Assembly: GCA_009699875.1 (NCBI GenBank)
Contig: WLNI01000002.1
Span: forward strand, 62,001 to 126,000
Origin: Actinomycetota bacterium
Lineage (GTDB): Bacteria; Actinomycetota; Acidimicrobiia; Acidimicrobiales; RAAP-2
Direction of reading: 5' to 3'
Length of the DNA stretch: 64,000 nucleotides
The translations under genes were made by a program, and so were the position numbers. Below the pieces are notes generated by a model that searched no databases, was not told the DNA's origin, and saw only the letters and a program-made list of their open reading frames with translations. This document shows, piece by piece, positions 1-64,000 of the stretch (position 1 is its first letter; every line of letters starts with the position of its first letter).

Positions 1-889
1 AGGGGCGAGCAAAGCCACTCTTTTCGGCCCAGGTGTAGAGAATCTCCGCAGAGCGATCACATCTCCCTGTTGAAAAGTCGAGACCTCCGTTATCGTTCAT
101 CCATTTGATTTGCGACCTCAGGAGGTGAATGGTTGCAAGTGCGGGAGTGTTATACGTCTGGTCAAGGCGTGAGTTATCAAGCGCAATCTTCAAGTCAAAG
201 AATGCGGGGACCCAACGATCAGAGGCAGCGAGTGATTCAATGCGCTCGATCGCCGCTGGTGAGCACAAGGCCAGCCACAGCCCACCATCCGAGGCGAACG
301 ACTTTTGAGGAGCAAAGTAATAGCAGTCGAACTCATTGGCATCGACATAAAGCCCTCCCGCCGCTGACGTGGCGTCGACGGCAACAAGTCCAGAAGCATC
401 TGGTCGCGTGATCTTCATTGAAACACCTGTTGACGTTTCATTGTGGGTCAGCGCGTAGAGATCAATCTCGCTATTGGCGATCGCTGCAGGATGCGTTCCG
501 GGATCGGTCTTGATAATTTCAGGGTCATCAAGGAACGGTGCTTGCGAGGCAGCCGTGGCGAACTTCGAAGAAAATTCTCCGAAACTGAGGTGTTGACTTT
601 TCTTCTCGATGAGGCCAAATGTCGCGGCATCCCAAAAACAGGTTGTGCCCCCATTCCCGAGGAGCACCTCGTAGCCATCGGGGAGCGAGAACAACTCTGC
701 AAGACCGCTGCGCACGTCTCCTACGACGGACTTCACGGTTTTTTGTCGGTGGCTCGTCCCCAAGAAGTGAGGAGCGTCCGCCGCAAGGGCAGCGACCTGT
801 TCGGATCGAACCTTGGAAGGTCCGGCACCAAAGCGGCCGTCCTTCGGGAGGAGTTCAGCGGGGATACGAATGTCGGGTGTCTCTGCCAT
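1..889 (-). CDS. serC: Phosphoserine aminotransferase SerC, 3' end outside window
   Basis: This frame is missing from the ORF track because it runs off the left edge without a stop. Read on the minus strand from ATG at 889 it begins [21 protein letters not shown], which matches the start of mycobacterial-type SerC. The PLP enzyme makes 3-phosphoserine from 3-phosphohydroxypyruvate and glutamate, the second step of serine synthesis. Visible family features are the GAGPSK start of the fold, [14 protein letters not shown] and the segment [14 protein letters not shown] that should carry the PLP lysine. About 296 codons are inside the window, so roughly the last quarter is missing. It diverges from aspC with about 10 bases between start codons. 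serA lies just beyond aspC, which supports the pathway assignment. Confidence 0.93.
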
Positions 890-899
890 GTGTGGAATC

Positions 900-2135
900 A
901 TGTCACCTATGGCAACCCCTCATGGCACAGCAGCAGATCGGCGAGTTTCACGCCTCCTTTCAGAGCTCCAGCCCTCGGCCACATTGGCCGTAGATGCTCG
1001 AGCCAAAGCCCTGAAAGCCGCAGGGGAAAACGTCATTGGGTTTGGTGCTGGTGAGCCAGACTTCCCAACCCCACAAGCCATCGTGGACGCCGCAGTGGCG
1101 GCCTGCCTCGATCCGAAAAACCATAAGTACAGTCCCGCCGCCGGCCTCCCTGAACTTCGAGATGCAGTGGCTCAAAAAACTCTTCGAGACTCCGGACTAG
1201 AGGTCAGTGCCGACCAAGTGATCATCACCAACGGTGGAAAGCACGCAGTGGCGAATACCTTCGAAGCGCTCCTTGATCCAGGTGATGAAGTCATCATCCC
1301 AGCTCCCTATTGGACAACGTATCCAGAGTCAGCAGCGCTGGTCGGCGGCGTGCCAGTGATCGTGCCTACAGATGAGTCAACTGGATTCAAAGTTACCGTT
1401 CCTATGTTGGATGCGGTCTGGACTGAGCGTTCAAAACTGTTGGTCTTTGTGTCGCCATCGAACCCCACTGGAGCGGTCTACGACGCAGACGAGATCGACG
1501 CCATTGGGGCATGGGCGGCATCTCGCGGCGTCTGGGTGATGGCCGATGAGATCTACGAGCATTTGACCTACGACAACACTCCTCTCCTTTCTCTTCCTGC
1601 CAGGTGTCCAGAACTCGGCGACCGCTGGGTCATCGTCAATGGTGTCGCGAAGACCTACGCCATGACCGGATGGCGAGTTGGCTGGATGATCGGACCGAAG
1701 GACGTCATCAGCGCTGCAACGAACTTACAAAGCCAGATCACCTCAAATGTCGCCAATGTCTCCCAGCGAGCTGCCCTTGCCGCAGTCTCCGGAGACTTGA
1801 TGGCCGTTGAGATGATGCGAGAGACATTTGACCGTCGGCGACGCACCATGACGTCGATGCTCAATGACATTGATGGCGTGAGCTGCCTAGAGCCAAAGGG
1901 TGCGTTTTACTGCTTCCCAAACGTGACGGGACTTCTCGGCAAGTCGATTGGTGGAGCAAGAGCGACAACGAGTGCCGAACTTGCAGAGATTGCTATTGAC
2001 CAGGTCAAGGTCGCTGTGGTGCCCGGTGAGGCCTTCGGAAGCCCTGGGTACTTTCGACTTTCCTATGCCCTCGGAGATGAGGATCTCGCCGAAGGCGTGG
2101 GCCGACTTGCTCAATTGTTTTCGACTGCGCAATAG
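900..2135 (+). CDS. aspC: Aspartate aminotransferase family (class I PLP aminotransferase)
   Basis: A class I/II aminotransferase of about 411 residues. The region [19 protein letters not shown] followed by [12 protein letters not shown] is typical of the bacterial AspB/AspC subgroup, and [10 protein letters not shown] and [14 protein letters not shown] (PLP lysine segment) are present. It should interconvert aspartate and oxaloacetate with glutamate and 2-oxoglutarate. The ORF track extends upstream to 813, but that extension overlaps serC antisense. I take ATG at 900; ATG at 909 is equally possible and would fit a leaderless start better. It lies between serC and serA, so it is part of the amino-acid block, though nothing shows co-regulation. 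Substrate range (aspartate, or also aromatic amino acids) cannot be read from sequence alone. Confidence 0.9.
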
Positions 2136-2186
2136 GTCCAAAAAACCCCCTACGATCTAGATACCCCACAACACCCAAGGAGCCCC

Positions 2187-3758
2187 GTGGCACGAGTACT
2201 CGTCACTGAAAAGATTGCCCAACCAGGACTTGACCAGCTGAGCGCCGCTGGACATGAGGTCGACGTGCAACTCGGCCTCTCGCCAGAGGAATTACTCGGA
2301 GCGATCGTGGGAGCACACGCCCTCATCATTCGATCCGCAACCAATGTCACTCCTGAGGTCTTGGCGGCAGGTACAAGTTTGGTGGTTGTTGGTCGAGCGG
2401 GAATTGGACTCGACAATGTTGCGGTTGACGTTGCGACTGAGCGGGGCGTCATGGTGGTCAATGCACCACAATCAAATATTCTCTCTGCCGCTGAACAGGC
2501 GATGGCCCTCTTGCTGGCACAAGCTCGCAATATCCCACAAGCCCATGCTGCGCTGGTGCAGGGAAAGTGGGAGCGAGCGAAGTGGGAAGGCGTCGAACTC
2601 TATGGCAAGACCCTTGGTGTGATTGGACTGGGTCGAGTTGGTGCCCTTGTCGCACAACGTGCCCTTGCCTTTGGCATGCGACTCGTCGCCTACGACCCGT
2701 TTGTCTCGGCAGACCGGGCTCGTCACATGGGAGTTGAACTGATGTCGTTGGAAGAAGTCTTTGGAATGTCCGACTTCATCTCGATTCACCTTCCAAAGAA
2801 CAAAGAGACCATTGGACTCATTGATGCCGCAATGCTGGCGAAGTCCAAACCTGGCATTCGAATCATCAATACCGCTCGTGGTGGGATCATCGTCGAGTCT
2901 GACTTGGCCGAAGCCGTGCGATCCGGAACGGTGCAAGGTGCGGGGCTTGACGTCTTTGAGGCGGAACCGACGACTGAGTCGCCACTCTTCGAACTCGAGA
3001 GCGTGGTGGTCACACCTCACCTCGGAGCCTCGACAGCAGAAGCTCAAGATAAGGCCGGAATGACCATTGCCGAGCAGGTCGAGTTAGCACTTGCAGGAGA
3101 TTTCGTCCCGTTTGCTGTGAATATCTCGGCCGGCGAGGTTTCTGAAGTCGTCCGACCCTTCATGGGTTTGGCCGAACAACTTGGGCGCTTCTTTGGTGGG
3201 CTCCATGAAAGCAGCCCCTCAAAGATTGAAATCAGTTATCAGGGCCAGCTCGCAGGAGCGGGAACTGGCATTTTGACGCTCTCGGTCTTGAAAGGATTCT
3301 TCGGCTCAACAAGTTCAGAGCCGGTCTCCTACGTCAATGCACCCGCACTTGCTGAAAGTCGAGGAATTGAAATCCAAGAGAACTCGAATATCACGAGTCA
3401 TGATTTCGTGAATTTGATCTCAATCCGTTCAAATGATCACAGCGTGGCCGGGACAATGACTGGCATCGGACACAAAGTAGAGAATCGGGTTGTCAGTGTC
3501 GACGATCACAACGTAGAGGTTCCTCCCGCTGATCACATGTTGGTCGTGAGAAACGATGACCGTCCGGGGATGATTGGCTCTGTGGGACGGTTCCTCGGAT
3601 CTGCGGGAATCTCAATCTCTTCGATGGCAGTCGGTCCAAACACCGACAAGGTCACCGCACTGATGGTGCTTTCAACTGATCAACCTGTTCCAGACAGTGT
3701 GATCAGTGAGATGGCAGCGAGTGACGGCATCCTGGACTTGCACCGCATCAGCCTCTAA
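2187..3758 (+). CDS. serA: D-3-phosphoglycerate dehydrogenase SerA
   Basis: A 523-residue, long-form (type 1) SerA that oxidises 3-phosphoglycerate to 3-phosphohydroxypyruvate, the committed step of serine synthesis. The order is: substrate-binding half, Rossmann NAD-binding part with LGVIGLGRVGALVA, catalytic region with NTARGG and TPHLGASTAEAQ, an allosteric substrate-binding intervening domain, and a C-terminal ACT domain starting near NDDRPGMIGSVG. The length and the extra domain match the mycobacterial enzyme. The GTG start is supported by AAGGAG five bases upstream. It follows aspC by 51 bases, and serC is just beyond. The ACT domain suggests feedback inhibition by serine, by family analogy. 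Confidence 0.96.
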   Translation: MARVLVTEKIAQPGLDQLSAAGHEVDVQLGLSPEELLGAIVGAHALIIRSATNVTPEVLAAGTSLVVVGRAGIGLDNVAVDVATERGVMVVNAPQSNILSAAEQAMALLLAQARNIPQAHAALVQGKWERAKWEGVELYGKTLGVIGLGRVGALVAQRALAFGMRLVAYDPFVSADRARHMGVELMSLEEVFGMSDFISIHLPKNKETIGLIDAAMLAKSKPGIRIINTARGGIIVESDLAEAVRSGTVQGAGLDVFEAEPTTESPLFELESVVVTPHLGASTAEAQDKAGMTIAEQVELALAGDFVPFAVNISAGEVSEVVRPFMGLAEQLGRFFGGLHESSPSKIEISYQGQLAGAGTGILTLSVLKGFFGSTSSEPVSYVNAPALAESRGIEIQENSNITSHDFVNLISIRSNDHSVAGTMTGIGHKVENRVVSVDDHNVEVPPADHMLVVRNDDRPGMIGSVGRFLGSAGISISSMAVGPNTDKVTALMVLSTDQPVPDSVISEMAASDGILDLHRISL

Positions 3759-3776
3759 GGCGACGTCGCCGTTCAG

Positions 3777-3947
3777 TTAGGCGATGTTCTTCTCAGGAAC
3801 GTCTGGCCACGTATCAAGGCTCCCCGTAAGTGGAACCCCCGCGTCAAGGCTGGACTCTGGGGCTCGAGAGGAGCGGAGTTTGAGCACCAGGAAGGCAATG
3901 CCAGCAACCAAAAGGCCCAGAAGAATAAGTCGAATTGTTCGTGCCAT
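3777..3947 (-). CDS. Small single-span membrane protein, function unknown
   Basis: The ORF track gives a 103-residue frame, but the upstream part overlaps the leuA leader region antisense and has poor composition. From ATG at 3947 it is 56 residues: MARTIR, a hydrophobic span of about 20 residues (LILLGLLVAGIAFLVLKL), then a short acidic, proline-containing tail. It probably sits in the cytoplasmic membrane with a short exposed tail. It is convergent with serA; a 12-base palindrome, GGCGACGTCGCC, lies between the two stops. I do not recognise the family and assign no function. The start choice is mine, based on the sharp change from random-looking to membrane-protein composition. Confidence 0.55.
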   Translation of the reverse strand: MARTIRLILLGLLVAGIAFLVLKLRSSRAPESSLDAGVPLTGSLDTWPDVPEKNIA

Positions 3948-3994
3948 AGGTGCCCATGTTAGCCACAACGGCAGAATGGGCCAAGTCGAGGCAC

Positions 3995-4000
3995 TACAAT
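3995..4000 (+). promoter_or_regulatory. -10 box of the leuA leader transcript
   Basis: TACAAT lies 8 bases before the ATG of the leader peptide, so the transcript probably starts at or next to that ATG. No good -35 hexamer is visible 16-18 bases upstream. Confidence 0.5.
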
Positions 4001-4008
4001 GGAGACTA

Positions 4009-4044
4009 ATGAATACCACGACCAAGACCCTGCTGCTTCTCTGA
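4009..4044 (+). CDS. leuL: leuA leader peptide (leucine attenuator)
   Basis: This reading frame of 11 codons plus stop encodes MNTTTKTLLLL, so its last four codons are leucine (CTG CTG CTT CTC). It lies about 125 bases upstream of leuA and is followed directly by a hairpin and then a U-tract terminator. This is the layout of ribosome-mediated attenuation: when charged leucyl-tRNA is scarce the ribosome stalls on the leucine run and readthrough into leuA follows. Such leaders are known before leuA in other actinobacteria. The peptide has no function beyond being translated, as far as can be inferred. The frame is too short for the ORF track, although the tail of a longer track entry ends at the same stop. 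Confidence 0.85.
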   Translation: MNTTTKTLLLL

Positions 4045-4045
4045 G

Positions 4046-4067
4046 GCGAGCGCCACACTGCGCTCGC
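4046..4067 (+). promoter_or_regulatory. Leader hairpin 1 of the leuA attenuator
   Basis: GCGAGCG pairs perfectly with CGCTCGC across an 8-base loop. The stem begins one base after the leader stop codon, so a ribosome on the leucine codons would block it. The alternative antiterminator partner is not clear by eye. Confidence 0.7.
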
Positions 4068-4074
4068 TAGTTCT

Positions 4075-4107
4075 CCTCCTGTGCCCATTGTGGCCAGGGG
4101 GTTTTTT
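4075..4107 (+). terminator. Rho-independent terminator of the leuA attenuator
   Basis: CCTCCTG-T-GCC pairs with GGC-CAGGGGG around loop CATTGT, with one bulged T and one G-U pair, and is followed directly by six T residues. It lies between the leader peptide and leuA, with no gene end nearby that it could otherwise serve. Confidence 0.85.
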
Positions 4108-4124
4108 ATTGGGCCGACAATGGG
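4084..4124 (+). repeat. Inverted repeat overlapping the leuA terminator
   Basis: CCCATTGTGGCC (4084-4095) can pair with GGCC-G-ACAATGGG (4112-4124), with a single bulged G. This pairing is incompatible with the terminator stem, because it uses the terminator loop and right arm. It can form only after polymerase has passed the U-tract, so it may act in the readthrough RNA. Confidence 0.55.
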
Positions 4125-4144
4125 TGCTTGGTGAGGAAGAATAG

Positions 4145-6288
<2,144 letters not shown>

Positions 6289-6299
6289 GTGAGAGAGCG

Positions 6300-6893
6300 C
6301 TAGCGAGTCGAGGGAAGAAAGCGCAACCGAGAGGTTTCATAGGCTGCAAGATCGCTCTCATATCGCATCGAGAGACCAATATCATCCCAACCATTCAAGA
6401 ATCTGTCTCTCGTGAACTCATCGAGAGGGAATGTGGTTGAAAACCCAAGCGCAGGAACTTCGAGCGTTCCCTTTGCCACATCAATAGTGAATTCAAGTGA
6501 CGGGTCTGCAGCGACCGCATCGAGAAGTGTTCTCCCGGCCTCTTCTGTGACTTGAACCGGAAGCAAGCCTTGCTTCGTACAGTTGTTTCGAAAGATATCG
6601 GCGAAACGAGGGGAGATCACAGCTTCGAAGCCATAGTCAGTTAGGGCCCAGACAGCATGTTCCCGAGATGAACCAGTTCCAAAGTTTGGACCAGCGATTA
6701 ATACGTTGGCTCCCTGGAACTCTTCATTGTTGAGGATAAATGATCGGTCATCTTTCCACTCAGAGAAGAGGCCAGCTCCAAACCCGGTGCGCTCTACGCG
6801 CTTGAGCCAATCTGAGGGAATGATCTGATCGGTATCGACGTCGGAGCGATCCAGCGGGACGCCACGTCCAGTGATGACGATGACAGGTTTCAT
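6300..6893 (-). CDS. leuD: 3-isopropylmalate dehydratase small subunit LeuD
   Basis: This 197-residue protein is the small swivel subunit of isopropylmalate isomerase. It works with LeuC to convert 2-isopropylmalate to 3-isopropylmalate. Family landmarks are [18 protein letters not shown] near the N-terminus and [17 protein letters not shown], the phosphate/carboxylate-binding loop. Length and C-terminal domain are normal for bacterial LeuD. It is the last gene of greA-leuC-leuD, overlapping leuC by 4 bases. In this organism the same enzyme should also act on citramalate, because cimA is encoded nearby. Confidence 0.96.
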
Positions 6894-8299
6894 GAGTCAA
6901 GATCCTCCGGGGTAGCAAAATGACCGGCAACAGCGGTTGCCGCAGCAATTGAAGGAGAAACAAGGTGCGTGCGGCCTCCTCGGCCCTGTCGTCCTTCGAA
7001 GTTTCGGTTGGAGGTGGATGCGGATCGTTCTCCCGGTGCAAGTTTGTCTGGGTTCATCGCTAAACACATTGAACAACCAGGCTCTCGCCACTCAAAGCCA
7101 GCTGCAAGAAAGATCTTGTCGAGACCCTCTGCCTCTGCTTGATTTTTGACACGATGAGAACCAGGTACGACAAGAGCCCGCATTCCTTTTGCCACAGTTC
7201 TCCCGTCAAGGATTGACGCAGCAAGTCGTAAGTCTTCGATACGAGAGTTTGTGCACGAACCAAGAAAAACGGTATCAATGGGAATCTCTTTGACCGGCGT
7301 GCCAGCAGTTAGTCCCATGTAGGTCAGTGCTCGAGCAGCGGCGTCACGTTCATTTTCGGTCTCGTAACTTGCTGGATCTGGGATGACGCTGTCAATTGGA
7401 ACTACCTGAGCGGGATTCGTTCCCCACGTGACGTGGGGGACCAAGGTGGTGGCGTCGATTGAGACTTCAACATCGAATGTTGCACCCTCATCGCTCGGAA
7501 GCGACTTCCAATAGGTCACAGCTTCTTCCCATTCTTGGCCCTTCGGAGCGTGGTCGCGACCCTTGATGTAGGCAAAGGTTGTCTCATCGGGTGCGATGAT
7601 TCCCGCTCGAGCACCGGCTTCGATGCTCATATTGCAGACGGTCATCCGGCCTTCCATTGAGAGCTCTCGAATCGCACTGCCCCGATATTCGATGACGTGA
7701 CCGATGCCGCCACCAGTCCCAATCTTGCCGATGATGGCCAGGACAATGTCTTTGGCAGTCACGCCGTCGGGAGGATCACCTTCGACGTTGACAGCCATAG
7801 TCTTGGCTCGAGTCTGGGGGAGTGCTTGGGTAGCAAGAACATGTTCGACTTCGCTCGTTCCAATGCCAAATGCCAACGCACCAAAGGCGCCATGGGTTGA
7901 GGTGTGGCTGTCTCCACAGACAATGGTCATGCCCGGCTGGGTGAGTCCGAGCTCGGGTCCAATGACGTGGACAATTCCCTGGTTGGCGTCTCCCATCGGG
8001 TAACAGGTGATGTCAAACTCCGCGCAGTTCGCCGTTAAGACGTCAAGTTGTTTCGCCGAAATGGGATCAGCGATGGGTTTGTCGATGTCGGTGGTTGGAA
8101 CATTGTGGTCAGCCGTCGCAACGGTGAGCTCTGGATGACGGACACGACGCCCCTCGAGGCGCAGGCCGTCGAAAGCTTGAGGTGACGTCACTTCATGCAC
8201 CAAATGAAGATCGATAAAGAGAAGATCTGGTTCATCGACACCCTTGTGGACGACGTGGGCATCCCAAAGTTTTTCTGACAGCGTTCGAGGACTGGTCAT
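6890..8299 (-). CDS. leuC: 3-isopropylmalate dehydratase large subunit LeuC
   Basis: A 469-residue aconitase-family large subunit carrying the [4Fe-4S] cluster. Cluster ligand motifs are visible at [11 protein letters not shown] and [32 protein letters not shown] is the usual substrate-binding segment. With LeuD it isomerises isopropylmalate and probably handles citramalate-derived intermediates. The ATG at 8299 overlaps the greA stop by 4 bases and its stop overlaps leuD by 4 bases, so greA-leuC-leuD is one tightly coupled unit. I saw no attenuator upstream of greA. Confidence 0.97.
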
Positions 8300-8775
8300 G
8301 CGCTCACCTTCACAATCTGAACTTTCAACATCCCGCCCGGAGATTTGTACTCAACAGTGTCACCTTCAGACTTGCCCATGAGCGCAGCTCCAAGTGGTGC
8401 GGTCGGTGATGCCACTGGCAGGCCTCCTTGGCGCTCTTCGATGGAGCCCACGAAGAAGTCTTGGGTATCTTCATCGTCGTCTCCTTCGTAGCGAAGTGTG
8501 ACGGTCGAGCCTTCTTGGACTTCGCCGGAGTCAGAGGCCCCTTCAACAATGACAGCAGTTTTGAGGAGAGCCTGGAGCTGACGGATACGCGATTCCATCT
8601 TTCCCTGGGCGTCTTTGGCCGCGTGATAGTCACCGTTCTCAGAGAGGTCGCCCAACGCTCGGGCAGTCTCGATGTGGCCTGCGATATCAATCCGGCCCCG
8701 TGTGGTGAGGTCTTCAAGTTCAGCACTCAGCCGATCATGGGTCTCTTGGGTCAGTTTTGTGGGTGATTCACTCAC
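8296..8775 (-). CDS. greA: Transcription elongation factor GreA
   Basis: A 159-residue GreA. The N-terminal coiled coil that enters the polymerase secondary channel is seen as [21 protein letters not shown] through [28 protein letters not shown]. It holds the acidic tip LSENGDYH, and the C-terminal FKBP-like domain includes [10 protein letters not shown]-type sequence. GreA stimulates transcript cleavage in backtracked RNA polymerase. The GTG start follows GAAGGA by a short spacer. It is unusual to find greA as the first gene of a leuCD unit, with only a 4-base overlap to leuC; the link may be simple compaction. Confidence 0.94.
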
Positions 8776-8858
8776 GAGAAATCCTTCGAAAACGCTTCTT
8801 AGTAGGGTTCTCAGGCTACCGTGCCCAGCGGTACCCCTGCGACAGAACAGCGCTGGCC

Positions 8859-8887
8859 TTGACCCTGCCCGAAGAGTGCGAGAGACT
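8859..8887 (+). promoter_or_regulatory. Promoter of the leuB-ilvE-cimA leader transcript
   Basis: TTGACC (8859-8864) and GAGACT (8882-8887) are separated by 17 bases. GAGACT lies 8 bases before the leader GTG, the same spacing as in the leuA leader, so the transcript is probably leaderless. Confidence 0.45.
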
Positions 8888-8895
8888 GTAGCCCT

Positions 8896-8931
8896 GTGAA
8901 GACGACACCCCAGGTAACGATTATTCGATAG
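8896..8931 (+). CDS. Leader peptide of leuB-ilvE-cimA (Val/Ile-type attenuator)
   Basis: This frame of 11 codons plus stop begins at GTG and encodes MKTTPQVTIIR. It holds one valine and two consecutive isoleucine codons just before the stop. The downstream operon makes leucine (leuB), all branched-chain amino acids (ilvE) and isoleucine (cimA), so an isoleucine/valine sensor fits. The frame is exactly as long as the leuA leader, starts with a similar M-x-T-T, and is likewise followed at once by a hairpin and then by a terminator. The isoleucine run is short, so the call rests mainly on the shared architecture and the operon content. Confidence 0.72.
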   Translation: MKTTPQVTIIR

Positions 8932-8955
8932 GCGTGTGAGGGATCCTCACGCGCC
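8931..8955 (+). promoter_or_regulatory. Leader hairpin 1 of the leuB attenuator
   Basis: GGCGTGTGAGG pairs over 11 positions with CCTCACGCGCC, with one G-U pair and a GAT loop. The first stem base is the last base of the leader stop codon, so translation to the stop would disrupt the stem. Confidence 0.75.
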
Positions 8956-8963
8956 GTTCACGA

Positions 8964-8987
8964 CCGTCCACCTTGTGGGCGGTTTTT
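8964..8987 (+). terminator. Rho-independent terminator of the leuB attenuator
   Basis: CCGTCCAC pairs with GTGGGCGG over eight positions (one G-U pair) across a CTT loop and is followed by five T residues. It stands between the leader peptide and leuB; greA is divergent, so no upstream plus-strand gene needs it. Confidence 0.85.
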
Positions 8988-9057
8988 CATTTCTCACCGG
9001 GCCTTCTGAGCAAAAATGCCAGATCAGCCCACAACGACGAGGACCGAAGGAGCAGAA

Positions 9058-10086
9058 GTGGCGAGCACGAAGAACTACAGAGTTGCAGTCATTGGGGGCG
9101 ATGGAATTGGCCCTGAAGTGACATCCGAGGCACTCAAAGTCGTCGCCGCGTCTGGAGTCAACCTTGAAACGACTGAATTTGACCTTGGGGCATCTCGCTA
9201 CCAGAGGACTGGCGAAGTCTTGAGCGAAGAGACTTTGGAAGAACTCCGTGGATTCGACGCCATCGTCCTTGGTGCGGTCGGACCAGCCATTGGCGACACG
9301 TCAGTTCCTCCAGGCACGCTTGAGCGTGGGTTGTTGTTGAAGATGCGGTTTGACTTAGATCTCTACGTGAACCTCCGTCCCTTTACGGGGGTTCCTGGTT
9401 CCTTGGCCGAAGGTTGTGACTTTGTCGTTATCCGTGAAAATACTGAAGGCATGTACGCGGGCGAAGGAGGATTCCTTCGCAAGGGGACTCCTGCCGAAAT
9501 CGCCACGCAAGGCTCTGTGAATACTCGTTTTGGTGTTGAGCGCTGCGTTCGCTTCGCGTTTGAACTCGCAAACTCTCGAGCAGCAAAACATCTAACGCTT
9601 GTTCACAAGACCAACGTGTTGACGTTCGCTGGAGATCTCTGGCAACGAACAGTGAACGCTGTTGGACTCGAGTACCCAGAGGTCACGACGGATTACAACC
9701 ATATTGATGCAGCATGTATCTACATGGTTGAAAACCCTGGACGCTATGACGTCATCGTGACGGACAATCTCTTTGGCGATATCTTGACGGACTTAGCCGG
9801 AGCAGTTGCGGGTGGAATTGGGTTTGCTGCATCTGCGAATCTCAATCCAGACCGGACTGGACCTTCGCTTTTTGAGCCCGTTCACGGAGCTGCCCACGAT
9901 ATTGCGGGACAACAGAAAGCCAACCCCTTGGCGGCGATTGTCTCCTCAGCTTTGATGCTGCAACATCTAGGAGAAGATGATGCTGCGCAGCGAATTATCG
10001 CTGCGGTTCGCGACTATGCCGATAATGACCCGAAGAAAGACGCATCGACCAGTGAAATTGGCGATGCCATTGCAGGAAAGGTTTGA
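9058..10086 (+). CDS. leuB: 3-isopropylmalate dehydrogenase LeuB
   Basis: A 342-residue LeuB from GTG at 9058. The ORF track start at 9016 adds 14 residues that lie upstream of a good AAGGAG (9047-9052), so I prefer the internal GTG. The protein oxidatively decarboxylates 3-isopropylmalate with NAD. Family features are AVIGGDGIGPEVTSEALKV, VIRENTEGMYAGEGG, the catalytic-lysine region VHKTNVLTF, the metal-binding segment VTDNLFGDILTDLAG and EPVHGAAHDIAGQ. It is first in leuB-ilvE-cimA, under the leader and terminator upstream. In the citramalate route the same enzyme oxidises 3-methylmalate to 2-oxobutyrate. Confidence 0.96.
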   Translation: MASTKNYRVAVIGGDGIGPEVTSEALKVVAASGVNLETTEFDLGASRYQRTGEVLSEETLEELRGFDAIVLGAVGPAIGDTSVPPGTLERGLLLKMRFDLDLYVNLRPFTGVPGSLAEGCDFVVIRENTEGMYAGEGGFLRKGTPAEIATQGSVNTRFGVERCVRFAFELANSRAAKHLTLVHKTNVLTFAGDLWQRTVNAVGLEYPEVTTDYNHIDAACIYMVENPGRYDVIVTDNLFGDILTDLAGAVAGGIGFAASANLNPDRTGPSLFEPVHGAAHDIAGQQKANPLAAIVSSALMLQHLGEDDAAQRIIAAVRDYADNDPKKDASTSEIGDAIAGKV

Positions 10087-10089
10087 ACC

Positions 10090-11016
10090 ATGCCAATCAC
10101 CCCAAGTAAGAGCATCTGGATGGACGGCGAACTTGTCGACTGGGACAAGGCCACTGTTCACGTTCTCACGCACAGTCTTCACTACGGATCGGGAGCATTT
10201 GAAGGAATCCGTGCCTATAAAACCGACAAAGGTGTCGCCGTTTTTCGACTTCAAGATCACATTGAACGACTCTTTCGGTCGTGCCGGATCTTGATGATCG
10301 ATGTTCCTTACAGCGTTGAAGAGATCGTGAATGCGACAAAAGAAGTTGTTCGGGCGAATGAGCTCCACGATGGTTGCTACATCAGACCTCTGGTCTACCT
10401 CGGTTACGGCGAAATGGGATTGAATCCACTGCCGTGCTCGGTGAACGTCTCAATCGCAGCGTGGCCATGGGGGACCTACCTCGGCGACGAAGGGGTCAAT
10501 AATGGTGTCACGACGAAGATCAGTTCGTGGCAGCGCCATGACTCAAACGCAGTCCCAACCGCAGCGAAGAGCACAGGGATGTACGTCAACTCGTCTCTCG
10601 CCAAAGTCGAAGCGCTGAAGGCTGGGTATGACGAGGCGATCCTCCTCGCCCCAGATGGCAAAGTTTCTGAGTGCACGGGCGAGAACCTCTTCATCGTCCA
10701 TAACGGAGTGATCTACTCACCCCTGCATTCGGATCAAGGTTCCCTCGAGGGCATTACCGGAGAATCGATTGAGACGATTGCCAGAGACTTAGGCTTCGAA
10801 GTTCGCTATCAGCCGTTGATCCGAACGGATCTGTACCTTGCCGACGAGGCATTTTTAACGGGAACAGCAGCTGAAGTTGTTCCTATCCGTTCAGTGGATG
10901 ATCGCTTAGTTGGCGATGGAACGCCCGGGCCGATCACGAAGAAGGTTCAAAGCACGTACTTCGAAACCGTTCGCGGCGAACATAAGCAATATGACTCCTG
11001 GCTCGCGTATGTCTAA
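10090..11016 (+). CDS. ilvE: Branched-chain amino acid aminotransferase IlvE
   Basis: A 308-residue fold-type IV PLP aminotransferase, close in length to E. coli IlvE. The start region WMDGELVDWDKATVHVLTHSLHYGSGAFEGIRAY is typical of the branched-chain subgroup. The PLP lysine falls near AKSTGMYVNSSLAKVEA, and SECTGENLFIVHNG follows. It carries out the last transamination for leucine, isoleucine and valine. It starts 3 bases after leuB, and its last codons overlap the proposed cimA start. D-amino-acid transaminase and ADC lyase share the fold but lack this N-terminal pattern. Confidence 0.96.
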   Translation: MPITPSKSIWMDGELVDWDKATVHVLTHSLHYGSGAFEGIRAYKTDKGVAVFRLQDHIERLFRSCRILMIDVPYSVEEIVNATKEVVRANELHDGCYIRPLVYLGYGEMGLNPLPCSVNVSIAAWPWGTYLGDEGVNNGVTTKISSWQRHDSNAVPTAAKSTGMYVNSSLAKVEALKAGYDEAILLAPDGKVSECTGENLFIVHNGVIYSPLHSDQGSLEGITGESIETIARDLGFEVRYQPLIRTDLYLADEAFLTGTAAEVVPIRSVDDRLVGDGTPGPITKKVQSTYFETVRGEHKQYDSWLAYV

Positions 11017-12646
11017 ACACAGTCATGACATGGAGTCGCATCACTACGACTTACCGAACCTCCCTCAAGCGGTTGACATCTTTGACACCATCTTGAGAGA
11101 CGGGAGTCAACAAGAAGGTCTCTCGCTCACGGTCGAAGACAAGATCCGAGTAGCTGAACAACTTGATCATCTTGGCGTCGCCTATATCGAGGGTGGCTGG
11201 CCAGGTGCGAATCCGAAAGATACCGAGTTCTTTCGCCGCTTCAAGCACGAGCTGACCCTCAAGACATCAACACTCGTGGCGTTTGGATCAACTCGACGTG
11301 CTGGTCATGCGACCGAAAGCGACGAAGTGTTGCGCGCCCTCGTTGAGGCAGACACCGAGGTGGTGTGCATCGTGGCTAAGACCTGGGACCGCCATGTCGA
11401 AGAGGCGCTCAAGACGTCGCTTGATGAGGCTGTCGCTATGGTTTCAGACTCGGTGGAGTTCTTAACGAAGAATGACAAAAGAGTGTTCCTAGACGGTGAA
11501 CATTTCTTCGATGGTTTTCGAGAGAATCCAGAGTTTGCGCTCCGAGTCTTAGGTGCAGCCGAACAGGCGGGCGCTGAGTGTCTTGTGCTTTGCGACACAA
11601 ACGGAGGGTCACTCCCTGGGGATATCACACACACCGTGGCGCACGTCCGTGAATCGATCACTTCGACGTCGCTAGGTATCCACTGCCATAACGATGCGGG
11701 CGTCGCTGTCGCGAACTCACTTGCAGCAGTTTCAGCTGGGGTAACCCAAGTCCAGGGCTGTATCAATGGGTACGGAGAGCGAGCGGGCAATACCGACCTT
11801 TCGGCAGCGATTCCAGACCTCTCCTTGAAACTCAATGTTCGAACCATTCCACTCGAGAGGCTGGAGCGGCTGACGCCAGTTGCTCATCACATTGCCGAGT
11901 TGGTCAACCATGCCCCTTCATCCCAACAGCCGTATGTAGGCACTTCGGTGTTTGCACACAAGGGTGGGCTTCATGCATCGGCAGTTGCAAAGTCGAAAGA
12001 TCTCTATGAGCACATCGATCCTTCTTTAGTTGGAAATGGAACTCGAGTGGTGGTCTCAGAGATGGCTGGTCGCTCTACATTGGCGATGAAAGCCACTGAA
12101 CTTGGCCTTGACCTTGATGGGGCAGTCCTCGGTGAGATCCTTGATGAACTCAAAGCGTTGGAGCACGCGGGCTATCACTTCGAAGTTGCAGATGGATCTC
12201 TTGAACTGCTCCTGCGTCGAGCGACGGGATGGAAGCCAGAGTTCTTTGACGTCGAGTCCTATCGAGTCATCACTGATCACACTGGTGATGACTCAGGAAC
12301 GGTTACGACCGAAGCCACGGTCAAGGTTCGAATTGGTGATCAGCGATTTGAGGCAACGGCCGAGGGGAATGGACCGGTCAATGCCCTTGATGCGGCACTA
12401 CGAGAATGTATTGGCTCTCATTTTGGGGCCCTCGCCCATATCCGCCTCACTGACTATCGGGTTCGGGTTCTCGATACCGGAGTTGGCACAGGAGCGGTAA
12501 CCAGAGTGCTGATTGACTCTGACGATGGTGAGAAGACCTGGACGACCATTGGGGTTTCTGAGAACATCATCGAGGCCAGTTGGCAGGCGCTCTATGCCTC
12601 GATCATTTTTGGTCTCGTTCATGCTCAATTACGCAGCGACGGCTGA
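11009..12646 (+). CDS. cimA: (R)-citramalate synthase CimA
   Basis: From ATG at 11009 this is a 545-residue LeuA-like synthase. VDIFDTILRDGSQQEG and AYIEGGWPGANPKDTEFF are characteristic of the CimA branch and not of LeuA, which here is encoded separately. LGIHCHNDAGVAVANSLAAV holds the metal-binding histidines, and VFAHKGGLHASAV follows. The C-terminal domain is the LeuA-type allosteric domain. It condenses pyruvate with acetyl-CoA, feeding LeuCD and LeuB to make 2-oxobutyrate for isoleucine without threonine deaminase. The ORF-track start at 10910 would overlap ilvE by over 100 bases. ATG at 11009 overlaps it by 8 and is preferred. Confidence 0.93.
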   Translation: MSKHSHDMESHHYDLPNLPQAVDIFDTILRDGSQQEGLSLTVEDKIRVAEQLDHLGVAYIEGGWPGANPKDTEFFRRFKHELTLKTSTLVAFGSTRRAGHATESDEVLRALVEADTEVVCIVAKTWDRHVEEALKTSLDEAVAMVSDSVEFLTKNDKRVFLDGEHFFDGFRENPEFALRVLGAAEQAGAECLVLCDTNGGSLPGDITHTVAHVRESITSTSLGIHCHNDAGVAVANSLAAVSAGVTQVQGCINGYGERAGNTDLSAAIPDLSLKLNVRTIPLERLERLTPVAHHIAELVNHAPSSQQPYVGTSVFAHKGGLHASAVAKSKDLYEHIDPSLVGNGTRVVVSEMAGRSTLAMKATELGLDLDGAVLGEILDELKALEHAGYHFEVADGSLELLLRRATGWKPEFFDVESYRVITDHTGDDSGTVTTEATVKVRIGDQRFEATAEGNGPVNALDAALRECIGSHFGALAHIRLTDYRVRVLDTGVGTGAVTRVLIDSDDGEKTWTTIGVSENIIEASWQALYASIIFGLVHAQLRSDG

Positions 12647-12656
12647 GTCCAGGCGG

Positions 12657-12662
12657 TAAGTT
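12657..12662 (+). promoter_or_regulatory. -10 box, leaderless start
   Basis: TAAGTT ends 6 bases before the ATG at 12669, and no ribosome binding site is present. Confidence 0.5.
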
Positions 12663-12668
12663 ACTTCC

Positions 12669-13175
12669 ATGACCCAGCCCACATTTGTCCCGATCACTGA
12701 TTCGGATCAAGTTCGCCCTTCATTTCATCTTGAGAGCGCGTCACACGTCGTGGGGAAACTTTCTGAGGTTCATACCCCTCAACAGCCTGAAGGAAATGGA
12801 TTAGGTTTTCACGGGCCAGACCAGGGCTACGCCCTGACTCTCGCGAAGAGGATGGCGAAAAAGTTTGTTCTCACGCCAGGTGAAAACTCAAAAGACGTTC
12901 AAGTTGGTGTTGCCATGATTGCGGGGCGCAGAGCAGCGCTGATTGGCCGTGCACCAACGGTCTATGACCTTGAAGTAGCACTTGGGATCTTTGGCTTCTT
13001 GATGGCCGCCCCCGATGATCTTGTGGCCTATAGAAAAGGCGTGTTTCAGTCGCTAAGCCACAACTATGTTTCGCAGCGTGATCTCGTGGACCAGATACCT
13101 GATGCCACGTTGAAGCTCACTCCGCAAGACGTGGCAAGCCCACGTGCAGATTGGCGAGAACTCGTCGGAGCCTGA
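12669..13175 (+). CDS. Conserved hypothetical protein, 168 residues
   Basis: I do not recognise this protein. It is soluble, with no signal peptide or membrane span, and has a mixed composition. The middle part (YALTLAKRMAKKF, then VGVAMIAGRRAALIGRAP and a hydrophobic helix-like ALGIFGFL) looks like an alpha/beta or all-alpha domain, and the C-terminus is amphipathic. TAAGTT six bases before the ATG suggests its own leaderless promoter, so it need not be part of the leuB operon although it begins 22 bases after cimA. A convergent hypothetical gene follows. Codon use looks like that of the neighbours, so I see no sign of recent transfer. Confidence 0.75.
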   Translation: MTQPTFVPITDSDQVRPSFHLESASHVVGKLSEVHTPQQPEGNGLGFHGPDQGYALTLAKRMAKKFVLTPGENSKDVQVGVAMIAGRRAALIGRAPTVYDLEVALGIFGFLMAAPDDLVAYRKGVFQSLSHNYVSQRDLVDQIPDATLKLTPQDVASPRADWRELVGA

Positions 13176-13187
13176 TCGTCGTCTGAA

Positions 13188-13208
13188 AATAACCCCTTAT
13201 TGAAGGGC
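13188..13208 (-). terminator. Short hairpin between convergent genes
   Basis: On the minus strand CCCTT-CAAT-AAGGG is followed by TTATTTTC. The hairpin includes the stop codon of the minus-strand gene, so it is a weak candidate terminator for that gene. Confidence 0.4.
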
Positions 13209-13682
13209 TTTGATGACCGTCTTGTCACCATTTGAGACCGATGAGATCGGTGAAACATTTCCCTGCAGTGCCAGGGTCTCTCCGCTGGTGGAATTCTTAA
13301 AATAGAGGTGGCGGCTTAAGCCAAACTTCTTGATTGATACCTCCACCGATTTTCGCTCTATCGAATAGTAAAGCTTTGATGCTCCCTGATTCGTCACCCA
13401 GTCGAAAAGATGGATGTGAGAATCTCCCACAGCAACGAGGACTCGATAGCCGTCGTACCCTTGCTTTTGGGCTTCGTGACTTCTTTGTGCGTGCATCGCC
13501 CCCGCACTTCCAACTGCGTCACCGGCAACTCCAGCTATCGCACCCCCTGTCATGCCGCCGACTATGCCCCAACCAACAAGTTTGAGATATTTGTCTTTGA
13601 ACGCGAAAATCCCTGCGGCACCAATCGACTCATCACCACTCAAGGTTTTGGCACTTGCAATAAGTTGTTCAATATTGCTCAT
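13197..13682 (-). CDS. Hypothetical protein with glycine-zipper segment
   Basis: This protein has 161 residues and I do not recognise the family. After a short N-terminal part it holds a glycine/alanine-rich stretch, GWGIVGGMTGGAIAGVAGDAVGSAGA, that resembles a glycine zipper and may be membrane associated. The C-terminal half (YRVLVAVGDSHIHLFDWV, then a region rich in beta-type residues) looks like a small beta-rich domain of the PH-like or band-7-adjacent kind often seen in actinobacterial hypothetical proteins. That likeness is only an impression. ATG at 13682 has AAAAGG about 11 bases upstream. It is convergent with the gene ending at 13175. Confidence 0.7.
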   Translation of the reverse strand: MSNIEQLIASAKTLSGDESIGAAGIFAFKDKYLKLVGWGIVGGMTGGAIAGVAGDAVGSAGAMHAQRSHEAQKQGYDGYRVLVAVGDSHIHLFDWVTNQGASKLYYSIERKSVEVSIKKFGLSRHLYFKNSTSGETLALQGNVSPISSVSNGDKTVIKALQ

Positions 13683-13893
13683 TCGAATGACACCTTTTCG
13701 CCGCCGATCACTCTGTTGCTCACCATAGCGTTACGAAGGTTCAATGGACGAGCACAACACCGGTCTCAAGCATCGAATCGAGAACGTCCACGCTCGGTTT
13801 CTGTGCCTGATCCGAGGCCATCCCGGCAATATTGAGTATTGCGCAGTACCGTGACGATCAGATATTCAGAACCTTGCCAAAGGAGATCTTGCC

Positions 13894-15342
13894 ATGGCGT
13901 TTAAGCGTATTGCTTCACAAAACTTTGTGCTTGCGGCAATGATCGTGGCGGTGTCAATGACCTTCATTGACCAGACGATCATTGCCTTGGCGATTCCCCA
14001 GATTCAATCGAAACTGCATCTGACAGAGAGTGGCGTTCAATGGGTCATTAACGGCTACATCTTGGCTTTGGCGGCCTCGTTCATGATGGCGGGAAAGTTT
14101 GCAGATTCATTCGGTCACAGAAAGATGGTTCTTTTTGGAACCCTCCTATTTGCGGCCTCGTCAGCAGCATGTGGATTCACGCCGGTGAATGGTTCTTCAG
14201 AAGCCTGGATCATTGCATTTCGAGTCCTCCAGGGTGTGGGTGCAGCATTCTTATTCTCTGCAGCGCTGTCACTCGTAATTGCCACCATCCCACTCGCCCA
14301 AAGAGGTATCAAACTGGCAATCTTCTTTGCCATCACAGGAGCCATGACTGGAATCGGACCTCTTCTTGGTGGCTATCTCACCGAGTGGACCTGGCGAGCA
14401 GTCTTCTGGGTGAATATCCCCGTCGCGATAGTGGCGCTTGTCTTGATTCTCATGAGCGACCCCGTTGATGAAGTTCACAAGATGCCAATTGACTGGACTG
14501 GAACCGTGTTAGTCGCTGCTGGAATGTTCTTGAGCGTATTCGGTTTTCAGCACGCTTCGACTTGGGGATGGCAGAACGTCAAAACATTGGGGTGCATCAT
14601 TGTTGGCATCGCCATTTTGGTGCTCTTCGTTCTGGCGGAGCTTCGAGCGAAACACCCACTGATTAATTTGCGAATTTATAAGATTCGAGCATTTTTTGTA
14701 GAGAGTCTTGTCTTGTTTTTTGCATCGATGGTCTTTGTCTCTCTGTTCTTCTTTGCAAGTCTCTACGCTCAGGTGTCACTCGGAGATTCATCGTCACAGG
14801 CAGGGCTTTATATCCTGATCTTCTTCATCGGCTTTGCCCCAGCAGCGATGCGAGGTGGCAAAATTATGGACAAGGTGGGCGCCAAGGGCGTCGTGGTTGT
14901 TGGCGGCGCGGTAGCAACGATTGGGTTCTTTCTCTGGGCACAACGGCTTCCGGACCTCTCCTCTTCGAATCAGTGGTGGGCCATCATCATCGCTGGTGCT
15001 GGGATGGGTCTCATCATTGGTCCAGCGAGTACTGATGCGAGCAACCGTTCACCTCGCGAGACCTACGGAGAAGTCACGGGGATTCTCCAAACAATTCGCT
15101 ACTACGGCTCCTCGGTCGGACTTGCCGTCTTGGCAACGATTTTGGCAAATCGAACAATGTCGGGAACTACGTATCGCCAAGAAGCAAGCACGGCAGCTGG
15201 ACGTCTGGACTTTTCGAATGGGATGAAAGACGTGTTCTACGCCATGGCCGCCATCATGGCCGTCACCTTCGTCATTGCCCTCGTTGGGCTGCGAAAAGGG
15301 ATCCAAGAAGAGATCCCTGACCTTGAGGTCACCTCCGCATAG
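13894..15342 (+). CDS. MFS drug exporter, DHA2 (EmrB/QacA) type
   Basis: A 482-residue membrane transporter with about 14 predicted spans. The start AMIVAVSMTFIDQTIIALAIPQIQ carries the D-x-T-I-V/I-A-L-P motif C-like signature of 14-span DHA2 proteins. GKFADSFGHRKMVLFG is the loop 2-3 motif A, and GIGPLLGGYLTEWTWRAVFWVN is the antiporter motif with the usual W-R-W-x-F segment. It should export lipophilic compounds in exchange for protons. AAAGGAG precedes the ATG by 8-9 bases. It sits upstream of acyl-CoA catabolic genes, but no regulator is adjacent, so the substrate is open. Confidence 0.9.
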   Translation: MAFKRIASQNFVLAAMIVAVSMTFIDQTIIALAIPQIQSKLHLTESGVQWVINGYILALAASFMMAGKFADSFGHRKMVLFGTLLFAASSAACGFTPVNGSSEAWIIAFRVLQGVGAAFLFSAALSLVIATIPLAQRGIKLAIFFAITGAMTGIGPLLGGYLTEWTWRAVFWVNIPVAIVALVLILMSDPVDEVHKMPIDWTGTVLVAAGMFLSVFGFQHASTWGWQNVKTLGCIIVGIAILVLFVLAELRAKHPLINLRIYKIRAFFVESLVLFFASMVFVSLFFFASLYAQVSLGDSSSQAGLYILIFFIGFAPAAMRGGKIMDKVGAKGVVVVGGAVATIGFFLWAQRLPDLSSSNQWWAIIIAGAGMGLIIGPASTDASNRSPRETYGEVTGILQTIRYYGSSVGLAVLATILANRTMSGTTYRQEASTAAGRLDFSNGMKDVFYAMAAIMAVTFVIALVGLRKGIQEEIPDLEVTSA

Positions 15343-15421
15343 CCCAGAAGCCGAAGCAATTTCCCAGATTCATCGTCCACTTCTCACGCACGCAGGCTCA
15401 TATTTCTGACTGCTAAGTTTC

Positions 15422-15435
15422 GAGAACGTGTTCTT
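15422..15435. promoter_or_regulatory. KstR-like operator upstream of thiolase
   Basis: GAGAACGTGTTCTT contains the inner palindrome AGAAC-GT-GTTCT, which fits the AACnnGTT core of the mycobacterial KstR consensus. The outer T and A of that consensus are replaced by G and T. It lies about 50 bases before the thiolase ATG. A better match is found between the ligase and SDR genes. Confidence 0.5.
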
Positions 15436-15468
15436 GTTTCTTCTCGTTGTCAGAGAAGAAACCAATAG

Positions 15469-16656
<1,188 letters not shown>

Positions 16657-16803
16657 ATACGGTCTCTATCGACTGAGTATGAACTAAAGCGCCCAGTCCT
16701 CACTTCACCTCTGGAGTGTCTATGGATCAAGTGAGTTCCTAGAATTGCTGGGATCGACTCGAGCATATTTTGTCAGGGAGCATGAGTTAATGGAAGGAGC
16801 ATC

Positions 16804-17598
16804 ATGATCGGAACTGAAAATTTGACCTACGAGGTGGTGGGACAGACCGCAATCGTGACCATGAATCGGCCCGAAGCGAAAAATGCACTTTCGCTGCCAA
16901 TGCTGGTAGGGATGGTTGACAGTTGGATGGAGATTGACGCCAATGACGACATCCGCTGTGCAATTCTCACCGGGGCAGGCGGGACGTTCTGTGCGGGAAT
17001 GGATCTCAAATCCATGGGCGAGCCTGGTAACGAAATCTACGCAGAACGCATGGCGCAAGATCCTGACCTTCACTGGAAAGCACTGCTTCGCCACTACAAC
17101 GTCAAGAAGCCGTTGATCGCCGCCGTTGAGGGCTACGCGGTGGCGGGCGGCACCGAGATCCTCCAAGCCACAGATATTCGAGTCGCCGGTGAAAGTGCCA
17201 CGTTTGGCGTCTTTGAAGCTCGCAGGGGACTCTTTCCTCTCGGTGGCTCGACGGTACGACTCCGCCGACAGATCCCTTACACCGTGGCAATGGATTTGTT
17301 GTTGACAGGCCGCCCTGTGCCCGCTCAAGAGGCCAAAGAGATTGGGTTAATTGGCCACGTCGTCCCTGATGGGACCGCACTCGACAAAGCGATGGAGATC
17401 GCAGCGATGATCTGTGCCAACGGACCGCTCGCCGTCGAAGCCATCAAGCGATCCGTTCTTGAAACTGAAGGCATGAGTGAAGTCGATGGCTTAGCCAGAG
17501 AGCTTGAACTTGGCTGGCCAGTCTTTGCGAGTGATGATGCCAAGGAGGGCCCAAAAGCCTTTGCCGAGAAGCGTCCCGCAAACTTTAAAAAGAAATGA
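16804..17598 (+). CDS. Enoyl-CoA hydratase/isomerase (crotonase) family
   Basis: A 264-residue crotonase. The oxyanion-hole segment [13 protein letters not shown] and the active-site region [17 protein letters not shown] are visible. The two glutamates used by hydratases are both kept, in GGTE and in FGVFEARRG. Hydration of trans-2-enoyl-CoA is therefore possible, although the substrate is unknown. The ATG follows GGAAGGAG by a few bases. The stop overlaps the start of the thioesterase gene by 4 bases, so the two proteins are made together. The 147-base gap before it holds no obvious palindrome. Confidence 0.92.
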
Positions 17599-18314
17599 CC
17601 AATCTTCGACCCGACTTACCAGATGATGCATCCGTCCGAAACGGAACTCCGCTCAGCTCGCACGACCATCCCCGCAACGATGTGGCGTCGTCGGTTCGCG
17701 ACGTGATCCACACGTTAGTGACCAAAGAGATTCCTGATGAGGTCTTGGAGGCAGAAGCAGTGGTGATCGCCGAGTCCGCTGATCGATTGAGAGACGCCGT
17801 CATTGAAGGCAAGCGTCCGCGAGATACGTCACCAGTGATTACTGATCACCCCCAAGACTTTTTTCCCTTTGGTCCAACAACCGGTCGGGCAAACCCCATG
17901 GCGCTCCCGATCGATATCTGGGCGGTCGATACCGAGACCTATCCCGAGATTCGAGGGCAAGCTGTCTTCACTGAGACCTATGAAGGCCCACCAACCTGTG
18001 TCCACGGTGGGATCATTTCCCTGATCTTCGACGAACTTTTGGGGAATGCCTCTCTCATCGCAGGAGTCCCCGCCATGACCGGAACGTTGACGATCCGCTA
18101 CAAGAAGCCAACCCCGTTACTTCACAAACTCGATCTCGTGGCCAAGATGGTGAGAGTTGAAGGTCGAAAAGCTCACGTCTACGGGTCAATCTCTCTCGAT
18201 GGAGAGGTCACCGCTGAAGCAGAGGGGATCTTCGTGGTCGTCCCCCACGAGAGAATGATTGACAACGCAGAGCGGCACTCCGCTCGTGTCGCCCAAGAGC
18301 GAACAGAGAGTTAG
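17595..18314 (+). CDS. PaaI-like hotdog-fold thioesterase
   Basis: A 239-residue protein with a hotdog thioesterase domain in its C-terminal 150 residues. The signature [20 protein letters not shown] (H-G-G then D/E) is the PaaI/YbgC-like active site, and [20 protein letters not shown] follows. The N-terminal 90 residues are acidic and helical, with no clear domain; they may help assembly. It should hydrolyse an acyl-CoA formed in the pathway of the upstream crotonase. The ATGA overlap couples it to the crotonase. Its stop overlaps that of the convergent ligase gene by 4 bases. Confidence 0.87.
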
Positions 18315-19864
18315 ATCGCTCGCTCGTGGCCTTCCCAGTAGGGATCGCGCAGTTTTCGCTTGTAGAGCTTTCCCGAGGGGTCTCGAGGCATCTCATTCGT
18401 GAAGTCAATTGACTTCGGCGTCTTGAACTTAGCCACCTTGTCAGAGAGAAACTCCAAGATCTCTGCCTCTAAGGCAGCATCACCAACTACGCCGTCAGCG
18501 GGTTCAATGACCGCTTTGACCTCTTCGCCCCAGTCGGCGTGGGGGATTCCAAAGACCGCAACGTCGCCGACTTTGGGATGCATGAGAATCGCTCCCTCAA
18601 TCTCAGCGGGATAGATGTTGGCCCCACCCGAGATGATCATGTCGGTCTTTCGGTCGCAGAGGAAGAGAAAGCCGTCTTCGTCGAGGTACCCAATATCTCC
18701 GACCGTGAAGAAGGTGCCAATGCGATTATCAGCGGTCTTCTCTTTGTCGTTGTGATACTCAAAGGTTCCCGTCTGCATTGACATGTAGACCGTTCCAATT
18801 TCATTGGGGGTTGCGATTCGATTGCCATCGTCATCGAAAATCCCAATCTCCGAAATAGGCCATGGCTTTCCAACGGTCCCGGGTTTGCCCAGCCACTCAT
18901 CTGCAGTTACCACCGTTCCGCCACCTTCGCTGGCGGCGTAGTACTCGTCAACGGCGTTTCCCCACCATGCGATCATCTGCTTCTTGATCTCGATGGGACA
19001 CGGTGCAGCTGCGTGGATCATGTGGCGCAGTGACGAGACGTCGTAGCTCATGCGCTCTTCTTCAGGAAGGCTCAAGAGCCGGTGAAACTGAGTGGGGACC
19101 ATGTGGGACGTCGTGACCTTGTACTTTTCGATGAGACGCAGCATCTCAGCAGGACTCCACTTGTCCATGATGACCAAGGTATGGCCCAAATGGATAGAGC
19201 CACCAGCGAATCGAAGCACGGCGGTGTGATAGAGCGGCGAGCCAACAATGTGGACATTGTCGTCTTGGGGTTGAATACCAAAGAGGAAGAGAATGCCACT
19301 TAATCCCAGTGCTGCTTCTTCGGGGCTAGCTCCCGAGAGTGCTCGATAGACACCCTTGGGTTTTCCGGTGGTTCCAGAGGTGTAGTTCATGACGTCACCA
19401 ATGGTTCTGTTCTCTGGGGTCGTCGTGGGCTGGACACTCAAGAGTCGTTCGTAAGAACTAAAGCCTTTAATTTCGCCTACGGCTAGACATGCCGTCCCTG
19501 GCATGCCGGCATCACCGGCAGCGTCCAAGGCAATGTCTTCAAAGCGTTCGTGGGTGATGAAGACTTGCGCACCAGAGTCCTCGAGGATGTACCCAACTTC
19601 GGATCCAACTAAGTGGAAGTTATTTGGAACCAAGTACCACCCGGCCTGGAGACAGGCGAGATAGACCTCAATCATCTCTTGTCCATTCGGCAGCAATGTG
19701 GCGACGACGTCGCCAGGTTTGAGGCCAAAACCTCGCAGAGCATGGACAAGTTGATTGGAGCGACCCAAGAGTTCCCCAGCGGTCACTTCCTTGCCATCAG
19801 GGGTCACCAGGGCCAAATGGTCCGGTGATTCGGTTGCGAATGCCCAGAATCCCAGATCACCCAT
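18311..19864 (-). CDS. Acyl-CoA synthetase (fatty or steroid acid-CoA ligase, FadD family)
   Basis: A 517-residue ANL-superfamily AMP-forming ligase. YTSGTTGKPKGVYRAL is the P-loop, AASEGGG and GDIGYLDEDGFLFLCDRKTDMIISGG give the A5-A8 region, and SGKLYKRKLRDPYW holds the A10 lysine. It activates a carboxylic acid as an acyl-CoA. The ORF track begins 22 codons earlier, but MGDLGFWAFA at 19864 has GAGG upstream and is the natural start. It diverges from the SDR gene around a perfect KstR-like palindrome, which points to steroid or long-chain acid catabolism. The exact substrate is not readable from sequence. Confidence 0.92.
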   Translation of the reverse strand: MGDLGFWAFATESPDHLALVTPDGKEVTAGELLGRSNQLVHALRGFGLKPGDVVATLLPNGQEMIEVYLACLQAGWYLVPNNFHLVGSEVGYILEDSGAQVFITHERFEDIALDAAGDAGMPGTACLAVGEIKGFSSYERLLSVQPTTTPENRTIGDVMNYTSGTTGKPKGVYRALSGASPEEAALGLSGILFLFGIQPQDDNVHIVGSPLYHTAVLRFAGGSIHLGHTLVIMDKWSPAEMLRLIEKYKVTTSHMVPTQFHRLLSLPEEERMSYDVSSLRHMIHAAAPCPIEIKKQMIAWWGNAVDEYYAASEGGGTVVTADEWLGKPGTVGKPWPISEIGIFDDDGNRIATPNEIGTVYMSMQTGTFEYHNDKEKTADNRIGTFFTVGDIGYLDEDGFLFLCDRKTDMIISGGANIYPAEIEGAILMHPKVGDVAVFGIPHADWGEEVKAVIEPADGVVGDAALEAEILEFLSDKVAKFKTPKSIDFTNEMPRDPSGKLYKRKLRDPYWEGHERAI

Positions 19865-19932
19865 TGGTCGCCTCTTTCTCTTGGTCTCACGATTGTGCTC
19901 AAAGCAGATAACGTCTCTGCCTAAGAGCACGG

Positions 19933-19946
19933 TAGAACACGTTCTA
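19933..19946. promoter_or_regulatory. KstR-like operator between ligase and SDR
   Basis: TAGAACACGTTCTA matches every defined position of the mycobacterial KstR consensus TnnAACnnGTTnnA. It sits midway in the divergent spacer, about 68 bases from each start codon, where one dimer pair could repress both genes. A regulator gene is not in the window. Confidence 0.65.
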
Positions 19947-19949
19947 AGG

Positions 19950-19968
19950 GGTCGTCAACGAGACGACC
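19950..19968. repeat. Perfect inverted repeat next to the KstR-like site
   Basis: GGTCGTC and GACGACC flank the five bases AACGA. It lies just downstream of the KstR-like palindrome on the SDR side and may be a second operator or an RNA hairpin in the 5' leader of the SDR transcript. Confidence 0.5.
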
Positions 19969-20015
19969 TAGCCAAGGTGACTACTGGGCAAGAACATCAA
20001 GAATTCGGAGGAATC

Positions 20016-20918
20016 ATGGCGAAGTATCTAGAAGGCAAAGTTGTAGCGATTACGGGTGCTGGAAGCGGAATCGGCCGCGCCGTCGCACTTGGAGCGGCCG
20101 CCGAAGGGGCCAAGATCGTGATTGCCGACATCGGCGTCTCAATGGCGGGTGCAGACCCCTCAAGCGAGGTAGCCGAAGGGGTCGCCGCGGAGATTACGGC
20201 CGCGGGTGGCGAGGCCATCGTGGCCATCGATGACGTCTCAACGATGGAAGGCGGCTCTCATATCGTTCAAAGTGCGATCGACACCTGGGGTCGTATCGAC
20301 GGTGTTGTCTGCGTTGCGGGCATCTTGAGAGAACGCATGTTGTTCAATATGTCAGAAGACGAGTGGGATGCCGTCATCGCCACCCACTTGAAAGGTCACT
20401 TCACCGTCTTTCGGGCAGCGTCCGCAGTGATGCGAAAGCAAGAAGGGGGAGGCTCCCTTGTGGCCTTTACCTCGGGGGCATTCGCCGGCAGCGTGGCCCA
20501 GGCCAACTACGCCTCAGCAAAGGGTGGCATTGTCTCGCTGGTGCGCTCAGCTGCCGCGGGTCTCTATCGCTACGGCGTGACCGCAAATGCGATCGCACCC
20601 GTGGCGCGAACTCGAATGAGTGAAAACGTCCCGATGGACTTAGCTGAAATGGGAGATCCAGAAGACATCGCACCAATGGTGATCTATCTCTTGAGCGACA
20701 AGGCCAAGCACATTACTGGACAGATCTACACCGTGGTGGGAAGCAAGATCGCAGTGTGGAATCAACCACGTGAAGTTCGAGCAATGTACGCAGAAGGCCG
20801 CTGGACCCCTGAAGAGATCGAGGCACGCCTTGATTCGAGTGTGGGGGTTGAACGCCTAGAACTCATCGACAAACTCGAAGAGTATCGACTTGCCGCAGAG
20901 GCTAAAGAGAAAGCTTAA
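20016..20918 (+). CDS. SDR-family 3-hydroxyacyl-CoA dehydrogenase (Hsd4A-like)
   Basis: From ATG at 20016 this is a 300-residue short-chain dehydrogenase; GGAGG lies 5 bases upstream. The ORF-track start at 19755 lies inside the divergent ligase gene and is rejected. GAGSGIGRAVALG is the NAD-binding loop and NYASAKGG the Y-x3-K catalytic motif. The C-terminal extension (VYTVVGSKIAVWN-like, then RAMYAEGRWTPEEIE) is typical of actinobacterial multifunctional-enzyme-type 3-hydroxyacyl-CoA dehydrogenases such as Hsd4A of steroid side-chain oxidation. The KstR-like site upstream supports that role. Its stop overlaps the convergent lgt stop by 4 bases. Confidence 0.9.
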   Translation: MAKYLEGKVVAITGAGSGIGRAVALGAAAEGAKIVIADIGVSMAGADPSSEVAEGVAAEITAAGGEAIVAIDDVSTMEGGSHIVQSAIDTWGRIDGVVCVAGILRERMLFNMSEDEWDAVIATHLKGHFTVFRAASAVMRKQEGGGSLVAFTSGAFAGSVAQANYASAKGGIVSLVRSAAAGLYRYGVTANAIAPVARTRMSENVPMDLAEMGDPEDIAPMVIYLLSDKAKHITGQIYTVVGSKIAVWNQPREVRAMYAEGRWTPEEIEARLDSSVGVERLELIDKLEEYRLAAEAKEKA

Positions 20919-21739
20919 GAGCTCGTGGGGGCAACCTCGTGCGGTGCCTCGAGATAGACCTTCCAGCGACGTCGACTCGACAAGAGCAGGACAATACCGC
21001 CAATCACCAGAGCGACTCCCGCGAGCTGAACGAGTTGTGAACCAAGATCACCGGTTTGACCCAACCAGAAACGCTCGTCGAGGGTTCTCTCAATTCCCCA
21101 AAGGATCATCCCAACGCTCGTGACGATCCCAGCTGGGTAGTTCACCCGCTTCTCTCCGTTTGGGCCGCGTTCTAAGCGACGTTCGATCAGGATCAAGATA
21201 ATGAAGACAAAGATATCTTCGGCCGCTTGGAACAGAGGGACGGGAAGTCGCTTGCCGACTTGGCCGTCGTAGTACATGCCAAACCACTGGTTTGTCGCAT
21301 GTCCGCCACCGGCCACCATGAGTTGAGGTCCCAAGAGCCGACCCATGGCCCAAGCGGCTAAGAGGACCGGCACAACAATGTCGAGGCCTCGCAAGACACT
21401 GAGTTGTGGGCATTTTTTGTGGGCGATGATGAGCGCAACCGGAACTGCAACAAGCAAACCACCAAACGAAGAAAGTCCCCCTTGCCAGATCGCAACAATA
21501 TCTCCTGGGTGTGAGGAGTAGTAGCCGAGGTTTGAGAGGACGTGCATTGCCCGTGCGCCAAGGATTGCTGAGACGATGACCCAGACAAAAAGCGTGGCAA
21601 CCCAGTCCGTTGGATAGCCCCGTTGACGAAGGCGCCGTTCAAAGTAGCGATAGGCAAACCAGAACGTAAGAGCGAGGCCGATGCCATACGTATGGATCTG
21701 GAGTGGACCGAGATGAAAGGAAGTGGGGATTGGACTCAT
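20915..21739 (-). CDS. lgt: Prolipoprotein diacylglyceryl transferase-like protein (Lgt)
   Basis: A 274-residue polytopic membrane protein with the Lgt outline. The N-terminus is SFHLGPLQIHTYGIGLAL, followed by GGLSSFGGLL and several long spans, and TSVGMILWGIERTLDERFW near the C-terminus. Lgt moves diacylglycerol from phosphatidylglycerol to the lipobox cysteine. The signature normally read as G-R-x-G-N-F is here GRLLGPQLMVAGGG, and the HGG motif reads SFGG, so two conserved active-site positions differ. It may be a diverged Lgt or a paralogue of different function. TACACT lies 12 bases before the ATG. Confidence 0.78.
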   Translation of the reverse strand: MSPIPTSFHLGPLQIHTYGIGLALTFWFAYRYFERRLRQRGYPTDWVATLFVWVIVSAILGARAMHVLSNLGYYSSHPGDIVAIWQGGLSSFGGLLVAVPVALIIAHKKCPQLSVLRGLDIVVPVLLAAWAMGRLLGPQLMVAGGGHATNQWFGMYYDGQVGKRLPVPLFQAAEDIFVFIILILIERRLERGPNGEKRVNYPAGIVTSVGMILWGIERTLDERFWLGQTGDLGSQLVQLAGVALVIGGIVLLLSSRRRWKVYLEAPHEVAPTSS

Positions 21740-21779
21740 GGCCTTGTCGCCAGTGTACGCGTTTCGATGAGACTAAAGA

Positions 21780-22913
21780 CTAGGGCCGGCCGATGCCGGA
21801 GTACCCCATGCGCATTGGATTGATGCCGACGAAAGATCCCGTGTGTGGAGCCTCGATCATCATGCCACCACCGACGTACATCGCCACGTGGTCGCTGCCG
21901 CCTGGACCATAGAAGATCAAGTCACCAGGGGAGATGTTGCTAAATGGAACAGGAGTAGTGGCAGCCATTTGGGCCCCAGAGAAGTGAGGTAGACCAACTC
22001 CCGCTTGTCTCCATGCCCACATCGTCAAGCCAGAGCAGTCGAAACCTCCTGGGGAAGATCCTGCCCATACGTAAGGAGTTCCGATCTGTGATCGTGCTGC
22101 TGCGACTGCACCAGATGCTCCGGGAGATGGAGGAGGGGCGGGGAAGACTCGTTGGCTTCCGCCACCAGAAGATCCTGAGCTTGACCCACTGCTCACAGCG
22201 GATTGAGCGGCTGCTTGTTGCTGGGCCCGCTGTGCTGCTTGTTGTTGAGCCAACAGCGTGGCGACTTGGCCCTTGGCTTGAGAAAGTGCGGCATTTTGTT
22301 GTGCTTGAAGAGAGGCTGCTTGGCTCACGGCTGAGGCTGCGGCTTGGGTTGCTGATTCAGCAGCACCTTGTTGTGTTTGCAATTGAGCCTGCTGCGCATT
22401 GAGTTGGTCTTGAGAGTTGGCAAGTTTGGCAACGGCGGCATCAAGTGTCCCGTTGATAATCCGGCTGTACTCAGCTCGAGCTTGATAGTCCCGCTGGTTC
22501 GAAGCAAAAAGTGGGTTCGAGGATGATTGGGTTCCGTTCGAAATGTACGAGTTGATCGCAGCTTTCTTCAGTGAGACTTTGTCGGAGGCGACTTGCGCCT
22601 TGGTCTGATCGATCTGTGCTTGGGTCTGTGTGATTTGAGATTGAATCTGTCCGAGGTGATACTTGGCGCCGTTGTACTGCTCGCTGAGTGCTCCTAATTT
22701 GGAGTTCGTCGAGTTCAGTTCGGCCTGGATGGCTGAGGCCTGCGCCTGGGCAGTGGCGAGTGAAACTCCAGAGGCGGGGCGCGATGCTACAAACACCGTG
22801 CAGGAGAGCACAGTGATGAGGGCCAAAAGCGGACCTAGAGCCCAGCGGACATTGTGGTTGCCACGCTTGAACTGTGTCGTCGTTGGGCAGAAACTGCCGG
22901 CGGCGTCGTTCAC
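21780..22913 (-). CDS. Secreted NlpC/P60 peptidoglycan endopeptidase with coiled coil
   Basis: A 377-residue protein built like actinobacterial RipA-type hydrolases. An N-terminal hydrophobic segment (ALGPLLALITVLSCTVFVAS) acts as signal peptide or anchor. It is followed by about 200 residues of heptad-like, Q/A/S-rich coiled coil, a short serine/glycine and proline linker, and a C-terminal NlpC/P60 domain. The catalytic triad is visible as GFDCSGLTMW, DHVAMYVG and the third-position histidine in IEAPHTG. It should cleave D-Glu to diamino-acid bonds in peptidoglycan during cell separation. The coiled coil probably keeps the enzyme autoinhibited or docked to a divisome partner. GTG start. Confidence 0.93.
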   Translation of the reverse strand: MNDAAGSFCPTTTQFKRGNHNVRWALGPLLALITVLSCTVFVASRPASGVSLATAQAQASAIQAELNSTNSKLGALSEQYNGAKYHLGQIQSQITQTQAQIDQTKAQVASDKVSLKKAAINSYISNGTQSSSNPLFASNQRDYQARAEYSRIINGTLDAAVAKLANSQDQLNAQQAQLQTQQGAAESATQAAASAVSQAASLQAQQNAALSQAKGQVATLLAQQQAAQRAQQQAAAQSAVSSGSSSGSSGGGSQRVFPAPPPSPGASGAVAAARSQIGTPYVWAGSSPGGFDCSGLTMWAWRQAGVGLPHFSGAQMAATTPVPFSNISPGDLIFYGPGGSDHVAMYVGGGMMIEAPHTGSFVGINPMRMGYSGIGRP

Positions 22914-23066
22914 GATTCGTCTAGTCTCGCACCCTCTCAGGGGGGCCGCAAGGACACCTGTGCCTAGATGACCGAACCGACACGGGTCACTGAGGGTCGA
23001 AAGACCAGGTCACGGCAGGAATCTAGCCTTCCTTAGTGTTTCTCAGAAAAATGAGAGAAAGGGGGC

Positions 23067-23072
23067 TAGGTT
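23067..23072 (+). promoter_or_regulatory. -10 box, leaderless start
   Basis: TAGGTT ends 8 bases before the ATG at 23081. Confidence 0.5.
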
Positions 23073-23080
23073 CGTGGCTT

Positions 23081-23770
23081 ATGGGAGAAATCATAGAGTT
23101 TGCCGGTCAGTCTGAGACGCCAACTCGTGGGTATCTGGCAACCCCCGCATCCGGGAGTGGACCAGGCGTCCTCGTGATCCAAGAGTGGTGGGGATTGATC
23201 GATCAGATCAAAGGAGTCTGCGATCGCTTGGCCGATCTCGGCTTTCTGGCTCTGGCCCCCGACCTCTACGACGGTCGAGTCGTTCCTCTGGAAGAGCCCG
23301 ATGAAGCAGCCAAAACAATGATGTCACTGCAGTTCTCAGGAGCAGCAGACGATCTCTCCGGCGCTGTCGATGCGCTCTTGCAGCGAACTGGTCGACCAAC
23401 CATCGGGGTAGTGGGATTCTGCATGGGCGGGGGCTTGGCCCTTTTTCTCGCGAGTTCTCGACCCGATGCGGTCGCAGCCGTCGTCCCCTGCTACGGAGTC
23501 CTCCCCTGGGAAGAAGCTCATCCCGACTACACGGCGCTCAACGCAGCTGTTCAGATTCACTGTGCAGGAAAAGATGACTTCTTTACTCCAGCCGCAGCGG
23601 AAGAACTTGTTGGGGTGCTTTCAACTCTCGAAAAAGATGTGGAGCTGCATCTCTACCCAGAGAGCCAACACGCATTCTTTAATGAGGACCGACCCGAGGT
23701 TTTCGACGCGAACGCATCAAAACTGTTATGGGAGCGGACACTTCGATTCCTGAAAGAACAACTTGGATAG
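23081..23770 (+). CDS. Dienelactone hydrolase family protein
   Basis: A 229-residue alpha/beta hydrolase from ATG at 23081. The ORF track starts 15 codons earlier, but TAGGTT lies 8 bases before the internal ATG and the upstream codons have poor composition. The nucleophile is a cysteine, in VVGFCMGGGLAL, as in true dienelactone hydrolases. IQEWWGL supplies the conserved glutamate, KDDFFTP the aspartate and ESQHAFFN the histidine. The family opens cyclic esters such as 4-carboxymethylenebut-2-en-4-olide in aromatic ring degradation, but many members act on other esters. No other gene of that pathway is adjacent. Confidence 0.88.
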   Translation: MGEIIEFAGQSETPTRGYLATPASGSGPGVLVIQEWWGLIDQIKGVCDRLADLGFLALAPDLYDGRVVPLEEPDEAAKTMMSLQFSGAADDLSGAVDALLQRTGRPTIGVVGFCMGGGLALFLASSRPDAVAAVVPCYGVLPWEEAHPDYTALNAAVQIHCAGKDDFFTPAAAEELVGVLSTLEKDVELHLYPESQHAFFNEDRPEVFDANASKLLWERTLRFLKEQLG

Positions 23771-23800
23771 TCTCGTGTCTCAAGAACTATCTCTTCCTGT

Positions 23801-23806
23801 TACGAT
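23801..23806 (+). promoter_or_regulatory. -10 box, leaderless start
   Basis: TACGAT ends 7 bases before the GTG at 23814. Confidence 0.5.
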
Positions 23807-23813
23807 TTGACCC

Positions 23814-24755
23814 GTGTCTGAACGTTCTCGATATCTGCCCCGCCGCTCGTGCCTTTCGACCCCTGGGTCTTCGGAGCGGTTCTTGCAAAAAGCTCCAACG
23901 GTTGCAGCGGACATGACATTTTTAGACCTCGAGGATGCGGTGGCACCCCTTGAGAAGGTGCCCGCTCGAGCCAAAGTCGTCGAAGCAATTCGAAGCCAAG
24001 ACTGGGGAGATCGAGTTCTCTGCGTGCGAGTGAACGCATGGGATACCGAGTGGACCTACGGCGACGTTATTGAGGTCGTCGGAAACGCCGGAGAACGCTT
24101 GGACGAGATCATGATGCCAAAGGTTCAGTCAGCTGCTGACGTGATCGCTATGGATCTTCTCCTAACCCAAGTCGAGAAGAACTCTGGCTTGCCAGTCGGC
24201 CATATCGGTATCGAAGCGCAGATCGAAACCGCACGTGGGTTAATCAACGTTGAAGAGATCTGTGCAGCATCACCTCGAATGGAGACCATTGTCTTTGGTC
24301 CCGCTGACTTTGCGGCATCAATCGAGATGCCGATCTTGACCGGTGGCGTTTCCATCGCTGAGTACCCAGGCGATCACTTCCACTATGTGTTCTCAAAGAT
24401 CCTCATGGCGGGACGGGCCAACGGACTTCAAGTCATCGACGGCCCCTTCTTGAAGGTTCGCGAATTGGATGAACTGCGAGAGTATGCCCAGCGAACCAGA
24501 GTGTTGGGCTACGACGGCAAGTGGGCGCTGACCCCTGACCAAGCTGGCGTGTTGAACGAGGTTTACTCACCAACACAAGAACAGTTCGATCGAGCCTGGG
24601 ACATTCTTGAGGCCTATCGTCAAGCAACTGAGACAGACCTGCAAGGTGCCGTCATGTTCGGGGACGAGATGATCGATGAGGCCAGTCGAAAAATGGCCAT
24701 CAAGTTTGTTGACCGAGGAACACGAGCAGGGCTCGCGCGCTCGAAAGAAAGTTAA
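23814..24755 (+). CDS. HpcH/HpaI-family CoA-ester lyase (CitE / malyl-CoA lyase-like)
   Basis: A 313-residue TIM-barrel lyase. SCLSTPGSSERFLQKA and MTFLDLEDAVAP are the N-terminal substrate and metal segments. IMMPKVQSAADV, GIEAQIETARGL (metal-binding Glu) and VFGPADFAASIEMP match malyl-CoA or beta-methylmalyl-CoA lyases more than citrate lyase beta subunits; GPADFAAS is close to the GAADFAAS seen in Mcl1. The family makes or breaks C-C bonds between acetyl- or propionyl-CoA and an oxo acid. A MaoC protein and a methylmalonyl-CoA-type mutase elsewhere in the window could belong to a related CoA pathway. TACGAT 7 bases before the GTG suggests a leaderless mRNA. Confidence 0.85.
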   Translation: MSERSRYLPRRSCLSTPGSSERFLQKAPTVAADMTFLDLEDAVAPLEKVPARAKVVEAIRSQDWGDRVLCVRVNAWDTEWTYGDVIEVVGNAGERLDEIMMPKVQSAADVIAMDLLLTQVEKNSGLPVGHIGIEAQIETARGLINVEEICAASPRMETIVFGPADFAASIEMPILTGGVSIAEYPGDHFHYVFSKILMAGRANGLQVIDGPFLKVRELDELREYAQRTRVLGYDGKWALTPDQAGVLNEVYSPTQEQFDRAWDILEAYRQATETDLQGAVMFGDEMIDEASRKMAIKFVDRGTRAGLARSKES

Positions 24756-24815
24756 CGCGACCCAAACGAAGTGAGCGTTGTTTAGAAAAAAGAAGTTGCA
24801 GATCAGGGGGGGAAA

Positions 24816-25958
24816 ATGAACTATTTCAAATCAGTAATGTTCGCGGGGGTGGCCGCATCGGTAATCCTCGGAAGTGGACTTCCTGCTGGAGCAGCGTCCA
24901 GTCCAACGACTGCGAGTACGCCGCAGTACCAAAAGGCGGGCCCACTGCAAGTTGGGGTCACCACAATTGATCTTGGAAGTGCGGGAACGACGTTTGGTGA
25001 ACGAACTGCCACGGTGTTCTACCCCTCGTCGCTCACTGCTTCACAAGCAGCAACGACGGCAAAGTACAGCTACACCCAGGCGCAGACACTCCCCGCATCG
25101 ATTCAAGGGATTCTCCCCGCACAATTCAATACGACGACGACAATCAATGCTTACGGCGATGCCCCGGCATCAACGAAGGGTCCCTATCCCATCGTTCTTT
25201 TTAGTCATGGCTACGGAGGGGAGCGTTTGTACTACTCAAACCTCTTGGCAGGAATGGCGTCATGGGGCTATGTCGTTGTCAGCGCTGACTACTTTGAGCG
25301 AGGGATCGCAGCCCAAGCAATGAGTATCAAAACAAAACCAACTGCCGCCGATGACCAAAAGATCATGGCATCGTCACTCAGTGCCCTCAAAGCCGCCAAC
25401 ACGACAGCCACGTCGGTGTTGAACGGAGTGGCGAACCCAAAGAAGGTCGCAGCTGTCGGCCACTCCGCCGGTGGAGGAACGGCCTATACCGCGCTCAATG
25501 TTCCTGGCATCAAGACCGCTGTTGGATGGGCGCCTGTCGGGCCTTCCGGTAAGGCAAGCTCAAAGCCTGTGATGTTGATTGGGGCCCAAGGCGACAATGC
25601 AGTGACGCCAAAGTACGTCAAGAACGTGTACAACAAGTTCACTGGTCCAAAGTCACTGGTGCAAATATCTGGGGCTGGTCATGACACCTATACCGATGTC
25701 TGTGTCACGATCCGACAAGGTGGGGGACTGATCAACTACGCCCTGTCTCAGCATCTTGTAACACCTCAACTCGCCAAGTTGGCGACCAACGGATGCTTGA
25801 GCAGTGACCCGTCGCCTCAGTCGTTTTGGCCAGTGGTTCAGTACTACACAGTCTTTCAATTAGCGACGCAGTTCGCCAATAAAAACAGCACCGTCCCGGT
25901 TCCGGCAAAGGGTGCGTTCCCAGGCTTTCAAGTCAAGATCACTCAGCAGGGCACGTAA
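24816..25958 (+). CDS. Secreted alpha/beta hydrolase (lipase/esterase)
   Basis: A 380-residue exported serine hydrolase. It starts with a Sec-type signal peptide (MNYFKS, a hydrophobic core, cleavage near GLPAGAASS). The mature part has FSHGYGGERLYYSNLL (oxyanion region) and the nucleophile elbow AVGHSAGGGTAYTAL. An aspartate and histidine follow in the second half (LIGAQGDNAV and SGAGHDTYTD). The arrangement resembles platelet-activating-factor acetylhydrolase, chlorophyllase or polyester-hydrolase-like families. It likely cleaves esters outside the cell. A G-rich ribosome binding site lies just before the ATG. It is convergent with the next gene. Confidence 0.85.
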   Translation: MNYFKSVMFAGVAASVILGSGLPAGAASSPTTASTPQYQKAGPLQVGVTTIDLGSAGTTFGERTATVFYPSSLTASQAATTAKYSYTQAQTLPASIQGILPAQFNTTTTINAYGDAPASTKGPYPIVLFSHGYGGERLYYSNLLAGMASWGYVVVSADYFERGIAAQAMSIKTKPTAADDQKIMASSLSALKAANTTATSVLNGVANPKKVAAVGHSAGGGTAYTALNVPGIKTAVGWAPVGPSGKASSKPVMLIGAQGDNAVTPKYVKNVYNKFTGPKSLVQISGAGHDTYTDVCVTIRQGGGLINYALSQHLVTPQLAKLATNGCLSSDPSPQSFWPVVQYYTVFQLATQFANKNSTVPVPAKGAFPGFQVKITQQGT

Positions 25959-25993
25959 GTTCACCCGGTGAATTCTTCGATGAAGCGAATGAA

Positions 25994-27607
25994 CTAGGAA
26001 TCAGTCTCTAACAGGCGTCGTGCCACCACTTTGAGGCACAGCGTTTCGTCAGCTCCTTCGAAGATTGAAAGCACTCGAGCATCAACGAAGTAGCGGCTGA
26101 CGGCGTACTCTTCGGCGTAGCCCATTCCTCCGTGAATCTGCATTGCTTCTCGGGTGACCCATTCGGCAGCTCGACAGACATAGGCCTTGGCCATTGAGGC
26201 CTCTAACGCCCCTTCACCCTTGGCCATCATGTGGGCCACCTGGAGTGAGTACTGGCGACATGCCTGAATGATGATGGCCATACGAGTCAACTTCGTTCTC
26301 GTGAGCTGGTAGTCAATGATGGCCTCTCCAAAGACTTTTCGATTCTCGGCATAGTCATAGGCGGCCTCGTAGGCAGCCTGCATGAGACCGATCGCTCGAG
26401 CAGCAGTTTGAATGCGGCCGTTCTCAAAGCCAGCCATCTGGAGATAGAACCCTCGACCAATTCCCTCGTCGCCTCCGATGAGGTTGGCGTCAGGGACAAA
26501 CCAGTTATCAAAACTGATCTCATAGGAGTGCATACCGCGATAGCCAAGCGTGTCGATGGGTCGGCCTTCCATTCTGCCGTTGTCATCATCTCGACCATCA
26601 ACAGCTGCATCTTGCGAAAAGAGGAATCCATGGGCTTCGCCAACAGGCTTTTCAACAATAAATAACGAAAGGCCGCGGTGAGCTTTTGATCGGTCTGGAT
26701 CAGTTCGAGCAAGCAGCATCAGAACGTTGGCCCGAGCGCCAAAGGTGCACCAGGTCTTCGTTCCGTTAATCAACCAGCCGCCCTCAGTCTTTGTCGCTGA
26801 GGTGTTCAGGCCCGCAACGTCACTTCCATAATCGGGCTCCGTCACGGCTACTGCGGCCATAACTTCAGCGGTGGCTAGTTTGGGCAACCACTCCAGCTTC
26901 TGTTCCTCGGTCCCTCCATTGACGAGCGCTCTGGTCAAGATCTCTGGTCGGGTGATCAGAGAACCTCCGATACCAAGCGACCCCCAGGTCAACTCTTCAG
27001 TGGCCACAACCATCCCGACGTAGTCCTCGTCCCCGCCTGTGGCAAAGCCGCCGTACTCTTCGGGAACCGAGAGTCCAAGGCCGCCGATTTCAGCAAGTGC
27101 CTGAATCAAGTCTTCCGGGATATCGCCGTTGGTGCGGTGGATGTGTTCGGCCCGTGGTCGAACTTGTTCTTCGGCAAAACGGTGAAAGGTCTCTGCGACG
27201 AGTTGAAAGTCGTCATCGAGATGCCGGGGTCCTTGTTCGCCCGTCATGGATGCCAAGAACTCTGGGTCGCAGTAGGTCGTCACGAACTCTTCTGCGGGGA
27301 CCATCCAATCTCGTTTGATGCCAAAGAGTTTTTCTCGACCCATGACACGCTGACCGAGATCCCTGAGCGCATCAGCAATAAATGCACAGGCAATCCGGGC
27401 TTCATCGTCTCCTTTGGCGCCATAGTCAAGTGTCGACTTCGCTGTCGCCACTGCAGAAGCTGCGTGAGCAATGTCGTAGGCCACGACTTGATTCGCATCG
27501 ACACCACCGCTGGCTCGAAGCGTTGCAATCGCTGAGTCAACGACCCCTTGGGCGAGAGAAACTGCAGCTGCAGCGCTGGTCATGTCCGGAGAGTGGTTGG
27601 TATCCAT
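25994..27607 (-). CDS. Acyl-CoA dehydrogenase with helical N-terminal extension
   Basis: From ATG at 27607 the protein has 537 residues, about 150 more than a standard acyl-CoA dehydrogenase. The first 120 residues are alanine-rich and helical, followed by the usual FAD-dependent fold: TEPDYGSDVAGLNTSA, GTKTWCTFGARANVLMLLART, QIHGGMGYAEEYAVSRYFVDARVLSIFEGADE. The glutamate in IFEGADE takes the place of the catalytic base. It forms trans-2-enoyl-CoA from an acyl-CoA and passes electrons to ETF. The ORF track places the start at an in-frame TTG three codons earlier. TAGATT lies 7 bases before the ATG, so the start is probably leaderless. Confidence 0.9.
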   Translation of the reverse strand: MDTNHSPDMTSAAAAVSLAQGVVDSAIATLRASGGVDANQVVAYDIAHAASAVATAKSTLDYGAKGDDEARIACAFIADALRDLGQRVMGREKLFGIKRDWMVPAEEFVTTYCDPEFLASMTGEQGPRHLDDDFQLVAETFHRFAEEQVRPRAEHIHRTNGDIPEDLIQALAEIGGLGLSVPEEYGGFATGGDEDYVGMVVATEELTWGSLGIGGSLITRPEILTRALVNGGTEEQKLEWLPKLATAEVMAAVAVTEPDYGSDVAGLNTSATKTEGGWLINGTKTWCTFGARANVLMLLARTDPDRSKAHRGLSLFIVEKPVGEAHGFLFSQDAAVDGRDDDNGRMEGRPIDTLGYRGMHSYEISFDNWFVPDANLIGGDEGIGRGFYLQMAGFENGRIQTAARAIGLMQAAYEAAYDYAENRKVFGEAIIDYQLTRTKLTRMAIIIQACRQYSLQVAHMMAKGEGALEASMAKAYVCRAAEWVTREAMQIHGGMGYAEEYAVSRYFVDARVLSIFEGADETLCLKVVARRLLETDS

Positions 27608-27614
27608 GGCGCTC

Positions 27615-27620
27615 AATCTA
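27615..27620 (-). promoter_or_regulatory. -10 box, leaderless start
   Basis: On the minus strand TAGATT ends 7 bases before the ATG at 27607. Confidence 0.5.
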
Positions 27621-27657
27621 GCCGCCTTGGAAGAATTTCAGTCCCCTAACGAGAGGC

Positions 27658-28341
27658 TTACTCGGGGAGGCGGGCCAACACCGTGACGAGAGGAGGCAAC
27701 ATGAGTGCGGCTTCGCCTGGATCAACCTCAGAAAGTTCCTCAAAATAGTCCTTCACGGGCCCAGCTCCCGCCCCTGCGGGTGCTTCAGACCAGGCATCAA
27801 CAAGTTCGAGACCGATCTCTCTCACCATCCGAGGCAGGAGCGCTCCGATATCGGGGTGTCGAGCGCTCGGCATGGACAACTCTGCTCCATCGATTCGTCC
27901 AGCCGAAGTGACTGGCTCTTGTGCGACGATCCAACCTCCTGGCCGAACTGAACTCGCCATCGAACGCAATGCGACGAGTGGATCATGAACGTGGAGTAAA
28001 AGGAATCGACAAAAAGCTAGGTCGACCGGTTCAGGAAGCGTGAGGTCTTCGACTGCCTGAGTGAGCGCAATGACCTGGGCGTAGGCAGCGGCTGCTTCGG
28101 CAACTGCATCGCGAGCAGCTGGGTCGACGTCAACAGCGTAGATTCGACCCTCTTTGCCAACGATGGTGCCAAGTTCAATGGAGACATCGCCAGTTCCCGC
28201 ACCAACGTCAACACATCGCCAGCCAGGACCGAGGCCGAGACGCTCGAAGGCGGTCGCCAAGGGGCGCCGGTACACATCATCTCGCAGACCTCTCCACTCA
28301 TTGTTGTCTGGGGTCATCACCATGATCCAAGCCTCGCACAT
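27658..28341 (-). CDS. Class I SAM-dependent methyltransferase
   Basis: From ATG at 28341 (AGGAG four bases upstream) the protein has 227 residues. The ORF-track frame reaches 28569 but overlaps the divergent gene at 28411. Motif I is seen as CVDVGAGTGDVSIELG, motif II as IYAVDVDPAARDAV, and the post-motif region as VDLAFCRFLLLHVHDP and SSVRPGGWIVAQEPV. It should transfer a methyl group from S-adenosylmethionine to a small molecule; the last third, which sets specificity, is not familiar. Ubiquinone/menaquinone-type and sterol-type methyltransferases share these motifs, so no substrate is proposed. Confidence 0.83.
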   Translation of the reverse strand: MCEAWIMVMTPDNNEWRGLRDDVYRRPLATAFERLGLGPGWRCVDVGAGTGDVSIELGTIVGKEGRIYAVDVDPAARDAVAEAAAAYAQVIALTQAVEDLTLPEPVDLAFCRFLLLHVHDPLVALRSMASSVRPGGWIVAQEPVTSAGRIDGAELSMPSARHPDIGALLPRMVREIGLELVDAWSEAPAGAGAGPVKDYFEELSEVDPGEAALMLPPLVTVLARLPE

Positions 28342-28397
28342 TGATCTCCTAGAAGGATGCTCATTGGGCCCACCTTGCTCTGAAGCGTCGGCCCTCC

Positions 28398-28403
28398 TAG
28401 GGT
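28398..28403 (+). promoter_or_regulatory. -10 box, leaderless start
   Basis: TAGGGT ends 7 bases before the GTG at 28411. Confidence 0.5.
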
Positions 28404-28410
28404 TCGGAGC

Positions 28411-28839
28411 GTGAACGTAACCATGCTGTTGGCCGACGCGGCCCAAGTTGCTGATGGAAAGCTCTACATCCTGGGAGGAGGCTGGTCGTTGACCGGGCCT
28501 GAGCCCACCCCTTCTGCGGTGGCCATCAAACTCCAAGTTGATTGGCACGAGACGAACGTAGATCATCACTGGGAACTGTTCTTAGAAGATGCCGACGGCC
28601 AACCTGTTTTGATTCCAACCCCTGAAGGAGATCAACCGGTCGAGATTCGAGGAGACCTCTCAGTGGGTCTGCCAGAAGGAATCATTGAAGGGACCCCGGT
28701 CGACGTTCCAATGGCCATCAACTTGGGCCCCCTCCCGCTCCAACCGGGAACTCGATTTACCTGGAGATTCTTGGTCGACGGACAAGATTTAGCGGGAGGA
28801 TCTCTCTCGTTCTCTACTCGTCCTGCGCAGGTGATCTAG
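28411..28839 (+). CDS. Conserved hypothetical beta-rich protein
   Basis: A 142-residue protein starting NVTMLLADAAQVADGKLYILGGGW. I recognise it as the kind of conserved actinobacterial hypothetical often found alone, but I know no function. It has no signal peptide, and alternating hydrophobic residues and many G/P turns suggest a beta sandwich. HHWELFLEDADG and PGTRFTWRFLVDGQ look like paired strands. TAGGGT seven bases before the GTG indicates a leaderless transcript. It diverges from the methyltransferase and is followed 53 bases later by the MaoC gene. Confidence 0.75.
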   Translation: MNVTMLLADAAQVADGKLYILGGGWSLTGPEPTPSAVAIKLQVDWHETNVDHHWELFLEDADGQPVLIPTPEGDQPVEIRGDLSVGLPEGIIEGTPVDVPMAINLGPLPLQPGTRFTWRFLVDGQDLAGGSLSFSTRPAQVI

Positions 28840-28892
28840 ATCGTGCAACGTACCCCCTTGCGTTTGTCGAAACGAGAGGCGACGATAGAGAC

Positions 28893-29405
28893 ATGAGCAT
28901 CCATGACAGGCCATTTGGCCGATACTTCGAAGATTTTGAAATCGGTGACGTCTACAAGCACTGGCCAGGAAAAACCATTACCGAATTCGATGATCATCTC
29001 TTCTGCATGCTGACGATGAACCATCATCCGCTTCATTCTGATGCATGGTTTGCAGAAACACAGTCAGTTCAAAAGAAAAATGTTGTTGTTGGCAACTTGG
29101 TCTACTCACTCATCCTCGGGATGAGTGTCCCCGACGTGTCCGGAGCGGCGATCGCAAACTTGGAGATTGAAACCTTGGTCCACAAGAACCCGACGTTTCA
29201 CGGGGACACTCTCTATGCCGAAACTCGAGTGCTTGATAAGAAGGCATCAACATCGAAAGATGATCGAGGTGTCGTTACCGTTGAGTCGAAGGGATTCAAT
29301 CAAGACGGTTTAGAGGTGTGCTACTTCCGTCGACGAGTTCTCGTCTGGAAATCTGGATCGGCCCCGCAACGACTTCGCCCCTATGACGACGGCGCCTGGG
29401 ACTGA
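28893..29405 (+). CDS. MaoC-like hotdog dehydratase
   Basis: A 170-residue MaoC protein. RYFEDFEIGDVYKHWPGKTITEFD is the usual N-terminal part, and NHHPLHSDAWFAE holds the hydratase motif D/N-x4-H. GNLVYSLILGMSV and the pattern KNPTFHGDTLYAETRVLDKK complete the fold. It should add or remove water on an enoyl-CoA. In mycobacteria a protein of this size lies beside a CitE-like lyase (the Rv2498c-Rv2499c pair). Here the lyase-like gene is 4 kb upstream, so a functional pairing is only a suggestion. The gene overlaps mutY by 23 bases. Confidence 0.88.
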   Translation: MSIHDRPFGRYFEDFEIGDVYKHWPGKTITEFDDHLFCMLTMNHHPLHSDAWFAETQSVQKKNVVVGNLVYSLILGMSVPDVSGAAIANLEIETLVHKNPTFHGDTLYAETRVLDKKASTSKDDRGVVTVESKGFNQDGLEVCYFRRRVLVWKSGSAPQRLRPYDDGAWD

Positions 29406-30276
29406 ACTTTCACGAGCAGTACTGAACCGCTGGAGAACCCGGCTGGCCAAGCAACTCGGTGTAGAACGAGATCTCCCCTGGAGGCGGACTCGGGACCCCT
29501 GGGAAGTTCTTGTTGCCGAAGTGATGTTGCAGCAGACGCAAGTCTCCAGAGTGATCCCGGCGTGGACACGTTTCCTCGAGCTGTTCCCAACCCCTCGAGC
29601 ATGCGCGAATGCTCCTCAGAGCGAGATTGTTCGAGCGTGGGAAGGCCTTGGCTATCACCGTCGAGCCGTGGCACTTCATGGGGCAGCTCACGAAGTCGTT
29701 GCTCGCTTTGGTGGAACGTTGCCCGACAACCTTTCTGACCTTTTGTCCCTTCCGGGCGTCGGCCCCTATAGCGCTCGAGCTGTTCTTGCCTTCGCATTTG
29801 AAGATGACGTGGCGGTCGTCGATACCAACGTGGCTCGAATTCTCTCTCGTGCGGTGGCTGGAGAACCCCTCGGGGCAAAGCGGCTCCAAGAGATCGCTGA
29901 TGCCTTGGTTCCGAAAGGGGACGGATGGGCGCATAATCAAGCGATGCTTGATTTCGGAGCACTGCAATGCACGTCGCTCCCTCGGTGCCAAGGCTGCCCA
30001 CTGCGACGATCATGTCAATGGGCAAGATCGTCGTGGGCGTTGCCAGATCCAGCACGGCGTAGTGCGGGGACCTCTCGGCCACAACCTCGTTTTGAAGGGT
30101 CAGATCGCCAGCTCCGAGGGCTTGTCCTCGGACTTGCGCGAAGAGAAAATTGTACGAAATCTGAACTTGAAGCCCTGCGAGCGAAACATGGCGAGCAGCG
30201 CATGACCAACGTTCTTGCGTCGCTTGTCGACGACGGCCTTCTTACTCGCCATCGCGAGAACTTTGTCTTGGCGTAG
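29383..30276 (+). CDS. mutY: A/G-specific adenine glycosylase MutY
   Basis: This 297-residue DNA glycosylase removes adenine mispaired with 8-oxoguanine. The catalytic glutamate lies in VAEVMLQQTQV, the helix-hairpin-helix in LPGVGPYSARAVLAFAF and the catalytic aspartate in VVDTNVARIL. The [4Fe-4S] loop reads C-x5-C-x2-C-x5-C (CTSLPRCQGCPLRRSC), one residue shorter between the first two cysteines than the usual C-x6-C. It is shorter than E. coli MutY and lacks a clear NUDIX-like C-terminal domain, as in many actinobacteria. The start overlaps maoC by 23 bases in another frame. Confidence 0.92.
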   Translation: MTTAPGTELSRAVLNRWRTRLAKQLGVERDLPWRRTRDPWEVLVAEVMLQQTQVSRVIPAWTRFLELFPTPRACANAPQSEIVRAWEGLGYHRRAVALHGAAHEVVARFGGTLPDNLSDLLSLPGVGPYSARAVLAFAFEDDVAVVDTNVARILSRAVAGEPLGAKRLQEIADALVPKGDGWAHNQAMLDFGALQCTSLPRCQGCPLRRSCQWARSSWALPDPARRSAGTSRPQPRFEGSDRQLRGLVLGLARRENCTKSELEALRAKHGEQRMTNVLASLVDDGLLTRHRENFVLA

Positions 30277-30285
30277 CCGAGTTAT

Positions 30286-31155
30286 TTAATCCTTCAAGAA
30301 GTTGAGAATTGAAGCCGCAACCTGTTCAGGCTGTTCAAGGTGGAGAAAATGGCCAGCATTTTGCACAATCTCGACCTTGGAGCCTTCGGGGAGAGAGGCG
30401 AGTGGATCGCCGATTGATTCAACACCGAAACAGCCGTCGGCTGCTCCGTGGAGATAGAAGGTCGGGACAGGGCTGGGGAGATTTAATGCATCTTGAATCT
30501 CTTGCAGCGCTGGGTCGAGCTCTTGTGGATTCAACATTGCTCGGTAATAGCCGATCGCTGCGGCCATCCTCTCCGGTTCGGCGAGTGCTGCTCTGACAAA
30601 ATCTACGTCTTGGCTGGCGTCATAGCCCGGAGACCAATCAGCCCAGAGACGAGCGATCAACTCCATGTCATTCATCGGTACAACAAAATCTGCCAAGTCG
30701 GTTTGAAAGAAAAACATGTACCAACTTCGTTTCAGCTGATCGACTTTCAGGAACGACTCAGCAACTGATGCCATTGGAGGAACAGCAAGGGCCACTAATT
30801 TTCTCCATGTCGATGGTGATGCTGCAACAGCGCCGTAGGCTGCGATGGCGCCCCAGTCGTGGCCGATGAGCACAGCGCGTTCATCGGCTCCGAGGGCTTC
30901 AGAAATCTTGATCGCATCAAGCGAGAGCGACGCAACTTGATAGTTGCCATTTGCTGGCACGTCACTCGGAGCGTACCCACGTAGAGCAGGGGCGACTGCA
31001 TGGTAACCAGCGTCGGCAAGTGGTTCGAGAAGATGTCGCCACGTGTGGTGAGAGTCAGGAAAACCATGGAGCAAGAGCGCAAGTGGTCCATCACTTGGTC
31101 CAGCCTGTTCTCCTCGAAAGGTCATTGAATTTGCGGTGATCTCAAGTGTGCTCAT
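30286..31155 (-). CDS. Alpha/beta hydrolase, epoxide hydrolase-like
   Basis: A 289-residue protein of the alpha/beta hydrolase fold. The nucleophile is an aspartate in LIGHDWGAIAAYG, as in epoxide hydrolases and haloalkane dehalogenases. The oxyanion segment is LLLHGFPDSHHTWRHLL, the later acid lies near YLHGAADGCFG, and the histidine is in NAGHFLHLEQPE. The two cap-domain tyrosines that mark epoxide hydrolases cannot be placed with certainty by eye, although IGYYRAML is a good candidate. On the minus strand TAGCGT lies 6 bases before the ATG, so the mRNA is probably leaderless. It diverges from the MBL gene at 31181. Confidence 0.85.
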   Translation of the reverse strand: MSTLEITANSMTFRGEQAGPSDGPLALLLHGFPDSHHTWRHLLEPLADAGYHAVAPALRGYAPSDVPANGNYQVASLSLDAIKISEALGADERAVLIGHDWGAIAAYGAVAASPSTWRKLVALAVPPMASVAESFLKVDQLKRSWYMFFFQTDLADFVVPMNDMELIARLWADWSPGYDASQDVDFVRAALAEPERMAAAIGYYRAMLNPQELDPALQEIQDALNLPSPVPTFYLHGAADGCFGVESIGDPLASLPEGSKVEIVQNAGHFLHLEQPEQVAASILNFLKD

Positions 31156-31161
31156 TGTCCA

Positions 31162-31167
31162 ACGCTA
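31162..31167 (-). promoter_or_regulatory. -10 box, leaderless start
   Basis: On the minus strand TAGCGT ends 6 bases before the ATG at 31155. Confidence 0.5.
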
Positions 31168-31180
31168 CCAACGTGGAGAG

Positions 31181-32065
31181 ATGGGTAACGTGGGTCTTGT
31201 GAAGGTCACCTTTTTTGGAACCCGAGGTTCGTGCCCCTGTGCAGGAGACGCATATAAAACCTTCGGAGGAAACACATCATGTGTGGCGATTGATACTGGC
31301 GAAGAGGCCCCACTGATCCTCGACGCCGGCACTGGGTTACGGGCTCTCGGGGCATTCTTGCGTCCAAAGAATTCGAAGAAGAACCCGCCGCTTCATGCTC
31401 GACTCCTCTTGACGCACTTGCATTATGACCATCTCTTGGGACTTCCCTTCTTCAGCCCCTTGGAAGATCCTGGGTCACTGGTTGAGGTGTACGGCCCTCA
31501 GCAGGGAGACGCCGAATTCGCTGCGGTCATCGACAGCGCGGTCACACCACCATTCTTCCCCGTGCAGATGAAGGAGTTTCGTGGTGAAGTTCGACTCATC
31601 GGAGTTGGTGATGAGACGTTTCAACTCGGATCAGCAACGGTGAGCGCGCGGTGGATTCCCCATAGTGGTCCGACATTGGGATTCCGCGTTGATGTAGGTG
31701 GAGCATCGCTGGCCTACGTTCCTGACCACCAAGCCCCGAGCGACGGCCACAGCATCGACGATGCAGTGCTCGAACTCTGTGCAGACGTTGACGTTTTAAT
31801 TCATGATGCTCAGTACGACAACGATGAGTTTTCAGATAAATCTGATTGGGGGCACTCAACCACTGCCTACGCCGTCCATGTCGCAGCGCAATCTCGAGCA
31901 AAATCTCTGGTCCTTTTCCATCATGATCCAAGTCATGACGATGCTTACCTCCTCAACCTCGAGTCTGAAGCAGCTTCACTGGAAGAAGCTGCGGGCTTGG
32001 AGAGCGTGATCGCTGCTCGAGAAGGAATGACGCTTCATCTCGATCACCAGCCAGGGACACTGTGA
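31181..32065 (+). CDS. MBL-fold metallohydrolase
   Basis: From ATG at 31181 the protein has 294 residues. VTFFGTRGSCPC starts the fold, and LLTHLHYDHLLGLPFF is the metal-binding H-x-H-x-D-H motif. IHDAQYDNDEF and WGHSTTAYAVHVAA supply later metal ligands. This subgroup resembles PhnP/RNase Z-type phosphodiesterases; in bacteria it is often linked with cyclic-nucleotide or response-regulator domains, none of which is present here. The ORF-track start at 31136 lies inside the divergent hydrolase gene and is rejected. The stop overlaps the next gene by 4 bases, so the pair is co-translated. Confidence 0.87.
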   Translation: MGNVGLVKVTFFGTRGSCPCAGDAYKTFGGNTSCVAIDTGEEAPLILDAGTGLRALGAFLRPKNSKKNPPLHARLLLTHLHYDHLLGLPFFSPLEDPGSLVEVYGPQQGDAEFAAVIDSAVTPPFFPVQMKEFRGEVRLIGVGDETFQLGSATVSARWIPHSGPTLGFRVDVGGASLAYVPDHQAPSDGHSIDDAVLELCADVDVLIHDAQYDNDEFSDKSDWGHSTTAYAVHVAAQSRAKSLVLFHHDPSHDDAYLLNLESEAASLEEAAGLESVIAAREGMTLHLDHQPGTL

Positions 32066-32541
32066 GTAATCCTTTCGATCAGGCACGATTTCGAGAAGCT
32101 CTCGGCCATTTCGCTACTGGCGTCACCATCGTGACGGCTATGGAGGAAGAAGGTCCCGTCGGCTTTACTTGCCAAGCCTTCAGCGCACTCTCTCTCGACC
32201 CACCCCTTGTAGTGCTCGCTCCGGCAAAAAGTTCGACAAGCTGGCCAAAGATTGCGCAAGCAGGAGCGTTTTGTGTGAATATTTTGAGCTCACATCAAGA
32301 AGCGCTCTGCCGAGCATTCGCTGCGTCTGGGAGAGACAAGTTCGAGGGTGTGGGATGGTCTGTTGCGAGTTCAGGTGCACCCGTGCTCGACGGCGCACTT
32401 GCATTCGTTGACTGTGAGCTGGAAGTAGCCCATGACGCTGGCGATCATGAACTTGTGGTTGGAAGGGTCATTGATTTAGGTATAGGAGAAGGGACGCCAC
32501 TGCTCTACTACCGCAGTGGTTTTGGAAGCTTCGCAATCTAG
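32062..32541 (+). CDS. Flavin reductase-like FMN-binding protein
   Basis: A 159-residue split-barrel flavin-binding protein of the HpaC/flavin reductase family. FREALGHFATGVTIVTAM and GFTCQAFSALSLDPPLVVLAPAKSSTSWPKI are the family core that binds FMN. AFCVNILSSHQEALCRAFA and LAFVDCELEVAHDAGDHELVVGRV follow. Such proteins reduce flavin with NAD(P)H for a partner monooxygenase. No oxygenase is next to it. The GTG start overlaps the MBL stop by 4 bases. Confidence 0.88.
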   Translation: MSNPFDQARFREALGHFATGVTIVTAMEEEGPVGFTCQAFSALSLDPPLVVLAPAKSSTSWPKIAQAGAFCVNILSSHQEALCRAFAASGRDKFEGVGWSVASSGAPVLDGALAFVDCELEVAHDAGDHELVVGRVIDLGIGEGTPLLYYRSGFGSFAI

Positions 32542-32568
32542 GAAGATTTAGCAGTAGCCTCAGAATCT

Positions 32569-33120
32569 ATGGCACCTAAGAATCACCCAACCCCCATCGA
32601 AGGCGTCGCCCTTCTCGAACCTCAAGTCCACGGCGATGATCGAGGCCGCTTTATTGAGACCTACCGCCGAGAATGGCTTCCACAAGGTCGAGAGATGATT
32701 CAAGGGAACCGATCCGAGAAGTCAGCTGGCTCGCTCGTCGGGCTCCACTACCACCTCCATCAGGCGGACTACTGGTACGTACTTAGAGGGACGGCCCGTG
32801 TGGTCCTTGCGGATCTTCGAGTCGGATCGCCGAGCGAGATGAAGACATTCGTTGTCGACCTTGATGGGGACAACGAACGCGGTCTCTTCATTCCACCAGG
32901 GGTTGCCCATGGCTTTGCAGCGCTTAGCGATATGTTGCTGTGGTACTTGGTCGATGGCTACTACAACCCCGCTGACGAACTCGGTGTCGCCTATAACGAC
33001 CCAGCCTTGAACATCGACTGGGGGATAGAAGGACCTGTTGTCTCTCCACGGGATCAGACGAACCCAACGGTGGCAGAAATCCCAGAAGGCGTGCGCCCGA
33101 CATGGGGTCTGCGAACGTAA
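32569..33120 (+). CDS. dTDP-4-dehydrorhamnose 3,5-epimerase-like cupin (RmlC family)
   Basis: A 183-residue RmlC-type cupin. HGDDRGRFIETYRREWL and the catalytic-histidine region SLVGLHYHLHQADYW are visible, followed by LADLRVGSPSEMKTFVVDL and FIPPGVAHGFAALSD. GVAYNDPALNIDWGI holds the usual family tyrosine/proline segment. In RmlC the enzyme epimerises a dTDP-keto sugar in rhamnose synthesis. No other rml gene is in the window, and the H-x-L-H segment differs from the usual H-Y-Q, so another dTDP-sugar is possible. The ATG follows a weak ribosome binding site. Confidence 0.82.
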   Translation: MAPKNHPTPIEGVALLEPQVHGDDRGRFIETYRREWLPQGREMIQGNRSEKSAGSLVGLHYHLHQADYWYVLRGTARVVLADLRVGSPSEMKTFVVDLDGDNERGLFIPPGVAHGFAALSDMLLWYLVDGYYNPADELGVAYNDPALNIDWGIEGPVVSPRDQTNPTVAEIPEGVRPTWGLRT

Positions 33121-33169
33121 ATCCGCATATGGCGTGCCTGATCGCCCGTAATCGGGTTGAATAGGGGTC

Positions 33170-34138
33170 GTGCGCACCTTCTTAGGACTCGTCATCCTCA
33201 TTGTCGTGATCCTCATTGTGGTCGTCCTTCTTTGGCGTCGCCGCACGAAAGACGAGATTCACTCGATTGACCGCTACAAGAATGCGCTCGAGACGCTCCA
33301 AGAGATGAGGGGAGATACCGGCTCGACGAGTGTCCGCGTCCTTGACGAACAAGAAGCCCGTTCACTGCGACAACCACATGCGCCCAACATGATTCGCTCC
33401 AGTGACCGTGAGCGCCTTCCCGCATCTGGGCATCTTCGAGATGGTGAAGATGGTTTTGTCTTCGATGATGCAAATCCAGAAAGCCATGCGATTCGAGACC
33501 ATGAACATGCGCGTGGCCACGACAGCTCAGAGTGGGCAATTTCAAGAATGCAGAGTCGTCCTCCATTTCAGAATCGCCAGTGGTTGGTAGTTGGAGTTGC
33601 AACAGCGGTGATCTTGATACTTCTCATCGTTGGCACTCTCATCGGAAGCTCTTCAACGTCGTCGAATAGTGCGACGACGACGTCTAGCTCTGCTCCAAAG
33701 ACGTCAACAACAACTACTCCAAAGACCTCGCCAACAACACCACCGTCTGCCTATGTTCCACAAGCCGGGGCGACGGCCAATGCGGCGACCTACGTGGCGC
33801 CGAGTTCTCGCTATGTATTGGTGTTGACCGCGACGGGAGACTGTTGGACGACGGCCGTGACTTCCCCGGGGAATGCGCAACTCTTTGTCGGGACGATTTC
33901 TCCCGGAACTCCCCAGCGGATCTCGGTCACAGGCGGCGCACAGGTCTCTCTTGGCGCCCCTGGGAATATCACGATCACGCTAAATGGGCTCCCTGTGACG
34001 TTTCCGAGCGGCTTCCAAACCCCACTTGTGTTGACCTTTCAACCGGCCACGCCACCGACGACGACAACGACGGTGACGCCCTCGGTGACGACAACAACGG
34101 TCGCTCCCACCACAACGTCAACGACACAGAAGCCTTAA
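33170..34138 (+). CDS. Membrane protein with RodZ-like C-terminal (DUF4115-type) domain
   Basis: A 322-residue protein with an N-terminal span (FLGLVILIVVILIVVVLLW), a charged cytoplasmic stretch of about 115 residues and a second span (WLVVGVATAVILILLIVGTLI). A Ser/Thr/Pro-rich linker, a beta-rich domain and a second Thr-rich tail follow. The domain SSRYVLVLTATGDCWTTAV to SLGAPGNITITLNGLPV resembles the RodZ C-terminal domain, where a tryptophan and the glycine-rich strand pattern recur. It lacks the RodZ helix-turn-helix. A role in the cell envelope is likely but not shown. Its stop overlaps the convergent peptidase gene by 4 bases. Confidence 0.75.
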   Translation: MRTFLGLVILIVVILIVVVLLWRRRTKDEIHSIDRYKNALETLQEMRGDTGSTSVRVLDEQEARSLRQPHAPNMIRSSDRERLPASGHLRDGEDGFVFDDANPESHAIRDHEHARGHDSSEWAISRMQSRPPFQNRQWLVVGVATAVILILLIVGTLIGSSSTSSNSATTTSSSAPKTSTTTTPKTSPTTPPSAYVPQAGATANAATYVAPSSRYVLVLTATGDCWTTAVTSPGNAQLFVGTISPGTPQRISVTGGAQVSLGAPGNITITLNGLPVTFPSGFQTPLVLTFQPATPPTTTTTVTPSVTTTTVAPTTTSTTQKP

Positions 34139-36315
34139 GCAGTGGCGACCTCAAGTTGTTCGAGCAACCAGGACAGAACGTAAGCTTCGTCTTTCCACGA
34201 GTCGTATCGCCCTGAAGGCCCACCGTGGCCCGCCCCCATCTCTGTGCGCAAGAGGACAGGATTCTCAATATTCAATGAGCGAAGCCGAGCGACGAACTTT
34301 GCGGGTTCCCAGTAGCCGACACGCGTATCGTTGAGCCCAGCGGTGATGAGTAAGGGGGGGTATCGATGCGGTGATCCATCTGGATTTTTGCCGACGATAT
34401 TTTCATAGGGAGAATAGGATCGAATCGTTTGGTAGGCCTCTTCGTCGTCGCTCGGGTTCCCCCACTCTTCATACTCCCCAACTGTTAAGGGAAGAGAAGG
34501 ATCCAACATTGAGTTGAGGGCATCGACAAAGGGGACTTCTGCCAGCAAGGCGCAGAAGCGATCAGGTCCTCGGTTCGCCACTGCGCCCACCAGAAGGCCA
34601 CCGGCAGAACCCCCTCGAGCAGCAAGTTGATCTGGAGTGGTGACCCCACGTTCGATCAGATGATCAGCAGCGGCAATGAAGTCGTCAAAGGTATTTGTCT
34701 TCTGCGAGAGTCGACCCTGGTCATACCAGTGGCGCCCGAGTTCGCCCCCTCCTCGAATGTGAGCAATAACGAAGACGACGCCTCGCTCAAGCAAACTCAT
34801 CCGAGCTGTTGAGAAAGAAGGATCGATTGAAATTTCATAACTGCCATAGCCATAGAGAAGACATGGTGCAGGGGTAAGAGGAGCGTCGCCTGGGACTCCC
34901 TCTGGTCCAAGAAGGGAACGCAGGTGAACGATCGAAAGTGGAATCTTGGCTCCGTCGGCCCCAGTCGCCCAGGAGCGATAGGTCACGTAGTCATTCGGGT
35001 TATACCCTCCTGGAATTTCTTGTTGTTTGAGAATGGTGACCTCTTTGCTTGCAAGTGAGATCTGAGAAACAGTGTGGGGCATGACGAGAGAGTCTTGGCA
35101 GATGCGCAAGACCTCGGTATCGTTTTCTGCGTTTTGGCCAATCCATGTTGTTTGGGGTTGCTCATCAGCAACAATGACCCAGCTCTTCTCGGTGAGATCA
35201 TCTCCAAGGAATTGGCGATCATCTGTGAAAGGAATGATTCGAAGTTGCGTCTCGGCATTTTCTCGTTCTGAGAGCACGAGAAAGGTCGCAAACGTATCAA
35301 TGCCCTCAAGGCGGACTTTTGGACGATGCGCAATGACAGTCTTCCAATCGGGAGCACCCTGGGAATGGGGGCTTGCGTCAAGGCGAAAATCTTCTGCACC
35401 ATCTTGGTTGGTAAGGCGTAACCACCATTGTTCTCCTTGTTTGGTGGTGAGGTGCTCAACACTGTGCTCAACCCCATTGATCCGAGGGCAGAGGATCTCA
35501 AGATCAGCCTCTGGATTATCGGCCGCCAGAAAATAGGTCTCAGTTGTCGTTGACGAGCTGCTGGTGACGACCAGGACTTGTTCGTCTCGAGTACGACCAA
35601 GACCAATGTTGAATCGTGCGTCTGGCTCTTCGAGCACCAAGACATCAGTGTCAGGGTCCGTTCCTATTCGATGACGCCACAGTTGAAAAGGTCGCCATGC
35701 TTCATCGATTCGAGTGTAAAAAACAGTTGCTGAATCATTTGACCAGGCAAAGCCATAGGCAACGTCTCGAATAACTTCTGGTGGGTTCTCTTGACCGTCG
35801 AGGCGGCGGAAGGTCAGTTCGTGGCGCTCGTTTCCGACAGTATCAACTGCAATTGCCAAGACCATATGGTCAGGACTCGTCGAGACGATGCCGACAGAGT
35901 AGAAGTCGTGGCCCTCTGCTCCAATGTTCTCATCAAAGAGAATCTCTTCCTGTTGTGTTGCCTCAATGACGAGCGGGGGAATGCTTTCATTCTCGAATGG
36001 CCGACGACAAAAGATTGGATAATTCAGATCTTCAACTGTCCGCGAGTAGTACCAGTAGGGACCGCGCCGCACAGGAACCGACATATCGGTCTCGACAATC
36101 CGAGACTTAATTTCGTTGAAGAGTCCACTTCGTAGCGGTGCCAGATGCGCCAAGGACTCCTCGGTGAAGGCATTCTCTGCAGCGATATAGGCAATGACAT
36201 CGGGATTGTCACGTTCTCGTAGCCACGAGAACTCATCGACTCGAGTATCGCCGTGCATCGTTGTCGAGACCGGGAGCGATTGAGCAAGAGGAGGGGTGAG
36301 GGGTGAGGGGTTCAT
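34135..36315 (-). CDS. Prolyl oligopeptidase family protease (oligopeptidase B-like)
   Basis: A 726-residue S9A serine peptidase. The N-terminal 400 residues form the beta-propeller that excludes large substrates. The catalytic triad is visible in the C-terminal hydrolase: serine in ARGGSAGGLLVGAV, aspartate in ITAGLNDTRVGYWEP and histidine in EMGAGHGGPSGRYD. VIAHIRGGGELGRHWYDQGRL is typical of oligopeptidase B (PtrB), which cuts short peptides after basic residues. No signal peptide is present, so it is probably cytoplasmic. It diverges from sufB across 120 bases. Confidence 0.93.
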   Translation of the reverse strand: MNPSPLTPPLAQSLPVSTTMHGDTRVDEFSWLRERDNPDVIAYIAAENAFTEESLAHLAPLRSGLFNEIKSRIVETDMSVPVRRGPYWYYSRTVEDLNYPIFCRRPFENESIPPLVIEATQQEEILFDENIGAEGHDFYSVGIVSTSPDHMVLAIAVDTVGNERHELTFRRLDGQENPPEVIRDVAYGFAWSNDSATVFYTRIDEAWRPFQLWRHRIGTDPDTDVLVLEEPDARFNIGLGRTRDEQVLVVTSSSSTTTETYFLAADNPEADLEILCPRINGVEHSVEHLTTKQGEQWWLRLTNQDGAEDFRLDASPHSQGAPDWKTVIAHRPKVRLEGIDTFATFLVLSERENAETQLRIIPFTDDRQFLGDDLTEKSWVIVADEQPQTTWIGQNAENDTEVLRICQDSLVMPHTVSQISLASKEVTILKQQEIPGGYNPNDYVTYRSWATGADGAKIPLSIVHLRSLLGPEGVPGDAPLTPAPCLLYGYGSYEISIDPSFSTARMSLLERGVVFVIAHIRGGGELGRHWYDQGRLSQKTNTFDDFIAAADHLIERGVTTPDQLAARGGSAGGLLVGAVANRGPDRFCALLAEVPFVDALNSMLDPSLPLTVGEYEEWGNPSDDEEAYQTIRSYSPYENIVGKNPDGSPHRYPPLLITAGLNDTRVGYWEPAKFVARLRSLNIENPVLLRTEMGAGHGGPSGRYDSWKDEAYVLSWLLEQLEVATA

Positions 36316-36374
36316 CTCGACTCAGCCTGCCAGGCTCAAAGAGGGAGGGGTGCCACGAGTGCGTGGGGAGTTGT

Positions 36375-36380
36375 TACTAT
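36375..36380 (+). promoter_or_regulatory. Probable -10 box of sufB
   Basis: TACTAT lies 56 bases before the sufB start, giving a leader of about 50 nt that ends in the ribosome binding site AGGAGG. No clear -35 or Rrf2/SufR-type operator could be identified by eye. Confidence 0.4.
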
Positions 36381-36435
36381 GTCCATAGGAGTAATTATGC
36401 CTTCGTTCCTGGGGGCTGTAACTTCAGGAGGATAG

Positions 36436-37836
36436 ATGGCCATTCAAGACCTTGACTTAGGGAAGTACCAGCTCGGTTGGAGTGACGCTGAAGACTACGT
36501 CTTCAAGCCGAAGAAGGGCATCAACGAAGAGATTGTTCGTGAGATGTCGGCCATTAAAAAAGAGCCGGAATGGATGCGGGATTTTCGCCTCGCCGCTCTC
36601 AAGCGTTTTGAGCGTCGACCGATGGCGAAGTGGTTCGCCGTCAACATGCCCGATTTGGATTTCAACGACATTTACTACTACATCAAACCAACCGGTGGTC
36701 AGGTTGATAAGTGGGAAGACTTACCAGATGCAATCAAAGACACCTATGAAAAATTAGGTATCCCAGAAGCTGAACGAAAGTATCTCGCGGGCGTGACCGC
36801 TCAGTATGAATCTGAAGTCGTCTTTCATAGGAATCGTGAAGACCTAGAAGCACAAGGCGTCATTTTCACCGACATGGACACAGCCGTTCGAGATCATCCA
36901 GAACTTGTGCGTCGTTGGTTCGGAACAATCATTCCTCCCAATGACAATAAGTTTGCGGCACTGAACTCGGCGGTCTGGTCTGGAGGCTCCTTCATCTACG
37001 TGCCGCCCGGCGTCAAAGTCGACATGCCACTTCAGGCATATTTCAGAATTAATGCCGAAAACATGGGTCAGTTTGAGCGCACCTTGATCATTGCTGACGA
37101 AGGAAGCCAAATTCACTACGTCGAAGGTTGTTCAGCTCCGGTGTATTCAACAGACTCACTCCATTCGGCGGTCGTCGAATTAGTGGCTCTTCCTGGAAGT
37201 CGTATTACCTATACGACGATTCAGAACTGGTCGAACAACGTCTACAACCTGGTGACAAAGCGAGCACGGGCAGAAGCTGAAGCTCACGTCGAGTGGATCG
37301 ATGGAAACATTGGTTCTCGTTTGACGATGAAGTACCCAAGCGTCTACCTCATGGGCCCGAAAGCCTCTGGAGAAGTTTTGTCGGTGGCCTACGCAGGTGC
37401 TGGGCAGCATCAAGATGCTGGGGCCAAAATGGTTCACGCAGCGCCCGAGACGACGTCGACCATTGTGTCGAAGTCAATCTCAAAAGATGGAGGACAGACC
37501 ACCTACCGAGGTCTCGTCCATGTCGACAAGGGTGCCACCGGAGCGAAGTCATTTGTGCGTTGCGATGCCCTGTTGTTGGATGATTACTCAATCTCAGAGA
37601 CGAAGCCCTACATGGAGGTCGGTGAGCGTGATGCTAATATTGGCCACGAAGCCACCGTGTCGAAGGTCGGCGATGACCAACTCTTTTATCTCATGAGTCG
37701 AGGGCTTTCAGAGTCCCAAGCGATGGGGATGATTGTGAACGGCTTTATCGAACCTGTCACTCGAACCCTTCCCATGGAATATGCCGTGGAGTGGAGCCGA
37801 TTGATTGAACTCCAAATGGAAGGTTCAATCGGTTAG
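36436..37836 (+). CDS. sufB: Fe-S cluster assembly scaffold SufB
   Basis: A 466-residue SufB. Together with SufD and the SufC ATPase it builds Fe-S clusters on a scaffold. Landmarks are the N-terminal KFEPKKG-like VFKPKKGINEEIVREM, GTIIPPNDNKFAALNSAVWSGGSFIYVPPGVKV, and VEGCSAPVYSTDSLHSAVVEL, which holds a conserved cysteine. LMGPKASGEVLSVAYAGAGQHQDAGAKM follows. AGGAGG six bases before the ATG is a strong ribosome binding site. sufD and sufC follow about 2 kb later with three other genes in between, so sufB has its own promoter here. Its stop overlaps that of the convergent GNAT gene by 4 bases. Confidence 0.96.
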   Translation: MAIQDLDLGKYQLGWSDAEDYVFKPKKGINEEIVREMSAIKKEPEWMRDFRLAALKRFERRPMAKWFAVNMPDLDFNDIYYYIKPTGGQVDKWEDLPDAIKDTYEKLGIPEAERKYLAGVTAQYESEVVFHRNREDLEAQGVIFTDMDTAVRDHPELVRRWFGTIIPPNDNKFAALNSAVWSGGSFIYVPPGVKVDMPLQAYFRINAENMGQFERTLIIADEGSQIHYVEGCSAPVYSTDSLHSAVVELVALPGSRITYTTIQNWSNNVYNLVTKRARAEAEAHVEWIDGNIGSRLTMKYPSVYLMGPKASGEVLSVAYAGAGQHQDAGAKMVHAAPETTSTIVSKSISKDGGQTTYRGLVHVDKGATGAKSFVRCDALLLDDYSISETKPYMEVGERDANIGHEATVSKVGDDQLFYLMSRGLSESQAMGMIVNGFIEPVTRTLPMEYAVEWSRLIELQMEGSIG

Positions 37837-38462
37837 CGATTTTTCGTCATGCGGTGCATTCGCAAGAGTGGAGGACCAGCGCTTACTGGACGCAGTGCTT
37901 CAAGTTCGCTGAATCCAAATCGGCGGTAGTACGCGATGTTGTCTTGTTTTTGTGTCTCGAGGTAGACATCAATTCCTTGCTCATCGCAGAGTTCCAATAT
38001 TGGGGAAATGAGCTTCCCGCCAATCCCTTGACGTTGGAGTTCTGGGTGAACAGCGAGTAGCGCAAGATACCAAAGCTCTCCTTTGGGGTGCGCTTTTTCC
38101 ATTGCGGTGGTATATCGGAAGCCATCAACCACTGCTTTTGGTCGCGGGAGCAGCGACCAGAGCGCCCAGATCCCCTGGAGGACTTGGTCTCGTAGTGATG
38201 CCGGATACGACCCGGGTGGCGCCCAAGCAGCGACTCCAACGATCCTGTCTCCACGAGTAGCAATAAAGACCGAGCGACCTGCGCCGAGGTATTGCACGAA
38301 CGAGCGAAAGAAGATTCGCAGCCCCCTTCGACGAAGATGTTCTTTTGGGGAGAGGAACTCAAAGAAAGGGTCATCAAGGAACGCCTCCATCGCAACATCT
38401 GCGATTGCCGCTAGGTCCACTTTAGAAATGGGTTCCTGGATCTGGTGAATCTCTATATCCAT
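37833..38462 (-). CDS. GNAT family N-acetyltransferase
   Basis: From ATG at 38462 the protein has 209 residues; the ORF-track frame reaches 38750 but lies antisense to the next gene there. ELWYLALLAVHPELQRQGIGGKLISPIL is the acetyl-CoA-binding motif A, and DVYLETQKQDNIAYYRRFGF is the C-terminal motif B. The N-terminal AAIADVAMEAFLDDPFFEFL resembles GNAT enzymes of the puromycin or mycothiol acetyltransferase-like kind, but the substrate is unknown. TAGGGT seven bases before the ATG points to a leaderless transcript. It is convergent with sufB and divergent from the small four-cysteine gene. Confidence 0.87.
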   Translation of the reverse strand: MDIEIHQIQEPISKVDLAAIADVAMEAFLDDPFFEFLSPKEHLRRRGLRIFFRSFVQYLGAGRSVFIATRGDRIVGVAAWAPPGSYPASLRDQVLQGIWALWSLLPRPKAVVDGFRYTTAMEKAHPKGELWYLALLAVHPELQRQGIGGKLISPILELCDEQGIDVYLETQKQDNIAYYRRFGFSELEALRPVSAGPPLLRMHRMTKNR

Positions 38463-38469
38463 GGGCCTC

Positions 38470-38475
38470 ACCCTA
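38470..38475 (-). promoter_or_regulatory. -10 box, leaderless start
   Basis: On the minus strand TAGGGT ends 7 bases before the ATG at 38462. Confidence 0.5.
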
Positions 38476-38533
38476 GCCAGAGCATTACTGGATGGCATTG
38501 GGTAAGGAGAGATGGCACGATATTCGGATGGCA

Positions 38534-38878
38534 ATGAGAGAAGAGTGCAAACATTTCCAGTCACGGACCTACGACTCCGGTGAAGTTGCTCGCTACTGCG
38601 AACTTGATCTCGCCCCAGAGGCGCCGTGGAAGTGTCCAGAGAATTGTCCCTCATTCGCACCACGCCTTGCTGATGTTGGATGGGTCCACGGCAGCTTGGT
38701 GGAGCCGGCATTAGAAAATGAACCAAATCTTCCGGGTGACGAGATCGCACGTATTCTTGATTCAGCTGAAGACATTGTCAACGAGATTGCACCAGAAGTG
38801 CTCGCTGAGGTGCGGGCGTCAGAAGAAGCTCGGGAAAAGAAGCAAGGGAAAAAGTGGTGGCGCTTCGGTCGCTCGTAG
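38534..38878 (+). CDS. Small protein with four N-terminal cysteines, in the suf region
   Basis: A 114-residue protein from ATG at 38534; starts at 38492 and 38528 are also in frame and none has a well-placed ribosome binding site. The N-terminal 45 residues hold four cysteines spaced C-x16-C-x11-C-x3-C, including APWKCPENCPSF. The rest is acidic and helical, and the protein ends in a basic KKQGKKWWRFGR tail. I recall similar short proteins in other actinobacteria but know no function. Its position between sufB and sufD makes a metal or Fe-S role an attractive guess. Zinc binding is the main alternative. Confidence 0.7.
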   Translation: MREECKHFQSRTYDSGEVARYCELDLAPEAPWKCPENCPSFAPRLADVGWVHGSLVEPALENEPNLPGDEIARILDSAEDIVNEIAPEVLAEVRASEEAREKKQGKKWWRFGRS

Positions 38879-38882
38879 CGGC

Positions 38883-39725
38883 TTAGGTCCCGGTATACGT
38901 TGGATCTCGTTTTTCCATAAAGGCAGTCATCGCCTCGACGAGGTCATTTGACTGAAGGTAGAGCGTATTCCATTGCGCAACAAATTCAAGGCCTTCTTCG
39001 ACCGTCACATCTTGGCTCGCAGCGAGGACCGCCTTTGTTCCTTGGACTGCAAGCGGTGAGTTGCTGGCTACTTCTCGAGCAAATGCGCGGGCTCGCTCAA
39101 CGACATCATCTGCCGATCCAAGCGCGTCGTTCACTAATCCAATCTCCGCCGCCCTTTGGGCCGTGATGTCTTTTCCTGAATAGGCCAACTCTTTTACGTG
39201 GCCGAGACCAATGATGTGGGGGAGTCGCTGAAGACTCCCGAGGTCGGCCACGATTGCAACTTTTGCTTCCCTCACTGAATAGAGCGCGTCTTGCGATGAG
39301 AAGCGAACATCGCAGGCAGCGATGATGTCGACGCCTCCACCAATACAGTAGCCATGAATGGCTGCGATCACGGGCTTTGGACACAATTCAATTGAAGTGA
39401 CTGAATCTTGCATGGTGCGAATCATGTTGTAACCGGCAGCATTCTTTGACGCCTGGCTTGAAGGGGTTCCCTCAGAGTTTGTGCCGCCCGACATGAGGGA
39501 TCCGCCCATGGCTTTGAGATCGAGGCCCACAGAAAAATGAGGTCCTTTTGCAGCAATCACGATGCAACGTATCGAATCGTCTTCACTGAGCTCTTTGATA
39601 GCTCGAGGAAGGTCTCGCCAGAAATCAGGTCCAAGAGCGTTACGAGCCTCTTCTCGGTCGAGCCAGATCGTAGCGACCGCTCCATCTTTTTCCATGCTGA
39701 TGACTGATGACTCAAAGGGTGTCAC
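38883..39725 (-). CDS. Crotonase family, dienoyl-CoA isomerase-like
   Basis: A 280-residue crotonase. HFSVGLDLKAMG and HGYCIGGGVDIIAACDVRFSS form the CoA-binding pocket. The region SVREAKVAIVADLGSLQRLP matches the ECH1 type of delta3,5-delta2,4-dienoyl-CoA isomerase, in which a glutamate and an aspartate at these positions move the double bonds. The usual hydratase glutamate of GGGxE is replaced by aspartate (GGGVD), which also fits ECH1. It would help oxidise polyunsaturated or steroid-derived acyl-CoA. GAAGGAG lies 8 bases before the GTG start. The gene is inserted between sufB and sufD on the opposite strand. Confidence 0.88.
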   Translation of the reverse strand: MTPFESSVISMEKDGAVATIWLDREEARNALGPDFWRDLPRAIKELSEDDSIRCIVIAAKGPHFSVGLDLKAMGGSLMSGGTNSEGTPSSQASKNAAGYNMIRTMQDSVTSIELCPKPVIAAIHGYCIGGGVDIIAACDVRFSSQDALYSVREAKVAIVADLGSLQRLPHIIGLGHVKELAYSGKDITAQRAAEIGLVNDALGSADDVVERARAFAREVASNSPLAVQGTKAVLAASQDVTVEEGLEFVAQWNTLYLQSNDLVEAMTAFMEKRDPTYTGT

Positions 39726-39868
39726 TGTTTGCGCTCCTTCTTAGGTTTGACTCTCAAAGACTAGGTCGTGAGGCGATGTTTCCTTGTGAGAGCGAACAGA
39801 TGAGGCCACTACACTGGGAAGGTTGATTAAATCCCTCATATTTTGCCTTTTTGGCGAAAGGAACTGAC

Positions 39869-41110
39869 TTGCCACTCTTGACGTCTGACACAGCGGCCCA
39901 GCTTGGCGGGCCGGAGTGGTTAGTTGCCCGGCGAGAGGCTGGCGCCGCCACCTTTGAAAAGATTGGCATGCCCAACGCACGAGACGAAGTGTGGCGCTAT
40001 TCGCCTATTGGGGACCTTGATCTTGACCGCTTTTCATTGGCACAAGAGAACATCACGCTTGGAGAGACTTCTCTCGAAGCATTCTCGAACTTTTCAGGAA
40101 CGGTGGTCCACGTCGCAGCGACGGGTATTGAAATCCCAACAGCGAGTCCCAACGGCATCACTTTGGTAAAGGGATCTGAATACGGTGAAGCCTCTGAACT
40201 TTTTGGTTCTGTGGCGAACGATGCCGATGCCATGGTGGCATTGAATAGCGCTCACGTTCGAGATCCCTTGATCGTTGACGTGGCGAAAGGTTCTCTCAAT
40301 GATGAGCCAGTCGTTATTGTGCATCACGCATCAAGCGGCTCAATGTTCCCCCGGACGATTATTCGACTGGCTGACGGGGCAGTCGCATCGGTGATTGAAA
40401 TATTTGTTGGGGGAGACGCTGACACACTATCGATTCCGGTTACTGAAATTGAGGCCGGTGACGGGGCGAATCTTCGTTATGGCTCGTTGCAACTCCTCAA
40501 TCGAGTGGGATGGCATCTTTCGACTATTTCTGCACGCGTCGGCCGAGATGCCAATGTGATGCAGTTTACGACTGGCCTCGGGGCGGCCTACGACCGGTGT
40601 CGCAGCGACGTGGAACTTGCCGGCCAAGGCGCATCAAGCGTATTGCGATCAACCTATTTTGGATCTGGAGATCAGATTCACGATCTTCGAACTCAACAAG
40701 ATCATGTTGCCCCAAAGACAATCAGTGACCTTTTGTGCAAAGGGGCAGTAACGGGTTCGTCACGCTCTGTCTATACAGGGATGATCAAGGTTCGCAACGG
40801 GGCAATTCGTTCAAACGCCATGCAAACAAATCACAACTTGGTTCTCTCTGAAACCGCGCATGCTGATACGGTCCCCAATCTTGATATTTCTGAAAATGAT
40901 GTTCGCTGCTCACATGCCTCGACCGTTGGTCCGCTCGATGAAGATCAGAGGTATTACTTAGAGTCCAGAGGAATTTCCCCTGTCAATACTGAGCGACTCT
41001 TGGTTCGTGGTTTCTTCCGAGATTTACTTGAAAAAACACCACTTCCTCTGGGGACGGCTATTGCCCAGGAAGAGATTGAAGCCCGTCTGAGTCAGGAGTC
41101 CTTGGTATGA
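39869..41110 (+). CDS. sufD: Fe-S cluster assembly protein SufD
   Basis: From TTG at 39869 the protein has 413 residues; AAAGGA lies 7 bases upstream, which decides this start over the ORF-track TTG at 39851. MPNARDEVWRYSPIGDLDL is the SufD N-terminal pattern. The beta-helix core ends in SGDQIHDLRTQQDHVAPKTISDLLCKGAVTGSSRSVYTGMIKV, and NLVLSETAHADTVPNLDI follows. SufD pairs with SufB and SufC. The TACACT at 39810 and the AT-rich stretch after it may be its promoter region. The stop overlaps the Rieske gene by 4 bases, making sufD-Rieske-sufC one unit. Confidence 0.95.
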   Translation: MPLLTSDTAAQLGGPEWLVARREAGAATFEKIGMPNARDEVWRYSPIGDLDLDRFSLAQENITLGETSLEAFSNFSGTVVHVAATGIEIPTASPNGITLVKGSEYGEASELFGSVANDADAMVALNSAHVRDPLIVDVAKGSLNDEPVVIVHHASSGSMFPRTIIRLADGAVASVIEIFVGGDADTLSIPVTEIEAGDGANLRYGSLQLLNRVGWHLSTISARVGRDANVMQFTTGLGAAYDRCRSDVELAGQGASSVLRSTYFGSGDQIHDLRTQQDHVAPKTISDLLCKGAVTGSSRSVYTGMIKVRNGAIRSNAMQTNHNLVLSETAHADTVPNLDISENDVRCSHASTVGPLDEDQRYYLESRGISPVNTERLLVRGFFRDLLEKTPLPLGTAIAQEEIEARLSQESLV

Positions 41111-41421
41111 CGACCCTGACGCTGTGTCCCTTTGATGAACTAGTTGACGGAGAAGCTCGAAGATTCGATATCGATGGGCATCGCTTCGCAGTAGCGCGAA
41201 TTGGTGAACAGGTCTTTTGCATCGATGATCGATGTAGCCACGAAGATTTTTCTCTGTCAGAAGGCGAAGTCCTCGTTGATGAGTGTGAGATTGAGTGTGC
41301 TCGTCACGGTGCCACGTTTGACCTCAAGACTGGTCTTCCACAATCACTGCCAGCAACAACTGGCGTTGCAACCTATCTGGTTACTGTGAATGACAATGAG
41401 GTACAGGTGGAGTTGCCATGA
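41107..41421 (+). CDS. Rieske [2Fe-2S] ferredoxin
   Basis: A 104-residue small Rieske protein. The cluster motifs are complete: CIDDRCSHEDFSLSEG (C-x-H) and ECARHGATFDLKTG (C-x2-H). It resembles the ferredoxin subunits of ring-hydroxylating oxygenases, but no oxygenase is nearby. Small Rieske proteins of this kind often stand between sufD and sufC in actinobacteria. It may pass electrons to the scaffold or to a cluster-carrying client. ATG overlaps the sufD stop and its own stop overlaps sufC, so it is firmly part of the suf operon. Confidence 0.94.
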   Translation: MTTLTLCPFDELVDGEARRFDIDGHRFAVARIGEQVFCIDDRCSHEDFSLSEGEVLVDECEIECARHGATFDLKTGLPQSLPATTGVATYLVTVNDNEVQVELP

Positions 41422-42140
41422 GTGATCATGTGCTCACAGTCTCAGGACTAACCGCCACTGCCGCCGGCAAAGAGGTCTTGACAGGAGTGAATCTCGAAGT
41501 TCGAAGTGGCGAAGTGCACGTCATCATGGGACCAAACGGCTCGGGAAAATCAACATTGGCGCACGCCCTGATGGGTCGACCTGGAACAGTTGTTACGGGT
41601 GGTTCCATCAAACTTGATGGTGTTGAACTCGTTGGCCTTCCAGCCCACGAGCGAGCCAAGGCCGGCCTGTTTCTTGCACTCCAGCAACCGATCGAAGTGC
41701 CAGGGGTTTCGGTGCGAGACGCACTCGTGGCAGCTGGCGTCGCTCCAGAGGACGTATCCACGACGTTGGTTAACGAAGCAGAAGCCGTCGGCCTCCGTAC
41801 GGCGTTGTTAGATCGACCTATGAACGTTGATCTTTCTGGGGGAGAAGCAAAACGAAACGAAATAGTTCAGCTCGCAACGCTTCGGCCAGCGTTTGCTGTT
41901 CTCGATGAAATCGATTCTGGACTTGACGTTGACGCTCTCGGATCTGTCTCGAGGCGAATTGAGTCCGCAACGAAAGAGTGGGGCCTTGGGGTCCTCGCAA
42001 TTACGCACTTCCAGAGGCTCCTTGACGAACTTCACGCTGACACGATTCACGTGCTTGTCAATGGTGCAATTGTTCAGAGCGGTGGACCGGAGCTCGCCAA
42101 AGAGTTGGAAGCAACGGGTTACGCGACATTTGCCAAATAA
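41418..42140 (+). CDS. sufC: SufC ATPase, copy 1
   Basis: A 240-residue ABC ATPase of the SufC type. Walker A is GPNGSGKSTLAHAL, the Q-loop region is FLALQQPIEVPGVSVRDAL, the signature is SGGEAKRNEIVQL and Walker B is AVLDEIDSGLDVDALG. HFQRLLDELHADTIHVL contains the switch histidine. SufC binds SufB and SufD and drives scaffold rearrangement. The signature has alanine where the usual SufC has lysine or arginine (SGGE-A-KRNE), a mild deviation. It is the third gene of the sufD operon. A second SufC gene lies 3 kb away on the opposite strand. Confidence 0.94.
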   Translation: MSDHVLTVSGLTATAAGKEVLTGVNLEVRSGEVHVIMGPNGSGKSTLAHALMGRPGTVVTGGSIKLDGVELVGLPAHERAKAGLFLALQQPIEVPGVSVRDALVAAGVAPEDVSTTLVNEAEAVGLRTALLDRPMNVDLSGGEAKRNEIVQLATLRPAFAVLDEIDSGLDVDALGSVSRRIESATKEWGLGVLAITHFQRLLDELHADTIHVLVNGAIVQSGGPELAKELEATGYATFAK

Positions 42141-42184
42141 CCCTGTTCCTTGTGGGGTGCCATCTTCTCGGATCCAATCGTTGG

Positions 42185-42190
42185 TAGATT
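42185..42190 (+). promoter_or_regulatory. -10 box, leaderless start
   Basis: TAGATT ends 8 bases before the ATG at 42199. Confidence 0.5.
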
Positions 42191-42198
42191 GAGTCGTC

Positions 42199-43575
42199 AT
42201 GGCAAGCGGGAGCAACTCTGGTGGTCCGCGCGACCCAAATCGAAAAAATAACGGCCTAGACGGGCTGCGCAAACTCGGCGATGACATCGAACCAACCCGT
42301 TCATCTCGACGCCGCTCCCGCTCCGTTGCGAACGAAGAGGGACTTGCTGGCGTGGGATCGCCCGAAAGCCGGGGTAGTCGACGCCGGAAGGTATCTCGTC
42401 GGGTTCGCCGGCGTCGAGTAATAGCGGCACTGTGTCTCGTCGTCGTTCTTCTCTTGGCCTTCTTTGGTGGGACATGGGTCTACTTGCAGTATCGCTTCGG
42501 TCAGATCTCCAAAGTGGATGTGTCGGCGACCCAAGCAACACAGTCGGGGGAGCCATTCAATATCATGTTGGTAGGTTCAGACTCCCGATCAGGCCTTACA
42601 GGGAAGCTGGCTGCTGACGCAGGAACGACGACAGACGTGCAAGGACAGCGAAGTGACGTCGTCATGATCTGGCACGTAGACCCAGCGACGAAGAAGATTA
42701 CGATTATTTCGATTCCTCGAGACACGATGGTCTCTGCTGGTCCCTTGGCCGCAACCGTTGGGACCTTCAACCGAATTAATACGGCATATGGATCTGGGCC
42801 AAACAACATGGTCAAAATCATTCAGAATAACTTTGGTATTCCAATCAACCATGTGGTTCAGGTCAATTTTTCTGGATTTGTTGGCGCAACCAACGCACTC
42901 GGAGGCGTCTGGCTCAACTTTCCGTACCCAGCTCGAGATGCCTACTCAGGCCTCGACATTAAGACGCCTGGTTGTCAACTCGTCAGTGGCTATCAGGCCC
43001 TCGCAACGTCTCGAAGTCGCCACTATGAGTACTACGCAAACGGATACTGGCATACCGACGGTTCGAGTGACTTTGGACGTATTAAGCGACAAGACGCTTT
43101 CCTCAAAAGTCTCGTGACTTCAGCGAAGTCGAAATACAACCCACTGACCATCAATGCGTTCCTTGGATCGATTCCACAAGGGATCAAACTGGACTCCCGG
43201 TTTTCTCTCAATGAGTTAGTTGGCCTGGGAGTTAATTTTCATAGCGTAAATCCAGATTCAATTTCGACGGAGACGATTCCGACCATGAGCAATGGCAACG
43301 TCGCGCCGTGGGGCTCCGTCCTCTTTGTCGACGAACCAGCAGCGCAAGAACTCCTAGTGAGTGTTTTCGGCAATCAGCTCATGAAACCGAAGACGCCGCC
43401 ACCTAATCCTTCGCTCCAAACACCGCAACCGCCCGTCGTGACGACGACGACGACGATGGCACCTACTCCGACGACATCAAAGACATCAAAGACAACGACC
43501 CCGGCACCGGTTGCAACGACCACGACGACAACGCCGACTCCATCGTTTGACCCAGTTCCATGCTCCCCTAAATAA
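42199..43575 (+). CDS. LytR-CpsA-Psr (LCP) family cell-wall ligase
   Basis: A 458-residue membrane-anchored protein. A basic, disordered cytoplasmic part of about 72 residues leads into one span (VIAALCLVVVLLLAFFGGTWVYL). The LCP domain has GSDSRSG, RSDVVMIWHVDPATKKITIISIPRDTMV, NRINTAYGSGP and QVNFSGFVGATNALGGV. The aspartates and arginines that bind the pyrophosphate of the lipid-linked donor are present. LCP enzymes attach arabinogalactan or other wall polymers to peptidoglycan. The C-terminal 70 residues are Thr/Pro-rich, as in the 33170 gene, and may reach through the wall. TAGATT 8 bases before the ATG suggests a leaderless transcript. Confidence 0.92.
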   Translation: MASGSNSGGPRDPNRKNNGLDGLRKLGDDIEPTRSSRRRSRSVANEEGLAGVGSPESRGSRRRKVSRRVRRRRVIAALCLVVVLLLAFFGGTWVYLQYRFGQISKVDVSATQATQSGEPFNIMLVGSDSRSGLTGKLAADAGTTTDVQGQRSDVVMIWHVDPATKKITIISIPRDTMVSAGPLAATVGTFNRINTAYGSGPNNMVKIIQNNFGIPINHVVQVNFSGFVGATNALGGVWLNFPYPARDAYSGLDIKTPGCQLVSGYQALATSRSRHYEYYANGYWHTDGSSDFGRIKRQDAFLKSLVTSAKSKYNPLTINAFLGSIPQGIKLDSRFSLNELVGLGVNFHSVNPDSISTETIPTMSNGNVAPWGSVLFVDEPAAQELLVSVFGNQLMKPKTPPPNPSLQTPQPPVVTTTTTMAPTPTTSKTSKTTTPAPVATTTTTTPTPSFDPVPCSPK

Positions 43576-43595
43576 GAAGAGCGTTGACGAGGGGG

Positions 43596-44066
43596 TTAGA
43601 CCCCAGCGTCGTCAAGAGTCTGAGCGAGGGTGTTCCAACTCAATGTTGCACATTTGATTCGCACCGGGAACTTGACGACCCCCTGAAGTGCCGCAAGTTC
43701 TCCAAGCGCATTGAGGTCAATGGGCTCTGGCTCAGGAGTATCGCTCTCTTCGAGCTGCGCTTCGTGAACTGACATCAAGGTTTTGAATGTTGCAATCGTC
43801 TTGCGAACCTCTGAGATGTTTTTTCCTTTGACGGCGGCTGACATCATCGACGCAGAGGACTGGCTGATAGAACACCCCTGGCCGGCAATTTTGATGTCGT
43901 CAACAATGCCGCCATTGACATCAAGAGTCACGACAATCTCGTCGCCACAGAGTGGGTTGAAACCTTCAGCTCGAAGTGCAGGAGGAGACGCTAACTCTCC
44001 TCGATTTCGAGGCGAGCGGTAGTGGTCGAGAATGATTTCTCGATAGAGCTCCTCGAGATCAGCCAC
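43596..44066 (-). CDS. sufU: Fe-S cluster assembly sulfur acceptor SufU
   Basis: This 156-residue SufU has the three cysteines expected of the Zn site and sulfur acceptor: NPLCGDEIVVTLDV, GQGCSISQSSASMM and IKCATLSWNTL. ILDHYRSPRNRG is the N-terminal family signature. It takes persulfide sulfur from SufS and passes it to the SufBCD scaffold. The insertion before the last cysteine is present, as in Gram-positive SufU and unlike IscU. It is third in the sufC2-sufS-sufU unit, 18 bases after sufS. Confidence 0.95.
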   Translation of the reverse strand: MADLEELYREIILDHYRSPRNRGELASPPALRAEGFNPLCGDEIVVTLDVNGGIVDDIKIAGQGCSISQSSASMMSAAVKGKNISEVRKTIATFKTLMSVHEAQLEESDTPEPEPIDLNALGELAALQGVVKFPVRIKCATLSWNTLAQTLDDAGV

Positions 44067-44084
44067 AGTGGTCTTCGTTCTTCA

Positions 44085-45317
44085 TCACGCAAATAACTTA
44101 GCGGTCGCTTCGAGGCCCTCGAGGAGTACCTCAATATCATCGGTATCGTTGTAGAGCCCAAATGAGGCTCGGGCTGTTGCGGGCACCCCGAGGAATCTCA
44201 TCAAGGGCTTGGCGCAGTGGTGGCCAGGCCGAACGCAGACCCCGACCGAGTCGAGGATTTGGGCAACGTCATGGGCGTGGACGCCTTCGAGCGTGAGCGA
44301 CAAGACCCCACCTCGCAGATCACCTGCTGGAGGGCCATGGACGATGACTCGTGATCCAAACTGATCGTCGATGGCCTTGAGGGCCGTTGAGGTGAGTTCG
44401 CGCTCGTGGGTTCGGATTTCGTCAATTCCTATTCCTTGGATATAGCGAATCGCTTCGCTCAGCCCAACCGCTTCTGCGATGGGTGGTGTCCCTGCTTCAA
44501 AACGCTGAGGAGGGTTGGCCGCCAAGAAGCCATCGGTGCGAACATCCAAGATCATTCCACCGCCTCCTAAAAATGGAGGCATTGCTTCGAGCAAGTCACG
44601 TCGTCCCCAGAAGACGCCAATTCCTGTGGGGCCAAGTACCTTGTGTCCAGAAAACGAAAGAAAATCAATATCTGACGTCGCAACATCAGTGGGGAGGTGT
44701 GGCACAGATTGGGCCCCATCAACATGGATGAGGGCCCCGTGGGCATGTGCGGCTTGAGCGAGTTCCTTGATTGGATTAATCGTCCCGAGCACGTTCGACA
44801 TCGCAGTGATGCTCAGGAGCTTTGCTCCTTCGAGGAGCTGGTCGAGATCGTCAAGAACGAGGTACCCCTCGTCGCTCACCTGGAGAAATCTCAGTTCGAT
44901 GCCGATCTCTTCGGCCAGCATCTGCCAGGGGACGATGTTGGCGTGATGTTCCATGATCGACACAACGACAGCATCGCCAGCGGTCAGGTTTTTCCGACCC
45001 CAAGAATGTGCCAGCAAATTAATTGACTCAGTCGTATTTTTTGTAAAGACGATCTCCTCATCCGGATGGGGAGCTCCAAGAAAGCCACCAACGACTTTTC
45101 GTGAATGCTCATAGAGGCGGGTTGCTTCTTCCGCCGTGGCATAAACACCACGATGCACATTGGCGTGCGTGGTTTCGTAGTAGGTGCTCATGGCATCAAT
45201 GACACATTGTGGGGGGATGGAGGACGCAGCAGAGTCGAGATAGACCATGCGCCGGTCATGGACTTTTCGATCTAAGAGAGGAAAGTCTTTTCGAAGTGTG
45301 GCGACGTCAAGACTCAT
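44085..45317 (-). CDS. sufS: Cysteine desulfurase SufS
   Basis: From ATG at 45317 the enzyme has 410 residues; the ORF-track start is three codons earlier, but the ATG overlaps the sufC2 stop by 4 bases (ATGA), as in the other operon joints here. The PLP lysine is in LSFSGHKVLGPTGIG and the active-site cysteine in VRPGHHCAKPLM, typical of SufS/CsdA type II desulfurases. YLDSAASSIPPQCVIDAM is the N-terminal substrate segment. It removes sulfur from cysteine as a protein-bound persulfide for SufU. Confidence 0.95.
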   Translation of the reverse strand: MSLDVATLRKDFPLLDRKVHDRRMVYLDSAASSIPPQCVIDAMSTYYETTHANVHRGVYATAEEATRLYEHSRKVVGGFLGAPHPDEEIVFTKNTTESINLLAHSWGRKNLTAGDAVVVSIMEHHANIVPWQMLAEEIGIELRFLQVSDEGYLVLDDLDQLLEGAKLLSITAMSNVLGTINPIKELAQAAHAHGALIHVDGAQSVPHLPTDVATSDIDFLSFSGHKVLGPTGIGVFWGRRDLLEAMPPFLGGGGMILDVRTDGFLAANPPQRFEAGTPPIAEAVGLSEAIRYIQGIGIDEIRTHERELTSTALKAIDDQFGSRVIVHGPPAGDLRGGVLSLTLEGVHAHDVAQILDSVGVCVRPGHHCAKPLMRFLGVPATARASFGLYNDTDDIEVLLEGLEATAKLFA

Positions 45318-46063
45318 GACTGCCATTTCTCGTAACCATTTTTCTCAACCTCAAGAGCGAGCTCTGGTCCGCCTGAGGCCACGACGCGGCCTTCAATCAA
45401 AAGGTGGACATGGTCGGGGGCGAGCTCGTTCAAGAGCCGCTGGTAGTGAGTGACGACCAAGACTCCCATGTCTGGCCGATTTGTTCGCACCGTTGCAACG
45501 CCGTCGGCAACAATCTGGAGCGCATCAATGTCTAATCCTGAATCTGTCTCGTCAAGAATGGCCATCGTTGGATCCAACAGCGCCATCTGAAGGATCTCAT
45601 TTCGCTTGCGCTCTCCTCCAGAGAAACCATCATTGAGATGACGCTCGGCAAAAGCAGGATCCATTTTCAAGCGATCCATCCAATCCATCATTTCCATGCG
45701 GACTTCTAAGATACTGAGTTCGTTGAGATCTTTTCTTGCGGCCATGGCTTGGCGAAGGAACTGGGTGACCGAGACACCTCCAATTGCTTCTGGGTGTTGG
45801 AAGGCCAGGAACATGCCAGCTTTAGCTCGCACGTCTGTGGACCAGGTGGTGATGTCTTCACCATTGAGTTTGATCGAGCCTTGCGTGACTTCGTAGGCCG
45901 GACTCGACATCAAGACAGATGCCAGGGTGGACTTGCCCGCACCGTTCGGCCCCATCAGGGCATGAACCTCTCCCGCTTGGATACTGAGCGACACGCCATT
46001 CAAGATGGGGATCTCTTCGGCACTGGCATGGAGGTCGATAATTTCAAGCAGGGGAGTGGTCAC
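45314..46063 (-). CDS. sufC: SufC ATPase, copy 2
   Basis: A 249-residue ABC ATPase with all SufC features: Walker A GPNGAGKSTLASVL, Q-loop MFLAFQHPEAIGGVSVTQFLRQA, signature SGGERKRNEILQM, Walker B AILDETDSGLDIDALQ and VTHYQRLLNELAPDHVHLL. The signature matches canonical SufC better than copy 1. It begins sufC2-sufS-sufU, with 4-base overlap to sufS. On the minus strand TAAGAT stands 8 bases before the GTG, so this unit seems to have a separate leaderless promoter. Two SufC ATPases in one locus are unusual. Confidence 0.94.
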   Translation of the reverse strand: MTTPLLEIIDLHASAEEIPILNGVSLSIQAGEVHALMGPNGAGKSTLASVLMSSPAYEVTQGSIKLNGEDITTWSTDVRAKAGMFLAFQHPEAIGGVSVTQFLRQAMAARKDLNELSILEVRMEMMDWMDRLKMDPAFAERHLNDGFSGGERKRNEILQMALLDPTMAILDETDSGLDIDALQIVADGVATVRTNRPDMGVLVVTHYQRLLNELAPDHVHLLIEGRVVASGGPELALEVEKNGYEKWQS

Positions 46064-46071
46064 AAACCAAA

Positions 46072-46077
46072 ATCTTA
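46072..46077 (-). promoter_or_regulatory. -10 box, leaderless start of sufC2-sufS-sufU
   Basis: On the minus strand TAAGAT ends 8 bases before the GTG at 46063. Confidence 0.5.
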
Positions 46078-46108
46078 GCGTTTTGGTCGGGATTCAATTC
46101 AAAGTCGA

Positions 46109-46726
46109 CTACCAGCCTCGATTTACCCACACTTCGAGACTGGGTCGCTCTTGCCCGAGCGTGGTGTGGTCGCCATGACCAGGCAGGACGAGCGTCTCTG
46201 AGGGCAAGGCCTGGAAGAGTCGAGTATCGATCGATTTGATGATGGTGGCGAAATCGCCACCATCAAATGAGGTGTTCCCCGGACCACCAGGAAACAGCGT
46301 GTCCCCGCTGAAGAGCAATGGGGTTCCACTCACAGAGAAACACATCGAGCCCGGAGTATGGCCCGGGGTTGCCAGCGTATGAACCTCAAGCTTGCCAACC
46401 TTGAGCGCACTGTCATCATCAAGAATGAGGTCGTAGGACGGCAACATCGCTGCATCTGCCTCGGCGACGTAGACCTCAATGCCGGCCTCCCTCATAGCGG
46501 GAACCGCTTGAATGTGGTCATGATGTCCATGGGTCTCGAGGACCGAGGCCACGCCAAGTTCCCTAGAAAGTGCCAAGAGGTGCTCATGCTCGTCAGCGGC
46601 ATCGATCAGGACTGCCTGGCCGCTTTGGCGACACCGCAAGATATAGACATTGTTGGCCAGAGGCCCCACCACGGTGTGGTGCACCTCGCAGAGGGCATCT
46701 TCGTAGATCAGATCACTGTGGAGCAC
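46109..46726 (-). CDS. MBL-fold hydrolase, glyoxalase II-like
   Basis: A 205-residue metallo-beta-lactamase-fold protein. LETHGHHDHIQAVPAM is the H-x-H-x-D-H motif, TPGHTPGSMCFSV the next metal histidine, FSGDTLFPGGPGNTSF the bridging aspartate, and VLPGHGDHTTLGQE the last histidine. Members hydrolyse thioesters such as S-lactoylglutathione or other low-molecular thiol conjugates. In an actinobacterium a mycothiol conjugate would be the natural equivalent, which is inference. GAACCT lies 6 bases before the GTG, a near match to the leaderless -10 pattern. It ends 46 bases from the sufC2 start. Confidence 0.85.
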   Translation of the reverse strand: MLHSDLIYEDALCEVHHTVVGPLANNVYILRCRQSGQAVLIDAADEHEHLLALSRELGVASVLETHGHHDHIQAVPAMREAGIEVYVAEADAAMLPSYDLILDDDSALKVGKLEVHTLATPGHTPGSMCFSVSGTPLLFSGDTLFPGGPGNTSFDGGDFATIIKSIDTRLFQALPSETLVLPGHGDHTTLGQERPSLEVWVNRGW

Positions 46727-46884
46727 CCTTTGAGGTTCTCACACGAGAAGGGTTCGTGTCAGGCCCTAAATCTCCTTTTTTGGAAGAGGTGGGCCGTGAT
46801 GTAGTAGACCAAAGGGGGCTGAAAGTGCTTCAAAAGAGCATCTCGCTAAGGTGAAGAACAGGGTTCTAGGAAAAGGATCGACTT

Positions 46885-48000
46885 ATGAATTTCGCATTTA
46901 ATGAAGAGCAAGATGAACTTCGACGGATGGTCAATAAGTTTCTCGAAGAGAAATCTCCAGAGACCGAAGTGCGTCGACTCATGGCGACAACCGATGGCTA
47001 CGACCCCGCAGTGTGGTCGCAAATGGCAGAGCAGCTTGGACTCCAGTCATTGGCCATCCCCGAAGAGTTCGGTGGAGCGGGATACAGCTACGTCGAACTG
47101 ATTGTTGTCTTTGAAGAGATGGGTGCCGCACTTTTGTGTGCTCCGTACTTCGCCACCGTTGCTCTTGGAGCAAACGCGCTGCTGACGAGTGGTGACGATG
47201 CTGCAAAAGCAACGTACCTTCCTGGAATCGCATCTGGTGAGACCATTGCCACCTTGGCCTACACCGAAGACTCTGGTCGATGGGGACTCGATGACATCGA
47301 AGCGACAGCTACGCAAGACGGAGACAACTGGACGATTTCTGGAGCGAAGAACTACGTCATCGATGGAGCTACAGCGTCATTGATTTTGGTTGTTGCCCGC
47401 ACCAAGAACGGTGTCAGCCTGTTTGCCGTTGACGGTGACGCAAAAGGCCTCAGCAAAGAAGCACTCAACACGATGGATCAAACTCGAAAGCAGGCCCGCC
47501 TTGAGTTTGCGTCAACGCCAGCCACGCTTATTGGGGCCGAAGGAAAAGCAGGCCCTGGCATCGAAAAGACATTGCAACTCGCTGCCGTCGCACTTGCGGC
47601 TGAACAAGTAGGTGGGGCGCAGCGCTGTCTTGAAAATGCAGTTGACTATGCCAAGAACCGAATCCAGTTCGGCCGGCCCATTGGAAGTTTCCAGGCCATC
47701 AAGCACAAGTGTGCCGACATGCTCTTAGAGGTTGAGTCAGCAAAGTCAGCGGCGTACTACGCCGGTTGGGCTGCCGCTGAAGACAACGACGAGCTGCCTG
47801 TGGTGGCGAGTCTGGCAAAGTCCTACTGCTCGGATGCGTATTTCCACGCAGCAGCAGAAAATATCCAGATCCATGGTGGGATTGGCTTTACCTGGGAACA
47901 TCACGCGCATCTCTACTTCAAGCGTGCAAAGTCTTCAGAGCTACTTCTTGGGGATCCTGCCTACCACCGCGAACTCCTGGCGCAACAGCTCGGCATCTGA
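46885..48000 (+). CDS. Acyl-CoA dehydrogenase (FadE-type)
   Basis: A 371-residue acyl-CoA dehydrogenase. FNEEQDELRRMVNKFLEEKSP is the N-terminal helical part, LAYTEDSGRWGLDDIEATA and ISGAKNYVIDGATASLILVVAR the middle beta domain, and YAKNRIQFGRPIGSFQAIKHKCADM the typical C-terminal signature. QIHGGIGFTWEHHAHLYFKRA marks the actinobacterial group whose catalytic glutamate lies in the WEH segment. Several steroid-catabolic FadE subunits belong to this group and work as heteromers. No partner FadE is adjacent. AAAAGGA lies 8-10 bases before the ATG. An AGAACaggGTTCT repeat lies just upstream. Confidence 0.92.
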   Translation: MNFAFNEEQDELRRMVNKFLEEKSPETEVRRLMATTDGYDPAVWSQMAEQLGLQSLAIPEEFGGAGYSYVELIVVFEEMGAALLCAPYFATVALGANALLTSGDDAAKATYLPGIASGETIATLAYTEDSGRWGLDDIEATATQDGDNWTISGAKNYVIDGATASLILVVARTKNGVSLFAVDGDAKGLSKEALNTMDQTRKQARLEFASTPATLIGAEGKAGPGIEKTLQLAAVALAAEQVGGAQRCLENAVDYAKNRIQFGRPIGSFQAIKHKCADMLLEVESAKSAAYYAGWAAAEDNDELPVVASLAKSYCSDAYFHAAAENIQIHGGIGFTWEHHAHLYFKRAKSSELLLGDPAYHRELLAQQLGI

Positions 48001-48023
48001 TCAGCTTTTTGTAGGCGTAACAG

Positions 48024-48770
48024 TTGGCGCCGAAACCTCTCTACATTGAAGGGCCGGTTGGTCCGCTTGAGACCTTCCTCTCTGTCCCGTCGGGAGGTTC
48101 AGAAAACGCACCCCTTCTGCTACTTTGTCACGGGCTGCCACTGAATCGCGAGGGATCTCGCACCGCTGCACTGCAACTCCCTGAACTTGGCGAGCGGCTC
48201 GCTGCCGAATCTGGATGGGCTGTTGGAGTGGCATCGCTTCGAGGGGTTGGGCAGTCTCCGGGGACCTTCAGCGCTTCAGGGTGGAAAGAAGACTTGAGCT
48301 GCGTGATTGCGTCCCTACGCGACGGGCGGCACCCAATCGTGTTGGCTGGATTTGGTATTGGCGGAGCCCTCGCCCTTCGGGTGGCAAGTGAGAGTGACGA
48401 TGTCCGAGGAGTGGCAATATTTGCAACACCATCAAATCTGTCGGGATGGTGTGGGTCGGAAGAAGAGTTTGCTCAGTCCTGCGAGCGTGCCGGCGTGATC
48501 GGATCAGAAGCACTCCTTGGTCCAAAGGAACTCCTTGCTGACGTCTTGGCGCTTGACCCACGGGGAGCGGCCGAAGGGATTCCTCCCAAACGGATGATGA
48601 TTGTCCACGGTTCAAATGACGCCATCGTCCCCGTAAGCGCAGCGCGAGAACTTCTTGAGGCAGCCGATGGGCACGGGGAACTACGGATTATTCAAGGTGC
48701 AGGACACTGGCTTCGAGCTGATCCGCGAATGTTTGCAACGCTCCTTGGATGGCTTGATCGCCAGCTCTAA
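48024..48770 (+). CDS. Alpha/beta hydrolase-fold protein lacking the nucleophile serine
   Basis: A 248-residue protein with the alpha/beta hydrolase layout: LLLLCHGLPLNREGSRTAA (oxyanion region), VGVASLRGVGQSPG, an elbow, and later acid and histidine candidates in IVHGSNDAIVPV and IQGAGHWLRA. The elbow reads LAGFGIGGALAL, so the position normally held by Ser, Asp or Cys is glycine. It may be non-catalytic or use another residue. The ORF begins at a TTG with no good ribosome binding site. It follows the acyl-CoA dehydrogenase by 23 bases, so it may share that transcript. Related KANL3/Tex30-like hydrolases show similar loops. Confidence 0.75.
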   Translation: MAPKPLYIEGPVGPLETFLSVPSGGSENAPLLLLCHGLPLNREGSRTAALQLPELGERLAAESGWAVGVASLRGVGQSPGTFSASGWKEDLSCVIASLRDGRHPIVLAGFGIGGALALRVASESDDVRGVAIFATPSNLSGWCGSEEEFAQSCERAGVIGSEALLGPKELLADVLALDPRGAAEGIPPKRMMIVHGSNDAIVPVSAARELLEAADGHGELRIIQGAGHWLRADPRMFATLLGWLDRQL

Positions 48771-48771
48771 C

Positions 48772-49398
48772 TTAATGAGCGAGGACGTGTTCGATAGAGC
48801 GCCGAAGTGCGGTCGCCATCTCCTTGGGGTTCGCGGCCTCCGTGAGCGCTCGAACCACGACGAAGTGTCGAACTCCAATTGCCCCGAGATCGAGAATCGA
48901 CTCAGGAGTGACACCCCCGGTGACAAAAACCGGGACAGGTGATTTTCTGAGTGCTTCTTTGACGTAAGCAGGTCCAGTTCCAGGCCGCCCTGGCTTTGTT
49001 GGCGTTGCTTCAACTGGACCGGCCGAGAGATACGTGACGTCCTCATCGATCGCCTGGTCGAGTTCTGAAGAGGCATGGGTGGAGAGTCCGATGATCGAGT
49101 CTGCCCCCAGGAGTCGACGGCAGAGATCAATGGGGGCGTCATCTTGACCAACATGGACACCATCAGCGCCTACTTCGAGAGCGAGATCAGGCCGATCGTT
49201 CATGATGAATGGGACGCCGAGGTCATTGCAGACACTCCGAGCACGTCTGGCTGCTTCGAGAATATGTTTGGCTTCGCTCTCTTTCTGGCGAAGTTGAACA
49301 ATGTCGACACCACCAGTGATGCATGAAGCAAGAAACTCCTCGAGGTCATCTCGGATCGGCGTACAGAGATAAAGGTGACGCCCCGTAAAATCAATCAC
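48772..49398 (-). CDS. thiE: Thiamine-phosphate synthase ThiE
   Basis: A 208-residue TIM-barrel enzyme that joins the HMP-pyrophosphate and thiazole-phosphate halves of thiamine. LYLCTPIRDDLEEFLASCITGGVDIVQLRQKE carries the pyrophosphate-binding region, and IMNDRPDLALEVGADGVHVGQDD is the most conserved part. SAGPVEATPTKPGRPGTG and FVTGGVTPESI complete the phosphate-binding loops. It is of normal length. The start overlaps the upstream HhH-GPD gene by 4 bases. No thiamine riboswitch is seen, and no other thi gene is in the window. Confidence 0.93.
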   Translation of the reverse strand: MIDFTGRHLYLCTPIRDDLEEFLASCITGGVDIVQLRQKESEAKHILEAARRARSVCNDLGVPFIMNDRPDLALEVGADGVHVGQDDAPIDLCRRLLGADSIIGLSTHASSELDQAIDEDVTYLSAGPVEATPTKPGRPGTGPAYVKEALRKSPVPVFVTGGVTPESILDLGAIGVRHFVVVRALTEAANPKEMATALRRSIEHVLAH

Positions 49399-49994
49399 CG
49401 AGAAGCCTTGGCTGCTTTCTTCGCAGCGGCTTTGAATTCACGGACTTTCTCAAGGCTGTCGAGGTCCACGATGTCGGCTACCGAGCGGAACGATCCCTTT
49501 TCTCCGTAAGGGGCACACGCCTTCTCCCACCCGGGTGTGGTGATGCCAAGCTGCTTGCCCAACAGGGCGATAAATATTTTGGCTTTCATCTCGCCGAATC
49601 CAGGAAGTGCCTTCATCCGACGCAGGAGATCGCTTCCGTTTTCCGCACCTTTCCAGATCTCTTCGACGTCACCGCCATAGGTATCAACAATGACTTTCGA
49701 AACCTCTTGGGTGCGTTTTGCCATGGAGCCTGGATATCGGTGGAGTGCTGGCTTTGACGAGAAGATTGTCGCCAAGGTTTCTGGATCCATCGAAGCGATT
49801 CCCTCGGCAGTTAACGTGCCACCAATCCGCTGAGAGAGCTCGTAGGGGCCTCGAAAGGCCCACTCCATTGGGACCTGTTGGTCAAGAACCATCCCGAGGA
49901 GAAGAGCGAGGGGACTCGTCGAGAGGAGTTTGTCGGGCCCCTTCTCTCCTGTGAGGTGCAAACTGAGTGAAGCCATGGATGCATTGTCGCGCAT
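49395..49994 (-). CDS. HhH-GPD-type base excision repair protein
   Basis: This protein of 199 residues (193 if the in-frame ATG at 49976 is used, which fits homologues better) begins ASLSLHLTGEKGPDKLLSTSPLALLLGMVLDQQVPMEWAF. That pattern marks a conserved actinobacterial HhH-GPD family. LPGFGEMKAKIFIALLGKQLG is the helix-hairpin-helix. The catalytic aspartate of standard glycosylases is not evident after it, where TTPGWEKACAPYGE is found. Lesion specificity is unknown. It ends in a lysine/alanine-rich tail. ThiE follows with a 4-base overlap. Confidence 0.85.
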   Translation of the reverse strand: MRDNASMASLSLHLTGEKGPDKLLSTSPLALLLGMVLDQQVPMEWAFRGPYELSQRIGGTLTAEGIASMDPETLATIFSSKPALHRYPGSMAKRTQEVSKVIVDTYGGDVEEIWKGAENGSDLLRRMKALPGFGEMKAKIFIALLGKQLGITTPGWEKACAPYGEKGSFRSVADIVDLDSLEKVREFKAAAKKAAKASR

Positions 49995-50099
49995 CTTTCA
50001 CGCGATGGTCGCCGACTCGAGTCCTCAGAAGGGGCAGAATCTAAGGGTGCTCACCCTCCGCATCACGAGAACCCCAAGAAGGGCGCCAGAGGACCTTGC

Positions 50100-50546
50100 A
50101 TGGCAGTGATCATCTATACCGATGGATCGTGTCTCGGGAATCCTGGGCCGGGAGGCTGGGCCTGGGCGATTCCGGATGGGGCCTACGGATCCGGTCCAGA
50201 AGCGCAGTCGACGAATCAGCGGATGGAAGTCATGGCGGTCCTTGAGGCGCTGCGTTCAAATACAGACGCCGAGGTTGAGATCGTGAGCGATTCGACCTAC
50301 GTCATCAAATGTTTTCAGGACGCATGGTGGGCTGGGTGGAAGCGGAGAGGTTGGAAAAACTCCCAAGGCAAGCCTGTAGCGAACCGAGACCTTTGGGAGC
50401 CACTCTTCGAACTGGCGCTGGACCCGGCGCGATCGATTACGTGGACCTGGGTCAAAGGTCATTCGGGCGATACGTGGAATGACGTGGTCGACCTTTTGGC
50501 CCTGGAAGCCGCTCAGAGTCAGCGGCCAGTCAGTGGCACTCGCTAG
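50100..50546 (+). CDS. rnhA: Ribonuclease HI
   Basis: A 148-residue RNase HI. The metal-binding acidic residues are visible in order: YTDGSCLGNPGPGGW, RMEVMAVLEAL, IVSDSTYVIKC and DVVDLLALEAA. WTWVKGHSGDTWN holds the active-site histidine, and the basic protrusion WWAGWKRRGWKNSQGKPVANRDLW is present. It degrades RNA in RNA-DNA hybrids such as R-loops and Okazaki primers. GAGG lies a few bases before the ATG. It is a single gene between the divergent HhH-GPD gene and lpd. Confidence 0.95.
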   Translation: MAVIIYTDGSCLGNPGPGGWAWAIPDGAYGSGPEAQSTNQRMEVMAVLEALRSNTDAEVEIVSDSTYVIKCFQDAWWAGWKRRGWKNSQGKPVANRDLWEPLFELALDPARSITWTWVKGHSGDTWNDVVDLLALEAAQSQRPVSGTR

Positions 50547-50623
50547 AAGCGTTCGATCACACCGGGCGTCCTAATCGCTAGTGTCTCTGAGGGAAGCCAA
50601 AAGAACCGAAAGAGAGCTCACCG

Positions 50624-52054
50624 ATGGTCGAAATGTCCGAGCAGCCAATCACGTATGACGTGGTGGTAATCGGTGGGGGACCAGGTGGATATGGCGCAGC
50701 GCTCTACGGAGCGGCGGCGGGACTGAATGTTGCCCTCGTTGAGCGAGACAAAGTTGGAGGAGCGTGTCTCCATCGTGGCTGTGTTCCCGCCAAAGAGTTC
50801 TTAGAGACGGCATCGGTGTGGCGGACGGTTTCGCATGCTGGTGAATTTGGAGTTGAAACTCCGGATCCCTCACTTGATTTTTCGGCCAGTCAACGCCGGA
50901 AACAACACGTGGTCGATACGATGTTTAAGGGGTTGTCCGGCTTACTAAAGAACCGGAAGATCACTGTGCTTTCGGGAACTGCTCAGCTGCATCCTGAACA
51001 TCGAGTGCACGTAGTGGACGGCGAAGATGCAGGAGCCGTACTTCAGGCGCGTTCAGTCATCCTCGCAACCGGTTCGAGACCACGAACGCTGGCCTGCCTT
51101 GAACTCGATGGCAAACTTGTGGTCACCTCTGATGAGTTTTTAGCGCTCGAAGAGCTCCCACGCTCTGCAGCAGTGATTGGCGGGGGAGCAATTGGGTGTG
51201 AATTTGCGTCGTTGATGGGGGATCTCGGCGTTGAAGTCACCATCGTTGAGGGTCTTGATTCAATTTTGGGATCGTGTGATCACGACGTGAAAGCAGTGAT
51301 CGCTCGGTCGTTTAAGAAACGAAAGATCTCGGTGCTGACGTCGACCACTGTCCTTGGCCACACGCCGAAAAGTGACTCGAAGAGCACCTCGCTTCTTCTT
51401 GAAAACCGTGATCCCCTCGAGGTCGAGATGATCGTCGTCTCGATAGGTCGTCAGCCTTACACCGAAGGGTTACTCGCCGACGGCGTTTCTCTTGATTTTG
51501 ATGATGCGGGATGTGTGAAAACTGACGAGTTGATGCACACAAGTGCAGAAGGAATTTATGCCGTCGGCGATATTGTGTCGGGCTCGCCCCAGCTAGCCCA
51601 CGTGGGGTTCGCCGAAGCCATCGTCGCAATCCAGGAGATTCTCGGTGAAGGTGGAACGCCAATTCACTACGACCGGGTTCCTTGGGCAATCTATTGTCAC
51701 CCAGAGGTCGCCTTCGCTGGTCTGAGCGAAACTGATGCGACTGAGGCGGGCTACGACGTCGTCATTCAAAAAGACCCCTTCGGGGGAAATAGCCGAGCTC
51801 GCATCCTTGGCGATACCGAAGGAATGGTCAAGATCGTTGCGGAAAAACAGAGTGATGGGTCTCCTGGAAGAATCTTGGGTGTACACATGGTTGGACCCTG
51901 GGTCACTGAACAGTTGGGGGCTGGGTACTTCGCGGTGAACACTGAAGCAAACGTTCTCGATATCGCCAACTTTCTTCAGCCGCACCCCACACTTTCTGAG
52001 ACCTTTGGAGAGACGTTGTTGGCACTCACCGGACGAGGACTTCATGTCAACTAA
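50624..52054 (+). CDS. lpd: Dihydrolipoamide dehydrogenase (E3)
   Basis: A 476-residue pyridine nucleotide-disulfide oxidoreductase. VVVIGGGPGGYGAALYGAAAG binds FAD, and the redox disulfide is in GGACLHRGCVPAKEFL (C-x4-C). AVIGGGAIGCEFASLMGDLG binds NAD, and LQPHPTLSETFGE holds the catalytic His-Glu pair of the dimer partner. It reoxidises the lipoyl group of 2-oxo-acid dehydrogenases or the glycine cleavage system. ATG at 50624 or, three codons later, 50633 is possible. The gene overlaps the lipoate synthesis fusion gene by 11 bases, so E3 and lipoyl assembly are made together. Confidence 0.93.
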   Translation: MVEMSEQPITYDVVVIGGGPGGYGAALYGAAAGLNVALVERDKVGGACLHRGCVPAKEFLETASVWRTVSHAGEFGVETPDPSLDFSASQRRKQHVVDTMFKGLSGLLKNRKITVLSGTAQLHPEHRVHVVDGEDAGAVLQARSVILATGSRPRTLACLELDGKLVVTSDEFLALEELPRSAAVIGGGAIGCEFASLMGDLGVEVTIVEGLDSILGSCDHDVKAVIARSFKKRKISVLTSTTVLGHTPKSDSKSTSLLLENRDPLEVEMIVVSIGRQPYTEGLLADGVSLDFDDAGCVKTDELMHTSAEGIYAVGDIVSGSPQLAHVGFAEAIVAIQEILGEGGTPIHYDRVPWAIYCHPEVAFAGLSETDATEAGYDVVIQKDPFGGNSRARILGDTEGMVKIVAEKQSDGSPGRILGVHMVGPWVTEQLGAGYFAVNTEANVLDIANFLQPHPTLSETFGETLLALTGRGLHVN

Positions 52055-53705
52055 GCCACTTCGTCTTCGCAAACTGGGTCTCGTCCCCTACGGCGAAGCC
52101 CGCGACCTCCAGCAAGCACTGTTCAAGAGCGGCGAAGACTATGTCTTGGTTCTTGAGCATCCCACGACGATCACCCTTGGTCGGCGCGCCGACACGTCAC
52201 ATATCGTCACTGATCCATCACTCATTGGCGCAGAGGTGATTCAGACTGATCGCGGTGGAGACGTGACGCTTCATGCGCCTGGGCAGTTGGTGGCCTATGC
52301 GATCGTGAGTATTGATGATGACCCTCATGCAATATCTGGCCATGTTCGCAACTTAGAAGATGCAGTGATCGCCACCGTTGAAGCCTGCGTCGACTCACAA
52401 CTCGTTGGAGGGGTCGGCCGACTTGAGGGATGTCCAGGAGTCTGGGTTGGGATTACTACCTCTAACCCAGCAAAGATTGCTGCAGTTGGTGTGAGGACCG
52501 AGAAGGTTGACGGGAAGCGGCGAACACTTCATGGAATTGCACTGAATGTCACGAATGATCTCTCACTCTTCTCGGCGATCGTTCCCTGCGGGATTACTGG
52601 TCGTGGCGTCACCTCGCTGTTCGAGCTTGGAAGTAGCGTTGCGTTCGAAACGGTTGAAGCCACCCTGGCTTCGCGCTTGGCCCAAACCCTCTTCCCCGAG
52701 AGAGACGTCGAAGAAGCATCAGTTCGAAAAGTCAACCGAGAGAAACCTGATCAGCATGAAACAACCTCAATGTCGACACGTCGATTGATCGCTGCAGGAA
52801 TTGACCTCGATGAGACCGTTAGTTTTTCAACTCGCAAACCAGAATGGCTCCGAGTCAAGGCTCGCCGAGATGACACGTTTCTTTCCACGAACAGCGTCGT
52901 GTCAGATCTTGGCTTGGTCACAGTCTGTGAAGAAGCTGGTTGCCCCAACATCTTTGAATGCTGGGCTGATGGCACGGCGACCTTTATGGTCAATGGCGAG
53001 CGGTGCACGCGTGCGTGCAGCTTCTGCCTTGTGGACACCCAGAAACCGTTTCCCCTGGACGCGAGTGAGCCTGATCGGGTCGCACAGGGGGTTGAAAGAA
53101 TGGGACTTGCCCATGCGGTGGTGACGTGCGTTGCTCGTGATGACTTGGCTGATGGGGGAGCAGGCGCAATTGGAGAAACGATCCATGCCATTCGCCGCCG
53201 TCGACCACAAACGTCAGTGGAAGTCCTTATCTCGGACTGTAAAGGCGACACAGAATCACTCGCAAAAATCTTTGACGCCAGACCAGATGTACTGAATCAC
53301 AACATCGAAACCGTTGCTCGTCTTCAGAAGGCGGTACGTCCTTCTGCTGGCTATGCGCGGAGTCTCACGGTCCTGGCGCGAGCATCGTCCGCAGGCCTCG
53401 TCACGAAATCAGGAATTATGGTTGGTCTCGGAGAGCGTGATGATGAGATCATCACGACCTTGCAGGACCTTGCCAGCGTGGGGGTTCAGCTCGTCACCAT
53501 TGGCCAGTACCTGCGACCAACGAAGGATCACGCGCCAGTTGATCGTTACGCGGACCCTTCTGTCTTTGAGGAGTTAGCTGAAGCGGGACGACGATTGGGA
53601 TTGCGACATGTGCAAGCCTCGCCATTGACCCGTTCGAGCTACCACGCTCGAGAAGCATCAGAGCAAGCACGTGTCCCAGTGCGTCTACGTCAAGAAACCA
53701 CCTGA
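52044..53705 (+). CDS. lipB-lipA: LipB-LipA fusion: lipoyl(octanoyl)transferase joined to lipoyl synthase
   Basis: One uninterrupted frame of 553 residues from ATG at 52044. Residues 1 to about 225 are LipB: TLGRRADTSH, TDRGGDVTLHAPGQLVAYAI, the lysine of KIAAVGVR (K144) and the acyl-accepting cysteine in PCGITGRG (C182). After a charged linker, residues from about 250 on are LipA. The auxiliary cluster motif CEEAGCPNIFEC is at C295/C300/C306, the radical-SAM motif CTRACSFC at C321/C325/C328, and the terminal SSYHA motif is present. LipB moves octanoate from acyl carrier protein to a lipoyl domain and LipA inserts two sulfurs. An internal ATG at 52770 could start LipA alone, but it has no ribosome binding site. 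Confidence 0.94.
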   Translation: MSTKPLRLRKLGLVPYGEARDLQQALFKSGEDYVLVLEHPTTITLGRRADTSHIVTDPSLIGAEVIQTDRGGDVTLHAPGQLVAYAIVSIDDDPHAISGHVRNLEDAVIATVEACVDSQLVGGVGRLEGCPGVWVGITTSNPAKIAAVGVRTEKVDGKRRTLHGIALNVTNDLSLFSAIVPCGITGRGVTSLFELGSSVAFETVEATLASRLAQTLFPERDVEEASVRKVNREKPDQHETTSMSTRRLIAAGIDLDETVSFSTRKPEWLRVKARRDDTFLSTNSVVSDLGLVTVCEEAGCPNIFECWADGTATFMVNGERCTRACSFCLVDTQKPFPLDASEPDRVAQGVERMGLAHAVVTCVARDDLADGGAGAIGETIHAIRRRRPQTSVEVLISDCKGDTESLAKIFDARPDVLNHNIETVARLQKAVRPSAGYARSLTVLARASSAGLVTKSGIMVGLGERDDEIITTLQDLASVGVQLVTIGQYLRPTKDHAPVDRYADPSVFEELAEAGRRLGLRHVQASPLTRSSYHAREASEQARVPVRLRQETT

Positions 53706-53716
53706 CGGCCTAACGA

Positions 53717-56700
53717 TCAGGCGACGAAGTATTTGGCTTGTGGATGGTGACAGATAATGGCATCTGTCGTCTGCTCTGGATGTAACTGAAAACCCTCCGA
53801 GACTTCGACGCCGATGCGGTCCGCTCCGAGGAGGGCAGCAACTTTCGCATTCTCTGAAAGGTCAGGACATGCGGGATAGCCCCAGGAATAGCGACCGCCT
53901 CGATACTGCTGTCGGAAAAGACCTGCGAGGGATGGACCATCTTCGTTGGCGTAATTCAACTCTTCTCGGACGCGATGGTGCCAATACTCAGCCAAGGCCT
54001 CCGCCATCTCGACGCCCAGTCCGTGGAGGAAGAGATATTGCTGGTATTCGTCTTTGGCAAAAAGTTCAGCACATCGGTCAGAGATTCTCTGCCCCATAGT
54101 GACGAGCATGAAACTTGCGTAGTCCGCTCGGGCACTCTCAGCCGTGGAGAAGAAATCAGAAATGCAGAGCCACGGCTCAACCTTTTGACGAGGAAAGATA
54201 AATCTCGTGAGTTCGCTTGATCGAGTGTCTTCTTCGTAGACGACCAGTTCGTTGCCAACCGCATTGACCGGGAAGTGGCCATAGACCACCTGGGGGACTA
54301 AGAGATCATCAGCGACAGCTTGGGCAAGTTGCTCTCGCAGTGTTGACGAGACTCGCTCTTTGAACGCTGCGTCGTCTTCGTCGCCCTCTGGGCGAAAACC
54401 CCACTGATTTCGGAAAAGAGCAGTTTTGTTGATGTAGGTCGAAATCTCATCAATAGGGATACCTTTAGCGACGCGAGATCCCAAGAAGGGTGGAGTTGGG
54501 ATCTGATTGTCGTCAACCACCGTTGGTGCTCGACTGGGCTGGCCATCAACGTGCTCTGTTGAAGGGTCTTTAAATCTCCGCTGGACATTCTTTTCAGAGA
54601 TCACTGTTCCGAAGTCGGGATCGTCAATTCCCTCTTTTTTCATCGTCATGAGTTGATCCATCGTTCGAAGGCCTTCGAAGGCATCCTTGCCATAGAAAAG
54701 GCGACCGTCGTAGACCTCTCGGAGATCACGCTCGACGTATGTTCTCGTCAGCGCTGCACCACCGAGAAGAACGGGGACTCCGCTGAGGCCCCGTTCGTTG
54801 AGCTCTTCTAAGTTCTCTCGCATGATCAAGGTGGACTTCACGAGAAGACCACTCATGCCAAGGGCGTCAGCGTTGTTCTCCTGCACAGCAGTCGCCATTT
54901 CGTTGATGCCAATCTTGATGCCAAGGTTGATGACTTCGTAGCCATTGTTGGTGAAAATGATATCAACAAGGTTCTTTCCAATATCGTGGACGTCCCCTTT
55001 CACAGTGGCTAAGACAATGGTGCCGCGTCCACCTTGGTCGGCTTTTTCCATGTGAGGCTCAAGATGGGCAACGGCTTGTTTCATGGTTTCAGCAGAACCG
55101 AGCACGAAGGGAAGTTGCATCTCACCAGAAGCAAAGAGCTCTCCAACGGTTTTCATTCCATCAAGGAGAAAATCATTGACGATTGTTAGTGGAGCGAACC
55201 CTTCACTCATAGCGATATCGAGGTCGTCATTGAGACCGTTCCTATTCCCATCGATGATGCGCTGGACGAGGCGTCGGTCAACTGACCAATCCGCATGCTC
55301 ATCTGGCCCTTGGGAACTGATGGTGACCCCTTCGAAGAGACTAAGCAACTCGGTGAGTGGGTCGTAGCCTTCTCGTCGTCGGTCGTAGATCAAGTCAAGA
55401 GAAACCTCACGGGCCCGCTCGTCAATCTTTGCCAGTGGAAGAATCTTTGAGGCGTGCACAATTGCAGCGTCGAGACCAGCTTCGACACATTCGTGAAGAA
55501 ACACGCTGTTGAGGACTTGGCGAGCCGCAGGACTCAAGCCAAACGAAACGTTGGAAAGCCCAAGAACAGTAGAGACGCCAGGCAAGTTCTGCTTGATCAA
55601 TCGAATACCTTCGATCGTTTCGATGCCGTCTCTCCGAGACTCTTCCATCCCCGTAGAGAGTGGAAGCGCAAGGGGGTCAATCATGAGGTCTGTTGAAGAG
55701 AGTCCATATGAGTTCACGGCAAGATCATGAATGGCCGTCGCCGCGCGAAGTTTCCATTCAGCGGTTCTCGCCTGACCTTCTTCATCGATACACGTCGCAA
55801 CCACCGCGGATCCGAACTCACCTGCAAGGGTCAAGAACTTGTCGAGTCGCGTCCCTTCTTCTGACCCTTCTTCAAGATTGACTGAGTTCAGAAGTGCGCG
55901 TCCTCCCAGCCAGCGAAGGGCTGTTTCTGCAACAGGTGCCTCGGTGGTGTCAACCATGATGGGGGCGCTCGACTGCGTTGCGAGCCGGCTCATGAGGGCT
56001 TCCATGTCGCCAACACCATCAGCTCCGGTGTAATCGACACAGACATCGATAAGGTGCGAGCCCTCCTTTACTTGGTCTTTGGCCATGGCGACGCACGTAT
56101 CCCAGTCGGCTTCGAGCATTGCCTCGCGAAACTTCTTTGAACCGTTGGCGTTGGTTCGTTCGCCGATTACCAAGAACGAACTGTCTTGTTGGAAGGGGAC
56201 GGCGGTGTAGATCGAGGTCGCTCCAGGCGCCGGAGAAGGATGACGCTTTGTTGGTGTCGCTGAACCCACGGCATCGAGAACAGCTTTCAAGTGAGCTGGG
56301 GTCGTACCGCAACATCCACCAACCGCATTGACGCCAAACTCGGTGACAAAACGAGTCATATGTTCTGCGAGACCCTCTGGAGTTAAGTCGTAGTGCATCT
56401 TCCCGTCGACGACGCTTGGGAGTCCTGCATTTGGGAGACACGAGATGGGGATCGTGGCATTCTCCGCCAAGTACCGCAGCGGTTCTCCCATTTCGACCGG
56501 ACCGGTCGCGCAGTTCAAGCCGATGACGTCGATCTGCATCGCCTCAAGGGCCATGAGCGCAGCGCCAACTTCGGTGCCCGGCAGCATCCGTCCGGTGAGT
56601 TCGATGGTGACCTGGACTTGAAGTGGCACCTGTCGACCAACGTCTGCCATGGCAAATCGTGCTGCATTGATTGCGGCCTTCGCTCCGAGAAGGTCAAACA

Positions 56701-57223
56701 TTGTTTCGATGATGAGAAGGTCAACGCCTCCTTCTAAGAGGCCACGAGCTTGCTCTCGATACGAGTCTCGAAGTTCCACGTAACTGATCTGGCCAAGAGT
56801 TGGAAACTTTGTTCCTGGGCCCATTGAGCCAGCGACAAAACGTGGCTTCTCGGGAGTTGAGAACTCATCGGCAACTTTTCGTGCCAGGACGGCTGATTTG
56901 CGAGAAAGAGACTCAGCCTGTGATTCAAGACCATATTCAGCCAAGACAACGGAGAATGAACCGAACGAGTCAGTCTCGATGACGTCACTGCCGACCTCTA
57001 GGAAGGATCGATGGAGTTGTTCAATGGCGTCAGGTCGAGTCTCAACCAGGATCTCATTGCACCCTTCGAGGTTGGCGCTCCCAAAGTCCTCCAGGGTGAG
57101 GTCCATGAGTTGAAGATTGGTGCCGGTTGCCCCATCAAAAACCACGACCCGCTGGCTGAGCGCGGAGAGATATGGGTCGCTCGTGGGGGTCAGCCTGGCG
57201 AAGGAAGGAGTTTTTTCAGCCAT
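53717..57223 (-). CDS. metH: Cobalamin-dependent methionine synthase MetH
   Basis: A 1168-residue MetH from ATG at 57223; the ORF track starts 16 codons earlier. The modules are in the normal order. The homocysteine domain has VFDGATGTNLQ and the Zn ligands of GLNCATGP and VGGCCGTTPAH. The pterin-type domain has GERTNANGSKKF. The cap and B12 domain has DVHDIGKNL with the lower-ligand histidine near residue 743. The S-adenosylmethionine reactivation domain has RYSWGYPACPD. It methylates homocysteine with 5-methyltetrahydrofolate. TAACCT 8 bases before the ATG suggests leaderless transcription. It diverges from the cobalamin adenosyltransferase. Confidence 0.96.
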   Translation of the reverse strand: MAEKTPSFARLTPTSDPYLSALSQRVVVFDGATGTNLQLMDLTLEDFGSANLEGCNEILVETRPDAIEQLHRSFLEVGSDVIETDSFGSFSVVLAEYGLESQAESLSRKSAVLARKVADEFSTPEKPRFVAGSMGPGTKFPTLGQISYVELRDSYREQARGLLEGGVDLLIIETMFDLLGAKAAINAARFAMADVGRQVPLQVQVTIELTGRMLPGTEVGAALMALEAMQIDVIGLNCATGPVEMGEPLRYLAENATIPISCLPNAGLPSVVDGKMHYDLTPEGLAEHMTRFVTEFGVNAVGGCCGTTPAHLKAVLDAVGSATPTKRHPSPAPGATSIYTAVPFQQDSSFLVIGERTNANGSKKFREAMLEADWDTCVAMAKDQVKEGSHLIDVCVDYTGADGVGDMEALMSRLATQSSAPIMVDTTEAPVAETALRWLGGRALLNSVNLEEGSEEGTRLDKFLTLAGEFGSAVVATCIDEEGQARTAEWKLRAATAIHDLAVNSYGLSSTDLMIDPLALPLSTGMEESRRDGIETIEGIRLIKQNLPGVSTVLGLSNVSFGLSPAARQVLNSVFLHECVEAGLDAAIVHASKILPLAKIDERAREVSLDLIYDRRREGYDPLTELLSLFEGVTISSQGPDEHADWSVDRRLVQRIIDGNRNGLNDDLDIAMSEGFAPLTIVNDFLLDGMKTVGELFASGEMQLPFVLGSAETMKQAVAHLEPHMEKADQGGRGTIVLATVKGDVHDIGKNLVDIIFTNNGYEVINLGIKIGINEMATAVQENNADALGMSGLLVKSTLIMRENLEELNERGLSGVPVLLGGAALTRTYVERDLREVYDGRLFYGKDAFEGLRTMDQLMTMKKEGIDDPDFGTVISEKNVQRRFKDPSTEHVDGQPSRAPTVVDDNQIPTPPFLGSRVAKGIPIDEISTYINKTALFRNQWGFRPEGDEDDAAFKERVSSTLREQLAQAVADDLLVPQVVYGHFPVNAVGNELVVYEEDTRSSELTRFIFPRQKVEPWLCISDFFSTAESARADYASFMLVTMGQRISDRCAELFAKDEYQQYLFLHGLGVEMAEALAEYWHHRVREELNYANEDGPSLAGLFRQQYRGGRYSWGYPACPDLSENAKVAALLGADRIGVEVSEGFQLHPEQTTDAIICHHPQAKYFVA

Positions 57224-57231
57224 AAGGAACC

Positions 57232-57256
57232 AGGTTACTAAGGGTGACACTAACCT
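57232..57256. promoter_or_regulatory. Back-to-back leaderless promoters of metH and pduO
   Basis: TAACCT on the minus strand (57232-57237) lies 8 bases before the metH ATG, and TAACCT on the plus strand (57251-57256) lies 7 bases before the pduO ATG. The two -10 boxes are only 13 bases apart, so each -35 region must overlap the other gene's promoter or start. Confidence 0.6.
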
Positions 57257-57263
57257 TGGACCG

Positions 57264-57806
57264 ATGGGCATCTATACCCGCAAGGGAGACGACGGGACCA
57301 CGGGACTTCTCTTTGGAGGTCGCGTCCGAAAAGATGCTGACCCTATAGAGGTCAACGGAGCCGTTGACGAAGCCCAAGCAGCCCTTGGGCTCGCTCGAGC
57401 ACATGGGTACCGTGATGCTGAGTTGAATGAAATCTTGATGGATCTTGAGCGAGATCTTTACGTCCTCATGGCTGAGGTGGCGACTCTCCCTGAAAACCGT
57501 TCGAAGTTGTCTGCGGGCACGTCGCTCGTGACCAAAGAGATGGTGGACAAGTTAGAGACCTTGATTGACTCTTTGAGCGAACGATTCGCCATGCCAACCG
57601 AGTTTGTGATCCCGGGTCAAAATATTGTCTCGGCTTCTCTCGATGTTGCTCGGACCGGTGTCCGAAGAGCTGAGCGGCTGAGCGTCTCTTACAAACTCGA
57701 TGACTCTCTTGTGACTCCGTATCTCAATCGTCTGAGTGATCTCGTGTGGACGATGGCTCGCTGGCAAGAAGGTGACGACCACATTTTAGCGAAGGGGGAG
57801 TCATGA
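57264..57806 (+). CDS. pduO: PduO-type cob(I)alamin adenosyltransferase
   Basis: From ATG at 57264 this is a 180-residue ATP:corrinoid adenosyltransferase of the PduO family. YTRKGDDGTTGLLFGGRVRKD is the ATP-binding N-terminus, VNGAVDEAQAALGLAR the dimer/trimer core, and VARTGVRRAERLSVSY plus the C-terminal LNRLSDLVWTMARWQEG complete the signature. It makes adenosylcobalamin, the cofactor of the mutase encoded near the right edge. The ORF-track start at 57117 lies inside metH antisense and is rejected. It overlaps pepA by 4 bases and appears leaderless. Confidence 0.94.
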   Translation: MGIYTRKGDDGTTGLLFGGRVRKDADPIEVNGAVDEAQAALGLARAHGYRDAELNEILMDLERDLYVLMAEVATLPENRSKLSAGTSLVTKEMVDKLETLIDSLSERFAMPTEFVIPGQNIVSASLDVARTGVRRAERLSVSYKLDDSLVTPYLNRLSDLVWTMARWQEGDDHILAKGES

Positions 57807-59281
57807 CAACCACGCTAAAAATTGCGGTCGCAGAGAACGTTGACCTTGCAAGCTACGACACCATTGCGTTTGGCGTGTTCACGTCGGACGCAGGGCTTGA
57901 AGTACCTGGCGGCGATGGAAGCGATGCCATTCCCTCAATTATTGATACGGCATTCGCGAAACGTCATCACTTTGAGGCGAAAAAAGGCCAGACCCTTGTC
58001 ATTCGCCAAGAGCAAGAAGGACCAACGGTCCTCGCTGTCGGGTGCGGTGATGGATCGTCGCAAGAGAACTGGCGCCACGTTGGTGCGAGCGTCGTTCGAT
58101 CCTCTGTCGGGCGTCGTGCCTTGTTGTTACTTCCAATTCTTGAAACCCCAGCGACGGGCGTTCTTGGCGAAGCGGTCACCACAGGAGCACTATTGGCTTC
58201 CTATAGCTATTCCGTTCGATCAGATGACCCACACGAGGGGCTCGAGAGTCTTGATGTCGGATTTGTGAACGGTGGAGAGAACCCTGAACTCTTAGTCGGA
58301 GTGGCTGCAGGGATCGCAGTGGCGCATGCTGTGTCGTTTGCTCGAGACATGGTCAATGAGTTCCCAAGTTCAATGACACCGACCAAGTTGGCTGAAGAAG
58401 CAACGACTTTGCTCAGCTCAGCTCAGCGTGTCACGAGCGAAGTGTGGGAGCTCGAGCGGATCAAAGATGAAAAACTTGGTGGACTTCTTGGGGTGGCACG
58501 CGGGTCGCATCAAGATCCCCGTCTCGTGGTGGCGACGTACTCTCCAGAAGGAACGCCCACTCACCATGTTGTCTTAGTCGGCAAAGGCGTAACGTTTGAC
58601 TCTGGCGGTTTGTCACTCAAGACCGCTGGTGGTATGACCACGATGAAGACCGACATGACCGGTGCAGCGGTTGTCTTGGGAGCACTCTCGGCCTGTCACG
58701 ACCTTGGAGTGAGAGCAACAGTGACAGCCATTGCCCCAATGACAGAAAACATGCCAGGCGGCGAAGCAATAAAGCCAGGCGACGTCCTTATTGCTCGCAA
58801 TGGCACGACCATTGAAGTCCTCAACACCGATGCTGAGGGCCGACTCATTTTGGCTGATGGACTTTCTTTGGCAGTAGAGATGAAGCCTGACGCGATTATT
58901 GACGTGGCAACGTTGACCGGAGCGGCAGTCGTCGCGCTCGGCACTGGCGTTGCAGGCCTGCTTTCGAATAATGATGAACTTGCTCAGTCACTCGACGAAG
59001 CAGGGAAATTGGCGGGCGAACCACTATGGCGCCTTCCTCTTGTTGAAGAATACGAGTCCCATATCAAGTCTGAAATTGCGGATATTAAGAATATTGGAGC
59101 GCCTGGCGAGGCAGGGACAATTTCAGCAGCACTCTTTCTCCAGAGGTTTGTCGACGAGACTCCATGGGCGCACCTTGATATAGCTGGTCCTGCTCGATCA
59201 GAGAAAACGAGCGGGTATCTGGTCAAAGGTGGAACGGCGTTCAGCCTTCGGACAATCCTCTCTTACCTTCGCTCCCTCTAA
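57803..59281 (+). CDS. pepA: Leucyl aminopeptidase PepA (M17)
   Basis: A 492-residue M17 aminopeptidase. The two-metal site is clear in the C-terminal half: LVGKGVTFDSGGLSLK (catalytic lysine and metal aspartate) and LNTDAEGRLILADGL (metal aspartate and glutamate with the bicarbonate-binding arginine). The N-terminal 170 residues are the variable cap domain. It releases N-terminal residues from peptides in the cytoplasm, and in some bacteria PepA also binds DNA. The ATG overlaps the pduO stop (ATGA). Its stop overlaps the convergent nitroreductase stop by 4 bases. Confidence 0.94.
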   Translation: MTTTLKIAVAENVDLASYDTIAFGVFTSDAGLEVPGGDGSDAIPSIIDTAFAKRHHFEAKKGQTLVIRQEQEGPTVLAVGCGDGSSQENWRHVGASVVRSSVGRRALLLLPILETPATGVLGEAVTTGALLASYSYSVRSDDPHEGLESLDVGFVNGGENPELLVGVAAGIAVAHAVSFARDMVNEFPSSMTPTKLAEEATTLLSSAQRVTSEVWELERIKDEKLGGLLGVARGSHQDPRLVVATYSPEGTPTHHVVLVGKGVTFDSGGLSLKTAGGMTTMKTDMTGAAVVLGALSACHDLGVRATVTAIAPMTENMPGGEAIKPGDVLIARNGTTIEVLNTDAEGRLILADGLSLAVEMKPDAIIDVATLTGAAVVALGTGVAGLLSNNDELAQSLDEAGKLAGEPLWRLPLVEEYESHIKSEIADIKNIGAPGEAGTISAALFLQRFVDETPWAHLDIAGPARSEKTSGYLVKGGTAFSLRTILSYLRSL

Positions 59282-59904
59282 CTCGCTGAAGGGTTAGGCG
59301 AAAAGAGAGCGCGATGGACTCGCTCAGAGCGAGTCGGGCCTGGGAGATCGAGCGAAGGAGAGCGGTGGTCATTGCCGTCAGGCCGACCGAGAAGGACTGA
59401 ACCGTAGATTTCGATGCCCTCAGGAATCTGCGAGAGATCTCTGAGGAGTTCGATCCCTCGAAACGCGCCAAGAAAACATGCAGCGAGCCCTCGAGCCTCG
59501 GCGAGTAACAATGCTGCCAACGAAGCAGCACCAGCATCGCCGATCCAATAGGGGACTGGCCATGCTGCAACATGCTCTCCTAGACCAGAGCTCTTCTTGT
59601 CGTCTTCGCTGTATCGCTTGGTATAGAGAGTGGGATCAGCGAGGCAGACTCCAACAGCGGACGCTCGCGAGAGTCCTTCAAATCGAGTCGACGTCGCTCG
59701 CCACTCAGCGTCAGTCGTCACGCTGAAATAGGAAGCCACTTCGTCAGATCCAGAAAAGAGCAACCAAGAAATGCCTCTCGAGTTTCCTGCGGTGGGGGCT
59801 CGAAGGGAGTCTTCAAAGAGAGAACTCACCAGATCAGCCTCGAGTGCAGCGCCATCAAAACTTCTCACCATCCGTCGACGCCGCAGCGCATCACTCACGT
59901 CCAT
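59278..59904 (-). CDS. Nitroreductase family protein
   Basis: A 208-residue FMN-dependent oxidoreductase. DALRRRRMVRSFDGAAL is the N-terminal FMN-binding pattern, DSLRAPTAGNSRGISWLLF follows, and DAGAASLAALLLAEARGLAACFLGAF is the typical core helix. It should reduce nitroaromatics, quinones or another electrophile with NAD(P)H, and the natural substrate is not evident. I place the start at ATG 59904, preceded by AAAGGGG; ATG 59937 and the ORF-track start 60021 are alternatives. It diverges from the rhodanese-ThiF gene. Confidence 0.87.
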   Translation of the reverse strand: MDVSDALRRRRMVRSFDGAALEADLVSSLFEDSLRAPTAGNSRGISWLLFSGSDEVASYFSVTTDAEWRATSTRFEGLSRASAVGVCLADPTLYTKRYSEDDKKSSGLGEHVAAWPVPYWIGDAGAASLAALLLAEARGLAACFLGAFRGIELLRDLSQIPEGIEIYGSVLLGRPDGNDHRSPSLDLPGPTRSERVHRALFSPNPSAS

Positions 59905-59995
59905 TGGCCCCCCTTTCCGCTTTATTGTGCCCGTCATAGAAACCCGACTAGTCTGGTAGGGTATTGATTCCACACAACCTGTTAGAGAGCATCCT

Positions 59996-61153
59996 ATGGC
60001 TACCCCCCGAGAACTACTCAATGACGCAAAGGCCCAAATCCGAGAGGTCGAGCCCGCTGACGTGCTTGACCAAGTGGGCTCCTCAATCTTTTTGGACGTA
60101 CGCGAGCCTGATGAATACGAGCAAGGGGCGATCCCCGGTGCCGTTCACATCCCTCGAGGTCACTTAGAGTTCCAAGTCGAGGGACGGCTGTTAAACAAAG
60201 ACGAGCCTGTTGTCGTTTACTGCGCGGGCGGTGCACGCTCAGCCTTTGCAGCGAAGACCCTTCAAGAGATTGGCTTCACCAACGTGGTTTCGGTCATCGG
60301 TGGGTTCAATCGCTGGAAAGACGAAGGGTTGACGTGGACGACACCAAAGACGCTCACGCCTGACCAGAGAAACCGCTATCAGCGTCACCTACTCCTCCCA
60401 GAAGTTGGAGAAAAAGGTCAACAGAAACTTTTAGAGTCCAAGGTCCTAATGCTGGGAGCGGGGGGACTGGGCTCTCCTTCCTCGTTGTACCTAGCCGCAG
60501 CAGGTGTTGGAAATATTGGCATCATCGATATGGATGTTGTGGATGCATCAAATATTCAACGACAGATTCTGCACAACTTGGATCGGGTTGGTGAACGAAA
60601 AGTTGACTCAGCAAAGAAAACTCTGACGGCGTTGAATCCAGATCTCAACGTGGCGACCTATGACGTTCGGCTTGGTGCTGACAATATTCTCGACATCATC
60701 GACGGCTACGACATCATCGTGGATGGAACGGACAACTTCCCGACTCGTTATCTGGTGAACGATGCGGCACTCTTGAAGAAGATTCCCGTCGTCCATGGTT
60801 CAATTTTTCGATTCGAGGGACAAGTCACAATCTTTGATCCCTACAACGGTCCTTGCTATCGCTGCATGATCCCTGAACCACCTCCGGCTGAGCTGGCACC
60901 AAGTTGTGCCGAAGCTGGCGTCCTTGGCGTTCTCCCTGGAATCGTGGGTTCGATCCAAGCCTTGGAAACCCTCAAGATGCTTTTGAACCTCGGCGAGACG
61001 CTTGTCGGGCGACTCTTGGCCTTTGATGCCTTGGAAGAGTCCTTCCGAACCTTCAAAGTTCGACGTGACCCGGCTTGTCCGGCCTGTGGCGAGAATGCTG
61101 GCGAGATCGTGATCGCAGAATATGATGATCTCTGCATGCCGCACACTTCTTGA
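59996..61153 (+). CDS. Rhodanese-ThiF fusion, MoeB/MoeZ-like adenylyltransferase and sulfurtransferase
   Basis: A 385-residue two-domain protein. Residues 1 to about 115 are a rhodanese with the active-site loop VVVYCAGGARSA (C76). Residues from about 120 on are an E1-like adenylyltransferase: NRYQRHLLLPEVGEKGQQKLL, GAGGLGSPSSLYLAAAGVG (ATP loop), NIQRQILH, DGTDNFPTRYLVNDA, and a zinc site from CYRC and CPACG. Such enzymes adenylate and thiocarboxylate a sulfur carrier such as MoaD, ThiS or CysO. Mycobacterial MoeZ and human MOCS3 have the rhodanese at the C-terminus; here it is at the N-terminus. TAGGGT further upstream gives a short leader. Confidence 0.92.
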   Translation: MATPRELLNDAKAQIREVEPADVLDQVGSSIFLDVREPDEYEQGAIPGAVHIPRGHLEFQVEGRLLNKDEPVVVYCAGGARSAFAAKTLQEIGFTNVVSVIGGFNRWKDEGLTWTTPKTLTPDQRNRYQRHLLLPEVGEKGQQKLLESKVLMLGAGGLGSPSSLYLAAAGVGNIGIIDMDVVDASNIQRQILHNLDRVGERKVDSAKKTLTALNPDLNVATYDVRLGADNILDIIDGYDIIVDGTDNFPTRYLVNDAALLKKIPVVHGSIFRFEGQVTIFDPYNGPCYRCMIPEPPPAELAPSCAEAGVLGVLPGIVGSIQALETLKMLLNLGETLVGRLLAFDALEESFRTFKVRRDPACPACGENAGEIVIAEYDDLCMPHTS

Positions 61154-61166
61154 GACGCTGAGTCAC

Positions 61167-61172
61167 TAGAAT
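61167..61172 (+). promoter_or_regulatory. Possible -10 box of the BI-1 gene
   Basis: TAGAAT lies 41 bases before the ATG at 61214. The short leader between them contains GCGC-aacagt-GCGC and the ribosome binding site GGAGG. Confidence 0.4.
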
Positions 61173-61213
61173 GTCCTCACAGCGCAACAGTGCGCGTTAG
61201 AGGAGGAAGACCC

Positions 61214-62002
61214 ATGGCAAGCAAGCAAAGCGCCGGTTCACCAGGATCACAACAGACGTTCAACAAACTGGTTGAACAGTTTGGCCCGCTTTCGGCATCT
61301 ACCAAAACGCTGAACGAGGGTGGCTCTGGAGAGCCAACGCAACCTAGCGTGAGCGATGTCGCACCGTTTGTTGCTAGCGACGTCTTGAACAAGGTCGCCC
61401 TTCTCGGAATTATCGCCTTGGCATTTGGCATTGGTGCTGCATTCTTTAAAGTGTCGCCCGTTATTGGATTCGTGGCGATGCTTGTTTCATTTGGTTTCGT
61501 GCTGATCAGCTTCTTCAAACCAGCGGCTGCGAGGATCACTGCCCCGCTCTATAGCGTCTTTATGGGTGTTGGCCTTGGAGTGATCTCTCGCTCTTATGCC
61601 CAAGGGAACTCAACAGTTGTTCCCTTGGCCATCGTCGCCACAACTGCCGTCTTCTTCGCAGTGTTATTCCTCTACCGAACAGGTCTCGTCAAGGTGGGAT
61701 CAGCATTTGTGAGGGCAACGGTCATTGCAACAGTCGGCCTTCTTGCAGCGGCACTGGTATCCATCATCTTTGGCATGGTGGTGTCATTCGCACATCAATC
61801 ACTGATCTATCTCTTGATTTTTGGCTACATGTACTTGATCGTTGGCGTGATGAACCTCTTTGTGGACTTTGCCTATGTGTACAAAGCACAACAAGCTGGA
61901 GTCAGCAAAGAGGGCGAGTGGTTCGCAGCTCAGTCGATCATGATCTCTATGGTCATGATCTATTTGGCTCTCCTGACCATCTTCACCGGCGGAAATCGTT
62001 AA
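61214..62002 (+). CDS. Bax inhibitor-1 / YccA family membrane protein
   Basis: A 262-residue integral membrane protein with about seven spans in its last 200 residues. From ATG at 61214 (GGAGG six bases before it) the first 60 residues are polar. VGVMNLFVDFAYVYKAQQAGVSKEGEWFAAQSIMISMVMIYLALL is the C-terminal part conserved in actinobacterial Bax-inhibitor-1 homologues, with the usual acidic residues near the end of the pore. The family is linked with calcium leak or stress tolerance in some organisms; the bacterial role is poorly known. The ORF-track start at 61190 precedes the ribosome binding site and is rejected. Confidence 0.88.
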   Translation: MASKQSAGSPGSQQTFNKLVEQFGPLSASTKTLNEGGSGEPTQPSVSDVAPFVASDVLNKVALLGIIALAFGIGAAFFKVSPVIGFVAMLVSFGFVLISFFKPAAARITAPLYSVFMGVGLGVISRSYAQGNSTVVPLAIVATTAVFFAVLFLYRTGLVKVGSAFVRATVIATVGLLAAALVSIIFGMVVSFAHQSLIYLLIFGYMYLIVGVMNLFVDFAYVYKAQQAGVSKEGEWFAAQSIMISMVMIYLALLTIFTGGNR

Positions 62003-62301
62003 AATATAGAGCGTTGCGTTCAATCTGCACGCTCATGTTTCTGGACTTCTCACCACCCGGCCCCGGTGGCGCATTCGCTTTTTAGCTCTAACCCCGACGT
62101 CAATGACAGTGACCAAGGTTCAGGTTCATCTGCGTGGCGAAAAGCGAGGAGCCATGGCGTCGCTAGGGTCCTCAAGGTAGATCTGCGGGCGTTGTGCATT
62201 CCTGGGTTTGTCCGCCGCGCCTGAGTCACGCAATTCTCAGGAAACCTCCATATTTCATTGAGAGTCCGGTACGGTGCTCCCGAGCGCATAACCTGCGTCC
62301 T
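62003..62301. other. Intergenic region of about 299 bases before the mutase gene
   Basis: No ORF with coding character is visible. Near the left side CCACC-cggcccc-GGTGG is followed by CGCATTCGCTTTTT and may be a terminator of the BI-1 gene. No B12-riboswitch-like conserved box or tRNA is recognised. The right end carries the TAACCT -10 box of the mutase. Confidence 0.5.
62289..62294 (+). promoter_or_regulatory. -10 box, leaderless start of the mutase
   Basis: TAACCT ends 7 bases before the GTG at 62302. The same hexamer serves metH and pduO. Confidence 0.55.
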
Positions 62302-63897
62302 GTGAGTGATTCATCAACCCCAACAAGTCGGCACACAGATTCCGGCATTGAAATAAATGAGCTCTATACCGAGAAGGATCTCCAAGGCTTTGACCCCGCA
62401 ACAAAGTTGGGTCTGCCTGGGGCGTATCCCTACACCCGTGGTGTTCACGCAGAGATGTACCGCAAGCGCCTCTGGACGATGCGCCAATACGCGGGGTTTG
62501 GAAACGCAGAGTCCACAAACGAGCGCTTCAAGTTTCTCCTCGACGCCGGTCAAACTGGTCTGAGTTGCGCCTTTGACCTTCCCACTCAGATGGGATACGA
62601 CTCGGACCACCCGAGGGCTGAGGGTGAAGTCGGCAAGGTTGGTGTTGCCATTGACTCACTCGCTGACATGCGCCTCCTCCTGCAAGGGCTTCCACTCGAC
62701 CAAGTCACAACCTCAATGACAATCAATTCAACAGCGTCAACCCTGCTGTTGTTGTACCAGTTGGTTGCAGAAGAGCAAGGCGTTAAAGGCCCTCAGATTC
62801 GCGGCACCATTCAAAACGATATTTTGAAGGAGTACGTGGCGAGAGGTACCTACATCTATCCGCCACGACCCTCCATGCGGCTGATCGTCGATACGTTTTC
62901 CTACTGCGCAGAGAACCTTCCAAACTGGAACACCATCTCAATCTCGGGCTATCACATTCGAGAAGCGGGATCGACTGCGGTCCAAGAGATTGCCTTCACG
63001 ATTGCCAATGGCATTGCCTACGTCGAGGCGGCTCAAGCGGCCGGTCTCGACGTCGATGCATTCGCTCCACGGCTCAGTTTCTTCTGGAATAGCCATAACA
63101 ATCTTTTTGAAGAGGTAGCGAAATTCCGAGCAGCTCGACGCATGTGGGCCAAGATCATGACGGAACGATTTGGCGCAAAAGATGACCGATCAAAGGTGAT
63201 GCGATTCCACACGCAAACTGGTGGTTCAACCTTGACGGCACAGCAACCTGAAAACAATATTGTGCGAGTGACGGTCCAAGCCATGGCTGCAGCTTTGGGG
63301 GGCACGCAAAGTCTCCATACCAATGGCTACGACGAAGCCTTGGGGCTCCCGACGACGAAAGCCGCGAAGATTGCTCTGCGAACCCAACAAATCGTGGGTT
63401 ACGAGTCAGGTGTCGCCGATACGGTCGACCCGCTTGCGGGGTCGTACTTCCTCGAAACGCTGACTGATGAGACTGAAGCCGCAGCCTTTGCCTATCTCGA
63501 GCAGATTGACGCAATGGGTGGAGCAGTCGATGCCATTGAGGCAAGATTCATGCAAGAAGAGATCGAATCCGCAGCGTACGCCTACGCGAAAGACATCGAC
63601 AGTGGTCAAAAAGTTGTCATCGGAGTCAATAAGTTTGTTGATGAGACCAACGAACCTACCGATGTCTTCCCAATCGACCCTCAACTCCAAAAGGACCAGG
63701 TTGCTCGGCTTGCTGACGTGCGAGCCAAGAGAGATCAAAGTGCGGTTGACGCTGCGCTCGGCGACTTGGAGCGTGCGGCATCGGGGACACAGAATGTGCT
63801 GGTCCCAATGAAGGATGCACTTTCTAAGATGGCAACTCTCGGAGAAGTCGCCGACGTCTTGCGTGGGGTCTTTGGTACCTATCAGCCTGGAGGCTGA
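62302..63897 (+). CDS. Methylmalonyl-CoA mutase-type large subunit without B12 domain
   Basis: From GTG at 62302 the protein has 531 residues; the ORF-track start 36 codons upstream lies in poor sequence. It is the TIM-barrel subunit of an adenosylcobalamin-dependent acyl-CoA mutase. The B12-binding domain is absent and must be a separate small subunit outside the window. Substrate-defining residues can be placed: RQYAGFG gives Y63 and [11 protein letters not shown] gives R181. These align with Tyr89 and Arg207 of Propionibacterium methylmalonyl-CoA mutase and have the same spacing of 118 residues. Isobutyryl-CoA mutases have Phe and Gln there. A dicarboxylic acyl-CoA such as methylmalonyl-CoA is therefore the likely substrate. 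Confidence 0.9.
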
Positions 63898-63915
63898 GAG
63901 TAAGTTTTCTTACTC
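63898..63915. repeat. Perfect hairpin between convergent genes
   Basis: GAGTAAG-TTTT-CTTACTC begins directly after the mutase stop and overlaps the stop codon of the minus-strand gene. Neither side has a U-tract, so it is only a possible transcript end structure. Confidence 0.5.
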
Positions 63916-64000
63916 GCTCGCCACGAGGTTGAAATGTTCAACCTGAGGAGCGGGTTCATAGAACGGATGAGTGAGTTCTCTCCAACGCTCGTAGGCAGGA
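63910..64000 (-). CDS. Partial coding region at right edge, C-terminus only
   Basis: On the minus strand a frame enters from the edge and ends with TAA at 63910-63912. The visible tail is about 30 residues and reads YERWRELTHPFYEPAPQ then VEHFNLVASE. The frame is open across the visible part and the composition is protein-like. The Y-x2-W pattern near a C-terminus recalls FGGY-type carbohydrate kinases, but that is a weak impression and I do not assign a function. The stop codon lies inside the perfect hairpin shared with the mutase gene. Confidence 0.55.
   Translation of the reverse strand, partial: PAYERWRELTHPFYEPAPQVEHFNLVASE

Follow-up and report, generated by a model that had tools for sequence, protein, structure and literature searches.

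A probable isoleucine- and valine-sensing transcription attenuator upstream of leuB-ilvE-cimA, conserved across Acidimicrobiia

Among the nearest known systems to the leader element described here are the ilvBNC and ilvB-II attenuators of Corynebacterium glutamicum, likewise actinobacterial, in which a short leader with Ile, Val and Leu codons is followed by hairpins and an intrinsic terminator before the genes (PMC11857589, PMC10272879). The likeness extends to the start of translation, as the ilvBNC leader peptide begins 1 nt from the transcription start and the leuB leader is also predicted to be leaderless, a state already known for leader peptides in Actinobacteria (PMC8079986, PMC11857589). 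These systems differ from the present one in controlling ilvBNC rather than leuB-ilvE-cimA or cimA. Furthermore, ilvBNC has an overlapping terminator and antiterminator with mutational support, of which no counterpart was found at the leuB leader, while P1 of the leuB element starts at the stop codon and not, as in ilvB-II, in a region overlapping the uORF. In Streptomyces, ilvL and leuL2 (the latter before leuS) combine a leaderless leader ORF of 12–13 codons with one or more hairpins and a U-rich terminator (PMC8079986, PMC1262725), but the genes concerned are ilvBHC and leuS, and for leuS candidate antiterminators have been drawn (PMC1262725). The LEU element before leuA in Actinobacteria is of another kind, having no terminator and Leu codons that pair with the leuA Shine-Dalgarno (SD) sequence in a pseudoknot (PMC1262725). 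The leuB element, unlike it, has a strong terminator, Ile/Val codons, leader-terminator pairing at shuffle level and leuB as its first gene. Lastly, pyrBI-type attenuation in E. coli (PMC4824070) offers a likeness of mechanism, with a ribosome near RNA polymerase preventing the terminator from folding and no antiterminator involved; there, however, the translating ribosome runs up to the terminator, whereas the leuB leader ORF stops about 28 nt short of it and an approach by way of P1 is proposed below.

A search of open-licence papers returned no case from Acidimicrobiia, no Ile leader on citramalate synthase and none on leuB-ilvE-cimA, and none of the nearest known systems in that literature pairs a stop-codon P1 hairpin with the lack of an antiterminator. 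Rfam, with its T-box, riboswitch and leader families, gave no match at gathering score in the window (the whole 64,000-nt stretch of DNA analysed), the best weak match reaching 12.7 bits against a cut-off of 52. A sequence-only reading of this DNA had noted no known description of an Ile-type leader on a citramalate synthase operon, and as far as the open-licence literature and Rfam reach, this holds.

The host assembly spans 1.97 Mb, is 91% complete and carries the window on contig C2. On the forward strand a TTGACC promoter is followed by a leader ORF, the P1 hairpin, an intrinsic terminator and then leuB-ilvE-cimA, with greA divergent (Table 1). The codons of the leader ORF are GTG AAG ACG ACA CCC CAG GTA ACG ATT ATT CGA TAG, so that, numbered back from the stop, the control codons are GTA (-5), ATT (-3) and ATT (-2). 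The layout of leader frame, 11-bp hairpin and terminator is as first described; the start codon is GTG, not ATG. The fold of the leader lies about 4 standard deviations below dinucleotide shuffles (z = -4.08), none of the 200 shuffles being equally stable. The genes leuCD, on the reverse strand at 6300-8299, separate the two units under attenuator control and run convergently to leuA, their upstream region lying behind greA.

Table 1. Coordinates in the window of the two leader elements and of the genes downstream of the leuB element
Feature	Position	Strand	Basis or remark
leuA leader ORF, peptide MNTTTKTLLLL	4009..4044	+	sequence; Leu at -4, -3, -2
leuA hairpin (4045-4068) and terminator (4075-4101), then U-run	4045..4107	+	folding; covariance model
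-35 element TTGACC of leader promoter	8859..8864	+	sequence
-10 element GAGACT	8882..8887	+	17-nt spacer from -35; ends 8 nt before leader start
leuB leader ORF, peptide MKTTPQVTIIR	8896..8931	+	36 nt; GTG start, TAG stop
P1 hairpin, 11 bp, loop GAU	8931..8955	+	folding; first base is the G of the TAG stop
Intrinsic terminator GACCGTCCAC-CTT-GTGGGCGGTT and U-run	8962..8987	+	10-bp stem 8962-8984, 6 nt past P1
leuB, 3-isopropylmalate dehydrogenase	9016..10086	+	NCBIfam NF002898, 507.7 bits, cut-off 393
ilvE, branched-chain amino acid transaminase	10090..11016	+	NCBIfam TIGR01122, 420.9 bits, cut-off 245.6
cimA, citramalate synthase (isoleucine entry enzyme)	11009..12646	+	NCBIfam TIGR00977, 670.5 bits, cut-off 450

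The element is conserved well beyond the host. Candidate copies were read in 48 of 57 loci of relatives from the region 5' of leuB, a few of these with another terminator or a degenerate leader, and a covariance model built on 38 of the leuB-upstream elements matched 234 of 395 sampled Acidimicrobiia genomes (133 of 183 genera), together with 8 genomes from elsewhere in the phylum. In the 100 copies whose gene context was read, the first gene is leuB in 74 (usually as leuB-ilvE-cimA), cimA in 21 and ilvB in 5. Over these copies, once aligned, compensatory changes occur at all 6 modelled P1 pairs and at 13 of the 16 modelled pairs of both helices, with 160 compensatory cells against 38 in shuffles; these counts lean towards the model, to which the alignment was fitted, but slid controls collapse. 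The geometry varies little: in every one of the 100 copies the T of the stop codon and the start of P1 are 0-3 nt apart, the linker between P1 and terminator measures 0-6 nt, and the distance from stop to terminator has a median of 28 nt (26-30 nt in 79 copies). In the leuB class the sequence of the P1 loop is free to change from one relative to another. A promoter of the form TTGAC-N16-19-xAxxxT precedes 81 of the 100 copies, compared with 12% of shuffled upstream regions. In 64 of those 81 the first in-frame start stands 6-10 nt past the -10 element, and an SD-like motif is present in just 8, a pattern in keeping with the predicted leaderless nature of the leader mRNA, whose translation would start near the transcript 5' end.

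The leuB-class terminator is near-invariant and keeps a U-G wobble, which is present in 79 of the 100 copies of all classes. Of 32 relatives with its exact form, 31 show the pattern once per genome and the remaining one twice, every match lying just 5' of a leuB copy; with one copy per leuB locus, it can be ruled out as a general terminator of these genomes. Identical terminator letters stand alone in unrelated proteobacteria, namely Vreelandella (L227, L247, L253) and Aquitalea (L206, L225, L260), with no branched-chain leader and no leuB at those loci.

Across the class, the control codons follow the product of the operon. Position -2 is Ile in 71 of 74 leuB-class, 20 of 21 cimA-class and all 5 ilvB-class leaders. 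Leaders of leuB-ilvE-cimA end in Val-x-Ile-Ile, with Val at -5 in 50 of 74 and either Val or Ile at both -4 and -3, while cimA-first leaders carry almost nothing but Ile from -5 to -2 (as in MTTATIIIITD and MTSLFSSIIIIP), ilvB leaders carry Leu, Val and Ile (LVVLIT, LLVVIT, LVVVP), and leuA leaders of relatives have Leu at -4, -3 and -2 in every one read. Where cimA is found apart from leuB (families f7, f49, f52, f55 and f60 of the sample), an Ile leader stands directly before cimA and no such element was seen in the upstream regions of leuB; in the f7 genome G145, for instance, the element occupies 24782-24859, between ilvE and cimA, with leuB at 22673-23593. That a detached cimA has the Ile leader and its leuB has none argues that the Ile leader goes with cimA. 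The codons proposed at the outset, Val and Ile rather than Leu with the Ile codons tied to cimA, are thus borne out by comparison, and non-conservation of the leader codons, which had been named as grounds for giving up the idea, is not what the relatives display.

The choice among synonymous codons is also biased, with non-preferred ones enriched at particular positions. ATT stands at -2 in 68 of 96 leaders of all classes against 9 expected from the genes' own usage, in contrast to Ile at -5 and -4, which is encoded by ATC in 74 of 81 cases. GTA makes up 55 of 122 Val codons in leaders where 5.8 would be expected, since the downstream genes use it for ~6% of their Val, and CTT is found at -2 in 25 of 30 leuA leaders. 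One explanation is that control codons are slower or sensitive to isoacceptor supply, in line with theory (PMC1183508), though an RNA-level constraint may also lie behind the bias.

A search for PF00585, the C-terminal domain of biosynthetic threonine deaminase, recovered it from controls including E. coli and C. glutamicum but neither from the host genome nor from 50 of the 61 genomes covered, an absence limited by assembly completeness and by deaminases lacking that domain; it argues that citramalate synthase is probably the main entry into isoleucine in the host. The true start of leuB is probably GTG 9058, behind AAGGAG, rather than ATG 9016, since most leuB homologues align from query residues 9-20. 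Directly after cimA lies a 168-aa ORF (12669-13175, forward strand) with no Pfam or NCBIfam match, whose homologues, 45-47% identical, likewise follow cimA at two other loci (L092 and L093); it may be a conserved partner of cimA.

The leuB element has sisters in the same genome. The leader upstream of leuA matches it in layout, with ORF, hairpin and terminator in the same order, and a leuA-trained model (R2) recognises the complete leuA element at 4021-4111 with E = 1.3e-21, a value to be read with the window being a member of that model. Further upstream, ilvB at C2:58420, about 3.6 kb before the window, is preceded by the leader MAQITSSRFALVVVP* and immediately afterwards by a hairpin and a terminator, CACCTCCCC-GGGGAGGTTTTTT (locus L351, ~58.3 kb on C2). 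The host genome therefore holds at least three branched-chain attenuators, as judged from their sequences, within about 13 kb: ilvB (Leu/Val), leuA (Leu) and leuB-ilvE-cimA (Val/Ile). The sequence-only reading had presented leuA and leuB as a twin cassette; the shared layout stands, but they are not a pair, the ilvB attenuator with its Val codons being a third. Nor does the equal 36-nt length of the two frames belong to a shared geometry, as it is a coincidence of the host genome, leaders of relatives varying from about 8 to 25 codons. Elements of leuA type were matched in 200 of 395 class genomes with the leuA-trained model, which also gives full-length matches to cimA, ilvB and some leuB elements (E 2e-8 to 7e-3), while on 179 kb it gave nothing else better than E 0.05; leuA leaders in turn score weakly with the leuB-trained model. 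Common descent of the leuA, ilvB, leuB and cimA elements is plausible on these grounds. The cross-model matches are compatible with, but do not prove, the earlier suggestion that one cassette was duplicated and retuned from Leu to Ile, and they reveal no direction of change. In the leuA P1 (4045-4068) the apical bases CGCC-CA are invariant across relatives, unlike the variable loop of the leuB P1, and could be a binding site. In phylum members outside the class (L314-L320), ilvB-type leaders end in LVLI-x-TAG and have a long P1, and in L315-L318 and L320 the leader lies about 400 nt before ilvB.

Taken together, the element is probably a ribosome-mediated attenuator of transcription, responding to the supply of isoleucine (and valine) and controlling leuB-ilvE-cimA. 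Jointly with this reading, it is likely to be one of several parallel Acidimicrobiia attenuators, serving ilvB through Leu/Val, leuA through Leu, and leuB-ilvE-cimA or cimA through Ile with or without Val. Of the features of classical attenuators (trp/his/leu type), product-matched control codons near the stop and an intrinsic terminator before the first gene are both present. The mutually exclusive antiterminator was not found in pairing and folding tests, tertiary or kinetic alternatives aside. Neither duplex energies against shuffles nor ribosome-masked folding gave general support for a 2:3 or 2:4 structure. The leader and the P1 arms pair with either arm of the terminator hardly, if at all, better than shuffled sequences do (mean z -0.6 to +0.6), and an antiterminator of ilvB-II type fares no better, whether formed by the P1 3' arm and linker with the terminator 3' arm (mean z -0.11 +/- 0.16) or by the P1 5' arm with the terminator 3' arm (mean z -0.6 +/- 0.15).

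The strongest rival is that a classical attenuator with an exclusive antiterminator (2:3, or 2:4 as in Corynebacterium ilvB-II) is present and was missed, being short, tertiary or purely kinetic. Every other part is in place, the U-G wobble kept in the terminators could mark a sequence held between two partners, and with codon -2 in the A site the mean terminator probability drops, modestly, from 0.95 to 0.85 and in some species to near zero. On average, however, the terminator remains dominant at every relevant ribosome position, the pairing of P1 and leader with the terminator arms stays near shuffle level, and P1 is similar across the leuB, cimA and ilvB classes while the terminators differ among these and the leuA class (ACCGTCCAC, ACCCTCCGC, AACCCTTCGC, AGCCGCCC, GACCTCCC). 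P1 and terminator thus appear to evolve independently, and a missed antiterminator is a serious but rather unlikely explanation.

A second rival would give the leader peptide a minor role and let a protein or small molecule bind the P1-terminator RNA, as has been suggested for the actinobacterial LEU element. The near-invariant leuB-class terminator, unique to its locus, and the partly invariant leuA P1 loop would suit such a ligand. The most consistent features are nevertheless the frame, its start and stop and the in-frame Ile/Val codons, which change with the operon product, while the leuB-class P1 loop is free to vary and similar P1 hairpins are combined with different terminators, all of which makes a ligand improbable. 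It is very doubtful, too, that the leader senses leucine or general translation, with the terminator acting mainly as a brake on an intergenic promoter: leuB and ilvE do also act in leucine and valine synthesis, yet just 8 Leu codons occur in the last six positions of the 74 leuB-class leaders, whereas the leuA leaders of the same genomes are Leu-rich. The notion of a chance short ORF before an ordinary terminator, for which the lone copies in Vreelandella and Aquitalea might speak, is already refuted by class-wide conservation with covariation, codon logic and position, and can practically be dismissed. Among other candidates, a frameshift or UAG read-through into the terminator was ruled out, the three frames being open in 88, 88 and 91 of 100 copies against 78 expected with none selected, and a Rho or cys-type leader lacking a terminator was ruled out by the terminator present; an RNA polymerase hairpin pause at P1 was judged by eye, the spacing from P1 to a possible pause being variable.

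In the Ile/Val-sensing attenuator, starvation for these amino acids would very probably lead to read-through of the terminator. The leaderless ORF would be translated while emerging from the polymerase. With Ile and Val plentiful, the ribosome would reach UAG, about 28 nt short of the terminator stem, and leave; it would there be too distant to disturb the terminator, which would fold and stop transcription. With Ile or Val scarce, the ribosome would stall on the Val/Ile codons at -5 to -2, P1 could fold at least partly ahead of it, and the shortened path to the terminator, now about 8 single-stranded nt, would let the stalled ribosome hinder terminator folding, so that RNA polymerase would read through. 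By distance calculation, stalling at -2 keeps about 5 bp of P1 intact and separates the ribosome from the terminator by about 8 unpaired nt. Repression of a terminator by a ribosome in E. coli requires the two to be within about 27 nt of each other (PMC4824070), and because the median distance here is 28 nt, a ribosome at UAG would just clear the terminator, a geometry that uses E. coli ribosome and polymerase dimensions. From a ribosome that clears the terminator at UAG and comes near it at -2 follows the speculative proposal, held with more doubt than confidence, that P1 acts as a ruler bringing the stalled ribosome within reach. The likeness of P1 across operon classes whose terminators differ in sequence also speaks for it. 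Several points weigh against it. When codon -2 occupies the A site, the ~5 bp of P1 that remain may be too weak to have an effect; the terminator is predicted to form at almost all ribosome positions modelled, which leaves the ON state without a base-pairing explanation; and the leuB-class terminator is more conserved than folding needs, which the ruler does not explain. Mutated ilvB and leuA leader codons in Streptomyces coelicolor, moreover, did not behave as classical attenuation (reported in PMC1262725), which counts against the attenuator reading as a whole. More tentatively still, the elements might form an attenuator class that works with no antiterminator, in which the stop-codon hairpin is the ruler, blocking of the terminator requires a ribosome stalled at the final control codons, and a change of codons alone serves leuA, ilvB, leuB-ilvE-cimA and cimA; one device could serve these four kinds of operon in this way because control codons and terminator are independent modules.

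The element is real, conserved and functionally coherent, and its reading as an Ile/Val-sensing attenuator is well supported by comparison of sequences. This probable regulatory system for branched-chain amino acids spans the class Acidimicrobiia and has apparently not been described before. The gene rearrangements amount to a natural experiment, in which the Ile leader accompanies cimA, and the fixed leader positions enriched in wobble or rare codons (ATT, CTT, GTA) provide a ready test of attenuator codon-choice theory (PMC1183508). The undetected antiterminator, in turn, poses a testable question: how a stalled ribosome controls a terminator beyond its linear reach.
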